A stretch of DNA of 64,000 nucleotides from an uncultured Gammaproteobacteria bacterium. Its GTDB lineage: Bacteria; Pseudomonadota; Gammaproteobacteria; UBA4575. The DNA lies in the NCBI GenBank assembly GCA_951812785.1, contig OX638335.1:1693653-1757652 (forward strand), read 5' to 3'. Numbering within the stretch: the stretch's first letter is position 1; every line of letters starts with the position of its first letter. A program made the translations under genes and the position numbers. Below are positions 1 through 64,000 of the stretch, piece by piece. The notes beneath the pieces were generated by a model. The model made no database searches. It worked only from the letters and a program-made list of their open reading frames with translations, and was not told where the DNA came from.

Positions 1-232
1 GAGGCGGGGTTTGGAGGGTAACGTATAAAAACATATGTAGATTTAAGAGCACCCAGCAATCTTAGAAAAGGTATTTCAATACTTGCTAAACAATGAATTT
101 CAGTATGGAATGGCACGACCCATTTAGCGAATAAGCAACCAATAGAATTCTAGATTTGTATCCGATACGTAGTACATTTGAATTCAAGAGAGTAGTCACT
201 AAGGACGCGAGCTGCGTAATATATTGATTTAT
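1..232. other. stretch downstream of tRNA-Thr with no recognised gene
   Basis: I see no open frame with coding character and no further tRNA here, although in many gammaproteobacteria the Thr tRNA is followed by Tyr and Gly tRNAs and tuf. The stretch is AT-rich and carries no convincing terminator. Confidence 0.4.
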
Positions 233-308
<76 letters not shown>

Positions 309-389
309 TAACCTTTCTCGACACATGGAGAAGACCATGAATATCGCAGGACATGCAGTCTAGTTAAATCTGCAGTGTCAATCAATGCT

Positions 390-1082
390 TTATAAGCACT
401 TTGTCTCTAATATCAACATACGATCATTTTTTCTTAGCATTTCTTCTATGACTTTAGGCTGATAATCCTCGTGATAGTGATTAAAATCCACCCAATATTC
501 AGAAAATTCATCAACCCTCACGTCCATTTTCGGCTCCAAATCCAATTTCTTTATTTCTGCCATCTTTTCTCTGGCCGTACTCAGCTTCTTAAACAAACCT
601 AACGAGACAGCATTTTTCTGAGGATCTTCTAGCCAGATATAGCACTCATTAATTTTGTTTTTCTTAAGAAAAACCACCACTTTTTGCGCTTCTGCTTGAG
701 ATTTATACGCAGGCAAATATACCCAATAGCTTTTTGGCTGGCGCTGATTAACTGTTCTTTGTTTTGCTTGGATACCGGCAACAAATAATGAGTCATAAAT
801 CTTGTCAGATTGTTGACCGGTTTCAAAGGGGCCCAGTGAGAAGCATTTCTGGACTTTTACTTTCTCTTTTGCTTGAGACTCAAGCGTTACTTGTTGGCTT
901 TTTGCTGAAAACTTATTAGTCAGTTGGGCAGTTTCTTTTTCTAATTCCTAGAGCAATTTAATAGGCTTATATCCAAAAACTTCTTTTGGAGTTTCTAACA
1001 CCACCTCCTTAGAATCAAATTCACTTGCCCAGTAAAAAAAGGCTAAATTCAAAAATATTAGGAATAAAACAATCGCTCTCAT
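390..1082 (-). pseudogene. SPOR-domain protein interrupted by an amber codon
   Basis: One reading frame runs from ATG at 1082 to TAA at 390 and is broken only by a TAG at 950-948 (codon 45). The N-terminus is a membrane anchor (MRAIVLFLIFLNLAFFYWA). After the TAG come a charged linker and a C-terminal domain with the SPOR pattern of two half repeats (CFSLGPFETGQQ... and YWVYLPAYKSQAEAQK...). SPOR domains bind denuded septal peptidoglycan, so the intact protein would act at the envelope. It follows coaX, as in Pseudomonas and relatives. The TAG may replace a CAG Gln codon (LL*ELEKETAQ). It is either a nonsense mutation, a sequence error or a read-through site; a TTG restart at 716 would give only the C-terminal part. 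Confidence 0.75.
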
Positions 1083-1086
1083 GTCA

Positions 1087-1827
1087 TTAACCTTGCATGA
1101 TCAGCAAGCCTTCCAAGACCAAGTTTGGGCAATTCACATATCCACTGTCTGTGAGACCAATAATTTTGCTTTCACCTCCAGTGACAAAGACTGTGAGATC
1201 TTGATTAATATTACTTACTATCTCTTCAACAATCCCGCGCACACCATAGCTAAGTGCCATCACACTGCCAGAATAAACTGCATCAGCTGTATTACCATTA
1301 AATAACTGCGTTGAATTTATTTGTTTAGTCATTGAAATGCCAGGTGCCTTTTCCACCAATGCAGAACACATAAGTTCTACGCCAGGAATAATTAATCCAC
1401 CCAAATGCTTTCCGCCTGTGGTGATTACATCTAAAGTTGTCGCAGTCCCGCAATCAACGATAATCTTTGCACCAGGCATTTTATGGTGCGCAGCAACCAG
1501 TGCCGCATATCTATCTGGCCCATAACTTAATGGATCAGCGTAAGCCAATGTCACACCAAAATTATTTGGCTGAGATATATAGAATTTTGTTTCTATACCA
1601 TACAACTTTTTGATTTTCGCAAAAAACTCTTTTTCAAACACATCTCCAAGCACACTCACTGCGTGAATCTCCCGAACCAAATCGAAAGTGATTTTCTCAA
1701 TGATTTCATCCACACGCTTAATGGAATCTTCACACTTATAAGACTGAACATTAGTTTTCTGCAGATCTTGATTATCTAGGCGCGCCCATTTGCAACGACT
1801 ATTGCCAAAATCGATTAATAACTTCAT
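1087..1827 (-). CDS. coaX: type III pantothenate kinase
   Basis: This 246-residue protein phosphorylates pantothenate, the first step of coenzyme A synthesis, in the cytoplasm. Family motifs are clear: DFGNSR at residues 6-11 (phosphate loop of the ASKHA fold), GPDR at 103-106 and DCGTATT at 125-131, then GGLIIPG near 143-149. Length matches the family. Its ATG overlaps the birA stop (ATGA), so the two are co-transcribed and probably translationally coupled, an arrangement common in gammaproteobacteria. Confidence 0.95.
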   Translation of the reverse strand: MKLLIDFGNSRCKWARLDNQDLQKTNVQSYKCEDSIKRVDEIIEKITFDLVREIHAVSVLGDVFEKEFFAKIKKLYGIETKFYISQPNNFGVTLAYADPLSYGPDRYAALVAAHHKMPGAKIIVDCGTATTLDVITTGGKHLGGLIIPGVELMCSALVEKAPGISMTKQINSTQLFNGNTADAVYSGSVMALSYGVRGIVEEIVSNINQDLTVFVTGGESKIIGLTDSGYVNCPNLVLEGLLIMQG

Positions 1828-2804
1828 ACCCTTGCTCGCAAGCTAATATCTCCCACAGAAATTTTTTCCACTCCTTTTGATGTCTCTAACAATAAACATC
1901 CATCGCTATCTATTCCACGAGCTACGCCTGCTTGAACAAATTGTCCAGAATGTAATTCTACATGCTTATCTTTCATAAGGTCCCACTGCGACCAAATCTC
2001 GACAAGACCCTCAAAAGTGTTGTTTTCAAATTGAATCAAAGTAGATACTGTACTATCAACGAGTTTTGCCACAACATCGTTGCGCGAATGCTGCCAGTCT
2101 TGTGTATAGCTATACATGTCCGTCCATTGTTGATCAATATTGACGTTTTCAAACTGTGACATTAGGACGTTCACCCCCATGCCGATGATCATTTTACAGC
2201 CGCCATTAATTTCACCAGAACTCTCAATTAGTAAACCAGCTAATTTTTTATTATGACAGTAGATATCATTAGGCCATTTCAAGCTCAAACCGGAGACATC
2301 TAACTGCCCTAACGCAGTCAACATACTGATCGCCAACATTGGACTAAGTATGCCAGCCTCGTGCAAAGGCCTTTGCAATGGCCATAATACTGATAAGTAG
2401 ACATTAGCTGCATACGGAGATACCCATTGTCTTCCTCGCCGCCCTTTGCCCGCTGTCTGCATTTCTGCCAAGACTAACGAAAACTCACCTGGTTGAGGCA
2501 GCTCTAATTCGCCCGCGTAACGATTTGTTGAATCAACTTCTTGCAAGCACTGAATATCGGCCAGCTTATTTGCCGCTTGTGAAGAGAGTTTGGACTGAAT
2601 TTCAGCATGGTTTAACAAATCTACTGGCTGCATCAATCGATACCCTAGACCTCTAATAAGCTCAACAGAGATACCTAATGACTCGATTTTGGCGATACAG
2701 TTATGGATAGTGGCACGCGTGACATTAAAGCGCTGAACAAGCGCTTGTCCAGAGCAATAGCGATTATTATCGAGTAGTGTTAATACTTCTGTAAAATGCA
2801 ACAT
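1824..2804 (-). CDS. birA: biotin-protein ligase / biotin operon repressor
   Basis: BirA activates biotin as biotinyl-AMP, attaches it to the carboxyl carrier of acetyl-CoA carboxylase, and represses biotin synthesis genes through an N-terminal winged helix. The winged helix (SGQALVQRFNVTRATIHNCIAKIESLG) is followed by the catalytic domain with GKGRRGRQW, the biotinyl-AMP loop, and KWPNDIY, then a short C-terminal SH3-like domain. I chose ATG at 2804; a GTG at 2834 in the same frame would add ten residues that homologs do not need. It is divergent from the transglycosylase gene and overlaps coaX downstream. Confidence 0.95.
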   Translation of the reverse strand: MLHFTEVLTLLDNNRYCSGQALVQRFNVTRATIHNCIAKIESLGISVELIRGLGYRLMQPVDLLNHAEIQSKLSSQAANKLADIQCLQEVDSTNRYAGELELPQPGEFSLVLAEMQTAGKGRRGRQWVSPYAANVYLSVLWPLQRPLHEAGILSPMLAISMLTALGQLDVSGLSLKWPNDIYCHNKKLAGLLIESSGEINGGCKMIIGMGVNVLMSQFENVNIDQQWTDMYSYTQDWQHSRNDVVAKLVDSTVSTLIQFENNTFEGLVEIWSQWDLMKDKHVELHSGQFVQAGVARGIDSDGCLLLETSKGVEKISVGDISLRARV

Positions 2805-2901
2805 TGTGTTCAAAGATAAACGGACACTTTCCACTCACAGAATGTCAGAGTATTTACTCAAACTCTGGGTACAATGGTCATACTCAAACTTGATAACAGT
2901 C

Positions 2902-3537
2902 ATGATTAATTCAAAAAACAGCCTAAGACATTTGCCTAAATTTTCATTTTGTCCAACAAGTTTATTAGCTTGCTTATTAGCACTCAGCATGAATTGCTAT
3001 GGTGAATATTTTGTCTATAAGCATGAAGATGGTACTACGTGGTATTCAGACAAAAACTTACCAGCGCAAAACTACAAATTAATTGCCACGATTGGGCGTC
3101 CCGCCGCCTCAGTCTCATGTACGGGGTCTATTGGTAATCGCGCCAAAGATCATGCACCAATTATACAACAGTACTCCAACTTATATGGCGTTAATAAGCA
3201 ACTTCTTAAAGCCATTATCACGGTCGAGTCCTGCTTTGATCGCTATGCAGTCTCACGCGTAGGCGCCAAAGGCCTCATGCAACTAATGCCACAAGCTGCA
3301 GAATTGATGGGCGTGCACAATGTATTTAATGCCAAAGAAAATATTCGTGGAGGCACTCGCTACTTTAGACAAATGCTAGAATTATTTGAATTTGATGTCG
3401 AGCTGGCATTAGCCGCTTATAATGCCGGACCAAATGCTGTAAAGAAATACAACAGCATTCCTCCTTATAGAGAGACTCAGAGCTACGTCAAAAAGGTGAT
3501 CAACCATTACAACAACTTCGCAGAAGTTGATTCTTAA
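2902..3537 (+). CDS. DUF4124 and SLT-domain lytic transglycosylase
   Basis: A probable periplasmic murein lytic transglycosylase that cleaves the MurNAc-GlcNAc bond. From ATG 2902 the 211-residue product has a hydrophobic signal region (about 17-33), a DUF4124-type segment (YFVYKHEDGTTWYSDK), and an SLT domain with the catalytic Glu in VESCFD (E109), GAKGLMQLMP at 121-130 and AAYNAGP at 171-177. The frame is open upstream to ATG 2806, but that extension overlaps birA and precedes the signal-like segment, so 2902 is preferred. The AsmA-like gene follows directly. Confidence 0.9.
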   Translation: MINSKNSLRHLPKFSFCPTSLLACLLALSMNCYGEYFVYKHEDGTTWYSDKNLPAQNYKLIATIGRPAASVSCTGSIGNRAKDHAPIIQQYSNLYGVNKQLLKAIITVESCFDRYAVSRVGAKGLMQLMPQAAELMGVHNVFNAKENIRGGTRYFRQMLELFEFDVELALAAYNAGPNAVKKYNSIPPYRETQSYVKKVINHYNNFAEVDS

Positions 3538-3559
3538 ACCTAATACAGGTATCAATATC

Positions 3560-6205
3560 GTGTCTCTAGCAAAGAAACTTCTGATCGCAACTGCGATTAT
3601 TATTATGGTTGCATTAATTTCTGCAACTGCGGCATATAAGTTAATCAATGACAAAGTCATTGAGGAAAACGTACTTGAAGCGTTAGAGGACACATTAAAG
3701 CGTGATGTTAGTGTCGATGGTCATTTCACTTTGACACGCTCACTACACCCTAGACTACAAACCTCTAGCGTTCGTATTGCTAGCGCAAGCTGGGACAAGG
3801 GTGCTTATTTACTTAACGCTGAAAAACTAGAATTTGGAATTGCTTTGCTTGATCTTCTACGCGGTGTAATCACTATTGAGAATATTGTATTTGATAATGC
3901 CGTCATCAATTTAAAACGCAATCAACAAGGCCAGTCCAATTTAGAATTCACACAACCAAAACCAGAACAGCAAAACACCACCTCTACAGGCACCGCTCTG
4001 CTTGATGTCATTGATGTGCAAATTAAAAATCTACAAATTAACTATTCAGACCAACAGACAGACAGTTCTTTTGTTTATTCATTAGAATCTTTCGAATTAC
4101 ACCCTAAGAACAAAGACATTATTCAAATTAAAGCATCAAGCCAATTTGATAATCAACCACTAGCGCTAACAAGCGAGATGTGCCGAATTCGGCATCTACT
4201 AAGAGGCAATGATTGCAAGCTTACCGCAGATATCAATACAGCACCATTTAACACTAGCATCAGCGGAACGTTGAATATTGCCAACCAGGGAGATCTCAAT
4301 CTAAAAATTAGCACTAAAGCGGCCAACATCACTGAGTTCCTACTGACAAAAGAACTACCTTTACCTGATACTAAAAAAGTGGCCATTAGCACTCAGCTTA
4401 CTGGTCAGTTTAATCAATTAAAAGCTGCTGAAATAAACGCTGACATTGAACTAAATGATACTACTATTCACGCACAAGGAGATATCGTATCAATCAATTC
4501 TGTTTCAGGAGTCAAGCTATCTATTAATGCCTCTGGCACTCAACCAAAGTGGTTAAATAGTTACCAGGAATTTTTCCCAGCAGAATTAGTTGATCGATTT
4601 AGATTAACCTCTACAGTTGAGAGCGATGGCAAGACCTGGAAGGTACATTCGATTGATTCAAGCATAGAAATAGATGACAGCAAAATCCTAGCCACGGGCG
4701 AAGTGGTCATTGCTGGTGATTCTTCTCAAATTGCAATTGATATCGATACTAGCGGCAAACAACCGACATGGCTAAATGAATTTCAGCAAGCCATTGCTGC
4801 AGAGCATATAGATGAGTTTTCAATTAAAACAAACATCAGAAACCCTAATGGTATTCTTAATATTGAAAACTTGGCATCCAAAATTACTATCAAAGATACA
4901 ACCACATCAGCGCTAGGATCTATTGCGCTAGATGAAGAAAATCAGCCGACAATAAATCTTACACTAACATCTAACGGCAAAAATATTCAAAGTTTCGAAA
5001 AAGTTATCAAGCAATCATTACCAGCTTCCAAGAATTTTTCGATTAAGACTAATTTGAAATATAAAGGTAATACATTAAGCCTAGCTGACTTAAATCTAGT
5101 TTTAGACAACACTCAATTAGCTGGAAATAGTGATATCGAATTGTCAACACCACCCAACGTACACGCCAACTTAACTGCAGAGTCGTTAAACATAGAACAC
5201 TTATTAGCAACTGCTCAAACAGACAAAAAAGAAAGTGTTCAGAAAGAAGAAAAAACTAGCTTATTCTCAGACAAAAAAATTGACCTTGCCTGGGTGAAGT
5301 CAGCTAACACTGAAATATCACTAGTTATTAAAGACCTGATCTACAAAAAAGCTACATTAAAGAACGTCGAAGCCAAAGCAGTTGCAAAAAACAACACAGC
5401 AGTGATAGACATAAAGTCTCTTAGCTACTTAGGTGAAAACTTACATGCAAGCGCGTTAATTGATGCTAATAAAAATATATACACCCACAGCCTATTCACA
5501 GAAGATTTCAATCTCGGCCAATTATTAAACGACATTGATGCAAGCGAAACCTTACAAGGCAAAATTGATGCATCAATAGACATAAATTCCCATGGTACTA
5601 GTAGCCAGCAACTTGCTAACAACGTCAGTGGAAAAATTACAGCGATCATGACTGAAGGTTCTCTCGCAGATGCACCTATCGACTTGCTTGCAAGCAATTT
5701 ATTAGTCGAACTAATGCCCGGAAAATCAAAGAAACAGAATACCAAGGTCGAGTGTTTATTTGTTCAATTCGCTGGCAATGAAGGAGTATTCAACAGTAAG
5801 GCTACATTACTTAACACCGAAAATATTGTTATGACTACCAATGGTTCAGTTGATCTAAGCAAAGAAAAACTAAACTTATTACTTATTCCTAAACCGAAAA
5901 ATATTGAATTATTCACTTTAGATGCCAATATACGTGTCGCAGGTGACCTCAGAAGTCCAAGCTTCTCATTAGATAAAGGCTCAGTTCTTAAAAAACTTTT
6001 AAAGAGTGCAGCAACCGTTGCCCTTGGTCCTGCAGCCTTAGCAATACCCTTTACCAGCATAGGAAATAAAAGCGAAAAATGCTTTAGCGAAGTGGCTAAC
6101 GCGACAACCAGAGCTGTTGAAGCGCAACAAGAAGCTGAACGCATTGCTGCAGCTGCAGAAAAACTTGCCGCAGAAGAGGCTGCCGTTGAGTCTTTAGACC
6201 CATAA
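3560..6205 (+). CDS. AsmA family outer-membrane assembly protein
   Basis: A long protein (about 881 residues) with one N-terminal transmembrane helix (LLIATAIIIMVALISATAA) and a large periplasmic body. The N-terminal region (TLKRDVSVDGHFTLTRSLHPRLQTSSVRI...) and the C-terminal region with KITAIMTEGSLADAPIDLLASNLL and VDLSKEKLNLLLIPKPKNIELF match AsmA/YhjG-type proteins, which belong to the same superfamily as the bridge-like lipid transporters and affect outer-membrane lipid homeostasis. The C-terminus is an Ala/Glu-rich coiled segment. The start is uncertain: GTG 3560 is preferred, and the frame is open to TTG 3527, inside the end of the transglycosylase gene. Confidence 0.85.
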   Translation: MSLAKKLLIATAIIIMVALISATAAYKLINDKVIEENVLEALEDTLKRDVSVDGHFTLTRSLHPRLQTSSVRIASASWDKGAYLLNAEKLEFGIALLDLLRGVITIENIVFDNAVINLKRNQQGQSNLEFTQPKPEQQNTTSTGTALLDVIDVQIKNLQINYSDQQTDSSFVYSLESFELHPKNKDIIQIKASSQFDNQPLALTSEMCRIRHLLRGNDCKLTADINTAPFNTSISGTLNIANQGDLNLKISTKAANITEFLLTKELPLPDTKKVAISTQLTGQFNQLKAAEINADIELNDTTIHAQGDIVSINSVSGVKLSINASGTQPKWLNSYQEFFPAELVDRFRLTSTVESDGKTWKVHSIDSSIEIDDSKILATGEVVIAGDSSQIAIDIDTSGKQPTWLNEFQQAIAAEHIDEFSIKTNIRNPNGILNIENLASKITIKDTTTSALGSIALDEENQPTINLTLTSNGKNIQSFEKVIKQSLPASKNFSIKTNLKYKGNTLSLADLNLVLDNTQLAGNSDIELSTPPNVHANLTAESLNIEHLLATAQTDKKESVQKEEKTSLFSDKKIDLAWVKSANTEISLVIKDLIYKKATLKNVEAKAVAKNNTAVIDIKSLSYLGENLHASALIDANKNIYTHSLFTEDFNLGQLLNDIDASETLQGKIDASIDINSHGTSSQQLANNVSGKITAIMTEGSLADAPIDLLASNLLVELMPGKSKKQNTKVECLFVQFAGNEGVFNSKATLLNTENIVMTTNGSVDLSKEKLNLLLIPKPKNIELFTLDANIRVAGDLRSPSFSLDKGSVLKKLLKSAATVALGPAALAIPFTSIGNKSEKCFSEVANATTRAVEAQQEAERIAAAAEKLAAEEAAVESLDP

Positions 6206-6229
6206 AGCATTAACCATATAACAAACACT

Positions 6230-7897
6230 ATGACCGAAGAGACAACCACACCTTCTAATAATTTTATTCGCAACCGAGTACGTAAAGATATTGAAGAAAA
6301 ATCAATGTCTATTATGACCAGATTCCCTCCTGAGCCTAATGGTTATTTACATATTGGCCACGCAAAATCCATTTGCTTGAATTTTGGCATCGCACAGGAA
6401 TTTAATGGTCAATGTAACTTGCGCTTTGACGACACTAACCCTGATAAAGAAAACGAAGAATATGTCGAGTCGATAAAACGCGATGTCGAATGGTTAGGCC
6501 ATAGCTGGAGCAATCTATTTTTTACTTCAGATTATTACGAACAGCTATTCCAATACGCGGTCAAGTTGATCGAGATGGATAAGGCTTACGTGTGCCACTT
6601 AAATGCAGAACAAGTTCGCGAATATCGTGGCACACTAACTGAAGCAGGCAAAGATAGTCCTCATCGAGATCGTTCTGTCGAAGAGAACTTGGATTTATTC
6701 AAGCGCATGCGCCAAGGCGAGTTCAAAGAAGGTGAATGCGTGTTACGCGCAAAAATAGATATGGCATCACCAAATATTAATATGCGTGATCCTGCCCTAT
6801 ACAGAATTAAGCACGCACATCACCATCGTACTGCAAACGAATGGTGCATTTACCCTATGTATGACTATGCACATTGCGTCTCTGATGCTATCGAAAGCAT
6901 CACTCACTCTCTTTGTACACTGGAGTTTGAAGATCACAGACCGTTATACGACTGGATATTGGACACACTCAGCACCCCAAGTCATCCACAGCAAATAGAG
7001 TTTGCGCGTTTATCATTAGATTACACTGTGACTAGCAAGCGCAAACTTCACCAGTTAGTTGATGAAAATCACGTCGATGGTTGGGATGATCCACGCATGC
7101 CAACGATTACAGGCTTACGTCGCCGAGGTTACCCTGCGGCAGCAATCCGAGATTTTTGCGAACGCATTGGTATCACCAAAAAAGATTCACAAATTGATGT
7201 CGGAGTATTAGAAAACTGCGTGCGCGAAAACCTAGACTACAATGCACCGCGCGCCATGTGCGTACTCAAACCACTTAAGGTCGTAATTGAAAATTACCCT
7301 GAAGGTCAAGAAGAGCAACTCGAAGCATCCAATCATCCTAAACGCGAAGAATTAGGCAAACGCAGTATCCCTTTTTCGCGCGAAATTTATATTGAACAAG
7401 ATGATTTCATGGAAGAACCACCCAAGAAGTTCTTCCGCTTAGGACCAGGCCGTGAAGTGCGCTTGCGTTACGCTTATTATGTGACTTGTACAGACGTGGT
7501 TAAAGATGCTGATGGCAATGTAATTGAACTTCGTTGTACTTACGACCCGGAAACTCGCGGTGGCAAGTCTCCGGATGGCCGCAAAATAAAAGGCACTATT
7601 CACTGGGTGTCAGCGGCTAGCGCATTACCTGTGCAAGTGAATTCATATGACCGACTATTCAACACTCCTAATCCTGGTGCTGAAGAAAATATGCTAGACA
7701 GCCTCAACCCAGACTCATTAGAAGTTTTAGACAATTGCTTTGCAGAACCAAGTATGGCTGAAGCTGAAGCCGAAAAGAGCTTTCAATTTGAGCGCACCGG
7801 TTACTACACGCGCGACAAATCTGATAACAAAAACGGGAAAGTAGTATTCAATCGCACAGTGACTTTGCGTGACACGTGGGCGAAAGTCTCCAAGTAA
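6230..7897 (+). CDS. glnS: glutaminyl-tRNA synthetase
   Basis: This 555-residue class I synthetase charges tRNA-Gln. The HIGH region [12 protein letters not shown] is at residues 33-44 and the KMSKS equivalent VTSKRKL at about 267-273 (E. coli has VMSKRKL). The C-terminal beta-barrel anticodon-binding domains are complete, including the [14 protein letters not shown] end. Length is typical. A bidirectional terminator follows at once, so the gene ends its transcription unit. Confidence 0.97.
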
Positions 7898-7910
7898 TAC
7901 CTGCGCATAA

Positions 7911-7940
7911 AAAAGCCCAGCAGGTTAATACTGGGCTTTT
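7911..7940. terminator. bidirectional rho-independent terminator between glnS and the DUF1641 gene
   Basis: Perfect 10-bp stem AAAAGCCCAG / CTGGGCTTTT around a 10-nt loop. The A-rich side and T-rich side let it act for both convergent units. Confidence 0.9.
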
Positions 7941-7967
7941 AAAGTACAACTTACTTACTAGTGTTCA

Positions 7968-8501
7968 TTAAGCTTTCTTCAGCTCTTTAAACATTGCTCC
8001 AAAGAACTTCAATGCATCTTGTACATCAGGGTCTTGCATAGTGCCCATAATCCCCATAATGCCACCTTTAGATGCAGGTGAATGATCAGCTTTAGCTGCC
8101 GCTGCTGCTTCAGCAAACTCCATTAGTAAGTTAATCACATGTTCACGCTCTAACAAGTCTAACAAGCGCAACAAACCTTCACTGCGTGCAAGTCGATCAG
8201 CAATACACATTAACTCACCAGCCGTTTCAGCGAGACGCGAGACAATATCATCAGTCATCGCATCACCCGCAGCGCCCATCACACGCGCCAAATTTACTAC
8301 ACGATCTAGATCACCGTTTTCAACCATGCGGCTGATAGCAGGCAATGCTTTATCCAGGTTACTGTTATTTGCTTGATTGAGAAGGGCTAAACCATCACCA
8401 GCCACTTCTGCTAAACGCCCAACGATATCATCAGTGAGCGCATCACCTGCGCTTTCTACTAAGCGCTCGGCTTCTGTACTAATATTTCCTAGCTGTCCCA
8501 T
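7968..8501 (-). CDS. DUF1641 family protein of the sulfur-transfer operon
   Basis: A 177-residue all-helical protein with repeated segments LTDDIVGRLAEVAGDGLALL and MTDDIVSRLAETAGELMCIA, and the C-terminal DUF1641 signature with GGIMGIMGTMQDPDVQDALKFF. DUF1641 proteins are usually encoded beside SQR-like flavoproteins, as here, where only 14 bases separate the genes; a strong AGGAGG site at 8515-8510 precedes the ATG. Function is unknown; an accessory or membrane-recruiting role for the flavoprotein is inference. Confidence 0.85.
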   Translation of the reverse strand: MGQLGNISTEAERLVESAGDALTDDIVGRLAEVAGDGLALLNQANNSNLDKALPAISRMVENGDLDRVVNLARVMGAAGDAMTDDIVSRLAETAGELMCIADRLARSEGLLRLLDLLEREHVINLLMEFAEAAAAAKADHSPASKGGIMGIMGTMQDPDVQDALKFFGAMFKELKKA

Positions 8502-8515
8502 TGTGCATGCCTCCT

Positions 8516-9643
8516 TTAGAGTAAACCGCGAGCACTAGCCCAATACATCTTGTTGTACGCAGTCTTAAACATGTGAATCCCTGCAGTAGGTGCTTTTGGA
8601 TCAGGTGGATTTTGGTAATTAAACATTGCATAAGTCGCTTTGCCGTCACCTGCTTCAATAAAGCAAAATACTTTACCGTCGTAATCACGAGTTGCTGTAC
8701 CGATAGTCATCATAGATGCAATGTTTTCAGCCAATGCTTCTGCTTCAAAGTGGGCAGTAGAACCTGCCTTACTGATTGGTAAATTTGTAGTATCACCAAG
8801 CACGTAAACGTTATCACGGCCTTCCATGTTAAGACGCTTACGGTCAGTAGGAATAAATCCACCCGCACCTAAACCAGCATCTTCAATGACTTGCATCCCT
8901 TTATGCGCAGGAACAGTGATTAATAAATCATATTCTGCTTCAGTGCCCTCTTCACTCATGACAACATTTTCATTCACTTCTTTCATGTTGAATAATGTTT
9001 CATAGGTAATGCCTAAACGTTCGAATTCAGGTGTTGCCCACTTGGCCACAGGCTCCAAGCTATGAGTACGACCAATTGGGTACGTATAATGAAGCTGAAC
9101 TTTGTCCCAAATTCCACGCTGCTTGAAGTAATCAACCAACATGAAAGTGATTTCTAATGGTGCCATTGGGCACTTGTGAGGAACACCCACTGCTACAACA
9201 ACCTTGCCGCCTTCAAAAGCTTCTAATTTCTTATACATTTTCACAGCATCTGCTTCTGTGTAGAACTGCTCTGCGTATTCAGCAAGACCAGGGGTACCTT
9301 CGGCATGTGTGCATGAGCCAGTTGCAATCACAATAATATCGTAATTATAAGTAGTGCCACTCTTCGCCCTAACGTTATTGTCGTCAAGATTAAACTCAGT
9401 CACTGGATCGACTTTAAACTCAATACTTGGCTCTAATAAACTGACTTGGTCGCGATACATTTCAGAAGGATTCATCTTACCTACTGCTACATATAGTAAA
9501 CCTGGTTGATACATATGTTTATCAGACGCAGAAAGCATAGTGATACTTGCCTTGCCTGACTTTAATTCATTCCTCATTTTGCGGGCCAGATTATTAGCCA
9601 GGATGGTTCCACCCATTCCGCCACCAACGATTAAGATTTTCAT
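8516..9643 (-). CDS. FAD-dependent oxidoreductase of the sulfide:quinone oxidoreductase type
   Basis: A 375-residue flavoprotein with an N-terminal dinucleotide fold (VGGGMGG, residues 6-12), IVIATGS at 104-110 and a second FAD-contact motif VYVLGDTTNLP near 279-289. Cysteines at 111, 158 (HKCPMAP) and 327 are candidates for the redox cysteines that define SQR-like enzymes, in which two cysteines pass electrons from sulfide to FAD and then quinone. Whether the substrate is sulfide or a protein-bound persulfide is not known. It lies in one unit with dsrE-like, tusA-like and DUF1641 genes. Confidence 0.88.
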   Translation of the reverse strand: MKILIVGGGMGGTILANNLARKMRNELKSGKASITMLSASDKHMYQPGLLYVAVGKMNPSEMYRDQVSLLEPSIEFKVDPVTEFNLDDNNVRAKSGTTYNYDIIVIATGSCTHAEGTPGLAEYAEQFYTEADAVKMYKKLEAFEGGKVVVAVGVPHKCPMAPLEITFMLVDYFKQRGIWDKVQLHYTYPIGRTHSLEPVAKWATPEFERLGITYETLFNMKEVNENVVMSEEGTEAEYDLLITVPAHKGMQVIEDAGLGAGGFIPTDRKRLNMEGRDNVYVLGDTTNLPISKAGSTAHFEAEALAENIASMMTIGTATRDYDGKVFCFIEAGDGKATYAMFNYQNPPDPKAPTAGIHMFKTAYNKMYWASARGLL

Positions 9644-9695
9644 TTAGACCTCTCTTTGAAGTGTTAAATATAAATAGTTTGGTAAAATTTAATTT

Positions 9696-9926
9696 TTATT
9701 TGGTTTTCTTAACCACAATGCTCCAGACACCTGAATCTTCAGAGCTTTCAATAACTTCATGACCCATTTTATTAATCCACTCAGGAATATCATTGGCCGA
9801 ACCTTCATCTGTTGATAGAACTGCTAGTTCATCACCGACTTCTGCCTGTTTCATATTTGCAATAAGCTCCATTAATGGACCTGGGCAAAATGTATTTTTT
9901 GCGTCTACTATTTTCCGATCTGCCAT
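9696..9926 (-). CDS. tusA: TusA-family sulfurtransferase
   Basis: A 76-residue TusA-like protein. The sulfur-carrying cysteine is C14 in the family motif CPGPLM, followed by the small alpha/beta sandwich core (GDELAVLSTDEGSANDIPEWINKMGHEV). TusA proteins accept persulfide sulfur and hand it to partners such as DsrE-type proteins or TusD. It sits between a DsrE-family gene 16 bases upstream and the SQR-like flavoprotein downstream, which favours a role in dissimilatory sulfur transfer over tRNA thiolation. The symbol refers to the family; orthology to E. coli tusA is not shown. Confidence 0.88.
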   Translation of the reverse strand: MADRKIVDAKNTFCPGPLMELIANMKQAEVGDELAVLSTDEGSANDIPEWINKMGHEVIESSEDSGVWSIVVKKTK

Positions 9927-9942
9927 TTCATATCTCCTTTAA

Positions 9943-10332
9943 TTAAAATGTCCACACTTGACCTTCAGAGGCATCATCCAAAAATTTGGTGAGACCCAGA
10001 GACTCAGACAGATAATCTACAAGATCATCGCTTTTCAGCCCCATAATATCGACCGCCATTGAGCAGGGGAAAATTTTCGCGTCACCTAACTCAACTGCAG
10101 ATTCAAATAATTCCATAAATCCTGGTGCATTTTTCTCTACTAACAAATCACCCATCGGACCATCAGAAGGTGCTTTACCATCACTGTCTTTTTTAAAATA
10201 CTCCAATGCATTCATTGAGACAAATACCGTGACGTCATTGCCACTTACTGCACCGACAGACGCGACCATCGCCGCCATTTGTAACTGCTCACGCTTACCT
10301 GAAATAAGCATAATACTGATCTTATTTGACAT
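9943..10332 (-). CDS. DsrE-family sulfur-trafficking protein
   Basis: A 129-residue soluble DsrE/F-fold protein, first gene of the sulfur operon. It has the glycine-rich strand-helix start ([42 protein letters not shown]) and one cysteine, C90, in [13 protein letters not shown], the position of the persulfide cysteine in DsrE-like carriers. There are no transmembrane helices, so it is unlike DsrE2. Likely partner: the TusA-like protein encoded next. Confidence 0.85.
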
Positions 10333-10546
10333 TTATTCCATTTCTGTTTTTATTAAGTTATCGAGTAACTAAGTTGTTAGACAGCTTGTATTAGCCACCT
10401 TATTAATGCTTATGCTTTACGAATTGTGATCAGTTTTGCACTAATATTTCTTCAATTTTATAAATTCAAAGAGTATTATGTTCAACTTATAAGCAAATCT
10501 TATTTTTATATAAATAATCCGTATAAGGGAGATTCTAGATTGCTTT

Positions 10547-10738
10547 CTACGAATGCTCACCATCCTCTGGGGCATGCTTATATTCACACCCACAATAATA
10601 GCACTGCACAGTCGATTGCTCAGCAAATGTTAAGTAAACAGCGGGATGCCCAAGTGCATTATTTGCACCTCGACAGCATACAGTTGCCTGATCTGGACTC
10701 ACATGTACTGCTTGTCCTGCACTGATTGCATTGTTCAT
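10547..10738 (-). CDS. zf-CHCC zinc-finger domain protein
   Basis: A 63-residue protein with the pattern CRGANNALGHPAVYL...QCYYCGCEYKH. It matches the zf-CHCC family (COG4391), whose Cys-His-Cys-Cys set binds one zinc and which is related to mitochondrial complex I subunit NDUFS6. The conserved GHPxVYL and the CxxC near the end are both present. Its biochemical role in bacteria is not settled. The plus-strand frame over the same bases has no family features. Confidence 0.8.
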   Translation of the reverse strand: MNNAISAGQAVHVSPDQATVCCRGANNALGHPAVYLTFAEQSTVQCYYCGCEYKHAPEDGEHS

Positions 10739-10910
10739 AATCTAAGATCTACTTGTATTGACACAATTGTTGAAACCAGGCGGTATAGTTACGTATTCTA
10801 CTAGTCCGAGTCAACGCCATTCCTCCATTTCCCCTAGCTTCTTGAATCACCCAGATAGTAAAATTGCTAAGGCCCTTAAATAGCTGAGCAAATAAACAAG
10901 AGGTACCCCC

Positions 10911-11492
10911 ATGATTGACACAGCTAAACGATTAATATTCTTACTCTCATTCAGTGTTATTTGTAACACAGCTTTTGCAGCAAACTATCAACTAGAACCG
11001 GTACATACTCAGATATTATTCTTTTGTGATCATCTAGGTTTTTCTAAGTCACAGGGTGAATTTTTAAATTTCGAAGGCACATTTTCATTTGATCCCGATG
11101 ACTTCGCAGCTTCCAATGTTAAAATTAGTATCGATACAGCTAGCATCAACATGGATAATCAGAAATGGAACGATCACATGAAGAATCAAGATTTCTTTAA
11201 TGTGGAAAAGTTCCCCACCATGACATTCATTAGCACCAAAGTTGAGCCGTTGTCAGATAAAACAATGAATGTTCATGGCAACCTAACCATGCTCAATCAC
11301 ACCGAAACCGTAGTACTGAACGTTACCCATAACAAATCTGGCAAACACCCGTTCTCAGGTAAATATACCGCCGGATTTTCTGCAACTACTCAAGTGAAGC
11401 GTTCTTTATTCGGTATGACTTATGGCTTGCCTGCATTAGGAGACGATATCGAAATCCGCCTAGAAGTCGAAGGACAAAAAATTACACAATGA
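10911..11492 (+). CDS. YceI family periplasmic protein
   Basis: A 193-residue protein with a signal peptide (LIFLLSFSVICNTAFA, cut before ANYQL) and a YceI lipocalin-like beta-barrel: VHTQILFFCDHLGFSKSQGEF, VKISIDTASINMDNQKWNDHMKNQDFFNVEKFPTMTF and a C-terminal LPALGDDIEIRLEVEG. YceI proteins bind isoprenoid or amphiphilic ligands in the periplasm. Its TGA overlaps the ATG of the cytochrome b561 gene, a common pairing. That partner is broken here. Confidence 0.9.
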   Translation: MIDTAKRLIFLLSFSVICNTAFAANYQLEPVHTQILFFCDHLGFSKSQGEFLNFEGTFSFDPDDFAASNVKISIDTASINMDNQKWNDHMKNQDFFNVEKFPTMTFISTKVEPLSDKTMNVHGNLTMLNHTETVVLNVTHNKSGKHPFSGKYTAGFSATTQVKRSLFGMTYGLPALGDDIEIRLEVEGQKITQ

Positions 11493-11991
11493 GTTGGGGC
11501 AACAGTGCAACTCACTGGGGACTAGTCAGCCGCTTACTGCATTGGTTTATGGCTATTGCTATTATTTTCATGTTCGGTCTCGGCTTAACCATGGTCAATA
11601 TGCGTTTATCACCGATGAAACTAGAAATGTTCATGCTACATAAATCTGTTGGCATACTTTTATTAGTAATTGTCACTCTTCGCATTATTTGGCGCATACT
11701 CAACCCAGCCCCAAGACCACCTCGTTCATTTTCAAAATTATTAGTAAGAACGGTTTTTGCTGGCCAGTTATTCATGTATATTTTAATGCTCTGTATCCCC
11801 ATCAGTGGATGGCTAATCAACTCTGCAGCCAACTTTCCATTGCACAAGCCAGTCTAGAGACAGAGGAGTATGCAAAAATGGCCCACTTAGTTTCAGTGAG
11901 CAGTTTAGGCGCGATTGCATCGATCCATATTACAGCCGCATTACATCATCATTTCATACGCAGAAATGACATTTTAAAACGCATGTTTTAA
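11489..11991 (+). pseudogene. cytochrome b561 broken by an internal deletion with frameshift
   Basis: The first frame gives the N-terminal three helices of a b561-type di-haem membrane cytochrome (LLHWFMAIAIIFMFG, MLHKSVGILLLVIVTLRIIWRI, GQLFMYILMLCIPISGWLINSAANFP) and stops at 11857. The last helix appears in another frame: EYAKMAHLVSVSSLGAIASIHITAALHHHFIRRNDILKRM. The loop expected between SAANFP and this helix is shortened, so a small deletion rather than one base change is likely. Haem-ligand histidines lie on both halves. The protein would have passed electrons between quinol and a periplasmic partner. Confidence 0.8.
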
Positions 11992-11993
11992 CA

Positions 11994-12548
11994 ATTAAGT
12001 TAATTCTATTCTTAGCTTACTTAGCATTATCTTTACCTTGCATGGCAGCACAACAATGGTCTGCAATCACCAGCGACCAATCAATTCAGTTTACTGCCAC
12101 CTACGATGACATTGCATTTAATGGCATCTTCAAAAAATTTACTTCGACGATTTCAATTGACCCACAGAATTTAGAAAACAGTTACATTCGCAGCAGCGTT
12201 GACATCACTTCAGTGGATACCAATAGCCACGATCGCGATAAAGCATTGGCAGGGTCAGACTGGTTTTATTTTAGCAATTTCCCACAAGCCACTTTCAGCA
12301 GTACTGGTATTTCCCTGATCGAAGCCAATCACTACAAGGTAAGCGGCGTATTAAAAATACGTGATCAGGAAAAACATATTACTTTCCCGCTAGAATGGCT
12401 TATTACTGATGACAATCATGCACTTGCACGTGCACAATTCGAATTAGATCGTCGCGACTTTAATATTGGAATAGGAGAATGGGCAGATGATGAAACTATT
12501 GGTTTCAATGTCAGCGTTGATATATCAATAAACTATCAACCCGATTAA
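11994..12548 (+). CDS. second YceI family protein, start codon unclear
   Basis: YceI domain protein (SIQFTATYDDIAFNGIFKKFTSTISIDP..., VDITSVDTNSHDRDKALAGSDWFYFSNFPQATF). The frame upstream of ATG 12042 encodes a good signal peptide (IKLILFLAYLALSLPCMA-A), but no ATG, GTG or TTG precedes it before the TGA at 11967. Either an ATT at 11994 is used, or the original start has been lost along with the neighbouring cytochrome gene; starting at 12042 would remove the signal peptide and leave the protein in the cytoplasm. The barrel itself looks intact. Confidence 0.65.
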   Translation: MKLILFLAYLALSLPCMAAQQWSAITSDQSIQFTATYDDIAFNGIFKKFTSTISIDPQNLENSYIRSSVDITSVDTNSHDRDKALAGSDWFYFSNFPQATFSSTGISLIEANHYKVSGVLKIRDQEKHITFPLEWLITDDNHALARAQFELDRRDFNIGIGEWADDETIGFNVSVDISINYQPD

Positions 12549-12553
12549 CTCTA

Positions 12554-13186
12554 TCAACGATTCAAGTTGAGAATGTGTTGCGCATGCTCAATCCAGCCAG
12601 ATAACTTAGACTCTTCAGGCAATTCACTCAGGGTATTTTCGCGCTCATTATTTTTTGCTAGCTTTTCGCCTAAACGTACAGATTTTTGCGCAGATAAATC
12701 TTCTAAAGAATAAATTTCTGTGGCTTCCAATAACACTGCATCATCTGCTTCTATATTGGCAACGCGCAGTAATTGTGAAATTGACACCCAGCGCTGAATA
12801 GCAAAATCCTCAACACCAATCTTCTCTGCAAGCTCATAAACGGCATCATCACGGTTACAATACTTCCACAGATCTTTAGTGGTGTTTATCTGCATCGCAG
12901 TTAACTTAGATAACGTCGATGCCTCGATGTCTTTAATTTCATTTAATGGATACTCATCTTGCCAATCTTCTCCTGCTCCACTGGCAGGAATTAATTCCAA
13001 TTGCTCAATGCGATCGGCAAGTTGCGCATTTTCATTACGCAATTGGGCTATTTCTTGCTCATGACGATCTAGTACATTATTCAGATTTCGTTGCGCACGA
13101 ATTCCACGCACCACCCAACCATAGACGACGCCTATCACAAAAGCGCCCAATAGGAATAATGTAATCTCTTGAATCAAATAGCTCAT
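12554..13186 (-). CDS. membrane-anchored coiled-coil protein with DUF4332-like domain
   Basis: A 210-residue protein: one N-terminal transmembrane helix (ITLFLLGAFVIGVVYGWVV), a coiled coil (about residues 33-65, HEQEIAQLRNENAQLADRIEQLE), and a helical domain of helix-hairpin-helix character (IEASTLSKLTAMQINTTKDLWKYC; LLRVANIEADDAVLLEATEIYSLEDLSAQ) resembling DUF4332. Function unknown. It lies 42 bases downstream of hisI on the same strand. Confidence 0.7.
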   Translation of the reverse strand: MSYLIQEITLFLLGAFVIGVVYGWVVRGIRAQRNLNNVLDRHEQEIAQLRNENAQLADRIEQLELIPASGAGEDWQDEYPLNEIKDIEASTLSKLTAMQINTTKDLWKYCNRDDAVYELAEKIGVEDFAIQRWVSISQLLRVANIEADDAVLLEATEIYSLEDLSAQKSVRLGEKLAKNNERENTLSELPEESKLSGWIEHAQHILNLNR

Positions 13187-13228
13187 AGTGTTTACTTATT
13201 CAACTTTGTCATATCTTCTTATTCAGAA

Positions 13229-13702
13229 TTACAGCTTAGTGGGATTGGGTGCGTCACCATAAACCTCATCAGGATCAAATACTTTTTCACTTTCGTGATA
13301 AGTCAATGTGAGTGGCTGATCAGAACTAGGTTTACCAATAGGAATTGAGCGATAAAAACAAGATCGGTACCCTACGTGGCAGCTAGCACCGCCAGCAACA
13401 TCTACACGCAACCAGACCGTATCTTGGTCATCATCAATGCGCATTTCTACAACTTCTTGCACTAGCCCACTGGTAGCACCCTTATGCCACAAACATTCAC
13501 GGCTCCGACTCCAATAATGCGCTTCACCAGTTTCAACAGTTTTGGCAAATGCCTCAGCATTCATATAGCCCATCATCAGCAACTCACCTGATGTCATATC
13601 TGTAGTGACAACAGGAATAAGACCTTTATCATCAAACTTAGGCGCAAGTTCATCGCCTTCTTCAACTTGCTCAATACTGTCACGAGAACCAAACATACTC
13701 AT
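13229..13702 (-). CDS. hisI: phosphoribosyl-AMP cyclohydrolase
   Basis: HisI opens the purine ring of phosphoribosyl-AMP in histidine synthesis. The sequence has [41 protein letters not shown], and the metal-binding [18 protein letters not shown]. The HisE pyrophosphohydrolase domain is absent, as in stand-alone HisI proteins. I chose ATG 13702; the frame stays open upstream to 13819 but that extension has no HisI homology and overlaps the end of the MetX-like pseudogene. No other his genes are in the window. Confidence 0.9.
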
Positions 13703-13763
13703 ACCACCATTTAAAATTGGGAGCGCAGTATAACACTGCAATAGTAAGATTCCATCTACCTCA

Positions 13764-14339
13764 TTAGCCAACCAAAATCTCCGAAAATAGCCTATCAATG
13801 CCCAAAAAAGCCTCTTCAAACAGCCCTAGCATAGCAAAATGACCCATCAACGAAGGCAGCAGCTTAAGCTCACTGTGTTGTATGTATTGCTACTCACAGG
13901 CAAGATCTGCTGGCGGAAAAAACATATCCAAGGCGCTGCAAGCCAAGCTCACAACTTATCAGCTGCAATTCATCGATATTAAATTTTTCAGTTAACAAGC
14001 GATGTTGTGCAACCACATCATCACCGATCAATAATGCAGGAAAATTTTCCGTAGCTTGATCACCATCAATATTATGCGGAGAGGTGGACAAGCTATTACC
14101 TAGTTGATTAGGCAAAGTTATGCAGTACTTATCAGAATCTAAAGCCTTGCCTGAACCAATACAGTACGCCATATTTTTTGAAGTGCCCGAAAACATGATA
14201 GTAAATAAAATTGCATTGTTGCGATCTGCATTTAACTCACCGTATATGCATAAGCTAGTTGCGTATTCCTCAAAATCTGGCCTGACTCTAAAACAAAATC
14301 TCCGAGTTCGAAGTGTTCGTAAGGCCCGTGGTTATCCAC
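13764..14339 (-). pseudogene. MetX-like alpha/beta hydrolase (homoserine acetyltransferase family) remnant
   Basis: Three pieces can be read. From about 14339, in one frame, YEHFELGDFVLESGQILRNTQLAYA; after a frameshift near 14256, ELNADRNNAILFTIMFSGTSKN...SGKALDSDKYCITLPNQLGNSLSTSPHN and AQHRLLTEKFNIDELQLI to a stop at 13894; then the likely C-terminus [12 protein letters not shown]...[14 protein letters not shown] ending at 13764. The order fits the MetX-like family (GKALD, LGNSLSTSP, LTEKFxI). The nucleophile elbow and most of the cap and C-terminal half are missing, so no active enzyme can be made. Confidence 0.75.
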
Positions 14340-14550
14340 CGTATAATATGCATTATTAAGCAAATTGGCTCTCCAAAAATACTGATTTATTTGTTATCCA
14401 GTTCAATACCGGCCCTTCATCAAGAGCTTCATCTAAATGCTGTCCTATTTTAGTGCTATGCCTCTATAATGGCACCTAGTGTACACACTACAACCGCGGT
14501 GCTGAACACTAAGCTATGACTAAAATAATAAAACTATCAGGAGAATCAAG

Positions 14551-14837
14551 ATGGAAAGTATGCTTCCACCCATTATTAATCTTATTAGCGGCGCAGTTGG
14601 CGGAAATATTGCCGGCAGCCTAATGAAAAAAATTTAGCTTAGGTACCTTAGGTAATTCAATTGTGGGTATTCTAGGTGGCGGCATTGGCGGCGCGCTATT
14701 TAGGAATGCTAGGCATTGATGCCGGCGCGGGCACATCCAGCATTGCCGGCATCCTTGGCAGTATTGTTCCGGGTGGCGTCGGAGGAGGTGTTTTGATGGC
14801 AATTATTGGCGTGCTTAAAAACGCATTTGCCAAATAA
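14551..14837 (+). pseudogene. small glycine-rich membrane protein with two frameshifts
   Basis: Translation begins at ATG 14551 behind CAGGAG with MESMLPPIINLISGAVGGNIAGSLMKK. An extra base in an A7 run near 14627 and one more near 14702 must be skipped to read on through LGTLGNSIVGILGGGIGGALF, GMLGIDAGAGTSSIAGILG, and GGVGGGVLMAIIGVLKNAFAK. The intact protein would be about 94 residues of glycine-rich membrane segments, of a family I know only as hypothetical. A terminator follows. Because homopolymer runs are involved, base-call error is a fair alternative for this gene. Confidence 0.6.
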
Positions 14838-14854
14838 ATACCACCTGCAAAAAT

Positions 14855-14886
14855 AAAAAAAGCATGAGCAAGCTCGGGCTTTTTTT
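14855..14886 (+). terminator. rho-independent terminator after the glycine-rich membrane protein
   Basis: GCATGAGC / GCTCGGGC stem with one mismatch and one G-T pair, flanked by A7 and T7 runs, so it may also serve the minus-strand dodecin remnant. Confidence 0.75.
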
Positions 14887-14901
14887 GTAAATTTGAAAAA
14901 T

Positions 14902-15060
14902 CTACTTCAGCACAAAAGTAACTTTAAGCAGCACTCTATACTCTTCAATATCACCGTTTTTGCCAACAGTTACATCTTGGTCTTGTACCCACGCACTTTT
15001 GATATTTTCTAAAGTTTTACTTGCTCTCTTTATGCCTACTTGCATCGCATCTTCAAAACC
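14902..15060 (-). pseudogene. dodecin, 5' end missing
   Basis: The last 50 or so codons of a dodecin are clear: GFEDAMQVGIKRASKTLENI, KSAWVQDQDVTVGKNG, DIEEYRVLLKVTFVLK. Dodecins are 65-75-residue flavin- or CoA-binding dodecamers. The first beta strand (normally KVIEIVGxS...) is missing: in-frame TAA and TAG codons lie just upstream, and the stop of the adjacent phage-like gene is only 22 bases further on. An ATG at the DAMQ position is unlikely to make a working protein. The lesion sits exactly at the junction with foreign-looking DNA. Confidence 0.75.
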
Positions 15061-15084
15061 TTAGCTGCGGCTGTATTGCTATGA

Positions 15085-16113
15085 TTAACGCCTAAACAAA
15101 TCTTGTGCAACTTTATCTAGAGTTAACAATTCATCCGCTGTTTTCTTTCCGAAAATTACTTCTAACTTTCCGGATACTTTTAGCTTTTTGAGCTCAGCAT
15201 GAAATCTGGGAGAGCTTAATTTGTAATGGCCACCCTCTGATTGATCAGTTGTTAACGATTTATCTCTAATATGTTTTATAACTGCAGCTTGAAATTCTGT
15301 CCAAGCCAGCCTACCTGATTCTTTGTGCTGACCTGGTGCTAACAATAGTTTTTTGAGATGTATAAGTGAGGCTCTAGACGTGCCCTGCTTGACCAATTCA
15401 TCTACAGTTTTTTCTGCGTTGATAATCGGTTCGCCATCTTTACCTTTTTCCACAAGCTTATTAACTAACGCAACATTTTCATACTCAATCGCCAGCTTTC
15501 TTCGCGCTGCTCTTGCTTCTTTGTAGAGCTTCCCACCTGATTTCTCGATATCTCTGTCAATAGCTCTTTTAAGTTGACCGCCATAATAAGTGCTTGTTGA
15601 ATCGCTTAATTTGATCTGTTTATTAATTGCCTTTCTCAGTTCTTCAATGTTTTTTAAACTATTTTTGCTAGCAATAGCTGTAACAGCATCACCATTTTCA
15701 TTTTTCGAAAGCACGCCAGTTTTTATTGCTGCTTTCCTTGCGAATTTCATAATTTTGTTAAGTTCAACTTCGGGTTCATTTCGATTTAAATAATTCGCAA
15801 AATTTTTCATTAAAACTTTCTCATTACCCTCAGGAGATTTTCTGGCTGTTTTGTAAAGATACTTAACTCTACCTTTTTCTCGCGTATGTTTTCTTTCCAG
15901 AGCCTCGCTAAAAATTTCACCAAAATCTGATTTGCTATCAGCTTTAGCGTCATCATCGATAAATTTATCAATTGCAGATAGCAGCATAATCCGCTGTTCT
16001 TCGTATATTTCTAACAGCTTCTCGCCCGATTTTGTTTTAGATAACAAATCCTCCCTTCTGACATCATCGGGGTCTCGAGTTGCTTGAGCGAGTGTTAGAT
16101 TATTGATGCCCAA
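15085..16113 (-). CDS. phage-like structural or ejection-type protein fragment
   Basis: A lysine-rich, mainly helical 342-residue product from TTG 16113. The frame stays open upstream to about 16262 with no usual start codon, so the N-terminus is probably missing. The middle part (NIEELRKAINKQIKL...YYGGQLKRAIDRDIEKSGGKLYKEARAARR, then GRLAWTEFQAAVIKHIRD) has the pattern I associate with large podovirus-type virion proteins. No other virion gene is next to it. Identification is by pattern memory only, so the phage origin is likely but not proven. The neighbouring dodecin is cut at its end. Confidence 0.5.
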   Translation of the reverse strand: MGINNLTLAQATRDPDDVRREDLLSKTKSGEKLLEIYEEQRIMLLSAIDKFIDDDAKADSKSDFGEIFSEALERKHTREKGRVKYLYKTARKSPEGNEKVLMKNFANYLNRNEPEVELNKIMKFARKAAIKTGVLSKNENGDAVTAIASKNSLKNIEELRKAINKQIKLSDSTSTYYGGQLKRAIDRDIEKSGGKLYKEARAARRKLAIEYENVALVNKLVEKGKDGEPIINAEKTVDELVKQGTSRASLIHLKKLLLAPGQHKESGRLAWTEFQAAVIKHIRDKSLTTDQSEGGHYKLSSPRFHAELKKLKVSGKLEVIFGKKTADELLTLDKVAQDLFRR

Positions 16114-16339
16114 ACTTTTAGTATCTGCTATTCTATCTTCGGGAGTTCGTTTTACATCTTTATCTTGATTTTCAAATGATCCTATCTTAGAAGATGCTTT
16201 TATTTCTGTGACTCTTGCTACTGATATACTAATTCTCCGACTATTATTGGATGAAGATAATTTTTAAAACCACTAAAACTCACAGCAGACCCTAGATCCT
16301 ATATAGCGAGCCACGCAAGTTAAGTACTAATCGTCCGAC

Positions 16340-17210
16340 TTACTTAAAAGTATTGCACTTATCAACACTGCCGTCATCAAATCCGACTCGAAACCATTGC
16401 ATACGTTGCTTAGAAGAACCATGGGTAAATGCTTCCGGTTGCACCGCACGTCTCGCTTGTCGCTGCAGTCGGTCATCGCCTACAGAAGACGCTGCGCGGT
16501 TAGACCTTCTCTATATCACCAGGTTCTAAAATATTTCGATTGCGCTGTGCATGATGCGCCCATATGCCAGCATAACAATCTGCCTGAAGTTCTTGTAGTA
16601 CAGACAATGCATTAGCCTCTTTTTTACTGCTGCGTTGTCTTTGCTGGAATACTTTTGTCGATGTACCCACTAAGTTTTGAATGTGATGCCCTATCTCATG
16701 CGCAATAACATAGGCAAATGACATAGGCAATTGCAAAATCTCCAGGTGCACCGAGTCGCTTCAATTCATTGAAGAAACCCAAATCTAAATATACTTTGGA
16801 ATCAGCAGGGCAATAAAATGGACCTGAAGCTGCTTGTCCTAATCCACATGCTGTCTTTGTCACGTTGCTATATAAAACTAGCTGAGGGACTTGGTAGTTT
16901 GAACCGGCCTGAGAAAACAATGCTTGCCATGTATCCTCAGTATCCGCCAGTACTGCAGAGACAAAGTCAGCGTCTCCATCATTCGCGGAGGGATTAAGTG
17001 GAACACCTTGCGACTCTGAAACAGAATATGAAGAACCACCTCCACTGCCAGTAATCATGCTCAGCATTTGTAATGGGTTTTGACCGGTAATCAGCCCTAT
17101 ACAATAATAATTAAAATCATGCCACCACCACGTGGGAATCGCGGAAATGACGATCTGGCGCCTCGTCGATCTTCGATGTTTCTACTTCTTCTTCCTGCCT
17201 TCCAACGCAT
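16340..17210 (-). pseudogene. YpfJ-type neutral zinc metallopeptidase, three frameshifts
   Basis: Reading across frames from ATG 17210: MRWKAGRRSRNIEDRRGARS, a membrane helix, GLITGQNPLQMLSMITGSGG, a middle part with DTWQALFSQAGSNYQVPQLVLY and CGLGQAASGPFYCPADSKVYLDLGFF, the zinc site [23 protein letters not shown], and a C-terminus GDDRLQRQARRAVQPEAFTHGSSKQRMQWF. Shifts occur near 17103, at 16705-16730 (a 13-bp tandem duplication just before the zinc site) and near 16500. The family is a membrane-anchored HExxH peptidase of unknown substrate. The duplication shows this is true mutation. Confidence 0.85.
16705..16730. repeat. 13-bp tandem duplication inside the metallopeptidase pseudogene
   Basis: Bases 16705-16717 (ataacataggcaa) are followed directly by 16718-16730 (atgacataggcaa), one mismatch. 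Removing one copy restores the frame [16 protein letters not shown]. Confidence 0.85.
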
Positions 17211-17264
17211 AGCACTATATTTTCGTTATTATTTCCTGTCTCAAGAAATGCACAACAACCTAGG

Positions 17265-17822
17265 TTAAAATGGATTCCACGTCTTCTTTGGCGTAATTTT
17301 CAAATATCCCACATTTGCACCAACACGCCACCCAACGCCTAAGCGGATAGGTGCAAGTATTGTTTCATTGCGCTGTAAATAGTTCAAACCAACACCACCA
17401 ACAAAATACAAACTTCCATCAACGCCTGGAAATCTTTGGAACACGTTTTCTACACTCGGCAGATTATAAACCAGCGTGAACACTTTAGCTGCATTGCCAC
17501 CCCAGTCAAAGCCAATTGAAGGGCCTTGCCAATGGACTTTTTTACTGTAACCGTTCTTCAAATAAATATCGCCGTCACCATAACGTAGACCCACAATTAT
17601 CGCACCTGAACCCTCTCTACCTTTGATGTAACCATCAGGCTGACCATAATCTTCAAACACTTTTTCAATTACAGAGGCTAGACCCTCAGCTCCCGCTCCC
17701 AGGTAACCTTGAGCCTCACTAATCATTGTTTCCTTATCGTATGTGTCATCTTCATCTGCATACAATATTGAAGACCATCCAAGGAGAAGAATCATAAAAA
17801 AAGCAAGTGGCTTTAAACACAT
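17265..17822 (-). CDS. DUF1134 family exported protein
   Basis: A 185-residue protein with a signal peptide (PLAFFMILLLGWSSILYA) and the DUF1134 fold: ISEAQGYLGAGAEGLASVIEKVF, SGAIIVGLRYGDGDIYLKNG, PSIGFDWGGNAAKVFTLVYNL, APIRLGVGWRVGANVGYLKI. The family resembles Ysc84/SYLF-like lipid-binding domains; the exact role is unknown. It is intact although the genes on both sides are broken. Confidence 0.85.
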   Translation of the reverse strand: MCLKPLAFFMILLLGWSSILYADEDDTYDKETMISEAQGYLGAGAEGLASVIEKVFEDYGQPDGYIKGREGSGAIIVGLRYGDGDIYLKNGYSKKVHWQGPSIGFDWGGNAAKVFTLVYNLPSVENVFQRFPGVDGSLYFVGGVGLNYLQRNETILAPIRLGVGWRVGANVGYLKITPKKTWNPF

Positions 17823-18021
17823 ATTTTAGGCTCCAACAATGAATATAGATAAATGTGACTAACGTGTAAGAGTGGTTTCATCTATTTGAGTTCCACATTC
17901 TAACTGATAAATCAGATAATTATGAACCATAATGAAAGACCTAACAGACTCGAGATCAATAAAGGCAGAGCTGCCGAGACAGGAACTGGTATCAATTGAA
18001 CCCACTACCACAAAGCCTAAG

Positions 18022-18056
18022 CTGTAATAGTTCAGACCCGATCTGAACTATTACAG
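18022..18056. repeat. perfect 15-bp inverted repeat at the edge of the defence locus
   Basis: CTGTAATAGTTCAGA and its exact reverse complement are separated by five bases. No T-run follows on either strand, so it is not a standard terminator. It lies just before the first readable residues of the PLD-helicase, whose N-terminus is missing. Confidence 0.7.
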
Positions 18057-18061
18057 TTAAT

Positions 18062-20639
18062 TAAAGACACTGAATTTTTAATGCTCTCGTCGGTTATTTT
18101 TACACCAGCGGTTTCCACGCACTCTACAAATCGCTGGAAAAAACGAAGAAAATTAGAATCCTCATCGGTATCAGCACCAGCAGGCAAACCCTCGACTTTA
18201 TAAAGCAAGCGCAACAGCAGAGGCTTCAATTTTCCCATGCGGAAACCAAAGCGCATTTTTCCAACATGCTCGTCGGCGAAATGGCGCACAGGCTGAAGAC
18301 AGCAAAAAAGTTGAGGATGGTGTAACACAATTTCTTGAATGGCTACAATGTGGCAAGTTAGAAATTAAGGCGTACCCCACAGAAAACATCCACGCCAAGC
18401 GCTATATCATGTCTTTTCTTGAAAGCGACCGCGATGTTGGTCGCGTCATCACTGGCTCAAGTAATTTCACACAGTCTGGTTTGGTCGATAATCTGGAATT
18501 CAACATCGAACTCAAGTCAAGGACCGATTACGAATTTGCCAAGCAAAAATTTGAAGGCCTCTGGGAAGAGGCAGTGGATATAAGAGATACATACGTTCAA
18601 ACCATTCAGAAAAAAACATGGCTCAATAACACCATCACGCCCTATCAGCTATATCTCAAATTCCTCTACGAATACTTCAAAGATGATCTCCGCCAAACCG
18701 ATGAAGTATTTTTCAAATATGCCCCGTCCGAGTTTAAGCAGTTGGAATATCAGGAACAGGCCGTTTTGAATGCCAAAAAGATTTTGGAAGAATACGGTGG
18801 TGTTTTCATCTCTGATGTCGTGGGGCTTGGTAAAACCTATGTATCGGCGATGCTTGCAAGCCAACTTGACGGGCGAACACTCGTTTTGGCTCCACCCGTG
18901 TTACTGGAGAAAGCCAACCCTGGGTCTTGGGTCAATGTATTTTCAGATTTCCGTGTGCCTGCTGACCATGAATCGCTCGGAAAATTAGAACAGCTTATAA
19001 AACGTGGTACGGAAAAATACAAAAATGTTTTTATAGACGAGGCGCACCGAATCAAATGTTATCTACGAAAAACTGGCACAGATTTGTCGCGGCAAGCGGG
19101 TCGTGCTGGTAACAGCAACCCCGCTCAACAACACACCGAAGGATATTTTGAGCCAAATCAAATTATTCCAAACCGCAAAAGAAAATGCAGGGAAAATTCG
19201 TGAATCCGTTTTGAAGTACCTCATGGTACGGCGTACCAGAAAAGAAATTGAAAGTTATTTTGCCGACGATCTCAAAAACCAAAAGCTCAAGTTTCCCAAA
19301 GTGGAAAATCCAGAGGCTGCTTTCTATCAGCTCAACGAGAAAGAAAGCGACGTATTCAACAAAACTATCAAACTTATTACCCAAGAATTTCACTACGCCC
19401 GTTATACGCCTCTACTCTACTACAAAGGCGAGAACGAGCCGGAGCAGTTTGAGATACAGTCGCAGAAAAACCTGGGTCGTTTTATGAAAATTTTGCTCAT
19501 CAAGCGACTGGAAAGCAGTTTTTACGCCTTCCGCAACACCGTTGAACGTTTCATCTTGAATTATGAACTATTCCTCAATGAACTGAATGAAGGCAATGTC
19601 TATGTCAGCAAAAAGTACGCCAATAAAATCTTTGAGTTTCTGGACAATGATGATGAGAATGCAATCCAAACACTGTTAGAAACCGACAAAGCACGGAAGT
19701 ATCCGGCAAACGATTTCACTGACGAACTGAAAAAAGACTTGGAAAACGACCTTAAAATACTCTAAGGACATTCAACGACTTTGGCGTGGCTTAAAGCGTG
19801 ACCCGAAACTGCTTTCTTTTATCAAACTACTCTCAACCCGTTCCGTTTTGAAGAAGAACAAGCTCATCGTCTTTACCGAATCCAAAGAGACCGCCGAATA
19901 TCTCACCGAGGAACTTAAAAATAAACTCACGAATGACCAGTCCGCTACAGTCTCGCCGCAGGCAGGAGTAATCGCCTTCACTGGTGCTTCAAGCATAGCT
20001 ACGCGGGAAAAAGTGATTGAAAATTTTGATGCCCGTGTACGCCTTCCTAAGGATGATTACAGAATCCTTATCACAACAGAAGTGCTGTCTGAGGGTGTAA
20101 ACCTGCACCGCTCCAATGTAGTCATCAACTATGATATTCCGTGGAACCCAACACGGCTCATACAGCGCGTTGGGCGCATTAACCGGGTGGACACCTCGTT
20201 TGACACAATTTACAGTTTTAACTTCTTTCCAACCGAGAAATCCAACGATCAAATCAAACTCAAAGAGGCCTTTGCCTTTGCCACGACAGAAGAAGCGGAA
20301 CTCAAAAATCCGCGCGGCGGTCAGGATGCTAGCATACAGGTCCTAAAAATACTCAAAGCAATACGTGATTTCCGACAATACACTGACGATCATGAGGCAT
20401 ACCTCAAACGGGTAATGAACCGCCTTGAAGAGGGTGCTCTGCCCAAACAGACAGCAAAAACCGTACTCACAGCACTCAATCAGGAGATCAACTCCAGCCC
20501 ACCGCGCCCGCTCAAAATTCTGGACATTTTGCAAAACAACATTCCGAAAGAATTTCTGGAGAGCCACATTGCCGAAAGCGACGCCCGCACCTCTGGGCCA
20601 CGAGAAGTTATCTTATCTGCATACTTGATTAGCAAATAA
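18062..20639 (+). pseudogene. PLD-nuclease-like / superfamily 2 helicase of a defence locus, frameshifted
   Basis: Pieces in several frames join into one protein of a known type. They are an N-terminal phospholipase-D-like domain (NALVGYFYTSGFHALYKSL, IHAKRYIMSFLESD with the HxK motif, GSSNFTQSGL), a helicase with Walker A VVGLGKTY, DEAH, VTATPLNNTP, and a C-terminal helicase domain with FTESKETAEYL, STEVLSEGVNLH-like TTEVLSEGVNLHRSNVV and QRVGRINRVD. Breaks occur near 18290, 19050, and 19763, and the usual insert before ENAGKIRES is absent. The first residues are missing. Proteins of this type lie beside Eco57I-like methyltransferases and are thought to act in restriction of foreign DNA. The coding sequence looks less AT-rich than its surroundings. 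Confidence 0.8.
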
Positions 20640-20640
20640 T

Positions 20641-23600
20641 GGAAAAATCAGCGCCCAAAAACTGGTAAAGGAGACACTTGAATATTCTTTCGACAAAGAA
20701 CGCTGTGTTGATTCACTAAGAAACATACTCAATCACTTTGAGAAAGATTACAAAAAACCCTACGCAGGGAACTATATTTTCGCCGATTATCGAGATTCAA
20801 TTCAGAGTCTTGATCGCGTGGGCAAATACCAAAGCCCCAATGAAAAACTCGTTGTTATTCTCATTGTTTATCTCAAGGGAGATACCTCACTTGACCGTGC
20901 CCGAGCCAAACAGAGAAACTTCGTCGCCAAGTATCTAAAAGGTAGCCGCGGCGATGTGCTCAAAGACGCCGCACTGGTTGCTTTTGTCGCTCCCAACAAC
21001 GAGGATTGGCGCTTTTCCCTCGTCAAAATGGAATACAAATTCAACGAGAAGGGCAAAGTAGAAGAAGAATTCACGCCTGCACATCGCTGTTCTTTTCTCG
21101 GCGGCGAAAACGAAAAGAGCCACACTGCGCAAAGCCGCCTCCTGCCGTTGCTACTCAACGACCAGATCAACCTCACGCTAAAAGAACTGGACGATGCCTT
21201 CAGCGTCGAGTGCGCTACCAAAGCGTTTTTTGAGAAGTAACGCGACCTCTTCTTGCGAATTAAAGCGTCGCTCGATGGCATCGTTAACAAAGACACCAAA
21301 ATCCGTGCCGACTTCAAAGAGAAAAACATTGATACGGTTGATTTTGCCAAAAAACTCTTGGGCCAGATTGTCTTTCTCTAATTTTTCTGCAAAAAAAGGG
21401 GTGGTTTAGCGTTGCCCACGACAAAGTGTGGGGCGAAGGTAATAGGCAATTTTTGCGCTGCCTTTTTGAGAGCGCGCAAGATGAAAAGAAAAATTATTTT
21501 AATGATTATTTAGAGCCGCTTTTTTATCGGGCACTGAGACACGATAGATCTATAGATGATGATTATTTCAGTCAGTTTGATTGCAAAATACCATTTTTGA
21601 ATGGTGGGTTGTTTGGCCCAATGAATAATTTATGACTGGATAGATAAGGACATCGTGTTGCCGGATGATATTTTCGCCAATAACCGAAAGACTAAAGCAG
21701 GTGACATTGGCGACGGCGTTCTGGATATCTTTGACCGCTACAACTTCACAGTTAAAGAAGACGAGCCGCTGGAAAAAGAAGTCGCCGTTGACCCAGAAAT
21801 GCTGGGGCGGGTATTTGAAAATCTCTTGACAGTCAAAGGCCGCAAATCTAAAGGCACCTATTATACTCCGCGCGAAATTGTTCATTATATGTGTCAAGAG
21901 AGCTTGATAAATTATTTAGCGACCGAGACAGCAGGAGACATAAGCAGAGAAAGATATTGCAACCTTAATTAAGCACGGCGAGACCGTCAAGCTGCCCCAG
22001 TGCGTGCGCAAGCCAAGTGCATTGATGAGAAACTCGCCGCAATCCGCGTCTGCGATCCGGCCGTCGGCTTCGGTGCCTTTCCCGTAGGCATGATGAACGA
22101 GATTGTAAGAACAAGAAACACACTTACCACCTACATCGGCAAGCACAGGGAGCGAACCTCCTACCACTTCAAACGCCAAGCCATTCAAGACTGCCTCTAC
22201 GGCGTAGACATTGACCCGGGCGCGGTGGAGATTGCCTAAGCTACGACTCTGGCTTTCACTGGTGGTAGACGAGGAGGAGCGAGCGACAATTCAGCCCCTA
22301 CCGAACTTGGACTACAAAATCATACAGGGTAATGCGCTTTTGAGTGTGGCGAGGGATCTTCTTAACGATGACTTATTTAAAAAACTGGAAAAACTTAAAC
22401 CGCGCTATTTCAATGAAACCAACGCTACTAAAAAACAGGAACAGAAAAAGGAGATTGATGATCTCATCAGCCAAATCACCGACGGCCACACAGCGTTTGA
22501 TTTTGAGGTGTATTTCTCGGAGGTATTCCATGAAAAGAAAGGGGGCGATGTGGTGATCGCCAATCCGCCTTATGGTTTCCGGAATGTTATGACTCTTGCC
22601 GAAAAAAGTCTTTTAGGAAAGATAAAGGCATTCCATTCCCATCTGGTGATATCGCTGAGCTTTTTATAACTATTACCTATAACAACTTAGTTTGTGATAA
22701 AGGAACGCAAACTTTCATTATTCCCAAAAAATCATTATATGGACAGTCATGGTCTAAAGTTAGAAGGCTCTGGTTGGAGAATAATCTCATTTACTTGATG
22801 GATGCAAGCAAGGCTTTTGAAAAAGTATTGCTTGAACAGGTCTCTTTCTCTTTGATGAAAATGCCGAGTAAAAGTAATGGCATAACCATAGGTGCACTAG
22901 AGCAGAAGAATGACCGTATCCAAATATTTGGGACTTTCAACGAAAATGAAATTTTTACTAAGGATTTACGCAATGTACAGATTTATAGAGGATTGTATCC
23001 TCAGGGCTTGCTGAAGAAAATCTTAAACTTCTGCGTTGAAGACACCTCTCAATATGCCAAAGGTGAGATTGGAATCTCCAACACCACAAGGGGACTTACT
23101 TCTGAACCGAAGGGAAATTATCCATGCGTTAAAGGTATTGACATTAGTAAGTATGGCCTCAAACGGGACAGGTTCTTAATAGGAAATGTAGCTACAAAAT
23201 ATCTTTCACCGCAGAAGGAAAGCAAAATTGCAGCACAAAAGATTATTGCCCACGTACAAAACCCATATCCCCACATCATTATCACGATGTTTTACGATGA
23301 TGCCAACCGATTGATTAACGATACTTGCGTAAAAATCAAAGTGCTTAAGACAAATTTGTCCCCAAAATGTTTACTCGCATATTATCAGTCTTTGTTCTGC
23401 AATTGGTATGCGTACAATTTTATCTACAATCGTGCTATTCGTACAATGCGCTTCATCAACTATTACATTACACAAATTCCAATGCCTAAGTCAGTATTAG
23501 ATAAACCAGAAAAGCAACAACCGATCATAGCGCTCGTCAACAAAATCCTTGCCAGCATCAAAGCGGATGACTATTTAGAAAATACTGCCAAACAAGCCAA

Positions 23601-23691
23601 ACTCCGTGAGTATGAAAGGCAGATTGACCAGCGTGTCTATAAGCTATATGGCCTCACAAAAAACGAAATCAAAATCGTTGAAGGTAAATAA
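20641..23691 (+). pseudogene. Eco57I-type DNA adenine methyltransferase with target-recognition domain, many frames
   Basis: Readable pieces in order: an N-terminal domain (ISAQKLVKETLEYSFDKERCV...), an in-frame TAA at 21238, a helical part, the methyltransferase motif I VCDPAVGFGAFPVGMMNEI near 22050, YGVDIDPGAVEIAKLRLWLS, catalytic motif IV VIANPPYGF near 22556, and a target-recognition region to 23691 (VKGIDISKYG..., RTMRFINYYITQIPMP, then KLREYERQIDQRVYKLYGLT). At least six lesions split it (about 21238, 21383, 21632, 21950, 22238, 22620). It would methylate adenine at a specific site, protecting self DNA from the partner helicase/nuclease. Its start overlaps the helicase end. Confidence 0.85.
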
Positions 23692-23779
23692 ACCATTACA
23701 CAGAATGGAAAATATGAAACTTAAATAAAGTGTATACTTCGAATTTGAAAAAATTAAAAATTAACCCCCAACTAATTTA

Positions 23780-23926
23780 ATGAATAAAAAAGAACAAGAA
23801 CGGTTAGGGCGATTTATCAAACAAGCGACCTCATCGGGAGCTAGTAAGCAAAAAATGCCTGCTAACCCGCCACCAAAGCGTGAATTAGCAAGATGTTATA
23901 AGTGGGTGGATTTATCAAAAATGTAG
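23780..23926 (+). CDS. small basic protein of unknown function (48 residues)
   Basis: An open frame MNKKEQERLGRFIKQATSSG... ending in CYKWVDLSKM, rich in Lys and Arg. No good ribosome site is visible. It lies right after the methyltransferase pseudogene. I do not recognise it; the amino-acid use looks coding-like but the case is weak. Confidence 0.35.
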   Translation: MNKKEQERLGRFIKQATSSGASKQKMPANPPPKRELARCYKWVDLSKM

Positions 23927-24054
23927 CCAATATGATGATTCTGGGGTCAATAAGTATTTAATTCCCTAAATTTATATAAATCAAAGTCTATATAGCAATT
24001 CTACGTTATTTAACACGTCTTTACATAAGCGCTTCAGCAACCACTTCTCACTTT

Positions 24055-24237
24055 TTGTACAAATCACAGTTGCTAGCAAGTCGCGCAAACAATAAATTAC
24101 CTTGCGATCCAGCTTGGATCGCAAAAAAAATCTCTGCTACGGAAGAAGTGAACTTAGATATTTTGGTTAAATCAGGATTTATCGAGCTGCTACACAAAGA
24201 TGAAAATCATGCTAGACCAGAGAGAGACAGAGAATAA
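24055..24237 (+). pseudogene. possible phage or plasmid gene remnant
   Basis: A 60-codon frame from a TTG start whose product contains NKLPCDPAWIAKKISATEEVNLDILVKSGFIELLH and an ERDRE tail. This style (position of a target within a helical domain, then a charged tail) is common in short N-terminal domains of phage replication-associated proteins. No rest of a gene follows; hemA starts 74 bases on. Weakly supported. Confidence 0.35.
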
Positions 24238-24310
24238 TAAACAATCAAATTGTACAAATCACACCTGTTTATTCACCTAGTCATACCCAAGGTGCGCTAA
24301 AATAGTCACC

Positions 24311-25573
24311 ATGTCCTTATTAACTATAGGTGTTAACCATATTTCTGCCCCTCTTGAGGTGCGGGAGCGTGTTGCTATTACTGATTCAGACCTGCCTTCA
24401 GCACTGAGCCTGTTAATCGATACACCAATAATTCAAGAAGCTGCCATTGTTTCTACCTGCAATCGTACTGAGCTTTATTGCTCGGTAGATTCATCTGAGG
24501 CTGGCAAAATAGCTACTGCGAAATGGTTAAGTGACTTCCACAATTTAGACATCGACCATAATCAGTCTTATCTGTATAACCACAATGATCAAGAAACCGC
24601 CAAACATATGTTTCGCGTGGCCAGCGGATTAGATTCTATGGTGCTCGGCGAGCCACAGATATTGGGCCAGCTCAAGCAAGCCTATCAACATGCAGTTAGT
24701 GCTGGCACATTAGGCAAGCAGCTCAATCAATTATTCCAGCACTCTTTTAACGTCGCTAAAAAAGTTAGAACGCATACGTCAATTGGCACTAATCCGGTAT
24801 CAGTGGCATCCACTGCAGTCTCTCTAGCTAAACAAATCTTCGGCGACTTATCTAAAAGAAACGCATTATTTATAGGCGCAGGCGAAACTATTGAGCTTGC
24901 GGCACAGCACCTTAGTGCAGTCGGCGCCAATCGCATTACCATCGCTAATCGAAATATTACGCGCGCGCAAAAACTGGCCAACAAATTTAACGGCTACGGC
25001 ATTAGCCTGTCTTACATTGGCGAAGTATTACCAGAAAGCGATATTGTGATTACAGCTACTTCCAGTACATTGCCGATTCTAGGCAAGGGTTTACTAGAAA
25101 GAAGCTTAAAACGTCGCAAACACACACCTATCCTTGTTATTGATCTTGCCATACCACGCGACGTTGAACCTGAAGCAGCTATGCTACAAGACATCTACCT
25201 ATATAGTGTTGATGACTTAAAACAAGTAATCCAAGAAAACATGCAATCAAGAATGAACGCCGCAGAAGAAGCTGAGATTATTATTGATGATGAAGTCACT
25301 AAATTTTACCAGTGGTTGCGTGGGCAAGACGTCACCGACGTTATTCGCACTTATCGCTGCCAAGCAGAACAACACAAAAACGAAGCGATCGAAAAAGCAG
25401 CGCGCATGTTAAAACAAGGCAAACCATCTGAGGAAGCCATGCAGTTTCTTGCCAACACACTAGTAAATAAACTATTGCATAGCCCTACCGAAGCATTAAA
25501 ATCGGCGGGCGCTGAAAATCATCAAGAATTACTTGAGGCGGCTAAAACAATTCTTGGCCTGCCTCGCGATTAA
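24311..25573 (+). CDS. hemA: glutamyl-tRNA reductase
   Basis: HemA reduces glutamyl-tRNA to glutamate-1-semialdehyde, the first committed step of tetrapyrrole synthesis by the C5 path. The 420-residue sequence has the catalytic-Cys region IVSTCNRTELYC, GLDSMVLGEPQILGQ, the NADPH fold FIGAGETIELAAQHL, IDLAIPRDVEP and a C-terminal dimerisation helix. The order hemA-prfA-prmC is standard for gammaproteobacteria and these genes are probably one operon. Confidence 0.97.
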   Translation: MSLLTIGVNHISAPLEVRERVAITDSDLPSALSLLIDTPIIQEAAIVSTCNRTELYCSVDSSEAGKIATAKWLSDFHNLDIDHNQSYLYNHNDQETAKHMFRVASGLDSMVLGEPQILGQLKQAYQHAVSAGTLGKQLNQLFQHSFNVAKKVRTHTSIGTNPVSVASTAVSLAKQIFGDLSKRNALFIGAGETIELAAQHLSAVGANRITIANRNITRAQKLANKFNGYGISLSYIGEVLPESDIVITATSSTLPILGKGLLERSLKRRKHTPILVIDLAIPRDVEPEAAMLQDIYLYSVDDLKQVIQENMQSRMNAAEEAEIIIDDEVTKFYQWLRGQDVTDVIRTYRCQAEQHKNEAIEKAARMLKQGKPSEEAMQFLANTLVNKLLHSPTEALKSAGAENHQELLEAAKTILGLPRD

Positions 25574-25615
25574 ACTCGCGAGCTTCCTCATAACTACCCT
25601 TTAATAATATTTATC

Positions 25616-26701
25616 ATGAAAGATTCAATTGTTTCTAAGCTTGAATCATTGCAAGAACGTCACCAAGAAATTGCTGGATTATTATCTGATCCAGATGTGA
25701 TTGCAGACCAAAATCAGTTTAGAAAATTTTCCATGGAATATTCACAACTAGAGCCGGTAGTTGCAACTTTCAGAAACTACTCACAAACAGTTGAAGATTT
25801 AGCCGCCGCCAAAGAAATGCTTTCCGATAATGATGCCAGCATGCAAGAGATGGCGCAGCAAGAAATCAGCGAGCTACAGAAGCAACAAGAAAACCTTGAG
25901 CTTGATCTACAAAAACTACTGCTAGCAAAAGACCCACTAGACAATAGCAATGTATTTATAGAAATTCGCGCCGGCACCGGTGGAGATGAAGCTGCTATCT
26001 TCGCAGGTGATTTATTCCGCATGTATTCGCGTTACGCAGAACAAAAACGTTGGGCCGTTGAAATCGTCAACACTAATGAAGGTGACCATGGCGGTTACAA
26101 AGAAGTAGTAGCACGCATTGTTGGTCAAGGCGCATATTCATTACTCAAATTCGAATCGGGCGCACATCGAGTTCAACGTGTCCCTGAGACAGAATCGCAA
26201 GGTCGTGTACACACATCAGCTGCTACAGTCGCTATTTTGGCAGAAGCCGATGAAATTGAAGATATAGAAATCAACCCTTCAGATCTTCGTGTCGATACTT
26301 TCCGCGCTTCAGGCGCAGGCGGGCAGCACGTCAACAAAACTGACTCAGCCATTCGACTCACCCACTTACCCACCGGCGTGGTAGTCGAGTGCCAAGACGA
26401 ACGTTCACAGCACAAAAACAAAGCACGTGCGATGTCGCTATTAAAAGCACGCCTGCTTGATGCAGAGCAATCCAAACAATTTGCAGAACAAGCTGCCACT
26501 AGAAAAAGTTTAGTCGGTAGCGGTGATCGCTCTGAACGCATACGCACTTATAATTTCCCTCAAGGGCGCGTGACTGATCATCGAATCAACCTAACACTGT
26601 ATAAGCTCGATGAATTAATGCAAGGTCATTTAAGCGACATCATTGATCCGCTAATTAACGAGCATCAAGCAGAACAACTTGCGTCATTAAGCGAATCTTA
26701 A
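25616..26701 (+). CDS. prfA: peptide chain release factor 1
   Basis: This 361-residue RF1 ends translation at UAA and UAG. It has the GGQ motif in [14 protein letters not shown] (about residues 226-240), which PrmC methylates, and the UAG/UAA-recognition region near [17 protein letters not shown]. The gene for its methylase, prmC, follows after 24 bases. Confidence 0.97.
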
Positions 26702-26725
26702 TTTACCCGCCATTCACTACAGCTC

Positions 26726-27568
26726 GTGACTAACATTCGACAAGCTATTCAACATGGCCGCAAACTGTTAGCAGATAAAGCTCACAACCCTCAGCAAGAA
26801 GCATCACTTTTACTTTTCCACGCTATAGATAAAACCAAAGAGTTTTTAATTGCTCATTCCGACGAGCAATTGAGCTCCACATCATTTCAAAGATATCAAG
26901 CTTACCTAGCTCGCCGCATTAAAGGGGAGCCCATCGCTTATATCCAACAACAAAAAGAGTTTTGGTCATTACCCCTAAAAGTTTTTCCAGGAATACTAAT
27001 TCCCAGACCAGAAACAGAACTGATAATAGAAGCCACTCTTGAATTATTAACCAATAAAGATCAAGCAAACATACTCGACCTGGGAACAGGTAGCGGCTGT
27101 ATTGCTCTAGCACTGGCGAAAGAGAAACCCAACACACGTATCACTGCTTGCGATAACTCACCCACTTGCGTCGAAATCGCAATAGCAAACGCAAAAAATT
27201 TAGCTATTAATAACGTTAACTTTATTATTAGCGACTGGTTTAAAGCAATAACTAACAACAACTTCAACATAATAATTAGCAATCCTCCTTACATCGCTAT
27301 TGACGACGAAGATATTGAACATAAAGTTCAACAATACGAACCCGAGTCCGCGCTGTTTTCAGACAACCAGGGATTAGAAGACTTGCTCCACATTATAGAA
27401 CACGCTCCTAATTACTTATCCGCAGGTGGATCGCTACTGGTTGAGCATGGATATCAACAAGGTAGCGATGTTCGCACACAGTTCATAAGATGCGGTTACA
27501 ATGACGTGCACACATTGCAAGACATACAGCAACACGAGCGTGTTACCCAAGGAACAATAGCTAAATAA
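26726..27568 (+). CDS. prmC: release factor glutamine methyltransferase
   Basis: PrmC N5-methylates the Gln of the GGQ motif in RF1 and RF2. From GTG 26726 the 280-residue protein has the N-terminal helical domain, IPRPETELIIE, SAM motif LDLGTGSGCIALALA and the NPPY motif (about 185-188) that places the Gln amide. A DsrC-family gene starts directly after its stop, so the two are probably co-transcribed. Confidence 0.95.
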   Translation: MTNIRQAIQHGRKLLADKAHNPQQEASLLLFHAIDKTKEFLIAHSDEQLSSTSFQRYQAYLARRIKGEPIAYIQQQKEFWSLPLKVFPGILIPRPETELIIEATLELLTNKDQANILDLGTGSGCIALALAKEKPNTRITACDNSPTCVEIAIANAKNLAINNVNFIISDWFKAITNNNFNIIISNPPYIAIDDEDIEHKVQQYEPESALFSDNQGLEDLLHIIEHAPNYLSAGGSLLVEHGYQQGSDVRTQFIRCGYNDVHTLQDIQQHERVTQGTIAK

Positions 27569-27889
27569 ATGGATATACAAACTGACGAAGATGGATTTTT
27601 ACTAGACCCAGAAGACTGGGACGAAGACTTTGCCGTATCAATTGCCATGGAAACAGAACTAGAACTAAACAAGGATCATTGGTGCATCATCCATATGATA
27701 CGCGAGTTGTATGCAGAATCCGGCATTGTTCCAGAACTACGTACAATCCTAAAAAATCTACGCGCAACTATAGGCAAGGACAATGCCACGCGCAAATATG
27801 TATACGCACTATTCCCCTATGGCTATGGCCAACAAGGCTGCAAAATTGCTGGCATGCGTAAGCCTCTAAAACTTTGGTTAGACTTATAA
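27569..27889 (+). CDS. DsrC/TusE-family protein lacking the C-terminal cysteine
   Basis: A 106-residue protein with the DsrC/TusE fold signature: GFLLDPEDWDEDFAVSIAMETELELNKDHW, IHMIRELYAESGIVPELRTI, RKYVYALFPYGYGQQGCKIAGM. DsrC has two redox cysteines in a flexible tail: an upstream one (Cys-B) and the penultimate one (Cys-A), 11 residues apart; TusE keeps the penultimate one. Here C91 is at the Cys-B position while position 102 is Leu and the tail ends KLWLDL, with no cysteine. Another Cys (39) lies in the helical core. It directly follows prmC (no spacer). It may be a sulfur carrier by C91 or a regulatory relative; it cannot form the DsrC trisulfide in the usual way. Confidence 0.85.
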   Translation: MDIQTDEDGFLLDPEDWDEDFAVSIAMETELELNKDHWCIIHMIRELYAESGIVPELRTILKNLRATIGKDNATRKYVYALFPYGYGQQGCKIAGMRKPLKLWLDL

Positions 27890-28016
27890 CAGCTAAACAG
27901 CTAAATAATGACGATAAAATGTTGTAAGAGCTACTTATAAAAAGCATACGCAGTGCACAAGCAAAGTGAAGAGTCACCTGATATTACTTGCAACACATCA
28001 AGATGTGCATGGAATT

Positions 28017-28448
28017 TCAAGCAGAATTCAAATTCAATAACACTTTAACTTTAGGTGTTAACAAATCTTCTAGCGTGTACTCATCTAATACCGCAAGAAA
28101 TTGATCCAGCGCCTGCGAAAATATAGACGTCAATTTGCAATTGGGCGATAACACACACTGGTTATCATTGAGCGAAAAACACTCAACCAAATCAAAACTT
28201 TGTTCAGTCGCGCACACCACTTCCCCCAAATTAATACCTGCAGAATTGTAGGCAAGCTCTATGCCTCCGCCTTTACCTCGGATTGATTGCACAAAACCAA
28301 GGATCGCCAGTTGGTTCACTACTTTAACTAGATGATTCTTAGGAATAGCATAACTCTGGGCTATTTCTTCTATCGTACAACGGCGATCTGCCGTTGCCAC
28401 ATACATTAATGTTCTCAGTGCAAAATCACTGTACTTGGTTAAGCACAT
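28017..28448 (-). CDS. nsrR: Rrf2-family nitric-oxide-sensing repressor
   Basis: A 143-residue Rrf2 protein with a winged-helix start (LTKYSDFALRTLMYVA, CTIEEIAQSYAIPKNHLVKVVNQLAILGFVQSIRGKGGGIELA) and three cysteines at about 90, 98 and 104 that would hold the iron-sulfur cluster. NsrR loses repression when NO attacks the cluster. It is divergent from a truncated-haemoglobin gene, with a palindrome fitting an Rrf2 operator in between. The Cys loop (CX7C) is longer than in E. coli NsrR (CX4C), so IscR-like or other sensing cannot be fully excluded. Confidence 0.85.
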   Translation of the reverse strand: MCLTKYSDFALRTLMYVATADRRCTIEEIAQSYAIPKNHLVKVVNQLAILGFVQSIRGKGGGIELAYNSAGINLGEVVCATEQSFDLVECFSLNDNQCVLSPNCKLTSIFSQALDQFLAVLDEYTLEDLLTPKVKVLLNLNSA

Positions 28449-28460
28449 TTAATAGCCTTC

Positions 28461-28489
28461 TTGACAATAACATGTATATTATATACATT
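28461..28489 (+). promoter_or_regulatory. candidate promoter with NsrR-type palindromic operator
   Basis: TTGACA at 28461-28466 and TACATT at 28484-28489 are spaced 17 bases apart. The 17-base palindrome ATGTATATTATATACAT at 28472-28488 overlaps the -10 box and resembles Bacillus/Neisseria-style NsrR sites (ATRTAT half sites). The position between nsrR and the globin gene would let it control both. Confidence 0.6.
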
Positions 28490-28534
28490 TTATTGGGACA
28501 TATCAAAAATACATCTTTTAAAGGATCACATACC

Positions 28535-28903
28535 ATGTCAAACAGCTTATTTGAACGGATCGGCGGAAACGATGCAGTCAGCGCAGCTGTCGACATCTTC
28601 TATACAAAAGTGATTTCCGATGACCACATTAATAGTTTTTTTGAAGGCGTTGATATGCAAAAACAAATGCGCAAAATGAAATCTTTTTTATCTTATGCCT
28701 TTGGCGCAGACACACCCTTTCACGGCAAATCAATGCGCGTTGCTCATGAAAGATTAGTCAAAAACGGTTTAAATGACAGTCATTTTGATGCAGTTAAGAA
28801 TCATATCGATACTACCTTAAAAGAATTAAGTGTCGCGCAACCACTTATAGATGAAGTGTTAGCAATTACAGAGTCAACCAGAAATGATATACTAAACAAG
28901 TAG
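28535..28903 (+). CDS. group I truncated haemoglobin
   Basis: A 122-residue trHbN/group I globin (NSLFERIGGNDAVSAAVDIFYTKVISDDHINSFF) with proximal His about residue 71 in MRVAHERL. These two-on-two globins bind O2 and often convert NO to nitrate. The start is the ATG behind AAAGGA at 28520-28525; an upstream frame extension runs into the promoter. It follows a candidate NsrR operator and precedes a second globin gene. Confidence 0.92.
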   Translation: MSNSLFERIGGNDAVSAAVDIFYTKVISDDHINSFFEGVDMQKQMRKMKSFLSYAFGADTPFHGKSMRVAHERLVKNGLNDSHFDAVKNHIDTTLKELSVAQPLIDEVLAITESTRNDILNK

Positions 28904-28961
28904 CCGATATTCGCACTTAAATATTGCTAGTAATAGTTTTTTCAAAAAGTAGAGATACATC

Positions 28962-29411
28962 ATGGAAAACGTCAGCCAAGAAACCAAAAAACTCTTAAAA
29001 GATACAGAGCATATAATTTGGGATAAACAAATAGAAGTGACGCATCGCATGTATGAAATCTTATTTGAAAAATACCCTGAAACGAAGTCTCTTTTTAATA
29101 ATTTCCGCTCCCACCAACCAAACATGTTTGCTGCGGCTTTAATGGCTCATATGATAAGTTTAGACGAGCCAGAAGTACTACTTAGCTTCCGAGTGGGCAT
29201 ATGCCGGAGTCATGTAAAAGCAGGCGTCAAAGAAGAACATTACCCAATGCTGGCTGACGCTCTAATCTCTGCAATCAAAGAATTACTATCAGATCAAATG
29301 GATGAAAAAACTATAGATGTGTGGCAGAAGTGGTACTACTTTCTAGCCAACTTGCTTATTGAGAGAGAAAGAGATCATTACGCAGAGAAACATTTACTAT
29401 TCCCAAAATAA
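28962..29411 (+). CDS. bacterial haemoglobin (flavohaemoglobin-type globin domain)
   Basis: A 149-residue globin without a reductase domain, like Vitreoscilla haemoglobin. The proximal His is probably H84 in ICRSHVKAGVKEEHYPML, the F-helix pattern of flavohaemoglobin and VHb; HQPNMFAAALMAHM resembles the distal side. It lies 58 bases after the truncated haemoglobin gene and is probably under the same NO-responsive control. A single-domain globin needs a separate reductase, which is not in this window. Confidence 0.88.
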   Translation: MENVSQETKKLLKDTEHIIWDKQIEVTHRMYEILFEKYPETKSLFNNFRSHQPNMFAAALMAHMISLDEPEVLLSFRVGICRSHVKAGVKEEHYPMLADALISAIKELLSDQMDEKTIDVWQKWYYFLANLLIERERDHYAEKHLLFPK

Positions 29412-29451
29412 TTTAAACCTAGAATCGTTAATTGACGCTGACTTTTTAACT

Positions 29452-29679
29452 CTACTCTCTTAACACCAGTGCATTGACAGAAATAGGCAAATATTTAGTC
29501 AAGACTAATTCATTAGAGTCTTTTAATTGTGTGCTAGCTAGTCCTTTTGGCGCATCAGATTTAGTCAAAATTTCACATTTTGATCGCGTATATGTCGTCA
29601 CATAACCACGCATATATTCCGAGCAGGCGAACAGAACCAGGCTCAACAAGAGGTAAATCAGGTATACGGATATTCTCAT
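29452..29679 (-). CDS. small lipoprotein of unknown function
   Basis: A 75-residue product with a type II signal peptide (MRISVYLIYLLLSLVLFAC, lipobox LFAC, modified Cys 19). The rest (CEILTKSDAPKGLASTQLKDSNELVLTKYLPIS) has no family I recognise. It is probably anchored to a membrane face in the periplasm. Confidence 0.6.
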   Translation of the reverse strand: MRISVYLIYLLLSLVLFACSEYMRGYVTTYTRSKCEILTKSDAPKGLASTQLKDSNELVLTKYLPISVNALVLRE

Positions 29680-29762
29680 TACCAGATAATAGCTATATTA
29701 TCTGGTAATTTAATAGTGAAAATATCGTACTTCTCTAATGATATCAATACTATCCTTGGCCA

Positions 29763-30110
29763 ATGTCTACGATTGCGCAAAGAATTATCCTCGCCAGGAA
29801 AGAACGCGGATTATCCTAGGAGCTATTGGCCGAGCGAATGAAGGTATCGCGAGGGGCATGCGGTCATTGGGAAAGAGACAAAGCCCTACCTAGTACTAAA
29901 CATTTGACAGAATTAGCCTCCATACTCCACGTGAATCTAGAGTGGTTAATTAATGGCAAAGGGGGTATGCAAGCAAGCCATCAAATATCAGAGCAACATG
30001 CATCTGCTTACGCAATACAAGATGATGAAACTAGAGAAGTCGCACAACGCTATTACCGACTTTCCAAACGAAAAAGACAAATCATTCTCGCTTTGCTGCG
30101 TGAGTTTTAA
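29763..30110 (+). pseudogene. XRE-family regulator broken by an amber codon
   Basis: ATG 29763 opens STIAQRIILARKERGLS, then TAG at 29817, then ELLAERMKVSRGACGHWERDKALPSTKHLTELASILHVNLEWLINGKGG in the same frame. The consensus at the stop is LSQEELAERLxVS, so the TAG is a CAG (Gln) to TAG change. A TTG at 29826 could restart, but without the first helix of the HTH. The intact 115-residue protein would be a Cro/CI-type repressor. Target unknown. Confidence 0.8.
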
Positions 30111-30195
30111 ATACAACTAGCCAAAATCAATGTAGCACTTTACTAAATATGAAATAATCATTTCATATTCTCAGCACTGCGCAAATCTATAACAC

Positions 30196-31842
30196 ATGAG
30201 CGTTCAACCACCAGCATAAAATCTAATGTATTGGCAGGATTAACTGTCGGCATTATTGCGCTACCGTTATCGATGGCACTGGCTATTGCCAGCGGTGTTC
30301 CACCTCAACATGGCTTATATACCGCCATCATTGCGGGAGTCTTCATCGCCTTAGGCGGTGGATCTCAGGTCAACATTTCAGGACCAACTGCAGCATTTGT
30401 GGTGGTTCTGTTACCTAATCGTACATAAATTTGGTATTGGCGGGTTTTTAGCTGGCATGATTTTAGTCTTAATGGGTGTAACAAAGCTCGGCCGCTTAAT
30501 TGAAATAGTGCCTTACTCAGTAATTGTTGGCTTTAAAGCGGGTATAGGCACTGTGATCGCCACTTTTCAAATTAAAGATTTCTTTGGCTTACAAGTAGAA
30601 CTACAAAGCGGCCATTACTTCGACAAAATTTCTGCAATACTCAACTCATTAAATACTATTAGCCCGCATGAAACATTAATTGGTGTTATCACCATTGCAG
30701 TCTTACTGTCTTGGTCAAAACTTAAAACACGCATCCCCGGCCACTTAGTTGCCATACTTATAGGCGCACTATTAGCGTGGGGACTAAATATTAGCCTAGA
30801 AGATTTTTCTGTAGCAACCATAGGTACCCGCTTTCATTACGACATCAGTGGATTAATCGGAAGCGGTATACCTCCAGTGTTACCAAGTTTTAGTTGGTCC
30901 TGGGAATTACATAACGCGCAAGGCAAGCCTATCGGTATCAGTTTTGAACTCATTCGCACCTTACTACCTTCCGCATTTGCCATTGCCATCTTAGGTGCAC
31001 TTGAGTCATTACTATGTGCAGTGGTCGCCGATGGGATGTCTGGTAAAAAGCATAACCCCAATGATGAACTTATCGGTCAAGGCATCGGCAATATGATTGC
31101 TCCACTATTTGGTGCAATCCCAGCCACTGCCGCGATTGCTCGCACATCAGCAAATGTAAGAGCCAGAGGCAGTTCAACACTTTCATCTGTTGTCCATGCT
31201 GCATTTATATTAATGGCAATTATCTTTTTAGCACCGATGCTTGCCTATATACCTATGGCATTGATGGCGGCATTGTTATTAGTCATTGCTTGGAACATGG
31301 CAGATGCAAAACATTTCATACGCATATTAACAGTAGCGCCTAAAAATGATGTATTGGTACTCCTTACCTGCTTCATCTTGACTGTTTTATTTGATATGAC
31401 CATTGCTGTTGGTGTGGGCATCAGTCTCGCGGCTTTATTATTTGTCCACAAGAGCATGGATAGTGCAGAAAGTATTTTAATGCCCAGCGAACGGCATAAT
31501 TTTGAAAACCTTCCTAACGAGGTTGCAGTATACGATATCAACGGTCCGCTATTTTTTGGCACTGCGCAGAAAGCTCTAAAGAACTTAACCGACATCACGC
31601 CCGAAGTGAGGGTGATTGTGTTGGACATGTCCGAAGTATCAATGATTGATATGAGCGCCATTGTTGCAATGGAATCCATCGTAGACAATCTGGCTAAAAA
31701 TGATGTCGCGCTGGTGATTACTAATCTGCAACCACACATGGTACGCAAACTTAATCGCGTAGGCATTCAAGAAAAAACAAACGAGATTTTGTTTTTAGAC
31801 AACCTGACAGACGCCTTGCATAAAGCATCAGGGTTAATATAA
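30196..31842 (+). pseudogene. SulP family anion transporter with frameshift and damaged 5' end
   Basis: The first frame gives the N-terminal transmembrane helices (LAGLTVGIIALPLSMALAIASGVPPQHGLYTAIIAGVFIALGGG and ISGPTAAFVVVLLP). One extra base near 30417 ends that frame. The second gives the remaining helices, including VHKFGIGGFLAGMILVLMG and LGALESLLCAVVADGMSGKKHNPNDELIGQGIGN, and a C-terminal STAS domain (VAVYDINGPLFFGTAQKA, VIVLDMSEVSMIDMSAI). The 5' end also lacks a good start: ATG 30196 reaches a TAA after seven codons, and the rest of the N-terminus is short. SulP proteins import sulfate or bicarbonate. As written, the protein is broken. Confidence 0.85.
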
Positions 31843-32195
31843 CAATCAGATAAATAGACAGCTATGCTTTGACACCCATTAATTAAATTGGATTAACTTT
31901 ATCCTTATTACCTTCATGGTTATTTCAATATTTAACATACTCCTCATATGCGGTAGTATCAGATACTGGGCCTATAGCTCTAATCATTAAATACAATAAT
32001 TCCGACAACTCTAGATCTATATTGCAGGACAATTAAATAATCAACGGATATCTACATACACTAAGGAAGTGAAATGTCTTTTTACCATTCAAACAATTTA
32101 GTCACATAATCTATCATTGATTTTGTTGCCTGTTTGCAACTGCAAGCTAGAACTGTGTTCCGGATATAAATTACTCGGGAGAGGAGCATGCAGTT
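31843..32195. other. intergenic stretch before pntA
   Basis: About 350 bases with no recognised gene. A strong ribosome site (GGGAGAGGAG, 32177-32186) precedes pntA. A tiny ORF of 11 codons begins at 32073 behind AAGGAAG, but I cannot tell it from chance. No terminator of high quality follows the SulP remnant. Confidence 0.4.
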
Positions 32196-33752
32196 ATGAA
32201 GATCGGTGTACCTAACGAAATTCACGAAAACGAATGCCGTGTCGCGATGACGCCGGACACAGCCAAGCGACTACAAAAGCTTGGATTCGAAACAGCCATT
32301 GAAGCCGGCGCAGGCTCAAGCGCAAACTTTACAGATGCTGCTTACCGTGAAGCAGGTGTAGAAGTCGTATCAGACACTTCCCAACTTTGGTCAACTGCCG
32401 ACATTATTTTAAAAGTCCGCGCTCCCGAAACAAACTCTTCAGGCGTAGACGAAGTCAGCCTAATGTCTTCTGGCAGCACATTGATTAGTTTCATATGGCC
32501 GGCTCAGAATGAAGACTTACTCAAAAAATTAGAATCGCAAAATGTTACCGCTCTAGCAATGGATTCTGTGCCTCGTATATCGCGCGCGCAAAAAATGGAT
32601 GCGCTGTCCTCCATGGCGAACATTGCCGGTTATCGCGCCGTCATTGAAGCTGCAAATCAATTTGGACGCTTCTTTACAGGCCAGATAACTGCAGCAGGTA
32701 AAGTACCTCCGGCTAAGGTTATGGTGATTGGTGCTGGGGTGGCAGGTTTATCTGCACTCGGAACAGCTAACGGACTGGGAGCCATTGTTCGCGCATTTGA
32801 TACCCGCCCAGAAGTAAAACAGCAAGTTGAAAGTATGGGCGCACAATTCCTAGAGTTAGAATTTGAAGAGGAAGACGACGGACCTTCTTCAACAGGTTAC
32901 GCTAAAACAATGAGTAAAGAATTTATTGAAGCGGAAATGGCTTTGTTCAGAGAACAGGCAAAAGAAGTCGACATCATTATTACCACTGCGTTGATTCCGG
33001 GAAGACCGGCACCAAAATTAATTCTCGCCGACATGGTCGAGTCCATGAAAGAGGGTAGCGTGATCGTTGACCTTGCCGCAGAACAAGGTGGCAACTGTGA
33101 ATTAACCGAGCCAGGTGAAATTGTTGTTAAACACGGTGTCACACTGATTGGTTACATGGACTTACCAAGTCGATTACCCAACCAATCAAGTCAGTTATAC
33201 GGCTCTAACTTATGTCACATGTTAAATGACTTAACCCCTGAAAAAGATGGCAACATTAACGTTAACATGGAAGACGACGTCATCCGTGGTGCCACGGTTG
33301 TTAAGAATGGAGAAATCACTTTCCCTCCACCGCCAATTGCTGTGTCAGCGGCACCGGCAGCGCCTAAAGCTGATACCCCAACATCTGAAACTAAAAAAGA
33401 AAAAAGTGGCATGGGTTTAATTATTTCTATGCTGATTGCAGCGGTAGGATTATATTGGTTAGGGACCGTGGCACCAGCCGAGTTCATGCAAAACTTTTCA
33501 ATATTCGTTTTATCTTGCTTCATTGGTTACATGGTTATTTGGAATGTCACTCCTGCATTGCACACACCTTTAATGAGTGTCACTAACGCAATCAGTAGCG
33601 TGATAATTATTGGTGCATTACTGCAAGTCGGTAGCTCCAGCACTTTAATAATGGTCCTTGCGGTGATATCGGTACTGATTGCATCGATAAACATAGGGGG
33701 CGGCTTTGCGGTTACCCAGCGTATGCTGCAAATGTTCCGTAAAGACGACTAA
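32196..33752 (+). CDS. pntA: NAD(P) transhydrogenase subunit alpha
   Basis: This 518-residue subunit carries the NAD(H)-binding domain ([64 protein letters not shown]) and four C-terminal transmembrane helices after a proline/alanine linker. With PntB it uses the proton gradient to pass hydride from NADH to NADP+. It is followed after 11 bases by pntB. Confidence 0.96.
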
Positions 33753-33763
33753 GGAGAGATAAA

Positions 33764-35161
33764 ATGAATCCACAATTATTAACCGTATCTTATCTCGCTG
33801 CCGGTGCATTGTTCATCTTCAGCTTAAGCGGATTAAGTAATCAAGAAACAGCACGTCGCGGCAATGTCTTCGGCATGCTCGGCATGGCCATCGCCATTTT
33901 AGCCACTATGTTTAGTGGTCAGGTCAGCGGATTTGAGAAATTAGTCCCTGCGATGATTATTGGTGCCTTAATTGGTGTTGTCATAGCTAAAAAAGTTGAA
34001 ATGACATCAATGCCCGAGTTAGTTGCAATATTACATAGCTTTGTTGGTGCTGCTGCCGTGATGGTAGGCATTGCAAGTTACCTGGATCCGGAAAATCATT
34101 TCGAAGGTGCAGAAAAAACCATCCATGATGTCGAGGTATTCTTAGGCGTCTTTATCGGTGTCATCACCTTTACAGGTTCAATTATTGCGTTCGGGAAATT
34201 AAGGGGATCCATTAGCGGCAAACCCGTGATGATTCCTATGCGTCATTGGCTAAATCTAATTGCCTTAGCTACCTGTATTTACTTTGGATATGAATTCATT
34301 AGTGCAGAAACACATCAAGCCGGTTTAATACCGTTACTCATCATGACGGCCATCGCAGGTATGATAGGCATTCACTTAATTATGGCCATTGGTGGCGCTG
34401 ATATGCCGGTCGTTGTTTCAATGTTGAATAGCTATTCAGGATGGGCTGCCGCGGCCACAGGATTTATGTTAGGTAACATCGCATTGATTGTCGTAGGTGC
34501 GCTGGTAGGTTCAAGTGGCGCAATCTTAAGTTACATTATGTGTCGCGCAATGAATCGTAACTTCGTCAGCGTTATTCTTGGCGGATTTGGAACATCAGGC
34601 GGATCAACAGCGGCCAGTGGTGACGAAGAAGCTGGTGAAGTGACATCGGCCACGCCTGAAGAAGTAGCGGGTTTACTTAAAGATGCAAACAACGTTGTCA
34701 TCGTTCCAGGCTATGGAATGGCCGTTGCTCAAGCGCAAACTGTTGTCAGTGACATTGTTAAAAAATTACGCACTAAAGGTGTCAATGTTCGATTTGGTAT
34801 ACACCCTGTTGCAGGCCGACTTCCTGGCCATATGAACGTATTACTAGCAGAAGCAAAAGTCCCTTACGACATTGTGCTTGAAATGGATGAGTTAAATGAT
34901 GACTTCCCTAACACCGATGTATCACTTGTCATTGGTGCCAACGATATTGTTAATCCCGCGGCACAAACAGACCCAAATAGCCCAATTGCAGGTATGCCAG
35001 TACTTGAAGTCTGGAAAGCTAAATCATGCATCGTACTCAAAAGAAGTATGGCATCAGGTTATGCTGGTGTAGACAATCCTTTATTTTACAAGGAGAACAC
35101 CGACATGCTATTTGGAGATGCTAAAGACAGTATGATTGAAGTGTTAAAAAATCTAGATTAA
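33764..35161 (+). CDS. pntB: NAD(P) transhydrogenase subunit beta
   Basis: A 465-residue subunit with nine or so transmembrane helices and a C-terminal NADP(H)-binding domain with [36 protein letters not shown], and [12 protein letters not shown], plus [20 protein letters not shown]. All key motifs of domain III are kept. It forms the proton channel with PntA in the inner membrane and supplies NADPH for biosynthesis. Confidence 0.96.
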
Positions 35162-35188
35162 TCTCAAACAATATAAACAGGCAAATAC

Positions 35189-35209
35189 GGAGTGGATTGA
35201 TTCCACTCC
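35189..35209 (+). terminator. hairpin downstream of pntB
   Basis: GGAGTGGA / TCCACTCC with a five-base loop, 27 bases after the pntB stop. The T-run is poor, so it is a weak terminator or a 3'-end-protecting hairpin. Confidence 0.5.
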
Positions 35210-35288
35210 TGCTCTCTACTCCTCACCCCTGATTACTCTACTTTCAATCCAATTTGGAATTAAAACTACTAGCTAATATCAGGGAGCA

Positions 35289-35687
35289 TCATCCAAACTG
35301 TTGATGGAGCTTTTCATGAAACTCTGGCTTATACTCATTCCACAGTTAGCCAAATATTTAGTTAATTCATTAGGCTCCTCATTACTAATTGCGTCTACAA
35401 TGGCAATATGCAAATCATGTGAAAACTTTTTGCTTTATTCACGCATCACCTCCAAATCCTCCACAGACATTTCATGCTCAATAAGCATTGATTCTTCCAT
35501 CTTCAAATAAAACATCATGTAATGTTCAAACATAATAATTGTAGGCTTCAAAGCCTTCAATCTCCACCCTTGCTGCATAAAATAATATAATGAAAACCGT
35601 CGCAATTAAGCCATGATGTTGCTCATTTACCATAGGAATATCAACTAAATCGTCATCGTGCCAGTTAATAAATAGTAACTGCTTCAT
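35289..35687 (-). pseudogene. bacteriohaemerythrin with several lesions
   Basis: Across frames one reads MKQLLFINWHDDDLVDIPMV, NEQHHGLIATV, YFMQQGWRLKALKPTIIMFEHYMMFYLKMEESMLIEHEMSVEDLEVM, then FSHDLHIAIVDAISNEEPNELTKYLAN and EYKPEFHEKLHQQFG. The His and Glu/Asp ligands of a diiron O2-binding haemerythrin (WHD, NEQH, HYMMFYLKMEE, HD) are in order. Breaks: a frameshift after IATV near 35590, an in-frame TAA near 35437, and another shift near 35340. The frame on the plus strand in this stretch is a shadow. Confidence 0.75.
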
Positions 35688-35871
35688 CTCCTAATTCGGC
35701 CCTTTCTACTTAATCCAAGCGCTAAATAACTAGAAAATACAAGCATTTAACATTAACTACATTACCATTTACAATTTCTAATCAAGAAGGTTGAGCTTAA
35801 ATTAATTTGACACTATCTACACTTCTACAAACTTGAAATTAATCCGGGCTCAACCCCTACCCATCTAAACA

Positions 35872-36240
35872 TTAACTATCAGATTTTTTCCCGCCACATT
35901 TTCCTTCGCCGCATTTACCCTCACCATGCTTTTTCATTCTTTTCATTTCATCAGAACTCAGCACCCCATCACCATTTTTATCTTTTTTTGCAAACTTCTT
36001 TTCTGCATGAGCCATAAACTCGTCTTTACTTACAGCACCATCTCCATCCGTGTCTATCTTCTTCATCTTCTTTGCCATTCCGCACTTTCCTTCCTTGTCA
36101 GCCACCATATAACCATCTGAAAGTTCAGACATTTGAAAGGGGTTTTCTTCTGCGTTGATTGGCGAAGCAATCAAGACGCTAGTAGCAACGGCAGTACTGA
36201 CTGCGGCAAAATATGATTTTAATTTAGCTTGCTTAAACAT
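35872..36240 (-). CDS. EF-hand protein with EGKCG motifs (HvfA/bufferin-like precursor)
   Basis: A 122-residue exported protein. A signal peptide (SYFAAVSTAVATSVLIASPINA) is followed by ENPFQMSELSDGYMVADKEGKCG, a start very like the HvfA-type precursors that end in EGKCG repeats. It then has two EF-hands, DTDGDGAVSKDE (63-74) and DKNGDGVLSSDE (87-98), and a tail GEGKCGEGKCGGKKSDS. EGKCG occurs at 50-54, 107-111 and 112-116. In HvfA/bufferins such Cys are changed by MNIO (DUF692) enzymes to copper-binding thiooxazole-type groups; no DUF692 gene is in this window. A GAGGAG site precedes the ATG. Calcium- and copper-binding is inference. Confidence 0.8.
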   Translation of the reverse strand: MFKQAKLKSYFAAVSTAVATSVLIASPINAEENPFQMSELSDGYMVADKEGKCGMAKKMKKIDTDGDGAVSKDEFMAHAEKKFAKKDKNGDGVLSSDEMKRMKKHGEGKCGEGKCGGKKSDS

Positions 36241-36489
36241 TTTTAGCTCCTCTTTTTATTAAAATAATAATAGCTCAGTATATTTAGATGTCTATCTTTC
36301 TAAAAGTTCTAAGCAAAAGGGCAAACTCAATTGATCTGCACTTTTCGCATACCCTTAAAAAGTTCCGAGCCCTATACAATCCGCTCACAGAAATTATAAA
36401 CGCATGTAATAATTGAATTTTATACGTTACATCAATTACACCTTCTCATTATCCGGTCAACCAATCAAGTCTAACCTCTTTGGTAAAAA

Positions 36490-36883
36490 TTATGTTTTAT
36501 CCGATTTACCGAGCATTGCTCTAATTTTTTTCCACTCATGCTTATCGGGCTTCTTGGAAGTACGCGGCAATCCTTGGTTTAAAATCTTACGTTGCGCAGC
36601 AATCAACTCTCGTTGCACAACACTTTCATCGCTCTCTCTAATACAACTGCTGCGCCTCACTAGCAGATCTTCTCTGACCTGCAATCCCACAGACTATAAT
36701 TTCTTGCTTAACATCGGGACGCGTTATCTGTATGACGTCATCAACTTTCACTCGATATGATGGCTTTACCCTTCGACTATTAACATGTACACGACCACCT
36801 TCCACTACATTTGTCGCCATACTACGCGTCTTATAGAAACGCGCCACCCACAACCACTTATCAATTCGTATTAGCTCTTCCAT
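36490..36883 (-). pseudogene. hslR: heat-shock protein Hsp15 (S4 domain), frameshifted
   Basis: From ATG 36883: MEELIRIDKWLWVARFYKTR, then MATNVVEGGRVHVNSRRVKPSYRVKVDDVIQI, an S4 RNA-binding domain that stops at 36638. The rest is read in another frame: ESDESVVQRELIAAQRKIL...PRTSKKPDKHEWKKIRAMLGK. One extra base near 36640 explains it. Hsp15 binds free 50S subunits that carry a nascent chain. The S4 domain itself is complete, so a truncated protein might still bind RNA. Confidence 0.85.
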
Positions 36884-37035
36884 CTACCCAATGATTCAAA
36901 ATTCAGCGTTAACTCTCTCGTGGTGAAAAATTCCGCTTATATCTACTGTATAAATTGAAATATAACTGAAATATTTAATCATTAACCTACGCGTAAATTT
37001 TTTCAACTCAACATCTATTATTTTGGAGCAATGCA

Positions 37036-37149
37036 ATGTCAATATTAACCCTACCTAACCATAAGCTCATGTGTCCTTATTGGAAAGAAAGCGTAATCTT
37101 CAGTGCCTTTATAGTAAGCTCTTTCGCATCCTGCATTCTGTTGTTTTAA
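37036..37149 (+). CDS. possible 37-residue single-helix membrane protein
   Basis: ATG 37036 is preceded by GGAG at 37025-37028 with seven bases spacing. The product MSILTLPNHKLMCPYWKESV... ends with a hydrophobic helix (IFSAFIVSSFASCILLF). It sits in an otherwise empty 325-base gap between hslR and ycgN. No homolog known to me. Confidence 0.35.
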   Translation: MSILTLPNHKLMCPYWKESVIFSAFIVSSFASCILLF

Positions 37150-37208
37150 CAGTCAGTAACATCTCAAAATTGTTATCGTTTATATCGAAACAGACAACGA
37201 CTCACTCA

Positions 37209-37646
37209 TCAGCCCCATTCAACCAGATGATGTTCTAATGGAACAGCATCTTCAACACTGATTGTTCTATTTTTTACAGAACAACCAGCTTCATGCGTAC
37301 TATGTAAATCACCAGTTAATAACGGATGCCAATTTGGCAACGACTTTGATTCAAAGCGCAATCGGTACGCACAGGTTGTTGGCAGCCATGCGAACTCGTG
37401 AGGGCGTTTTATACTAAGCGAAATACAATCAGGTATTTTACTAGTTCGATTTGCGTAATCCGTACAGCGACACGAATCAGAGTCAAATAGCTCACACGCT
37501 ACATTGGTATAGTGAATTTTATCTGTCTCTTCATCTTGCAACTTGGTCATACAGCATTTACCACAGCCGTCGCATAATAATTCCCAATGAGTTTGCGTCA
37601 GTTCACCTAATGGTTTATCTATCCAATCTGGCGTGATTGATTTCAC
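37209..37646 (-). CDS. ycgN: YcgN family cysteine-cluster protein
   Basis: A 145-residue UPF0260 protein with the N-terminal LCDGCGKCCMTKLQDEETDKIHYTNVACELFD and further cysteines (CRCTDYANR, DCISLS, TCAYRL, GCSVKN) that suggest metal binding. Function unknown in all organisms. Its start overlaps the htpG stop by one base, so it is translated from the htpG transcript. Confidence 0.9.
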   Translation of the reverse strand: MKSITPDWIDKPLGELTQTHWELLCDGCGKCCMTKLQDEETDKIHYTNVACELFDSDSCRCTDYANRTSKIPDCISLSIKRPHEFAWLPTTCAYRLRFESKSLPNWHPLLTGDLHSTHEAGCSVKNRTISVEDAVPLEHHLVEWG

Positions 37647-39565
37647 TAACCTGCAAGATCGAGCATGATTTTATTTAAGCGCCTAACAAAATCAGCAGGA
37701 TTTTCTAATTGTCCACCTTCCGCAAGAATTGCCTGCTCGAATAACAACATTGACCATTCTTTAACTTGGTCAAGATCAGTCTCACTATTCATTCTAACCA
37801 ACATTGGATGCGATGGGTTAATCTCCAAAGTCGGCTTGGTACTTGGCATTTGCTGGCCTGCTTGCTTAAGTAAATTTTGCATATACAACGCCATATCATG
37901 TTCGTTAAGTACAATACATGCCGGCGATGTGGTTAAGCGATGAGATACACGCACATCCTCCACCTTATCTTCTAACTTTTCTTTAATCAGCTTAACAATA
38001 TCTGCCGATTGTTCTTCGACTTTCTTTTGCTGTTCTTTTTCATCTTGATCGGAAAGCTTATCTAGATCTAGCTCTCCTTTAGCCACAGATACAAATGACT
38101 TACCATCATATTCATTCAACGCACCCATGAGCCATTCATCCACGCGGTCATACATCAAGATGACCTCAATACCTTTTTTACGGAATATTTCTAAGTGCGG
38201 ACTGTTTTTCGCTGCATTGAAGTTATCTGCGGTAATATAGTAAATAGACTCTTGGCCTTCCTTCATGCGGCTAATGTAGTCATCCAGCGATGTCGTTTGA
38301 TCTTCTGTATCGTCTTGCGTTGATGCGAACCTCAACAGCTTAGCAATCTGCTCTTTGTTGGCAAAATCTTCGCCAGGACCTTCTTTTATAACTTTGCCAA
38401 ATTCTTTCCAGAATGATTGATACTTCTCTGGTTCAGAGTTAGCAATTCCTTCTAGCAAGCCAAGCACTTTTTTCACTGAACCTGAGCGCATTGCATCAAT
38501 CACTTTATTGCCTTGAAGAATTTCTCTAGATACGTTTAACGGTAAGTCGCTAGAGTCAATCACACCTCGTACAAATCTCAAGTAACGCGGCAATAATTTT
38601 TCCGCGTCTTCCATAATAAACACACGCTGCACATAAAGTTTTAAGCCATGCGTTTGATTAGGTTCATACAAATCAAATGGCGCTTTACTTGGGATATAAA
38701 GCAACGAAATATATTCCGTTTTACCTTCAACACGATTATGCGACCAAGCCAGAGGATCTGCAAAATCGTGGCCTACATGTTTGTAAAATTCCTTATATTC
38801 ATCTTCGCTTACTTCTGATTTAGAACGCGTCCATAACGAAGAAGCCTTGTTGACAACTTCCCATTTTACCCCTGTACCAGCCTCACTATCTTCCTCACCT
38901 TGCTTTTCTTCAATCATTTCAATCGGAAGCGGCACATGATCAGAATATTTAGTAATGATTGAGCGTAAACGCCAGCCGGACAATAGTTCTATTTCGTCTT
39001 CCTTAAGATGGAGAATGATTTCAGTACCGCGGTCAGTTTTTTCAATTTCTGCTAAATCGTATTCGCCCGTGCCTTCAGATTGCCAATATACTCCTTGCTT
39101 AGCATCCACTGTTGCACTGCGTGATTTCAATTCAACTTGATCAGCAACAATAAAAGCGGAATAGAAACCGACCCCAAACTGACCGATCAAATTAGAGTCT
39201 TTTGCTTGATCGCCAGTAAGGCTTTCCAAGAATTCTTTTGTACCTGATTTCGCGATAGTACCAATATTTTTTATCACTTCTTCACGTGTCATTCCGATAC
39301 CATTGTCTCGGACAGTAATAGTCTTATTTTCCTCATCATATTCGATTTGGATTTTTAGATCGGTATCCTCGGCTAATAAACCAGCATTAGACAATGCTTC
39401 AAAGCGTAATTTGTCACAGGCATCTGAAGCATTTGAAACCAGCTCACGTAAAAATATCTCTTTATTCGAATACAGAGAATGAATCATCAAATGTAAAATT
39501 TGACTGACTTCTGACTCAAACTTGAGAGTTTCTTTATTGTTTTCTGCTTGTGCTTGTTCACTCAT
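37646..39565 (-). CDS. htpG: molecular chaperone HtpG (Hsp90)
   Basis: A 639-residue Hsp90 with the N-terminal GHKL ATPase domain (FESEVSQILHLMIHSLYSNKEIFLRELVSNASDACDKLRFEAL, DNGIGMTREEVIKNIGTIAKSGT, GQFGVGFYSAFIV), the middle domain (RGVIDSSDLPLNVSREILQ) and the dimerisation end. Length matches E. coli HtpG. Intact. Confidence 0.97.
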   Translation of the reverse strand: MSEQAQAENNKETLKFESEVSQILHLMIHSLYSNKEIFLRELVSNASDACDKLRFEALSNAGLLAEDTDLKIQIEYDEENKTITVRDNGIGMTREEVIKNIGTIAKSGTKEFLESLTGDQAKDSNLIGQFGVGFYSAFIVADQVELKSRSATVDAKQGVYWQSEGTGEYDLAEIEKTDRGTEIILHLKEDEIELLSGWRLRSIITKYSDHVPLPIEMIEEKQGEEDSEAGTGVKWEVVNKASSLWTRSKSEVSEDEYKEFYKHVGHDFADPLAWSHNRVEGKTEYISLLYIPSKAPFDLYEPNQTHGLKLYVQRVFIMEDAEKLLPRYLRFVRGVIDSSDLPLNVSREILQGNKVIDAMRSGSVKKVLGLLEGIANSEPEKYQSFWKEFGKVIKEGPGEDFANKEQIAKLLRFASTQDDTEDQTTSLDDYISRMKEGQESIYYITADNFNAAKNSPHLEIFRKKGIEVILMYDRVDEWLMGALNEYDGKSFVSVAKGELDLDKLSDQDEKEQQKKVEEQSADIVKLIKEKLEDKVEDVRVSHRLTTSPACIVLNEHDMALYMQNLLKQAGQQMPSTKPTLEINPSHPMLVRMNSETDLDQVKEWSMLLFEQAILAEGGQLENPADFVRRLNKIMLDLAG

Positions 39566-39648
39566 TACTGCTTTAACTCCAAATAAAAATTGATAATTTT
39601 ATAGATGGTGACTCATCACCTTAAATTCAACCAACCCAGATAAACTTT

Positions 39649-40083
39649 CTACTCAACATCATCCACATCCGCTTGGCCTGTCACCCTTCTACGAACATGC
39701 GACCAGGTAATACCAGTCGCCAAAATTCCCGCTAGCACCACTAACATTAAGTCAATAACTATTCCCATATCGTCTGTCAGCGATAGAACGAAATCGATTG
39801 CCAACCAAAGCAGTACACCAAAAAACGCGGCGGCTAAAATCAAACCAAACATACCCAGCGAACGCATAGTGGCACGAACATATATTGTCCAAACAATCAG
39901 CAGAACAATTCCCGCCAATAGTAACAACGGCAAACTAGTCTTATTCTCACCCTCTGGATTTAAGTATGATTGCACCCAATCAAAATAAGACCAGTTATGA
40001 GGGTTATAAGTACAAAACACTAATACCAGTGCTACCAGAAAACGAACTAAAATACCCTGCCAAGTTATTTTATGTAACGCCAT
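39649..40083 (-). CDS. DUF6524 family integral membrane protein
   Basis: A 144-residue protein with four predicted transmembrane helices (ILVRFLVALVLVFCTYNPHNW, LPLLLLAGIVLLIVWTIYV, SLGMFGLILAAAFFGVLLWLAIDF, IVIDLMLVVLAGILATGITW). The NPHNWSYFDWV loop is typical of DUF6524. Function unknown. It lies 83 bases upstream of htpG on the same strand. Confidence 0.75.
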   Translation of the reverse strand: MALHKITWQGILVRFLVALVLVFCTYNPHNWSYFDWVQSYLNPEGENKTSLPLLLLAGIVLLIVWTIYVRATMRSLGMFGLILAAAFFGVLLWLAIDFVLSLTDDMGIVIDLMLVVLAGILATGITWSHVRRRVTGQADVDDVE

Positions 40084-40110
40084 GTAATCTCCTAAACAAT
40101 CAAACTTTAA

Positions 40111-40608
40111 TCAAATAAAACTTTCACTAGTGACTGGCGTATCTATTTCGTGTCTTAACAACCAATCTTTTTGTTGAATTTCTCTGCCCACTATACTTCC
40201 GCAGTAACCACCGATAGCATCCTTCTTCACAACGCGGTGGCAAGGAATAATAATCGGGATAGGATTATGTCGGCAAGCATTACCGACTGCACGCGGACCA
40301 CTATTAATTGCCTTAGCGATGTCTCCGTAGGTTAATGACTGGCCATATGAAATTTTCGCAACTTCCTTCCATACTCGATTTTGATAAACCGTACCTTGAA
40401 TATCTACTGGCAAGTCAAACTCAGTGCGCTGTAGTTCAAAATACTCCATGATCTGTTGATGAACTTTTGCTGCAAACCCAGTTGTAGGAATACGCAAATC
40501 TTGTTTGGTTTTAATATAGAACAGACATTGTATTCCTTTAGAGGAAATACTCAGTCCTAGATGACCAATAGGAGATGGCAGAATGTAATCGAATGAATCT
40601 TTAATCAT
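40111..40608 (-). CDS. ogt: methylated-DNA--[protein]-cysteine S-methyltransferase
   Basis: This 165-residue suicide repair protein transfers O6-alkyl groups of guanine to its own cysteine. The active-site motif IPCHRV (Cys 123), with ISYGQSLTYGDIAKAI and SGPRAVGNACRHNPI for the DNA-binding helix and the Arg finger, are all present. Length and lack of an AraC domain fit Ogt rather than Ada. Confidence 0.92.
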   Translation of the reverse strand: MIKDSFDYILPSPIGHLGLSISSKGIQCLFYIKTKQDLRIPTTGFAAKVHQQIMEYFELQRTEFDLPVDIQGTVYQNRVWKEVAKISYGQSLTYGDIAKAINSGPRAVGNACRHNPIPIIIPCHRVVKKDAIGGYCGSIVGREIQQKDWLLRHEIDTPVTSESFI

Positions 40609-40628
40609 TTAGCAGTAGCCCAAACAAC

Positions 40629-40656
40629 AAACGCCCCATAAATTTATGAGGCGTTT
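40629..40656. terminator. rho-independent terminator of the rpsP-rimM-trmD-rplS operon
   Basis: A 14-bp stem, AAACGCCCCATAAA / TTTATGAGGCGTTT, one pair being G-T or C-A by strand. It is 28 bases past the rplS stop; T-rich bases follow on both strands, so it may also act on plus-strand transcripts. Confidence 0.8.
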
Positions 40657-40683
40657 ATTTTACCAACCTAACATGCTTTGATA

Positions 40684-41031
40684 TTAACCAAGCTTTTCTT
40701 TAATTCTCGCAGCTTTGCCTGTACGCCCACGCAAGTAATATAGTTTTGCACGTCTTACATCACCACAGCGCTTCACCTCAACTGATGCAATTAATGGACT
40801 GTGTGTTTGAAATACTCTTTCTACGCCTTCGCCATGAGAGATTTTACGTACAGTGAATGCAGAGTTCAGACCGCGGTTTCTTTTTGCAATCACTACACCT
40901 TCAAATGCTTGCAAACGCTCACGCTCACCCTCTTTCACTCTCACTTGTACAACAATCGTGTCGCCAGCAGAAAACTCGGGGAAATCTGATTTTATTTGTT
41001 CTGCTTCTAATTGACTAATTATATTGCTCAT
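40684..41031 (-). CDS. rplS: 50S ribosomal protein L19
   Basis: A 115-residue L19: [29 protein letters not shown], then [32 protein letters not shown] and [15 protein letters not shown]. It sits at the 30S-50S interface. Last gene of the rpsP operon; four bases separate it from trmD. Confidence 0.98.
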
Positions 41032-41035
41032 TTGT

Positions 41036-41788
41036 TTATCTCTCGTTTTTCGCTTTTACTTCAACTAAATATTCGTTCAACAGCTGTTGTTCTTGATCAC
41101 TCAGGTTTTTCAGCTCCATTAGGTCAGGACGTCTTGTGTAAGTTCGCCCTAACGCTTGTTTCAATCTCCAGCTAGCAATCTTTTTGTGATCACCAGTTAT
41201 TAATTCTTTAGGTACTTCTCGACCATCTACTATTTCTGGTCTTGAGTAATGAGGGCAATCTAGCAACCCATTCTCAAACGACTCCTGTTCTGCGGATTGA
41301 TCATCTCCCAGCACACCTGGAAGTGTTCGCACCATAGCATCAATCAGCACCATCGAGGCAAGCTCTCCACCACTGATGACATAATCGCCGATCGACCATT
41401 CCTCGTCTACGTGTGCTTCGATGAAACGTTCATCAATGCCTTCATACCGCCCACACAACAATATTAAATTTGAACATTGACTAAGATTTCGCACTGCGGC
41501 TTGATCTAGTCGCTGCCCCTGTGGGCTTAGATACACTACCTTTGCTTTATCGCTAGAAATCGATTTAACGTGTTCTAGCGTTTTGGCCAATGGTGCGTAT
41601 TGCATCACTATGCCAGGACCACCCCCGTAAGGACGATCATCTACTCGATTATTCGCATCTTTTGAGAAATCTCGAGGATTAGTTAATTCTAAATCGACTA
41701 GCTTTTCTCGCAATGCCCGTCCCACGACTCCGTGGTCTCGCATTGTTACAACTAGCTCTGGGAACAATGTTATGACATCAATTCGCAT
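41036..41788 (-). CDS. trmD: tRNA (guanine-37-N1)-methyltransferase
   Basis: TrmD methylates G37 of tRNAs with G at 36, preventing +1 frameshifting. The 250-residue SPOUT protein has the trefoil-knot segments [27 protein letters not shown] and [23 protein letters not shown]. Intact, in the usual order between rimM and rplS. Confidence 0.97.
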
Positions 41789-41831
41789 GTCTTTGCCCCT
41801 TTCGTAATACTGCTAACTTAGGATCTATTGA

Positions 41832-42341
41832 TTAAAAATCAGTGTCCCAATTCACCACCATGCACTTTTGTTCTAAGTCGATGGACTTTATTACTTGTCC
41901 GTAGATGTACGGGATTAAATACTCGGTGTTACCCTCACCTCGCACTATCATGACATCGTTAGCTCCAGTTTCGATTAGGTCCTTAATCAAGCCCAGATGC
42001 CTATCTGTGGTATCTAGCACATCTAAGCCAATCAGCTGATACCAGTAATATTCATTTTTGGACAACGGCATTAATTGCTCACCCGCAATCCAAATTTTGC
42101 GATCCAGAAGCTCTACTGCCGCATCGCGGTCATCTATTCCTTCCAACTTAGCTACTACGCCGCCCTTTTGTGAGCGACCTTCTTCTATTCGTATTGGCTG
42201 ATCAAAATCATTACCCAAATACCAGTGCTGATATTCGATAATTTTAATTCTAGGTCGCGTGTAGGAGTAAACCTTAACCCAACCTTTAACACCAAACAGG
42301 CCATTCACCAGGCCTAATAAAACTTTATCTTCTTGTTTCAA
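41832..42341 (-). CDS. rimM: 16S rRNA processing protein RimM
   Basis: A 169-residue ribosome maturation factor that helps the 30S head form near S19. N-terminal VLLGLVNGLFGVKGWVKVYSYT and the PRC-barrel C-terminal part with YYWYQLIGLDVLDT, GLIKDLIETGANDVMIVRG and LIPYIYGQVIKSID are all present. Between rpsP and trmD. Confidence 0.95.
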   Translation of the reverse strand: MKQEDKVLLGLVNGLFGVKGWVKVYSYTRPRIKIIEYQHWYLGNDFDQPIRIEEGRSQKGGVVAKLEGIDDRDAAVELLDRKIWIAGEQLMPLSKNEYYWYQLIGLDVLDTTDRHLGLIKDLIETGANDVMIVRGEGNTEYLIPYIYGQVIKSIDLEQKCMVVNWDTDF

Positions 42342-42379
42342 GCGTGAGACGATCTATGGTTGCCCATGCTGTAGTAGGC

Positions 42380-42646
42380 TCAGCTGCTGAGTCTCAAATC
42401 AGCTGCTGATTCTGCACCTTTTAATAGTGTTTCTACGCGCTCTGATGCCTTTGCACCTACACCCTGCCAGTAGTTTATGCGCTCCATATCAACGTGCAAT
42501 CGAACTTCTTGTCCAGTCGCTCGTGGATTAAAATATCCTAATCTCTTGATATATCCGCTATCGCGGCGTCTACGAGAATCAGTCACTACGATGTGATAGA
42601 AAGGACGCTTTTTGGCGCCGCCTCGAGCTAATCTTATACTAACCAT
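42380..42646 (-). CDS. rpsP: 30S ribosomal protein S16
   Basis: An 88-residue S16: [62 protein letters not shown]. First gene of the rpsP-rimM-trmD-rplS operon, directly downstream of ffh on the same strand. Confidence 0.98.
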
Positions 42647-42758
42647 ATTATTTGCTTATTCTCAGCTGTGTTTAACGAACCGCATCCGATTGCGGCGAAC
42701 CGCGTATTGTACGGAATCCACAGGAAATTTAAAGCTAAAATTCAGCCTATTAGTCTAT

Positions 42759-44120
42759 CTACATCGGCATATTAGGCGGCATTTTGCCTTGCATGGCACG
42801 CATCATATTTTTCATGCCACCTTTCTTAGAAAACTTTTTCATCATTTTACGCATTTGTGTATATTGTTTAAGCAGCCGATTCACATCCTGAACATGCATC
42901 CCAGAGCCCGCTGCAATACGCTGTTTGCGCGTTGATTTGATGATATCTGGGAACCGTCGCTCTTTACGTGTCATTGAGTCGATCATCGCCACCATATGAA
43001 CGACTGATTTATCATTGGCTTGTGACTTCATTGCCTCTGACATCTTCCCTGCACCAGGTAGCTTATCGATCAAACTATTCACACCGCCCATATTTTGCAT
43101 CTGAACTAACTGAGAGCGTAAGTCGTTAAGGCTAAATCCCTTACCACTTTTAAGCTTCTTAGCTAATCGATCCGCTTCCCCATGGTCGACCTTTTGCTGA
43201 GCTTCCTCAACCAAGGAAACCACGTCGCCCATACCCAAAATTCTTGAGGCTACTCGATCAGGGTGGAATGGCTCTAAACCATCAACCTTCTCACCTGTAC
43301 CTAAGAACTTAATAGGCTTACCGGTTATTTCTCTGACAGAGAGGGCCGCGCCGCCTCGTGCATCACCGTCGGTTTTAGTCAGAATAACGCCAGTCAAAGG
43401 CAAAGCAGCATTAAAAGCTTGGGCAGACAACGCGGCATCTTGGCCACTCATGCTATCGACGACAAATAAGGTCTCTATAGGGTTAATAGCCGCGTGTAGC
43501 ACTTTGATTTCATCCATCATTTCGCCATCGACGTGCAAACGCCCTGCAGTATCGACAAACAAAATATCGACATGATTCGCTTCCGCATAGCTAATTGCAT
43601 TTTTAGCAATGGTTAATGGCGTTTGCTCTACCTCACTGGGGGAAAAATGAACACCCACTTGATTGGCCAGTGTTTCTAACTGTTTGATTGCCGCTGGACG
43701 ATAGACGTCACAACTGACGACACTAACCTTCTTGTTTTCAGTTTCAGCAAGGCGCTTGGCAAGTTTAGCAATGGTAGTGGTTTTACCCACACCTTGAAGA
43801 CCGGCAACTAATACGATAGCCGGTGGCTGTGCATTGAGGTGCAGTCCTTCGTTAGCATCACCCATTAGATGAACTAACTCATCCTGAACAACCTTAATAA
43901 ACGCTTGGCCTGGCGTGATATTGTTAATGACTTCCCTACCAACTGCGGATGTACGCACACGCTCAATGAATGATTTTACTACTGGCAAAGTAACGTCAGC
44001 TTCAAGCAATGCCATACGCACTTCGCGTAACGCTTCTTGAATATTATCTTCGGTTAATCGTGCTTGTCCACGCAGCTTTCCAACTGTATCGGAAAGGCGT
44101 TTGGTTAAATTATCAAACAT
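42759..44120 (-). CDS. ffh: signal recognition particle protein
   Basis: A 453-residue Ffh: N domain, GTPase G domain (GLQGVGKTTTIAKLAKRL, DTAGRLHVD, TKTDGDARGGAALS), and a methionine-rich M domain that binds 4.5S RNA and signal peptides (QMQNMGG, RIAAGSGMHVQDVNRLLKQY, MMRAMQGKMPPNMPM). With FtsY it delivers inner-membrane proteins to SecYEG. Confidence 0.97.
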   Translation of the reverse strand: MFDNLTKRLSDTVGKLRGQARLTEDNIQEALREVRMALLEADVTLPVVKSFIERVRTSAVGREVINNITPGQAFIKVVQDELVHLMGDANEGLHLNAQPPAIVLVAGLQGVGKTTTIAKLAKRLAETENKKVSVVSCDVYRPAAIKQLETLANQVGVHFSPSEVEQTPLTIAKNAISYAEANHVDILFVDTAGRLHVDGEMMDEIKVLHAAINPIETLFVVDSMSGQDAALSAQAFNAALPLTGVILTKTDGDARGGAALSVREITGKPIKFLGTGEKVDGLEPFHPDRVASRILGMGDVVSLVEEAQQKVDHGEADRLAKKLKSGKGFSLNDLRSQLVQMQNMGGVNSLIDKLPGAGKMSEAMKSQANDKSVVHMVAMIDSMTRKERRFPDIIKSTRKQRIAAGSGMHVQDVNRLLKQYTQMRKMMKKFSKKGGMKNMMRAMQGKMPPNMPM

Positions 44121-44147
44121 GTGTACTCACTTATTGAATATAAATCT

Positions 44148-44168
44148 AAGCCGTTAGTGTAACGGCTT
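44148..44168. terminator. hairpin between the MBL-fold pseudogene and ffh
   Basis: AAGCCGTTA / TAACGGCTT, perfect nine-base stem with a three-base loop. The T-run is weak, so it may be only a partial terminator ahead of ffh. Confidence 0.5.
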
Positions 44169-44195
44169 ACCAATAGACGATCTATAGTTTTGGAT

Positions 44196-44965
44196 TTACA
44201 GCAACAGAATATCGCCGCTCAAGATGGATCTTATATTTCGTTGCGGCATAGCTGCACGCAACTCCTACATAATTTTTTCTTCTTCATCTGGCTGTAAATG
44301 CGACACACATACTTGTAGCTGATGGGATAGAAAATTTAGCTCATTGGCTAATGATGTCGGAGAAAAATGTTTTGCCAGATTAGCAATTTCAAATCGCTCA
44401 TCTGCAAATGCACACTCTACAATCAATAGGCCAACTTTGTTTTGCCGATTAAGCGCTTGCCACAATTTAGGCGCGGAAACAGTATCGCCACTAAAGGCAA
44501 AACTACTACTCGCATCCTGAACCAAATAACTTACCGCCGGAACAGTGTGCTCAACCTCAATCATTGTGAAGGTTTTATCGTCAATTACTATATTTTGCTC
44601 AGACTGCATGGGCACAAAGCGTACAACAGGTTTGTCTTGGCTTGGTAAACAGAAAAAATTGGGCCAAATTTTCCAATTAAAAATTATGTCCCGTTAGTAC
44701 TTGATATGTTTCAGCCTGACAGTAAACCGTTAATGGCTCATCAATCAGCTTTTCGTAGATAGTATCGATAAGCAACGGCAAGCCTGCCACATGATCTAAG
44801 TGACTATTGAGTGATAAATACGTGTTTGATTTGGAATAACTCTTCTAAGGGCAGATCACCCACACCCGTGCCACAATCGAGCAAGATGTCAGCATCAACG
44901 CATAACGCAGTAGTGCGCAACCCCCTTCCTATCCCGTCACTACAACCCAAAACGTTTATTTTCAT
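44196..44965 (-). pseudogene. MBL-fold hydrolase (class II cyclic-nucleotide phosphodiesterase-like), broken
   Basis: From ATG 44965: INVLGCSDGIGRGLRTTALCVDADILLDCGTGVGDL, then FITHS; in another frame SHLDHVAGLPLLIDTIYEKLIDEPLTVY, the HxHLDH zinc motif; then in the first frame NWKIWP, and HTVPAVSYLV, FSGDT, LLIVECAFADE, HLQPDEEEKIM, and after a TAG (44267-44265) ELRAAMPQRNIRSILSGDILLL. So at least two frameshifts and one amber codon. The family cleaves cyclic nucleotides or related phosphodiesters. Confidence 0.8.
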
Positions 44966-45032
44966 GGGGCTATTATAATATTATTTAATGATCATTTTAA
45001 TCCGTTATAGTGCTAACATTGGCTATTTATGC

Positions 45033-45040
45033 GAAATGTC
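45033..45040. repeat. target-site duplication, left copy
   Basis: GAAATGTC abuts the left end of the insertion element and recurs at 48291-48298. Confidence 0.9.
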
Positions 45041-45060
45041 GGTAGTGTCTCAGTTTGAAA
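45041..45060 (+). repeat. left terminal inverted repeat
   Basis: GGTAGTGTCTCAGTTTGAAA, perfect match to the reverse complement of 48271-48290. Confidence 0.92.
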
Positions 45061-45139
45061 AATGAATAATTTGATTAGCCTTACGAAGAAACCCATATAT
45101 GGTATGCTTAGCGGCATGCCCCCAATGGGGTACTACACG

Positions 45140-45364
45140 ATGCCTGAAGGTCCGCAGAGACAAAAACGACCAGCGGACGTAATTGGTAATGCGGTTACGG
45201 TCGCTAAAATTGCTACCGGCGAGATAGAAGAAGAAACTATCCAATCTGGAAAACGAAAAGCAGGATTGAAAGGCACTAAAGCTCGCTCTTTAACGCTCTC
45301 TCCAGAGCAACGATCAGAAATTGCTAGTGTCGCCGCTCAGACCCGATGGAAGAAGAAAGACTAG
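45140..45364 (+). CDS. small basic cargo protein (KAGLKGTKAR...RSEIAxxAAxxRW family)
   Basis: A basic protein with RPADVIGNAVTVAKIATGEIEE, GKRKAGLKGTKARSLTLS and PEQRSEIASVAAQTRWKKKD. Similar short proteins with GLKGGKAR and RSEIARKAAxxRW are widespread hypotheticals near mobile DNA and resemble histone-H1-like tails; the role is unknown. I chose ATG 45140 (MPEGPQRQ...); the frame is open to ATG 45116 and 45062. Its TAG shares the bases CTAG with the stop of the converging cargo gene. Confidence 0.6.
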   Translation: MPEGPQRQKRPADVIGNAVTVAKIATGEIEEETIQSGKRKAGLKGTKARSLTLSPEQRSEIASVAAQTRWKKKD

Positions 45365-45827
45365 CCTGCCTTTTCCAGTGCCTGAATTTCTGCCACGTCT
45401 TCGGTGAAATCTAAAATTAAATTGATTGGCTCCTCTTTGGAGTTCTTGTCGTTGTAACAATCCATATCAGTTTTTAGCGAGTGACAGTCCCCAACAATTT
45501 GCTTCCGCCTCTGAGAGAATGGATTCTGCATATGGTGTCGCGGGGCGGTATCCATATCGGCCCAAAACGTCTGTTGCTTTCCATCTTCCTTAATTCTGAC
45601 AGCATGTTTCGCCCTGTAACGTCTACCGTACTCGTCGGTTGTGTACTCTTCCCGCAGTGCGCGGGATATATCCTCCGCACACTGAGAAATTACATCTGCC
45701 GGTCTGGGGGCCCACAATCCATTTTTAATTGCCCAGCTGCCACATCCTTTGATGTCGCAGGCATCGGCATTCCTGCTTTCTCATACTCATTAAAAATATC
45801 CTGGAGTTGTTGCGAATATGTAGACAT
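45361..45827 (-). pseudogene. conserved cargo gene of unknown function, frameshifted near its 5' end
   Basis: From ATG 45827: MSTYSQQLQDIFNEYEKAGMP...SKDVAA; one missing base near 45745 shifts to NGLWAPRPADVISQCAEDISRALREEYTTDEYGRRYRAKHAVR and WADMDTAPRHHMQNPFSQRRKQIVGDCHSLKTDMD. This protein type is seen beside HigA/HigB loci and the RSEIAxxAAxxRW protein in other genomes as I recall. It is about 150 residues when repaired. Function unknown; a downstream start could give a 118-residue C-terminal product. Confidence 0.6.
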
Positions 45828-45837
45828 ATCATTTACC

Positions 45838-46974
45838 TCATAAATATACGGGTGCTATTTCCCCCCAGCCGTCTACTACTGCTGAAGAAAGTACAAACTG
45901 GCGAACTTTGGCTATGTGTTTACGGAACAAATAATGCTTCTGAGTTTTGTTGTGCAGTTGGCCAACAACCAACCCTGGGTGCACACCTAGCTTTGCTGCA
46001 AAGCCCAAAACATCTCTTTCTGAAAAATATGGGTTTTTTCTGATATAGAAGGATTCAAATTCTGTTTTTGGAGAACAAAATTCCGCCCCAGCCGCGTTGG
46101 CAACACGCTCTTCTTCCGAGACTGAATTAGAGATACCAGCCTTTTCGCCTTCCAGCTCGTAGTCAATTACGGCTTTAGATTTTCCATGCCCTTGTAGAAC
46201 ATGCTCAATCTCATGGCGCAACACGAACCAAAAGTTGTCGATCTTATCTAGCCGCAGAGACATTCCAATAACTGGTGATTTGTTGTTATTTATCCAAAAA
46301 CATACACCGTCAATTTTTGCTTTTGGCAAAGTCTCAACGACAACAAATCTGACCCCGCACTTGGCGAGAATTTTTGGAACATGCCTAGTTTCCTCTGGGG
46401 CACCCCTTAGAGCTTTTAGTTCTTCAATCCCAGCCAATAGCCGCTTCTTTGAATAATTTTCAACATCAAGTGACTTTGTTATCTGTCTCACTCGATAAAG
46501 CCAGACAAGCTGCTCTGGGGGTGTTTGCTCTTGATCCTTTTTTTTTGCAGCATATTTGAGATGGGGAATATCTGACAAAGTATCAACCTCGAAAAACTTT
46601 GCCATCTGTGCTTCAAGCATTGTTGCATCAGTATCCTCGATCCAACCACGCTTAATCATTTCTCGCACTGGATAGTAATCTTGCAACCTAGCCCTTCTCG
46701 CTATAGATGGATCTGGCTCAGGAGTTTTCGACAGATCGTATGCTTTTTGCAGATTTACAAAGAACTCAGCAGACACATCAAAGGCTTGTCCAAGAGCCTT
46801 TGCCATGTCTAAGCTAATTCCACGCTTGCCAGCTAATATGGTGTTAACTGCCTGTTCTGACGCTCCCAGAATGAATGCCAGGTCACGTTGCAGCCAACCC
46901 CTAGCTTCGATCTCTTCTTTAAGAAATTCGCCCGGATGTGGAACCTGATTGTAAGTAATATCGCTCATAGCCAT
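45838..46974 (-). CDS. HigA-type antitoxin with ImmA/IrrE peptidase domain
   Basis: A 378-residue protein. Residues about 10-75 are an XRE/HigA helix-turn-helix (PHPGEFLKEEIEARGWLQRDLAFILGASEQAVNTILAGKRGISLDMA). The C-terminal part is an ImmA/IrrE-type metallopeptidase with HEIEH at 254-258 and a downstream Glu-rich helix (SEEERVANAAGAEF). Proteins that fuse these domains are usually paired with HigB toxins; the peptidase part may cleave the repressor or relieve it under stress, which is inference. The gene follows the toxin gene after six bases, so toxin comes first, as in higBA. Confidence 0.88.
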   Translation of the reverse strand: MAMSDITYNQVPHPGEFLKEEIEARGWLQRDLAFILGASEQAVNTILAGKRGISLDMAKALGQAFDVSAEFFVNLQKAYDLSKTPEPDPSIARRARLQDYYPVREMIKRGWIEDTDATMLEAQMAKFFEVDTLSDIPHLKYAAKKKDQEQTPPEQLVWLYRVRQITKSLDVENYSKKRLLAGIEELKALRGAPEETRHVPKILAKCGVRFVVVETLPKAKIDGVCFWINNNKSPVIGMSLRLDKIDNFWFVLRHEIEHVLQGHGKSKAVIDYELEGEKAGISNSVSEEERVANAAGAEFCSPKTEFESFYIRKNPYFSERDVLGFAAKLGVHPGLVVGQLHNKTQKHYLFRKHIAKVRQFVLSSAVVDGWGEIAPVYL

Positions 46975-46980
46975 TTGTAC

Positions 46981-47280
46981 CTAGTGATAGTCCTCGATTG
47001 ATAGAATTATAATTGTTGGCGGAGTCTCACTTTCGTCTATTTCAAAAATTAGCCTCCATTGGTTATTCAGTCTTATAGATCTCTGCCCCTCTCGATCTCC
47101 TTTCAAATGTTTGTACTGAAAACTTCTCCAACTCAGCAAGGTTCGTTCGTCTGGTGCTGATTCGAGCATTACCAATTTTTTGCGGCACGACTGAATAACC
47201 GCTATTGGCAGCTTCGTTTCGTTAGCCCTATTTTCCGTTCGTATCAGGGCGAGTTTCTTGTTCTTGAACTGAACCTTCAT
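46981..47280 (-). CDS. higB: HigB-type RelE-superfamily toxin
   Basis: A 99-residue protein of the RelE/HigB fold: FKNKKLALIRT near the start, LLSWRSFQYKHLKG, REGQRSIRLNNQWRLIFEIDES and a terminal IEDYH. The conserved QxSIRxNxQWRxxF strand and the DYH end are characteristic of HigB. Such toxins cleave ribosome-bound mRNA. It is directly upstream of the HigA-type antitoxin gene on the mobile element. Confidence 0.9.
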   Translation of the reverse strand: MKVQFKNKKLALIRTENRANETKLPIAVIQSCRKKLVMLESAPDERTLLSWRSFQYKHLKGDREGQRSIRLNNQWRLIFEIDESETPPTIIILSIEDYH

Positions 47281-47402
47281 TGTGATTGCAAATTCTAGCG
47301 GTGGTTGTCGGCAAAGTCAATGATGAACTTAACTACTTAACGCCAGCAGTTAAACTGAAATAAATGCTTAACAAAAATATCAATTCAGTTAAACTAGTTT
47401 CC

Positions 47403-48281
47403 ATGAACAAATTACCGGTTGAGAAAAGAGCGCAAATCCTAAATATGCTGGTTGAGGGGTCTTCGATACGATCAGTTAGCCGGATTACTGGAGTGTCTAT
47501 AAACACTGTTTCCAAGCTGCTAGTAGCTGCTGGCAAAGCCTGCGCCAAGCACCACGATGAGGCGGTAAAAGACGTCAAAACCAGCCGGATTCAATGCGAC
47601 TAAATTTGGTCATTTTGCTACGCCAAGCAAAAGAACGTGGAGAACGCTAAGTCCGCACCTGAGGAAGCAGGCGACGTTTGGACTTGGACCGCACTCAATG
47701 CCGATTCCAAACTGATAGTCTCATATTTGGTAGGCGGGAGGGATTCTGGTTACGCCCTGGAATTTATGGACGACGTTGCTAAGCGGTTGGCTAACAGAGT
47801 TCAACTGACTACGGACGGCCACAAAGCTTATCTGGAAGCTATAGAAGATGCTTTCGGCGGCGATATTGATTACGCCCAATTAGTTAAGTTGTACGGCGCT
47901 GCTCCTGAATCATTCAAAGGCCGATATAGCCCCGCTCACTCACTGGTGCTATCAAAAATCCAGTAACAGGCAATCCAGATGCGAAGCACGTTTCTACTTC
48001 GCACGTTGAGCGCCAGAATCTGACCATGAGAATGTCCATGCGCCGATTCACCCGCCTGACCAACGCATTTAGCAAGAAGCTGGAAAACCATATCCACATG
48101 CTGTCTCTGTACTTTGTACACTACAACTTCTGCCGTATTCACAAGACAATATAAAGTCTCTCCGGCGATGGAAGCGGGTCTATCTGATACACTTCACGAT
48201 ATGGAGTGGATAGTTGGGCTGATTGATGCAGACGCTCCGAAAGCAAAGCGTGGGCCATATAAGAAAAATATTTCAAACTGA
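47403..48281 (+). pseudogene. IS1-family-type transposase, nonfunctional
   Basis: From ATG 47403: MNKLPVEKRAQILNMLVEGS, IRSVSRITGVSINTVSKLLV (helix-turn-helix), IQCD then TAA (47601) where the family has DEIWSF, so a GAA Glu codon beside the first catalytic Asp is now a stop. Then AKQKNVENAKS, DVWTWTALNADSKLIVSYLVGGRD, LTTDGHKAYLEAIEDAF, and after a shift near 47938 [46 protein letters not shown]; one more shift near 48152 leads to VSPAMEAGLSDTL and RGPYKKN. Its TGA is within the right inverted repeat. Confidence 0.9.
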
Positions 48282-48290
48282 GACACTACC
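48271..48290 (-). repeat. right terminal inverted repeat
   Basis: TTTCAAACTGAGACACTACC on the plus strand, exact reverse complement of 45041-45060. Confidence 0.92.
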
Positions 48291-48298
48291 GAAATGTC
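48291..48298. repeat. target-site duplication, right copy
   Basis: GAAATGTC directly after the right inverted repeat, identical to 45033-45040. Confidence 0.9.
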
Positions 48299-48405
48299 TA
48301 GCACATCGCAATGTACTGAATTTATTGATGTAATTCGGTAAACTTGCTATCTAATAATAATTCGATTGACATTATGCATATTCAGGGCTTATTACTAACT
48401 CAATA

Positions 48406-49194
48406 ATGATTGGATTCATCACAGCAATACTCTGCGCAATCACTTGTGGGGCTATTTGGTACCACATGCAAGCCCAGGCTAGCGGCAACGTATCAGCACG
48501 CATTAAATTTCTAGCACCGTGGACACTGGCTATAGCAGCCATGACCTTAATGGTATGGTCGCGTTTATTTACAGACGTAGGATTCAATTTTTTATTCTAC
48601 AATTCCCTACTCGTCGCGGCCTTTGTTATTTGCGCAATACTATATTTTGCCAGCCTATTTAGACAAGTAGAACATCTAGGCTTGATTGTGTTACCAGTGA
48701 CCTTATTGTGCGTAGTGTTAAATCTATTATTTTTGAAACCTGGCACACAAATCACTTTCAGCTCGGGCATACAAACACATATTATTGCTTCGATTATTGC
48801 GTTTAGTATTTTAGGACTGGCGGCGGTACAAGCCATTTTGCTATTCGTTCAAGACAGAGTTTTGAGAGGCCACACAAACACAGGTATTTTACGTGCTCTT
48901 CCTTCTCTCCATGAAAGCGAGACACTACTGTTTCAATCCATCAGCTTAGGCATAGTGATTCTCACTATTGCCTTAGTTTCTGGTTTTATTTACCTGGAAG
49001 ACATATTTGCCCAGCATTTAGCGCATAAGACAGCGCTTTCATCTCTTGCGTGGCTAGTATTTGTCATTCTTCTTTTGGGAAGAATGCAGTTTGGCTGGCG
49101 CGGCATTACTGCTATCCGCTGGTCTTTATGGGGATTCACCTTTTTGATACTGGCTTACTTTGGCAGCAAGTTCGTCCTCGAATTAGTCCTTTAG
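48406..49194 (+). CDS. ypjD: cytochrome c assembly-like inner-membrane protein YpjD
   Basis: A 262-residue protein with about eight transmembrane helices and the CcsA/CcmC-related pattern; HLGLIVLPVTLLCVVLN and SLHESETLLFQSISLGIVILTIALVSGFIYLE and FVILLLGRMQFGWRG are typical of YpjD. YpjD next to ffh and a CNNM/CBS gene is the standard gammaproteobacterial order; here an insertion element lies between ffh and ypjD, 115 bases upstream of this start. Confidence 0.88.
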   Translation: MIGFITAILCAITCGAIWYHMQAQASGNVSARIKFLAPWTLAIAAMTLMVWSRLFTDVGFNFLFYNSLLVAAFVICAILYFASLFRQVEHLGLIVLPVTLLCVVLNLLFLKPGTQITFSSGIQTHIIASIIAFSILGLAAVQAILLFVQDRVLRGHTNTGILRALPSLHESETLLFQSISLGIVILTIALVSGFIYLEDIFAQHLAHKTALSSLAWLVFVILLLGRMQFGWRGITAIRWSLWGFTFLILAYFGSKFVLELVL

Positions 49195-49285
49195 GCAAGC
49201 CAATCACTCTTCCACACTTGACAACCCTTAAGTAGTTTCCGTAAAACGGAACTGTGTTTGACTACCTGGGGGAGCTCAAAAGCTC

Positions 49286-50557
49286 TTGGACGATTATTCG
49301 ATAAGTACTCTATTTATTGTTCTTGCAGTACTACTATTTCTTTCTGCGTTTTTTTCTGGCTCAGAAACTGCCTTAATGGCATTAAACCGTTATCGCTTAC
49401 GCCATCTTGCAAACAAAGGTCACCGCGGCGCACGCCTCGCACAAAACCTTCTTGAAAAACCAGATCGCCTGATTGGTCTGATTTTACTCGGTAATAATAT
49501 TGTTAATTTATTAGCCTCACCTCTAGCTGCCTATATCGGTTACCGCCTGTATGGTGATGTCGGGGTATTTTCTGCCACCGTATTATTTATCGTCTCTGTG
49601 CTCATTTTTGCGGAAGTGACTCCTAAAACCTTAGCGGCGATGCATCCTGAAAAGTTTGCATTCCCTGCTTCTTATATTTACACCCCATTGCAATATGTCA
49701 CGTATCCGATAGTTCTGTTAATTAACGCGATTGCTAATACATTGCTTAAACTTTGTGGCGTGAGTTTAAATCAAGCTGGACTCAACTCACTCAGCCGAGA
49801 TGAGCTTCGCACAGTCGTACAAGAAGCGGGCAGTTTAATTCCCCGCACTCACCAAAATATGTTGATTAGTATTCTAGATTTAGAATCAATCACTGTTGAA
49901 GATATCATGATCCCGCGTAACGAAGTGTTAGGTATAGACATTGACAGCGACTGGGAGGACATTCGATCACAGATTGCTAACGCACCTTTTACTCGCATGC
50001 CTATTTACCATGAAAACCTCGATAACATTGTCGGATTTTTGCATTTGCGTAAAATATTTGCGCGTATTGTTGAAGATGAAATTTCTCTAGAAGAACTCAA
50101 GCAACATGTCAGAGAACCTTACTTCATTCCAGAAGGCACTAGCCTAAATAAACAACTACTCAACTTTCAAACAGAAAAAAGACGTATCAGTCTAGTCGTT
50201 GATGAGTATGGCGATATTCAGGGCTTGGTTACTTTGGAAGATTTACTCGAAGAAATCGTGGGGGAGTTTACAAATGCTCCGGCTGATTTAACCACCGACA
50301 TACACCCACAAAAAGATGGCAGCTATGTGATCGATGGCAGCACCAATGTGCGTGACGTCAATAAAGCCTTACAGTGGAAACTAAATGACGAAGGCCCACG
50401 TACTATCAATGGATTAATTCTAGAGCATCTAGAAACCATACCAGAAACCGGGACTTCAGTATTAATTGATGACCACCCTATTGAGATAGTGCGCATGCTA
50501 AATAACTCCATCCGCACTGTTCGCATTCAGCCCAAAGTCACAGCAGATATCGAATGA
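49286..50557 (+). CDS. CNNM/CBS-domain (HlyC/CorC family) membrane protein
   Basis: A 423-residue protein with an N-terminal DUF21/CNNM membrane domain (FLSAFFSGSETALMALNRYRLRHLANKG, LILLGNNIVNLLASPLAAYI, ILIFAEVTPKTLAAMHP), a pair of CBS domains (VEDIMIPRNEVLGIDI, RRISLVVDEYGDIQGLVTLEDLLEEIVGE) and a C-terminal CorC/HlyC transporter-associated domain. Such proteins (E. coli YfjD/CorB) are linked to Mg2+/Co2+ efflux. The TTG start has GGGGGAG about 12 bases before it. Confidence 0.9.
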   Translation: MDDYSISTLFIVLAVLLFLSAFFSGSETALMALNRYRLRHLANKGHRGARLAQNLLEKPDRLIGLILLGNNIVNLLASPLAAYIGYRLYGDVGVFSATVLFIVSVLIFAEVTPKTLAAMHPEKFAFPASYIYTPLQYVTYPIVLLINAIANTLLKLCGVSLNQAGLNSLSRDELRTVVQEAGSLIPRTHQNMLISILDLESITVEDIMIPRNEVLGIDIDSDWEDIRSQIANAPFTRMPIYHENLDNIVGFLHLRKIFARIVEDEISLEELKQHVREPYFIPEGTSLNKQLLNFQTEKRRISLVVDEYGDIQGLVTLEDLLEEIVGEFTNAPADLTTDIHPQKDGSYVIDGSTNVRDVNKALQWKLNDEGPRTINGLILEHLETIPETGTSVLIDDHPIEIVRMLNNSIRTVRIQPKVTADIE

Positions 50558-50632
50558 TTTACGTGCACGAAAATTGATTTTTTGAACACATAACGACACA
50601 CTCTATCTTTCATTTCTCACAGATGTATTTGT

Positions 50633-51997
50633 ATGAGTAAAGCAACACAATATCAATGTGATGCATGTGGGCATGCGTTTAACAAATGGAGCGGACAATG
50701 CCCTGAGTGCAGCGCATGGAATACACTAGAAGAAACCCGCAGCATTAAAACTAGCGGCAAAGTGAGATCCATTACTCCTAAAGCCAGCAACCGCGTTATT
50801 CCTCTAGCTGAAGTCGATACGATTACCGACTCTAGAATTCAAACCAATCTTGGCGAGTTAGATCGGGTACTCGGCGGCGGCATCGTTCATGGCTCTGTTG
50901 TATTAGTTGGCGGTAGTCCAGGTATTGGAAAATCAACTTTGCTGATACAAATGCTAGCCTCGCTAGAACAATACCAAACGCTATACATCAGCGGCGAAGA
51001 ATCTGCTCAGCAAATATCATTACGCGCAGAACGTTTGGCACTAAATAAAGACAATATTCGCTTACTTAGCAGTGTGTCTTTAGAAGAAGTGCTATCCACA
51101 CTACAAGCCACTAAACCCAAGCTGGTGATTGTTGATTCCATTCAAACCTTAGCCAGCGAACAACTAAATTCAGCCGCAGGCTCTGTTTCTCAAGTAAGGG
51201 AGTGCGCAGGCCAGTTAGTCCAATTCGCTAAAAATTCCAACACAACATTATTTGTCGTCGGCCATGTCACCAAAGAAGGCACCTTAGCGGGTCCACGCGT
51301 GCTCGAACACATGGTGGACACCGTATTGTATTTTGAAGGCGACAGCAGCGATCGTTTTCGCTTATTACGCGCCACCAAAAATCGTTTTGGTGCCGTCAAT
51401 GAGCTAGGCGTATTCGTTATGCAGGAAACTGGCTTAAAGGGTGTTAAAAATCCTTCAGCCTTGTTTTTGTCTCACCATCAAACACCTACGGCTGGTAGCG
51501 TTGTGATGGTGACACGAGAAGGCACGCGTCCATTAATGGTAGAAGTGCAATCTCTGGTTGATGATAACCCCTCCAATAACCCACGAAGACTGGCACAGGG
51601 TATAGAACAAAACCGCTTATCCATGCTATTAGCGGTAATGAATCGACACGGTGGCATTTCGTTACACAACGACGATGTATTTATTAATGTCGTTGGTGGC
51701 GTACGTGTTCAAGAGCCCGCAGTTGACTTACCCATTTTACTAGCAACACTTTCCAGCTTTCGTGATTTCATATTGCCTAGAGAGTTAGTTGTCTTTGGCG
51801 AGGTTGGACTTGCTGGAGAAATTCGTCCCGTCCCCAACGGCCAAGAACGTTTACGCGAAGCGTCAAAGCACGGCTTCAAATATGCCATTATTCCCACTGC
51901 TAACACACCTAAAGATGGCATTGAAGGTTTAGACATTATTCCCGTCTCTCGATTATCTGAGGCAATTGATTGGGTGTTAAATAATTATGCTCGATAA
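50633..51997 (+). CDS. radA: DNA repair protein RadA
   Basis: A 454-residue RecA-like ATPase that helps branch migration. N-terminal zinc finger C9-C12-C23-C26 (CDACGHAF...CPECSAW), Walker A GGSPGIGKST (about 94-103), the RadA-specific KNRFG near 249 and the C-terminal Lon-protease-like domain (LAGEIRPVPNGQERLREA). Its end overlaps fdhD by 11 bases. Confidence 0.96.
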   Translation: MSKATQYQCDACGHAFNKWSGQCPECSAWNTLEETRSIKTSGKVRSITPKASNRVIPLAEVDTITDSRIQTNLGELDRVLGGGIVHGSVVLVGGSPGIGKSTLLIQMLASLEQYQTLYISGEESAQQISLRAERLALNKDNIRLLSSVSLEEVLSTLQATKPKLVIVDSIQTLASEQLNSAAGSVSQVRECAGQLVQFAKNSNTTLFVVGHVTKEGTLAGPRVLEHMVDTVLYFEGDSSDRFRLLRATKNRFGAVNELGVFVMQETGLKGVKNPSALFLSHHQTPTAGSVVMVTREGTRPLMVEVQSLVDDNPSNNPRRLAQGIEQNRLSMLLAVMNRHGGISLHNDDVFINVVGGVRVQEPAVDLPILLATLSSFRDFILPRELVVFGEVGLAGEIRPVPNGQERLREASKHGFKYAIIPTANTPKDGIEGLDIIPVSRLSEAIDWVLNNYAR

Positions 51998-52838
51998 GCC
52001 CAAACTATCTAATTCAGGACTTACTCCCACCCATGCAGTCGTGGCGATGGACCAATTCGGCGAACAACGCGATGTGAAAGTGTCTGGAGAATCACCGCTA
52101 ACACTTAAGGTAGACGATAAAGAAATTGTCACGCTAATGACCTTGGGCACTCATCCTGAGTTACTTGCTTTAGGCTACTTACGCAACCAAAGACTGATAG
52201 ACGACATTGCCGACATTGAGTCCGTCAATGTCAATTGGGACAAAGAAAGCGTCCAAGTCACCACAAGAAGTGGCCATGGTATTAGCAATTGGCAAGAGAA
52301 ATTAAGTAAACGCACTGTCACTACTGGTTGCGGACAAGGCACCATGTTTAGTTGCACGCTAGATAAGCTATACGATAACAAGCTGGCACAGATACAAGTC
52401 AAACAGTCCCTGCTATATGAATTACTAAAATCGATTACTGGCTACAACGAAATATACAAACAAGCTGGCGCAGTACACGGCTGCGCATTATGTTTTGGGA
52501 CTGAGATCTTAAACTTTGTCGAAGATGTCGGCCGTCACAATGCTGCTGATACGATCTCGGGTAGCATGTGGCTAGACGACATTAGCGGTGAAGATAAGAT
52601 TTTCTATACTACCGGCCGACTGACATCTGAGATTGTCATGAAAGCAGCGCACATGGGCATTCCTATTTTATTATCGCGGTCCGGTGTCACTCATATGGGA
52701 TTAGAGCTTGCCAGAGATTTAGGCGTCACCATGATTGCACGCGCCAAAGGCAAGGCATTTTTAGCGTATAACGGCAGCGAAAATATAATTTACAACAGCA
52801 AACCTGATAAGCCGCTGCAGAGAAAAATGACTAGCTAA
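51987..52838 (+). CDS. fdhD: formate dehydrogenase accessory sulfurtransferase FdhD
   Basis: FdhD passes sulfur from IscS to the molybdenum cofactor of formate dehydrogenase. The 283-residue protein has TTGCGQGTMFSC, GAVHGCALCFG (the catalytic CxxC), VEDVGRHNAADTISG, YTTGRLTSEIVMKAAHMGIPILLSRSGVT and ARDLGVTMIARAKG. No formate dehydrogenase gene is in the window. The start overlaps radA, so coupled translation is likely. Confidence 0.95.
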   Translation: MLDKPKLSNSGLTPTHAVVAMDQFGEQRDVKVSGESPLTLKVDDKEIVTLMTLGTHPELLALGYLRNQRLIDDIADIESVNVNWDKESVQVTTRSGHGISNWQEKLSKRTVTTGCGQGTMFSCTLDKLYDNKLAQIQVKQSLLYELLKSITGYNEIYKQAGAVHGCALCFGTEILNFVEDVGRHNAADTISGSMWLDDISGEDKIFYTTGRLTSEIVMKAAHMGIPILLSRSGVTHMGLELARDLGVTMIARAKGKAFLAYNGSENIIYNSKPDKPLQRKMTS

Positions 52839-53415
52839 GATCTTCCGCTAAAGATGCACGCATTGCGTCTGATATCGCGTCGACAGTCACAGAGTATTTC
52901 TCATGCTCAATGCCAGCAGCTATTGCAGAGCCCGCCTTGATCGCCGCCACCATATCGTCATTCAATTCAAAACGCATAAAATGAACTGATGATGTTTTGT
53001 CTTCAGTCTCACGCTCTAAGTCCTCATTACAGATAGGATAAACTTTATCAAAGCCATCAACCGCAACCCACACAGTTTTTTCTATGCCTATCAACTCACC
53101 TAAACGCCTGCGACGAATTTCTTCGTCATCATATTCAAGCATAAACGTTGCTTTCCAGTTACTACCATCAGGAATCAATGGATTATAGGCATCAAGCTCT
53201 TCTTGTATGCCTTGTGCTTCAAATACTTTTTCAGCACGCAGCATTTCTTGCACTTGATAATGCATTAAAGTGCGATCCTCAAAATGCACAGTTGCATGTT
53301 CGCCCAGACGTAATACACGATTTTTTTTGTGTTCGATCATTTTTGCACGAAACTCTGCGCGCATAGCCGAATATTCTTCTAACGAATAAAGATCTTCTTT
53401 AGTTAACTTTTGCAT
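52831..53415 (-). CDS. DUF3501 family protein
   Basis: A 194-residue protein: LTKEDLYSLEEYSAMRAEFRAKMIEHKKNRVLRLGEHATVHFEDR, MLRAEKVFEAQGIQEELDAYNPLIPDGSNWKATFMLEYDDEEIRRRRL, SSVHFMRFEL. All are DUF3501 features. The function is unknown; the gene is regularly next to a GlpC-like Fe-S protein and a rubrerythrin, as here, so it may act in the same peroxide or electron-transfer path. Confidence 0.88.
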   Translation of the reverse strand: MQKLTKEDLYSLEEYSAMRAEFRAKMIEHKKNRVLRLGEHATVHFEDRTLMHYQVQEMLRAEKVFEAQGIQEELDAYNPLIPDGSNWKATFMLEYDDEEIRRRRLGELIGIEKTVWVAVDGFDKVYPICNEDLERETEDKTSSVHFMRFELNDDMVAAIKAGSAIAAGIEHEKYSVTVDAISDAMRASLAEDLS

Positions 53416-53438
53416 GATTAATTCTTCTTTCTATTATC

Positions 53439-54764
53439 TTATAGCCCGTAAGCAATTCTTAGCAACATCATTGGGTGTGTTGCATTCGAATCATCTTTCA
53501 TTCCACTGGAAATTTGATGCCCAGCCATCGGACAATCGCTACTGTAGTAATTCGCTTCTGCTTTTTGAAGTTTACTCACAACGGGACGACAAATTTTCTT
53601 AGCGATGTCATGAAACTCTTCTTTCACTGCATAAGTCCCATCATGGCCCGAGCAACGCTCTAACACTTGCAACTCGGTATCCGGAATAAGATTAAGTACA
53701 TCACGTGTTTTCAACCCAATTTTTTGTACTCGCAAGTGGCAAGACGCATGATAGAAAACCTTGCCTAATGAATTATTGAAATCAACCTTTAATTGCTCTT
53801 CTTTATGCTTCTGATACAAATATTCAAACGGATCAAAGATATGCTCTTTAACTCTCTGCACGCCTTCATCATCAGGGAACATAAGCGGTAACTCTTGCTT
53901 AAACATCAGCACGCATGACGGCACTGGCGCCACAATATCCCAGCCTGCATCAATCCATTTGAGCATAGTGGAAATGTTAGCGTCTTTTAATTTAGCCACT
54001 GCTTGCAAATCACCCAATTCAAGTTTAGGCATGCCGCAACAATGCTCTTTTTCCATAATGGAAATCGAAATTTTATTGTGCTCAAACACCTTAACTAAAT
54101 CGTTAGCAATTTCAGGCTCATTAAAATTGTTATAACAAGTGACAAATAATGCAACTTTACTTTCCGCCTGCGTTTCTACAGGCAGCGCTTGTTTAGATAA
54201 TATTTTTCTTGCGGTTTTAGAGTGATATTTAGGTATGTTTGCATCCGCATGAACACCTAACGTTTTCTCCAATGCTTGTCGACCGATTGATGTTGAGTTC
54301 GCCGAGTTAACCACTTGAGAAATGACAGGAATACCCGCCAGCTTTCCAACGGTATCAGTTGCACTTAATATTTTATCTCGCTTTTTAACATCACCCTTGT
54401 GGAATTTGATCGCTTTAGCACGTAGCATAAGATGCGGAAAATCCACATTCCATTCATGAGGGGGAACATAAGGACATTTAGTCAAGTAACACAGGTCACA
54501 CAAATAACAATGATCAACCACCCTAGTGTAATCTTTTTTATCCACACCATCCACTTCCATGGTGTCAGACTCATCCACTAAATCGAATAAAGTAGGAAAT
54601 GAATTACACAAACTCACACAACGACGACAACCGTGACAAATATCAAACACTCGCTCTAATTCAGCATTGAGCAACTGTTCGTTATAAAAATCAGGATTGT
54701 TCCAATCGATTGGGTGTCTAGTCGGTGCTTCTAAGCTACCTTCACGCGTTCCAGATGTTGCCAC
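53439..54764 (-). CDS. GlpC/heterodisulfide-reductase-like iron-sulfur protein
   Basis: A 441-residue protein with two ferredoxin-type cluster motifs (CHGCRRCVSLC, C43-C46-C49-C53; CYLCDLCYLTKC, C86-C89-C92-C97) and two CCG domains (FVTCYNNF...HCCGMPKLE; YHASCHLRVQKIG...CSGHDG...SDCPMAG). It resembles GlpC and HdrB/D-like electron-transfer subunits, probably attached to the membrane through a partner. It lies between the DUF3501 gene and the rubrerythrin gene in one direction. Confidence 0.9.
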   Translation of the reverse strand: MATSGTREGSLEAPTRHPIDWNNPDFYNEQLLNAELERVFDICHGCRRCVSLCNSFPTLFDLVDESDTMEVDGVDKKDYTRVVDHCYLCDLCYLTKCPYVPPHEWNVDFPHLMLRAKAIKFHKGDVKKRDKILSATDTVGKLAGIPVISQVVNSANSTSIGRQALEKTLGVHADANIPKYHSKTARKILSKQALPVETQAESKVALFVTCYNNFNEPEIANDLVKVFEHNKISISIMEKEHCCGMPKLELGDLQAVAKLKDANISTMLKWIDAGWDIVAPVPSCVLMFKQELPLMFPDDEGVQRVKEHIFDPFEYLYQKHKEEQLKVDFNNSLGKVFYHASCHLRVQKIGLKTRDVLNLIPDTELQVLERCSGHDGTYAVKEEFHDIAKKICRPVVSKLQKAEANYYSSDCPMAGHQISSGMKDDSNATHPMMLLRIAYGL

Positions 54765-54837
54765 GTGTGTGTCCTTTTAATATCTAAAAAAATATTAAGT
54801 TGCACACCAAGCACGCTTGGTGTGCAACCGTAATAAC

Positions 54838-55257
54838 TTAACCGTCTAAGTTATCAAGCGCTTTTTGGAAACGATTAGCATGCGAACGCTCAGCTTTAGC
54901 TAGCGTCTCAAACCAATCAGCAATTTCTTCAAAGTTTTCATCACGAGCAGATTTCGCCATCCCTGGATACATATCTGTGTACTCGTGGGTCTCACCTGCA
55001 ATGGCAGTTTTAAGATTGTCGCCAGTGCCACCAAATGGAAGACCTGTTGCTGGATCACCACACTCTTCTAGATATTCTAAGTGTCCGTGTGCATGACCTG
55101 TCTCGCCTTCTGCAGTTGATCTGAATACAGTGGCAACATCGTTGTAACCTTCCACATCAGCTTTTGCTGCAAAATATAGATAGCGACGATTTGCTTGTGA
55201 CTCACCAGCAAACGCAGCCTTTAAATTTTCTTCAGTCTTGGTACCTTTAAGAGACAT
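54838..55257 (-). CDS. rubrerythrin family protein (diiron, no rubredoxin domain)
   Basis: A 139-residue ferritin-like protein with ligand helices [65 protein letters not shown] and [20 protein letters not shown], which supply the ExxH diiron ligands. The C-terminal rubredoxin domain is absent. Rubrerythrins reduce hydrogen peroxide. First gene of the rubrerythrin-GlpC-like-DUF3501 unit. Confidence 0.92.
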
Positions 55258-55429
55258 TCGGATGACCTCCAGTTAATATATATTAAGTTAAATGAGAAAC
55301 ATTCTGATTTAGAATGATTCTAAAAACGGCGCAAGATTAGAATAAGTCTAAATATTTGTCAACATCGATTGCGTCATTGCACTACATATTGAACAATACA
55401 CCTAATAACATCAAATTCTGGAGAATCTT

Positions 55430-55693
55430 GTGCCTCGTAAAAAAGCGGCCCCAAAAATTGACTTTGAAAAATCATTAGCAAAACTTGAGGAAGTGGTAGA
55501 GAAGCTCGAGTCTGGCGATCAACCGCTTGAAGATGCGCTAAAATTATTTGAAGAAGGCATCTCATTAACACGTGGATGCCAACATGCCCTCAAGCAAGCA
55601 GAAGAAAAAATCACCATTCTCAGCCAACAGAATGAAGAATGGCTAACCGAATCAGAGGAATCAGTAGGAGATTTTCTTGACAGATCTGACTGA
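55430..55693 (+). CDS. xseB: exodeoxyribonuclease VII small subunit
   Basis: An 87-residue helical subunit: DFEKSLAKLEEVVEKLESGDQPLEDALKLFEEGISLTRGCQHALKQAEEKI. The GTG start is used. It overlaps ispA by 17 bases, a common coupling. Confidence 0.93.
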   Translation: MPRKKAAPKIDFEKSLAKLEEVVEKLESGDQPLEDALKLFEEGISLTRGCQHALKQAEEKITILSQQNEEWLTESEESVGDFLDRSD

Positions 55694-56570
55694 GTACTTA
55701 GCCACATGTAGCCAACGTGTAGAATCATTTCTCGATAAAAATCTCCCAACTAAAAATCAGGCACCTACCACCTTACACGACGCTATTCGCTATTCAGCAA
55801 TGAATGGCGGCAAACGAATTAGACCAGCATTGGTGTATGCAACAGGTGAGGCATTAGGTCTTAAGTCATCTGACATAGACTGCATCGCTGGCTCCATTGA
55901 GCTCATGCATAGCTATTCGCTGATTCATGACGACTTACCTGCGATGGACGATGATGATCTAAGACGCGGCAAGCCAACATGTCACCGAGCTTATGATGAA
56001 GCCACTGCTATTCTGGCTGGCGACGCCATGCAGGCACTAGCCTTCTCAGTATTAACAGACATCGCTGATCCCGGCCCTGAAGCGGCAATACGCGCACAAC
56101 TGACTAATCAACTGGCACATGCAGTAGGCTCGCTAGGCGTGGCCGGTGGTCAAGCAATGGATTTAATCGCTGTCGATAAAAACATTTCTATTGAAACACT
56201 TGAATATATACATCGGCAAAAAACAGGTTGCTTGATCCGCGCCTGCATCGATATGACTCAAACTTGTTGTACTACACTCAGCCAACAACAGCGCTCAAGT
56301 CTGTTACAGTTCGGGGAACATCTTGGTATCGCCTTTCAGATTCGCGACGATATTTTAGATGTCATCAGCGACACTGACACATTGGGTAAGCCTCAAGGCT
56401 CTGATAGCGATCAGAACAAACCTACTTACGTGAGTATTTTGGGCCTCAAAGAATCAGAAAAACGCTGTGATGATTTTTACCAACAAGCATTAGATTGTCT
56501 CGATGAATTTAACCATTCATCTAAATGGCTACGCATGCTGGCAGAACACATTGTTTGCCGACAGCATTAA
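55677..56570 (+). CDS. ispA: polyprenyl (farnesyl) diphosphate synthase
   Basis: IspA condenses IPP and DMAPP to farnesyl diphosphate. The 297-residue sequence has the first Asp-rich motif DDLPAMDDDDLRRG (about 84-97), GGQAMDL, and the second DDILD near 224. TTG start overlapping xseB. dxs follows, and the two supply isoprenoid precursors. Confidence 0.94.
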   Translation: MTDLTEYLATCSQRVESFLDKNLPTKNQAPTTLHDAIRYSAMNGGKRIRPALVYATGEALGLKSSDIDCIAGSIELMHSYSLIHDDLPAMDDDDLRRGKPTCHRAYDEATAILAGDAMQALAFSVLTDIADPGPEAAIRAQLTNQLAHAVGSLGVAGGQAMDLIAVDKNISIETLEYIHRQKTGCLIRACIDMTQTCCTTLSQQQRSSLLQFGEHLGIAFQIRDDILDVISDTDTLGKPQGSDSDQNKPTYVSILGLKESEKRCDDFYQQALDCLDEFNHSSKWLRMLAEHIVCRQH

Positions 56571-56596
56571 TATTAGCACTATCAATAAACATTAGA

Positions 56597-58498
56597 ATGG
56601 AAACCAACGAATATCCAACTCTTAATAAAGTCGAGCTGCCTAAGGATCTAAGAAACTTACCCATCACTCAAGTTCCGAGCATATGTGACGAGTTAAGAAA
56701 ATATTTACTTGCTTCTGTATCCAAAAGCGGTGGCCATTTTGCAGCAGGGTTGGGTGTTATCGAACTTACCGTTGCGTTGCATTATGTCTACAACACTCCG
56801 CAAGACAAATTGCTTTGGGATGTAGGCCATCAAAGTTACCCACATAAAATTCTTACCGGGCGAAAACATCAAATTGAATCCATTCGCACGCGTGGTGGCC
56901 TAGGCCCATTCCCCTGTCCAGAAGAAAGTGAATATGATTGTTTTGCGGTTGGTCATTCCAGCACATCCATTGGTGCAGCCCTGGGCATGAATTTATCTTT
57001 TCAGCTAGACAATCGCACACAACAAGCTGTACCCATTATTGGTGACGGTGGACTCACAGCAGGCATGGCCTATGAAGCACTCAATCATCTTGGTGATATG
57101 CGTGCCAACATGTTAATCATTCTTAACGATAACGAAATGTCTATTTCACCGAATGTCGGTGCAATGACTAATTACTTAACTCGCATGCTATCAGGCCGGG
57201 TTTTCTCTACTGTGCGTGAGGGGAGTAAACGCTTGCTAAAACCAATGCCTCCCATGTGGGAATTAGCACGCCGTACCGAAGAACACGTGAAGGGCATGTT
57301 TGCTCCAGGCACTTTGTTTGAAGAGATGGGCATTCGATATTTCGGCCCTGTTGATGGACATGACTCTGTTTCTCTAATTAAAACACTGCGCAACATCAAA
57401 CAGATTAAAGGGCCGAAAATACTTCACGTCATCACTAAAAAAGGCAAGGGCTACTCTCCTGCCGAACAAGATCCGGTTGGCTACCATGCAGTACCAACGT
57501 TTGATCTTAATTTTGGCGTAGAAAAAAAATCTAGCACCAGTACCAAACAAACGTATACACAAGTATTTAGTGATTGGATTTGTGACGTGGCGAAAAAAGA
57601 TTCTCGTTTAATCGCCATCACCCCTGCCATGCGAGAAGGTTCTGGTCTAGTCCGCTTCCAAAAAGCATTCCCTGATCGCTATTATGACGTGGCTATTGCA
57701 GAACAACACGCAGTCACCGTTGGCGCAGGTTTAGCGATAGCAGGCCACAAGCCTGTCGTCGCCATTTACTCAACGTTTTTACAACGCGCTTATGATCAAT
57801 TGATTCATGATGTCGCAGTACAAAACTTACCGGTTGTATTTGCAATTGACCGTGCTGGTGTTGTTGGCCCAGACGGCAAGACACATGCTGGAAGTTATGA
57901 CTTAAGCTTTTTACGTTGCATCCCCAACATGACCATTATGGCCCCTGCGAATGAATCTGAAACCCGACAAATGCTACAAACCGGGTTTGAAATTGATGGG
58001 CCAAGTGCGATTCGTTATCCGCGCGGCACTGGGCCAGGTAGTACCGTACAAAATAACTTTGAGATTTTAGAGCTTGGCCGTGCAGACGAAGTACGCGAGG
58101 GAGAAAATATCGCTATATTATCTTTTGGCTGCACTTTAACGAATGCTTTAGAAACGGCCAACCAAATTAATGCCACTGTAATTAACATGCGTTTCATTAA
58201 ACCTATCGATGAAAAAATGATTTCTCGCATAGCGACGACGCATTCATTAGTGGTCACAATTGAAGACAATGTGGTGATGGGTGGCGCAGGTAGTGCAGTT
58301 AATGAAGTTATCGCAGCCCAACAAATCGCAGTGAGATTGTTAAATTTAGGTCTCCCTGATCAATTCCAAGAACACGGATCACGCGAAGAATTGCTCGCCG
58401 ATGCCGGCCTGGACAGCAAATCGATTGCTAGCAAAATCAACGAAATATATCCGCTGAGGGATTGCGCAGCTAAAAGTGCTCACGTAGTATCTGGCTAA
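56597..58498 (+). CDS. dxs: 1-deoxy-D-xylulose-5-phosphate synthase
   Basis: Dxs is the first enzyme of the MEP pathway and joins pyruvate and glyceraldehyde-3-phosphate with thiamine diphosphate. From ATG 56597 the product has about 633 residues: LLWDVGHQSYPHKILTGR, the cofactor motif GDGGLTAGMAYEALNHLG, NDNEMSISPNVGAM, and AEQHAVTVGAGLA in the pyrimidine domain. The frame is open 24 codons upstream to 56525 but that part overlaps ispA and lacks homology. Confidence 0.96.
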   Translation: METNEYPTLNKVELPKDLRNLPITQVPSICDELRKYLLASVSKSGGHFAAGLGVIELTVALHYVYNTPQDKLLWDVGHQSYPHKILTGRKHQIESIRTRGGLGPFPCPEESEYDCFAVGHSSTSIGAALGMNLSFQLDNRTQQAVPIIGDGGLTAGMAYEALNHLGDMRANMLIILNDNEMSISPNVGAMTNYLTRMLSGRVFSTVREGSKRLLKPMPPMWELARRTEEHVKGMFAPGTLFEEMGIRYFGPVDGHDSVSLIKTLRNIKQIKGPKILHVITKKGKGYSPAEQDPVGYHAVPTFDLNFGVEKKSSTSTKQTYTQVFSDWICDVAKKDSRLIAITPAMREGSGLVRFQKAFPDRYYDVAIAEQHAVTVGAGLAIAGHKPVVAIYSTFLQRAYDQLIHDVAVQNLPVVFAIDRAGVVGPDGKTHAGSYDLSFLRCIPNMTIMAPANESETRQMLQTGFEIDGPSAIRYPRGTGPGSTVQNNFEILELGRADEVREGENIAILSFGCTLTNALETANQINATVINMRFIKPIDEKMISRIATTHSLVVTIEDNVVMGGAGSAVNEVIAAQQIAVRLLNLGLPDQFQEHGSREELLADAGLDSKSIASKINEIYPLRDCAAKSAHVVSG

Positions 58499-58549
58499 CT
58501 ACCAAATAAAACCCTATAAATACTATAGATTAATCAAGAGGTTAGAAAC

Positions 58550-59359
58550 ATGAGCGCTAGCGCTGGAGATGTTGTAACAACGATTCCTGATACACAAAAC
58601 AAAGCAGACACGCGCCAGATACCGATTGATAAAGTCGGAATTAAGGGGATCAAACACCCAGTACGTGTACTTGATCGTTCAGGTGGTGAACAAAATACTA
58701 TCGCTGAATTTAATATGTATGTGAATTTACCACATAACTTCAAAGGCACTCACATGTCTCGTTTTGTGGAAATTCTTAATGAATATGAGCGGGAAATTTC
58801 AGTCAAATCATTTAACGATATGCTAGAAAAAATGGCTGATCGCCTAGAAGCAGATTCTGGTCATATTGAAATGTCATTCCCTTACTTTATTAAAAAAACA
58901 GCACCCATTAGCGGTGTAGAAAGTTTGCTTGATTACCAAGTATGTTTTCGCGGTGAAATTAATGACAAAACAGCACGCACAGACGTTGTTGTGCTTGTCC
59001 CTGTTACTAGCTTATGTCCATGTTCTAAAAGTATCTCTGACTATGGCGCGCACAATCAACGCTCGCACATAACGATTTCTGTACGCATCAAAGACTTTGT
59101 ATGGATAGAAGAATTAATTGAAATGGTTGAAAAACAGGCATCTTGCGAACTTTATGGATTACTTAAACGTCCAGATGAAAAATTTGTCACTGAACGTGCT
59201 TATGACAACCCTAAATTTGTTGAAGATTTAGTTCGCGATATTGCGACACAGTTGAATAACGATGATCGTATTGATGCATACACAGTAGAATCAGAAAATT
59301 TTGAGTCTATCCATAACCACTCTGCATACGCTTACATTGAAAAAGACAAACGCGCTTAA
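58550..59359 (+). CDS. folE2: GTP cyclohydrolase FolE2
   Basis: A 269-residue FolE2 (GCYH-IB), which makes 7,8-dihydroneopterin triphosphate for folate and queuosine, with relaxed metal use instead of the zinc-only FolE. SLCPCSK near residue 157 holds the metal-binding Cys; [14 protein letters not shown] and [19 protein letters not shown] are conserved. A terminator overlaps the stop. Confidence 0.94.
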
Positions 59360-59372
59360 TGCGCGTTTTTTT
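59348..59372. terminator. bidirectional terminator between folE2 and bamC
   Basis: AAACGCGC / GCGCGTTT with a five-base loop and a T run on the plus strand, and A-rich bases upstream that give T's on the minus strand. It includes the folE2 stop codon in the loop. Confidence 0.85.
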
Positions 59373-59374
59373 GT

Positions 59375-60424
59375 TCAGCCAGTAGTACGAAATACTTGAT
59401 ATGCGTTAAGAATTTGATTCAAGATTAAACGAGCATCCTGCTCGGATACCACACGTCCTTCAGTATTATCAGCAAAATGTACAGTAATTAATGTCTGTGC
59501 ATTTTGTGGCAACAAATGCACCTGATAACGTGAGCTTTGTAGCACCATGCCATCAGGCAGATCCAAGTTACTTGCGTCAACAAAGTAAACACCTTTAGTT
59601 CTACTTTGCTCAAAAATCTCTAATCCAGTTCTATCTAATGCAATACCTGTCCGACGCCATACTCGGCTATATTGGTCGCCAACAAATAGCACGGGTATAC
59701 CATCAATATCTTTCAAATCAATATGCAAACGAGAACCCTGCGTATTGGCCACCTCAAATATAGCATCTTGGCGAGACTTGCCCATGTGTTCCATTAAGTT
59801 AACCATGACTTCAGCTTCTGTTTCTGGATCGCTTTTAGCGGTAGTCCAAACACCACCTTGTTCAGTAATCGCTTTTAACTCTGCTTTACGCTGACTGACA
59901 AAAATATTTGTCACTGCATTAGGCTCACGCTCCACACGAATACGAAACTTGCTTCGTGAGGCTGCAACTTCGCGACCATTAGTTAAACCACTATTACTAT
60001 CATCGATTTGCTCAACCCAGTCTGTTTCCATAATCCCAGTTGAAGGCGTGTCTTTATTAAGCGCGATTCCTTGATTTGCCCAGAATGAGCGCAATAAAGG
60101 CCAGACATTAACAGGATCTACTTCTGCCTCTAACCAACGCAAATCACCTTCACGTCGTAATGAAACATCAACAAATTCTGGGGCGACACTGGCATCTAGT
60201 GCTTTGCCATATGTTTCTAAAGCACTCACTCTGTCATTCGCTGTTTGAGGGATTTTTAAACTTTCATCCCATTCAGGCGTGACTAATTCTGGTGGCGCTT
60301 CTAACCCACCGATACTGCCGGCTTCACCATATTTAGTTCCTGCAAACTTGTTTACAATCGCACATGAGTGCAATACGGATAACACTAAAATTAGTACAAT
60401 TAACTTAACTATTTTTATATTCAT
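59375..60424 (-). CDS. bamC: outer-membrane assembly lipoprotein BamC
   Basis: A 349-residue lipoprotein (signal LIVLILVLSVLHSC, lipobox with Cys 21) that belongs to the BAM complex for beta-barrel insertion. The N-terminal unstructured part (GLEAPPELVTPEWDESLKIP) binds BamD in homologs; two helix-grip domains follow (LRWLEAEVDPVNVWPLLRSFWANQGI, IALDRTGLEIFEQSRTKGVYFV). It is 15 bases downstream of dapA, as in many gammaproteobacteria. Confidence 0.92.
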   Translation of the reverse strand: MNIKIVKLIVLILVLSVLHSCAIVNKFAGTKYGEAGSIGGLEAPPELVTPEWDESLKIPQTANDRVSALETYGKALDASVAPEFVDVSLRREGDLRWLEAEVDPVNVWPLLRSFWANQGIALNKDTPSTGIMETDWVEQIDDSNSGLTNGREVAASRSKFRIRVEREPNAVTNIFVSQRKAELKAITEQGGVWTTAKSDPETEAEVMVNLMEHMGKSRQDAIFEVANTQGSRLHIDLKDIDGIPVLFVGDQYSRVWRRTGIALDRTGLEIFEQSRTKGVYFVDASNLDLPDGMVLQSSRYQVHLLPQNAQTLITVHFADNTEGRVVSEQDARLILNQILNAYQVFRTTG

Positions 60425-60439
60425 GCTTTATATTTAATT

Positions 60440-61315
60440 TTAAAGACAGCCAGCTTTTTCCAACGCACTGCGCATCACATCGTGGTATTGCTTATCTAAG
60501 GGAGTCAGCGGCAAACGCAGTCCTGACGGAATTAATCCCATTTCATGTAAGGACCATTTTGTTGGGATAGGGTTCGATTCAATAAATAAATCACGGTGTA
60601 GACCTTCAATTTTAGCATTTAATTCCTGTGCTTTTTCACGATCACCGGCTAAGGCTGCTTGACACATTTCATGCATTAATCGTGGCGCAACATTGGCAGT
60701 CACAGAAATCACCCCTTGACCACCCGCGAGGATAGACTCCATTGCCTGGCAGTCTTCACCACTAACAATCATAAAATCAGGACCACACAGCTCCCTAATT
60801 TTAATACCTCGATCTAATTCACCCGAGGCCTCTTTAATACCAATAATATTTTTAATGTTAGCTAATCGCGCCACCGTTTCTGGCAACATATCGCATGCTG
60901 TACGACCTGGCACATTATATAAAATTTGTGGGATATCGACGTCTTCAGCCACTTTCTTGTAGTGCTGATACAAACCCTCTTGAGTAGGTTTATTATAGTA
61001 CGGCGTTACTAACAAACAGGCATCGACACCAGCCTCTGCAGCACAACGTGTTAGTGAAATGGCTTCCCAAGTAGAATTTGCTCCCGTTCCACCAATAACA
61101 GGCACACGTCCTTTTACGCGATCAACCACTCGTTTGATCACTGCACAATGTTCATCGTGATCCAACGTAGCTGATTCGCCGGTAGTGCCAGCAGGAATAA
61201 TCACGTCAGTTTCATTATCTAGATGAAAATCGACCAATTTATCTAACGACTGAAAATCAACTGAACCGTCTTCTTGCATTGGTGTGGCAATCGCAACCAT
61301 GCTGCCTTTAAACAT
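60440..61315 (-). CDS. dapA: 4-hydroxy-tetrahydrodipicolinate synthase
   Basis: DapA joins pyruvate and aspartate semialdehyde in lysine and diaminopimelate synthesis. A 291-residue TIM barrel with GTTGES (43-48), Tyr 133 in LYNVPGRT and the Schiff-base Lys 161 in GIKEASG. Intact; bamC follows. Confidence 0.97.
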   Translation of the reverse strand: MFKGSMVAIATPMQEDGSVDFQSLDKLVDFHLDNETDVIIPAGTTGESATLDHDEHCAVIKRVVDRVKGRVPVIGGTGANSTWEAISLTRCAAEAGVDACLLVTPYYNKPTQEGLYQHYKKVAEDVDIPQILYNVPGRTACDMLPETVARLANIKNIIGIKEASGELDRGIKIRELCGPDFMIVSGEDCQAMESILAGGQGVISVTANVAPRLMHEMCQAALAGDREKAQELNAKIEGLHRDLFIESNPIPTKWSLHEMGLIPSGLRLPLTPLDKQYHDVMRSALEKAGCL

Positions 61316-61454
61316 TCATCTCTCCGTGCACTTTAAGATAGCTGGGAATAGTAATCGGCCATTTACGCCTTTACAAGCGTATCTTGCCCCCAGCACGACT
61401 CTGAAGCAGATGACTTAAGCATTTATATGCTAATAATATTTCTACACCAGATAA

Positions 61455-62531
61455 CTATTCCTGCTTAGATATCTGCTCAAACGCATCCACTTTAGGCCAG
61501 GCGTTGATAACTGCATTGATCAAGGTCGCTAGTGGGATAGCAAAAAATACTCCCCAAATACCCCAAATCCCTCCGAAGAACAATACTGCTGCGATAATAG
61601 CAACAGGATGCAAATTCACGACTTCAGAAAATAACAACGGGACCAAAATATTCCCATCCAAGAACTGAATAATGCTGTATGCAATCAATACATAGGCAAA
61701 CTCACTAGAGATACCCCACTGTGCATAGGCAATAAACATCACTGGCAATGTGATTACCGCGGCTCCAGCATAGGGGATAATCACAGAAAGCCCGACTAGA
61801 ACTGCTAGCAACATGGCGTAATTTAAATCTAAAAATGTAAAGGTCACATAGGTCACTGACATGACCATAAATATTTCAATGAATTTACCACGTACATAAC
61901 TGGCAATTTTCTGGTTAACTTCAAACCATACTTCATTGGTTAACTCACGATCTCCCGGCAGAAAATCTTCTAACCATTGCAGAATCATCGTCTTGTCTTT
62001 GAGCAAGAAAAACACCAGCAGAGGCATCAGAATCAAATACACAAGTATCGTGATCAGACCCACTACCGAAGCAAGCGGTTTAGAAATAAGTGCCTGCCCA
62101 AAATTTACAAGTTCTCCACGAATAAATACGATCATATCGTGCACTTGTTCTTCATTAATTAAGCTGGGGAATCTTTCTGGCAGCTGCATAAGTAACTGCT
62201 GCCCTTGGCTCACCATTATTGGCAGGTCTTTGAAAAACTCTGTGAGTTGTTTGGACAATACTGGGATAAATACAAATAGTAACAGTAGCAATACAGCCAT
62301 AAATATTGAAAAAACAATAAATAGCGCAATAATTCTTGGGCTTTTACTTTTCTGTAATAGTGTGACCGCGCCTTCTAATAAATATGCGACAACAATACTG
62401 GCCAGCAAAGGAGCTAAAATTGTCCCGGCAAATACAATGACTGCCAGCCCGCTCAACAAAAAAAGCAGTAAAATAACAACCTGTGGATCTGAAAAATGGC
62501 GGGTATACCAAGCTCGCAAATAATCAAACAT
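61455..62531 (-). CDS. AI-2E family transporter (PerM-like)
   Basis: A 358-residue protein with seven or eight transmembrane helices (VVILLLFLLSGLAVIVFAGTIL, IIALFIVFSIFMAVLLLLLFVFIPVL, LNYAMLLAVLVGLSVIIPYAGAAVITLP, VNLHPVAIIAAVLFFGGIWGIWGVFFAIPLATLI). This is the AI-2E/UPF0118 family; substrates vary and are mostly unknown. PerM near dapA is a frequent arrangement. Confidence 0.9.
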   Translation of the reverse strand: MFDYLRAWYTRHFSDPQVVILLLFLLSGLAVIVFAGTILAPLLASIVVAYLLEGAVTLLQKSKSPRIIALFIVFSIFMAVLLLLLFVFIPVLSKQLTEFFKDLPIMVSQGQQLLMQLPERFPSLINEEQVHDMIVFIRGELVNFGQALISKPLASVVGLITILVYLILMPLLVFFLLKDKTMILQWLEDFLPGDRELTNEVWFEVNQKIASYVRGKFIEIFMVMSVTYVTFTFLDLNYAMLLAVLVGLSVIIPYAGAAVITLPVMFIAYAQWGISSEFAYVLIAYSIIQFLDGNILVPLLFSEVVNLHPVAIIAAVLFFGGIWGIWGVFFAIPLATLINAVINAWPKVDAFEQISKQE

Positions 62532-62599
62532 AGAGAACTAACAACCTAACTTGAAACAATATAATATTATGGAGAAGCGCCGAAACACGCAATACGGGA

Positions 62600-63529
62600 T
62601 TAGTCTTCTGATTTTGTAGCAGCCAAATTATTAGATGCATCACTACAGTATGTGCGCGCATAATCGAGCAGTTTTTCCATCGCACGTAATCTGAATTTTT
62701 GTCGCTGGCGTACAAATGAAAATGATCTTTCCATTGGAGGATCCAGCCTAACCGCAACCAAAGTGCCTAATTTCAATTCTTTTTCAAGCGTGGCTAGTGA
62801 AGCAATTGATATCCCCATTCCCGCCTCGACCGCACCTTTGATTGATTCGGGACTTCCCAACTCAAGTGATACATTCAAATTGTTGCGATCCAACCCTAAT
62901 TTGACCATATGATCCATAATCACTTCACGCGTTCCAGAACCTTCTTCTCGGCATATAAATGGAAAGTTCATCACTTCTTCAAGTGGGATAGATTTTCGAT
63001 CAGCAATTTCATGTCCCGGTGGCACTACTACAACCAGTTGATCGACACGACATACTTCAACCAGTAAATTCTTATTGGACACAGGTCCTTCCACAACACC
63101 AAGATCAATCATGCTATTTTCAACTATAGACACAATCCCTTCAGTATTAGACACCTTTAACCTTAAATTAATTTCTGGGTATTCGACGGTAAACCCACGC
63201 AATAGCGCGGGCAACATATATTCAGCAATAGTAGTACTAGCGCCCATGGTTAACGCACCGCTCACATCACCCGTCAGTTCTTTAAGCGTGTTTTCCATTT
63301 CTGCGTACAGAGAAAATATCTCCTCAGCATACTCGTAGGCTTTGCGACCAGCTTCCGTTAACGTAACACGATTATGAGTTCGATCAAATAAACGGGTATG
63401 AAAATGATCCTCAAGTTGACGCACTTGAAACGTTACCGCTGGTTGAGTCATATGCAGAGTTTCAGCTGCTTTAGTAAAGCTCAGTAATCGTGCAACCGTA
63501 TAAAAAACTTGGAGCCGGCGGTCAGCCAT
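62600..63529 (-). CDS. LysR family transcriptional regulator
   Basis: From ATG 63529 (AAGGA about eight bases upstream) the product has about 309 residues. The N-terminal winged helix is RRLQVFYTVARLLSFTKAAETLHMTQPAVTFQVRQLEDHFHTRLFDR. The effector domain has TTIAEYMLPALLRGFTVEYPEINLRL and EEGSGTREVIMDH, and resembles the CbbR/CysB group. The frame is open upstream to 63586, but that extension lacks homology. Effector unknown; no target gene is adjacent except possibly the AI-2E-family transporter. Confidence 0.88.
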   Translation of the reverse strand: MADRRLQVFYTVARLLSFTKAAETLHMTQPAVTFQVRQLEDHFHTRLFDRTHNRVTLTEAGRKAYEYAEEIFSLYAEMENTLKELTGDVSGALTMGASTTIAEYMLPALLRGFTVEYPEINLRLKVSNTEGIVSIVENSMIDLGVVEGPVSNKNLLVEVCRVDQLVVVVPPGHEIADRKSIPLEEVMNFPFICREEGSGTREVIMDHMVKLGLDRNNLNVSLELGSPESIKGAVEAGMGISIASLATLEKELKLGTLVAVRLDPPMERSFSFVRQRQKFRLRAMEKLLDYARTYCSDASNNLAATKSED

Positions 63530-63763
63530 AAACAATATTCCTTCGTGGATTCCCTGTGTTTTTGTGAGTATATCACTGCTATACACTACTATGATGCTTG
63601 AAATTTATCCAGATCCTTACCATTTCAACGACACAGCGGTTTTCTCTTGTCGCTGATATCGACAATTCCGTCATATCCAATCTACTTTATCGATGCCTGG
63701 CTCATTGGGATTAGCAAAGCTTCTGCTACAATTTATCTATATTACGATATGGGAGCTTTAATC

Positions 63764-64000
63764 ATGTGGAAATCAAGAGCAATTGTTGAGATTGCCTTGG
63801 CATCAATTTTCATTGCGACAAATGCCAATGCACAGGCCTATAAATGGATAAGCCCAACGGGCAACACCATCTATAGTCAAACACCACCTCCGATTGGAAC
63901 CTCGTTTGAATTGGTAGACGATTCAAGTATCGCTTCTAGCAACTATGATGTATCCAGCACTAAAGATTTGAAAAAAAACTTGATCTCATCCCGTGAAGCG
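63764..64000 (+). CDS. DUF4124 domain protein, cut by the window end
   Basis: ATG 63764 behind GGGAG (63751-63755). The first 79 codons encode a signal peptide (IVEIALASIFIATNANA) and a DUF4124-like start (AYKWISPTGNTIYSQTPPP). The domain occurs in secreted proteins, including the transglycosylase at 2902-3537. The end is beyond the window. Confidence 0.75.
   Translation, partial: MWKSRAIVEIALASIFIATNANAQAYKWISPTGNTIYSQTPPPIGTSFELVDDSSIASSNYDVSSTKDLKKNLISSREA

Follow-up and report, generated by a model that had tools for sequence, protein, structure and literature searches.

A gene in the 64,000-nt stretch analysed here (the window), which belongs to a complete, single-contig genome of 2.16 Mb from an uncultured Gammaproteobacteria bacterium, probably encodes a second, stand-alone, calcium-binding precursor of a captophorin (5-thiooxazole peptide) that is matured in trans by HvfBC; we put the probability of this assignment at roughly 0.6. 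The evidence lies in the architecture of the predicted protein, its homologs, the maturase genes found elsewhere in the genome and a promoter that the gene appears to share with the hvfA operon.

The predicted protein (Table 1) possessed two EF-hands scoring above the Pfam cut-off (EF-hand_5, E 5.6e-11; EF-hand_1, E 3.8e-10), with both loops carrying the canonical ligands D1, D/N3, D5, G6, and E12, and it ended in GKKSDS after the double EGKCG. It contained 3 Cys residues, each inside an EGKCG. The match to the NCBIfam family KCGExKCG_twice (NF050137) barely passed (19.8 bits vs a cut-off of 19.5), and that to the HvfA equivalog NF050188 was weak and did not reach the cut-off (22.5 bits vs 95), which the operonic HvfA of the same genome also failed to reach (42.5 bits). 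Residues 2–57 shared 50% identity with this HvfA, and the signal/leader region is probably a leader for recognition by the maturase. With three EGKCG, an HvfA-like leader and two Pfam EF-hands at the positions in Table 1, the protein conformed to what the sequence-only reading had described, namely a precursor of the HvfA type that carries a pair of EF-hands. In the AlphaFold model (mean pLDDT 61.5), the EF region had a pLDDT of about 76–87, while the leader and tails were mostly around or below 55; the model agrees with a predicted folded EF pair between a disordered leader and tail. The open reading frame is a real gene and not a chance one, since it had homologs in the family with a conserved EF core and leader, an AGGAG 5′ of the start, and a promoter dyad conserved among orthologs.

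Table 1. Features of the EF-hand/EGKCG precursor gene and its upstream region (window coordinates)
Feature	Position	Strand	Basis or remark
EF-hand/EGKCG precursor gene	35872..36240	(-)	ATG to stop open, 122 aa
Sec signal peptide, aa 1-30	36151..36240	(-)	by eye, cleavage after INA
HvfA-type leader motif NPFQMSELSDGYMVAD, aa 33-48	36097..36144	(-)	sequence and homolog comparison
First EGKCG, aa 50-54 (Cys53)	36079..36093	(-)	sequence
EF-hand loop 1 DTDGDGAVSKDE, aa 63-74 (D63-E74)	36019..36054	(-)	Pfam and homologs
EF-hand loop 2 DKNGDGVLSSDE, aa 87-98 (D87-E98)	35947..35982	(-)	Pfam and homologs
C-terminal double repeat EGKCGEGKCG, aa 107-116 (Cys110, Cys115)	35893..35922	(-)	sequence, NF050137 match
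Ribosome-binding site AGGAG	36247..36251	(-)	sequence
Sigma-E-like promoter GAACT-N16-TCTAA	36284..36309	(-)	43 bases from start codon, ortholog-conserved

Two apparently damaged loci flanked the gene. An S4-domain gene (Hsp15/hslR-like; 36490–36883, (-)) seemed frameshifted, with its S4 half at 36638–36883 and an apparent C-terminal continuation at 36490–36690 in another frame. Just 3′ of the EF gene (35240–35700, (-)), broken frames resembled by eye a decayed bacteriohemerythrin (INWHDDDL...NEQHHGL...MEESMLIEHEM), and no Pfam match to hemerythrin was obtained on these frames.

The sequence-only reading had noted that the window holds no DUF692 gene and had counted a genome without MNIO as grounds for abandoning the proposal. 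The first point was right, and the genome search recovered both DUF692/MNIO and DUF2063 genes, the two MNIO genes mapping outside the window. One of them belonged to a full hvf operon, in which HvfA has eight EGKCG and the further products are a glutamate-synthase-like protein, DoxX, HvfB (MNIO), and HvfC (DUF2063); of these, HvfB (438 bits vs a curated cut-off of 360) and HvfC (305 vs 142) both passed; the glutamate-synthase-like (PF01645) gene lay between hvfA and doxX (L006:6220-7719). The other was located in a DUF2282 bufferin operon together with an ECF-type sigma gene. Membership of the window protein in Bufferin 1 was rejected, as it had no DUF2282 match and a separate DUF2282 gene was present in the genome. 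The EF gene and hvfA, which start at genome positions 1729892 and 1891744, respectively, are separated by about 162 kb, and no MNIO/DUF2063 pair adjoined the window gene; other taxa with this architecture did show such adjacency.

In the family sample of 19 genomes (the order-level sample comprised the same 19), EF homologs with an HvfA-type leader occurred in several genera and carried three (the window protein), four, five, or seven EGKCG, and others none. In 19 of the 28 homologs tabulated, KCG motifs flanked the EF pair on either side, an arrangement here called the sandwich, which is thus frequent and no peculiarity of the window gene. It often lay immediately 5′ of hvfBC, and the EF loops detected in the 28 homologs kept the main calcium ligands with few exceptions. 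In Thiobacillus, Hydrogenophilaceae, Nitrosospira and relatives, and Thiogranum, the EF/KCG gene preceded those for MNIO and DUF2063, and further cases were present in the class-wide sample; the EF-hand/HvfA combination, whose recurrence had been put forward for checking, was confirmed in several genera of the family and, as the first gene, in MNIO-DUF2063 operons of other taxa. In the family of the window genome, the EF/EGKCG gene was a stand-alone paralog unlinked to MNIO, and no conserved gene neighbourhood was seen around it across the family.

Related arrangements were observed further afield. Three Flavobacteriales genes (L055:5773-6393, L049:2928-3521, and L085:4342-4896) encoded lipoprotein-like EF-hand proteins, with four EF-hands shown for those of L055 and L049 and with GKCG repeats at the C-terminus; their flanks contained no detected MNIO, and this may be an independent combination of EF-hands and GKCG. 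In genome G003 (L015, L037; G003:C15), an EF protein lacking both leader and EGKCG adjoined MetG-RnfB-Nth, a site that hvfA occupies in both the window genome and G006 (L006, L016), the hvfA of G003 being located elsewhere.

In the class sample, all 12 genomes encoding a KCG-bearing EF protein also had an MNIO, versus 220 of 370 overall; the genomes compared are phylogenetically non-independent, and 6 of the 12 are cases of operonic linkage. Among carriers of a stand-alone KCG-EF gene, an HvfB-type enzyme was encoded in 8 of 8 (G000, G005, G009, G010, G086, G356, G309, and G314); in G356 (G356:C118; L251, L256), a second HvfB-type gene consisted of overlapping pieces and contained an internal TGA, which seems to reflect decay or a sequencing error. 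When family EF homologs were scored against HvfA signal/leaders, those with KCG scored 88 to 163 and those without −2 to 96, ranges that overlap slightly. All of these samples, including those of MNIO co-occurrence, are small and related. HvfBC acts preferentially on HvfA that retains its signal peptide, the Sec signal serving as the leader (PMC13419390), and an HvfA-like signal/leader in the KCG-bearing EF proteins is therefore what would be expected of a substrate.

Alternatively, the product may be mainly an EfhP-like periplasmic protein that binds or senses calcium, in which EGKCG and leader are drifting leftovers, unmodified or incidentally modified. EfhP has a Kd of 13.7 uM for Ca2+ and influences responses to Ca2+ (PMC9132961), and in the present homologs the EF core was the most conserved part, the number of EGKCG drifting from 0 to 7 among close relatives whose calcium ligands were conserved. 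The sequence-only reading had held that Cys residues not conserved across homologs would speak against a modified peptide, and this variation brought that objection halfway home. Cys-less EF paralogs were present in G001 and G005, of which G001 (99% complete) had two EF homologs, neither with EGKCG, and no MNIO; G008 and G002 of the family kept the promoter and EF-hands with EGKCG absent. From this drift and these two genomes, selection in the window lineage may be acting on the EF portion. Speaking against simple drift are an HvfA-like leader kept wherever KCG is present, C-terminal EGKCG arrays that were long and perfect in G010 and G005 (4–7 repeats), and the same architecture being operonic with HvfBC elsewhere. 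We regard an EfhP-like role without a functional modification as unlikely, though deserving of weight.

A GAACT-N16/17-TCTAA dyad, which resembles the sigma-E consensus, was recovered by exhaustive dyad search in 7 of 8 upstream regions (six EF genes and two hvfA), the eighth having TCCAA instead of TCTAA; the motif was identified post hoc, and 60 shuffled sets reached at most 3. The window genome contained 11 such sites, including those of hvfA and the EF gene, and other sites were situated 28–72 bases 5′ of frames that, judged by reading, presumably encode RpoH, a DsbA-like protein, a LolA-like protein, and an OmpA-type lipoprotein. The RpoE of the genome passed its cut-off. A reversed control pattern was about equally frequent genome-wide, so the motif alone is not specific, and its weight comes from position and recurrence. 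It was seen only within the family, no such motif being found upstream of 22 homologs outside it. On these upstream sequences, the EF gene appears to share a sigma-E-type promoter with the unlinked hvfA operon. A further sigma-E-like site (L238; G000:C1:197187-197212) was located 5 bases before a gene for a Cys-rich, probably exported protein (CPCDCKD...), a possible further member of the regulon.

The preferred reading is thus of a stand-alone EGKCG-type captophorin precursor (oxazolin-like, a 5-thiooxazole RiPP) carrying a calcium-binding EF-hand pair, for which we infer modification in trans, copper binding, and any coupling of calcium to copper. Transcription would start at a sigma-E-type promoter like the one in front of the hvfA operon. 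In the cytoplasm, the HvfA-like signal/leader would be recognised by HvfC and the EGKCG cysteines turned into thiooxazoles by HvfB, the C-terminal double repeat most readily; Sec would then export the matured product. In the periplasm, the rings would bind copper and the EF-hands Ca2+, which would fold the middle domain, and the Ca2+-loaded EF pair might anchor or tune the metallophore tails. By analogy with FonBC, for which two adjacent repeats suffice as a minimal substrate and one does not (PMC13097082), the C-terminal pair is the most secure candidate site of modification. Calcium would more likely act as a structural clamp than as a switch, because periplasmic calcium would often load sites of the affinity reported for EfhP (PMC9132961). 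A bolder version is regarded as rather doubtful: one HvfBC would mature two unlinked precursors, both expressed from the same type of sigma-E-like promoter, and Ca2+ on the EF pair would alter how the thiooxazole tails on either side are arranged or how tightly they hold copper, so that copper trapping is gated by the calcium state of the envelope.

It is improbable that the Cys residues stay unmodified and bind copper or a different soft metal as ordinary thiols beside a structural calcium domain: a gene standing alone and unlinked to MNIO in the family, and a window protein with only three Cys, would fit such a role, but an HvfB-type enzyme was encoded by every stand-alone carrier checked, the leader was conserved, and hvfA had the same promoter motif. 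A lanmodulin-like protein that binds lanthanides is very improbable, for although the NCBIfam lanmodulin model matched at E 1.1e-8 and a solved lanmodulin was among the phmmer matches, the score was 35.3 bits against a curated cut-off of 135, calcium-binding proteins and calmodulin scored equally well or better by phmmer, and loop position 2, where Pro is typical of lanmodulin, was T and K in the window protein. A match to XopAW (36 bits vs a cut-off of 120) was rejected as EF-hand similarity only.

The sequence-only reading had considered the EF-hand/EGKCG combination new; in this it was anticipated, since a 2025 paper (PMC12452194) had already described EGKCG|EF-hand chimaeras and suggested that they might function in Ca2+ signalling or homeostasis. 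As an exported protein with EGKCG and two EF-hands, the window protein can be assigned by architecture to the Buf_EGKC|EF-hand_5 chimaeras. Like it, these have an N-terminal signal or transmembrane segment, EGKCG and two EF-hands, occur in Pseudomonadota, and are MNIO-associated; as described, however, they consist of a short EGKCG domain with the EF-hands fused C-terminally to it, whereas the window protein has a second EGKCG array after the EF pair and its gene lies far from MNIO genes. The Haemophilus HvfA oxazolin precursor (PMC13419390, PMC13097082) shares with it a signal peptide, EGKCG repeats, and HvfB, HvfC, and DoxX in the genome; the window protein differs from that precursor in having only three EGKCG, an inserted EF-hand pair, a score below the equivalog cut-off, and a gene outside the operon. 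Fontiphorin and other captophorins, among the most numerous RiPP classes, likewise have EGKCG repeats as thiooxazole sites and an MNIO with a DUF2063 partner; the main text of that paper makes no mention of EF-hands (PMC13097082). EfhP of Pseudomonas aeruginosa (PA4107; PMC4053335, PMC9132961) resembles the window protein by description, being small and periplasmic with two EF-hands, but work on it has treated it as a calcium sensor, not a RiPP; genes for DUF692 and DUF2063 proteins lie next to it (PMC4053335, 2014). The main texts of this literature describe no C-terminal EGKCG array after an EF pair, no maturation in trans of a stand-alone EF paralog, and no sigma-E-type co-control. What is added here is the sandwich form, a stand-alone paralog with an HvfB-type enzyme in the genome, and the shared sigma-E-like promoter. 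A calcium-binding captophorin that apparently shares its maturase and sigma-E control with a plain form would tie such peptides to envelope stress, and two precursors for one maturase would provide a clean two-substrate test of leader recognition. The same relationship offers a molecular reading of why EfhP, a calcium protein, adjoins MNIO genes.
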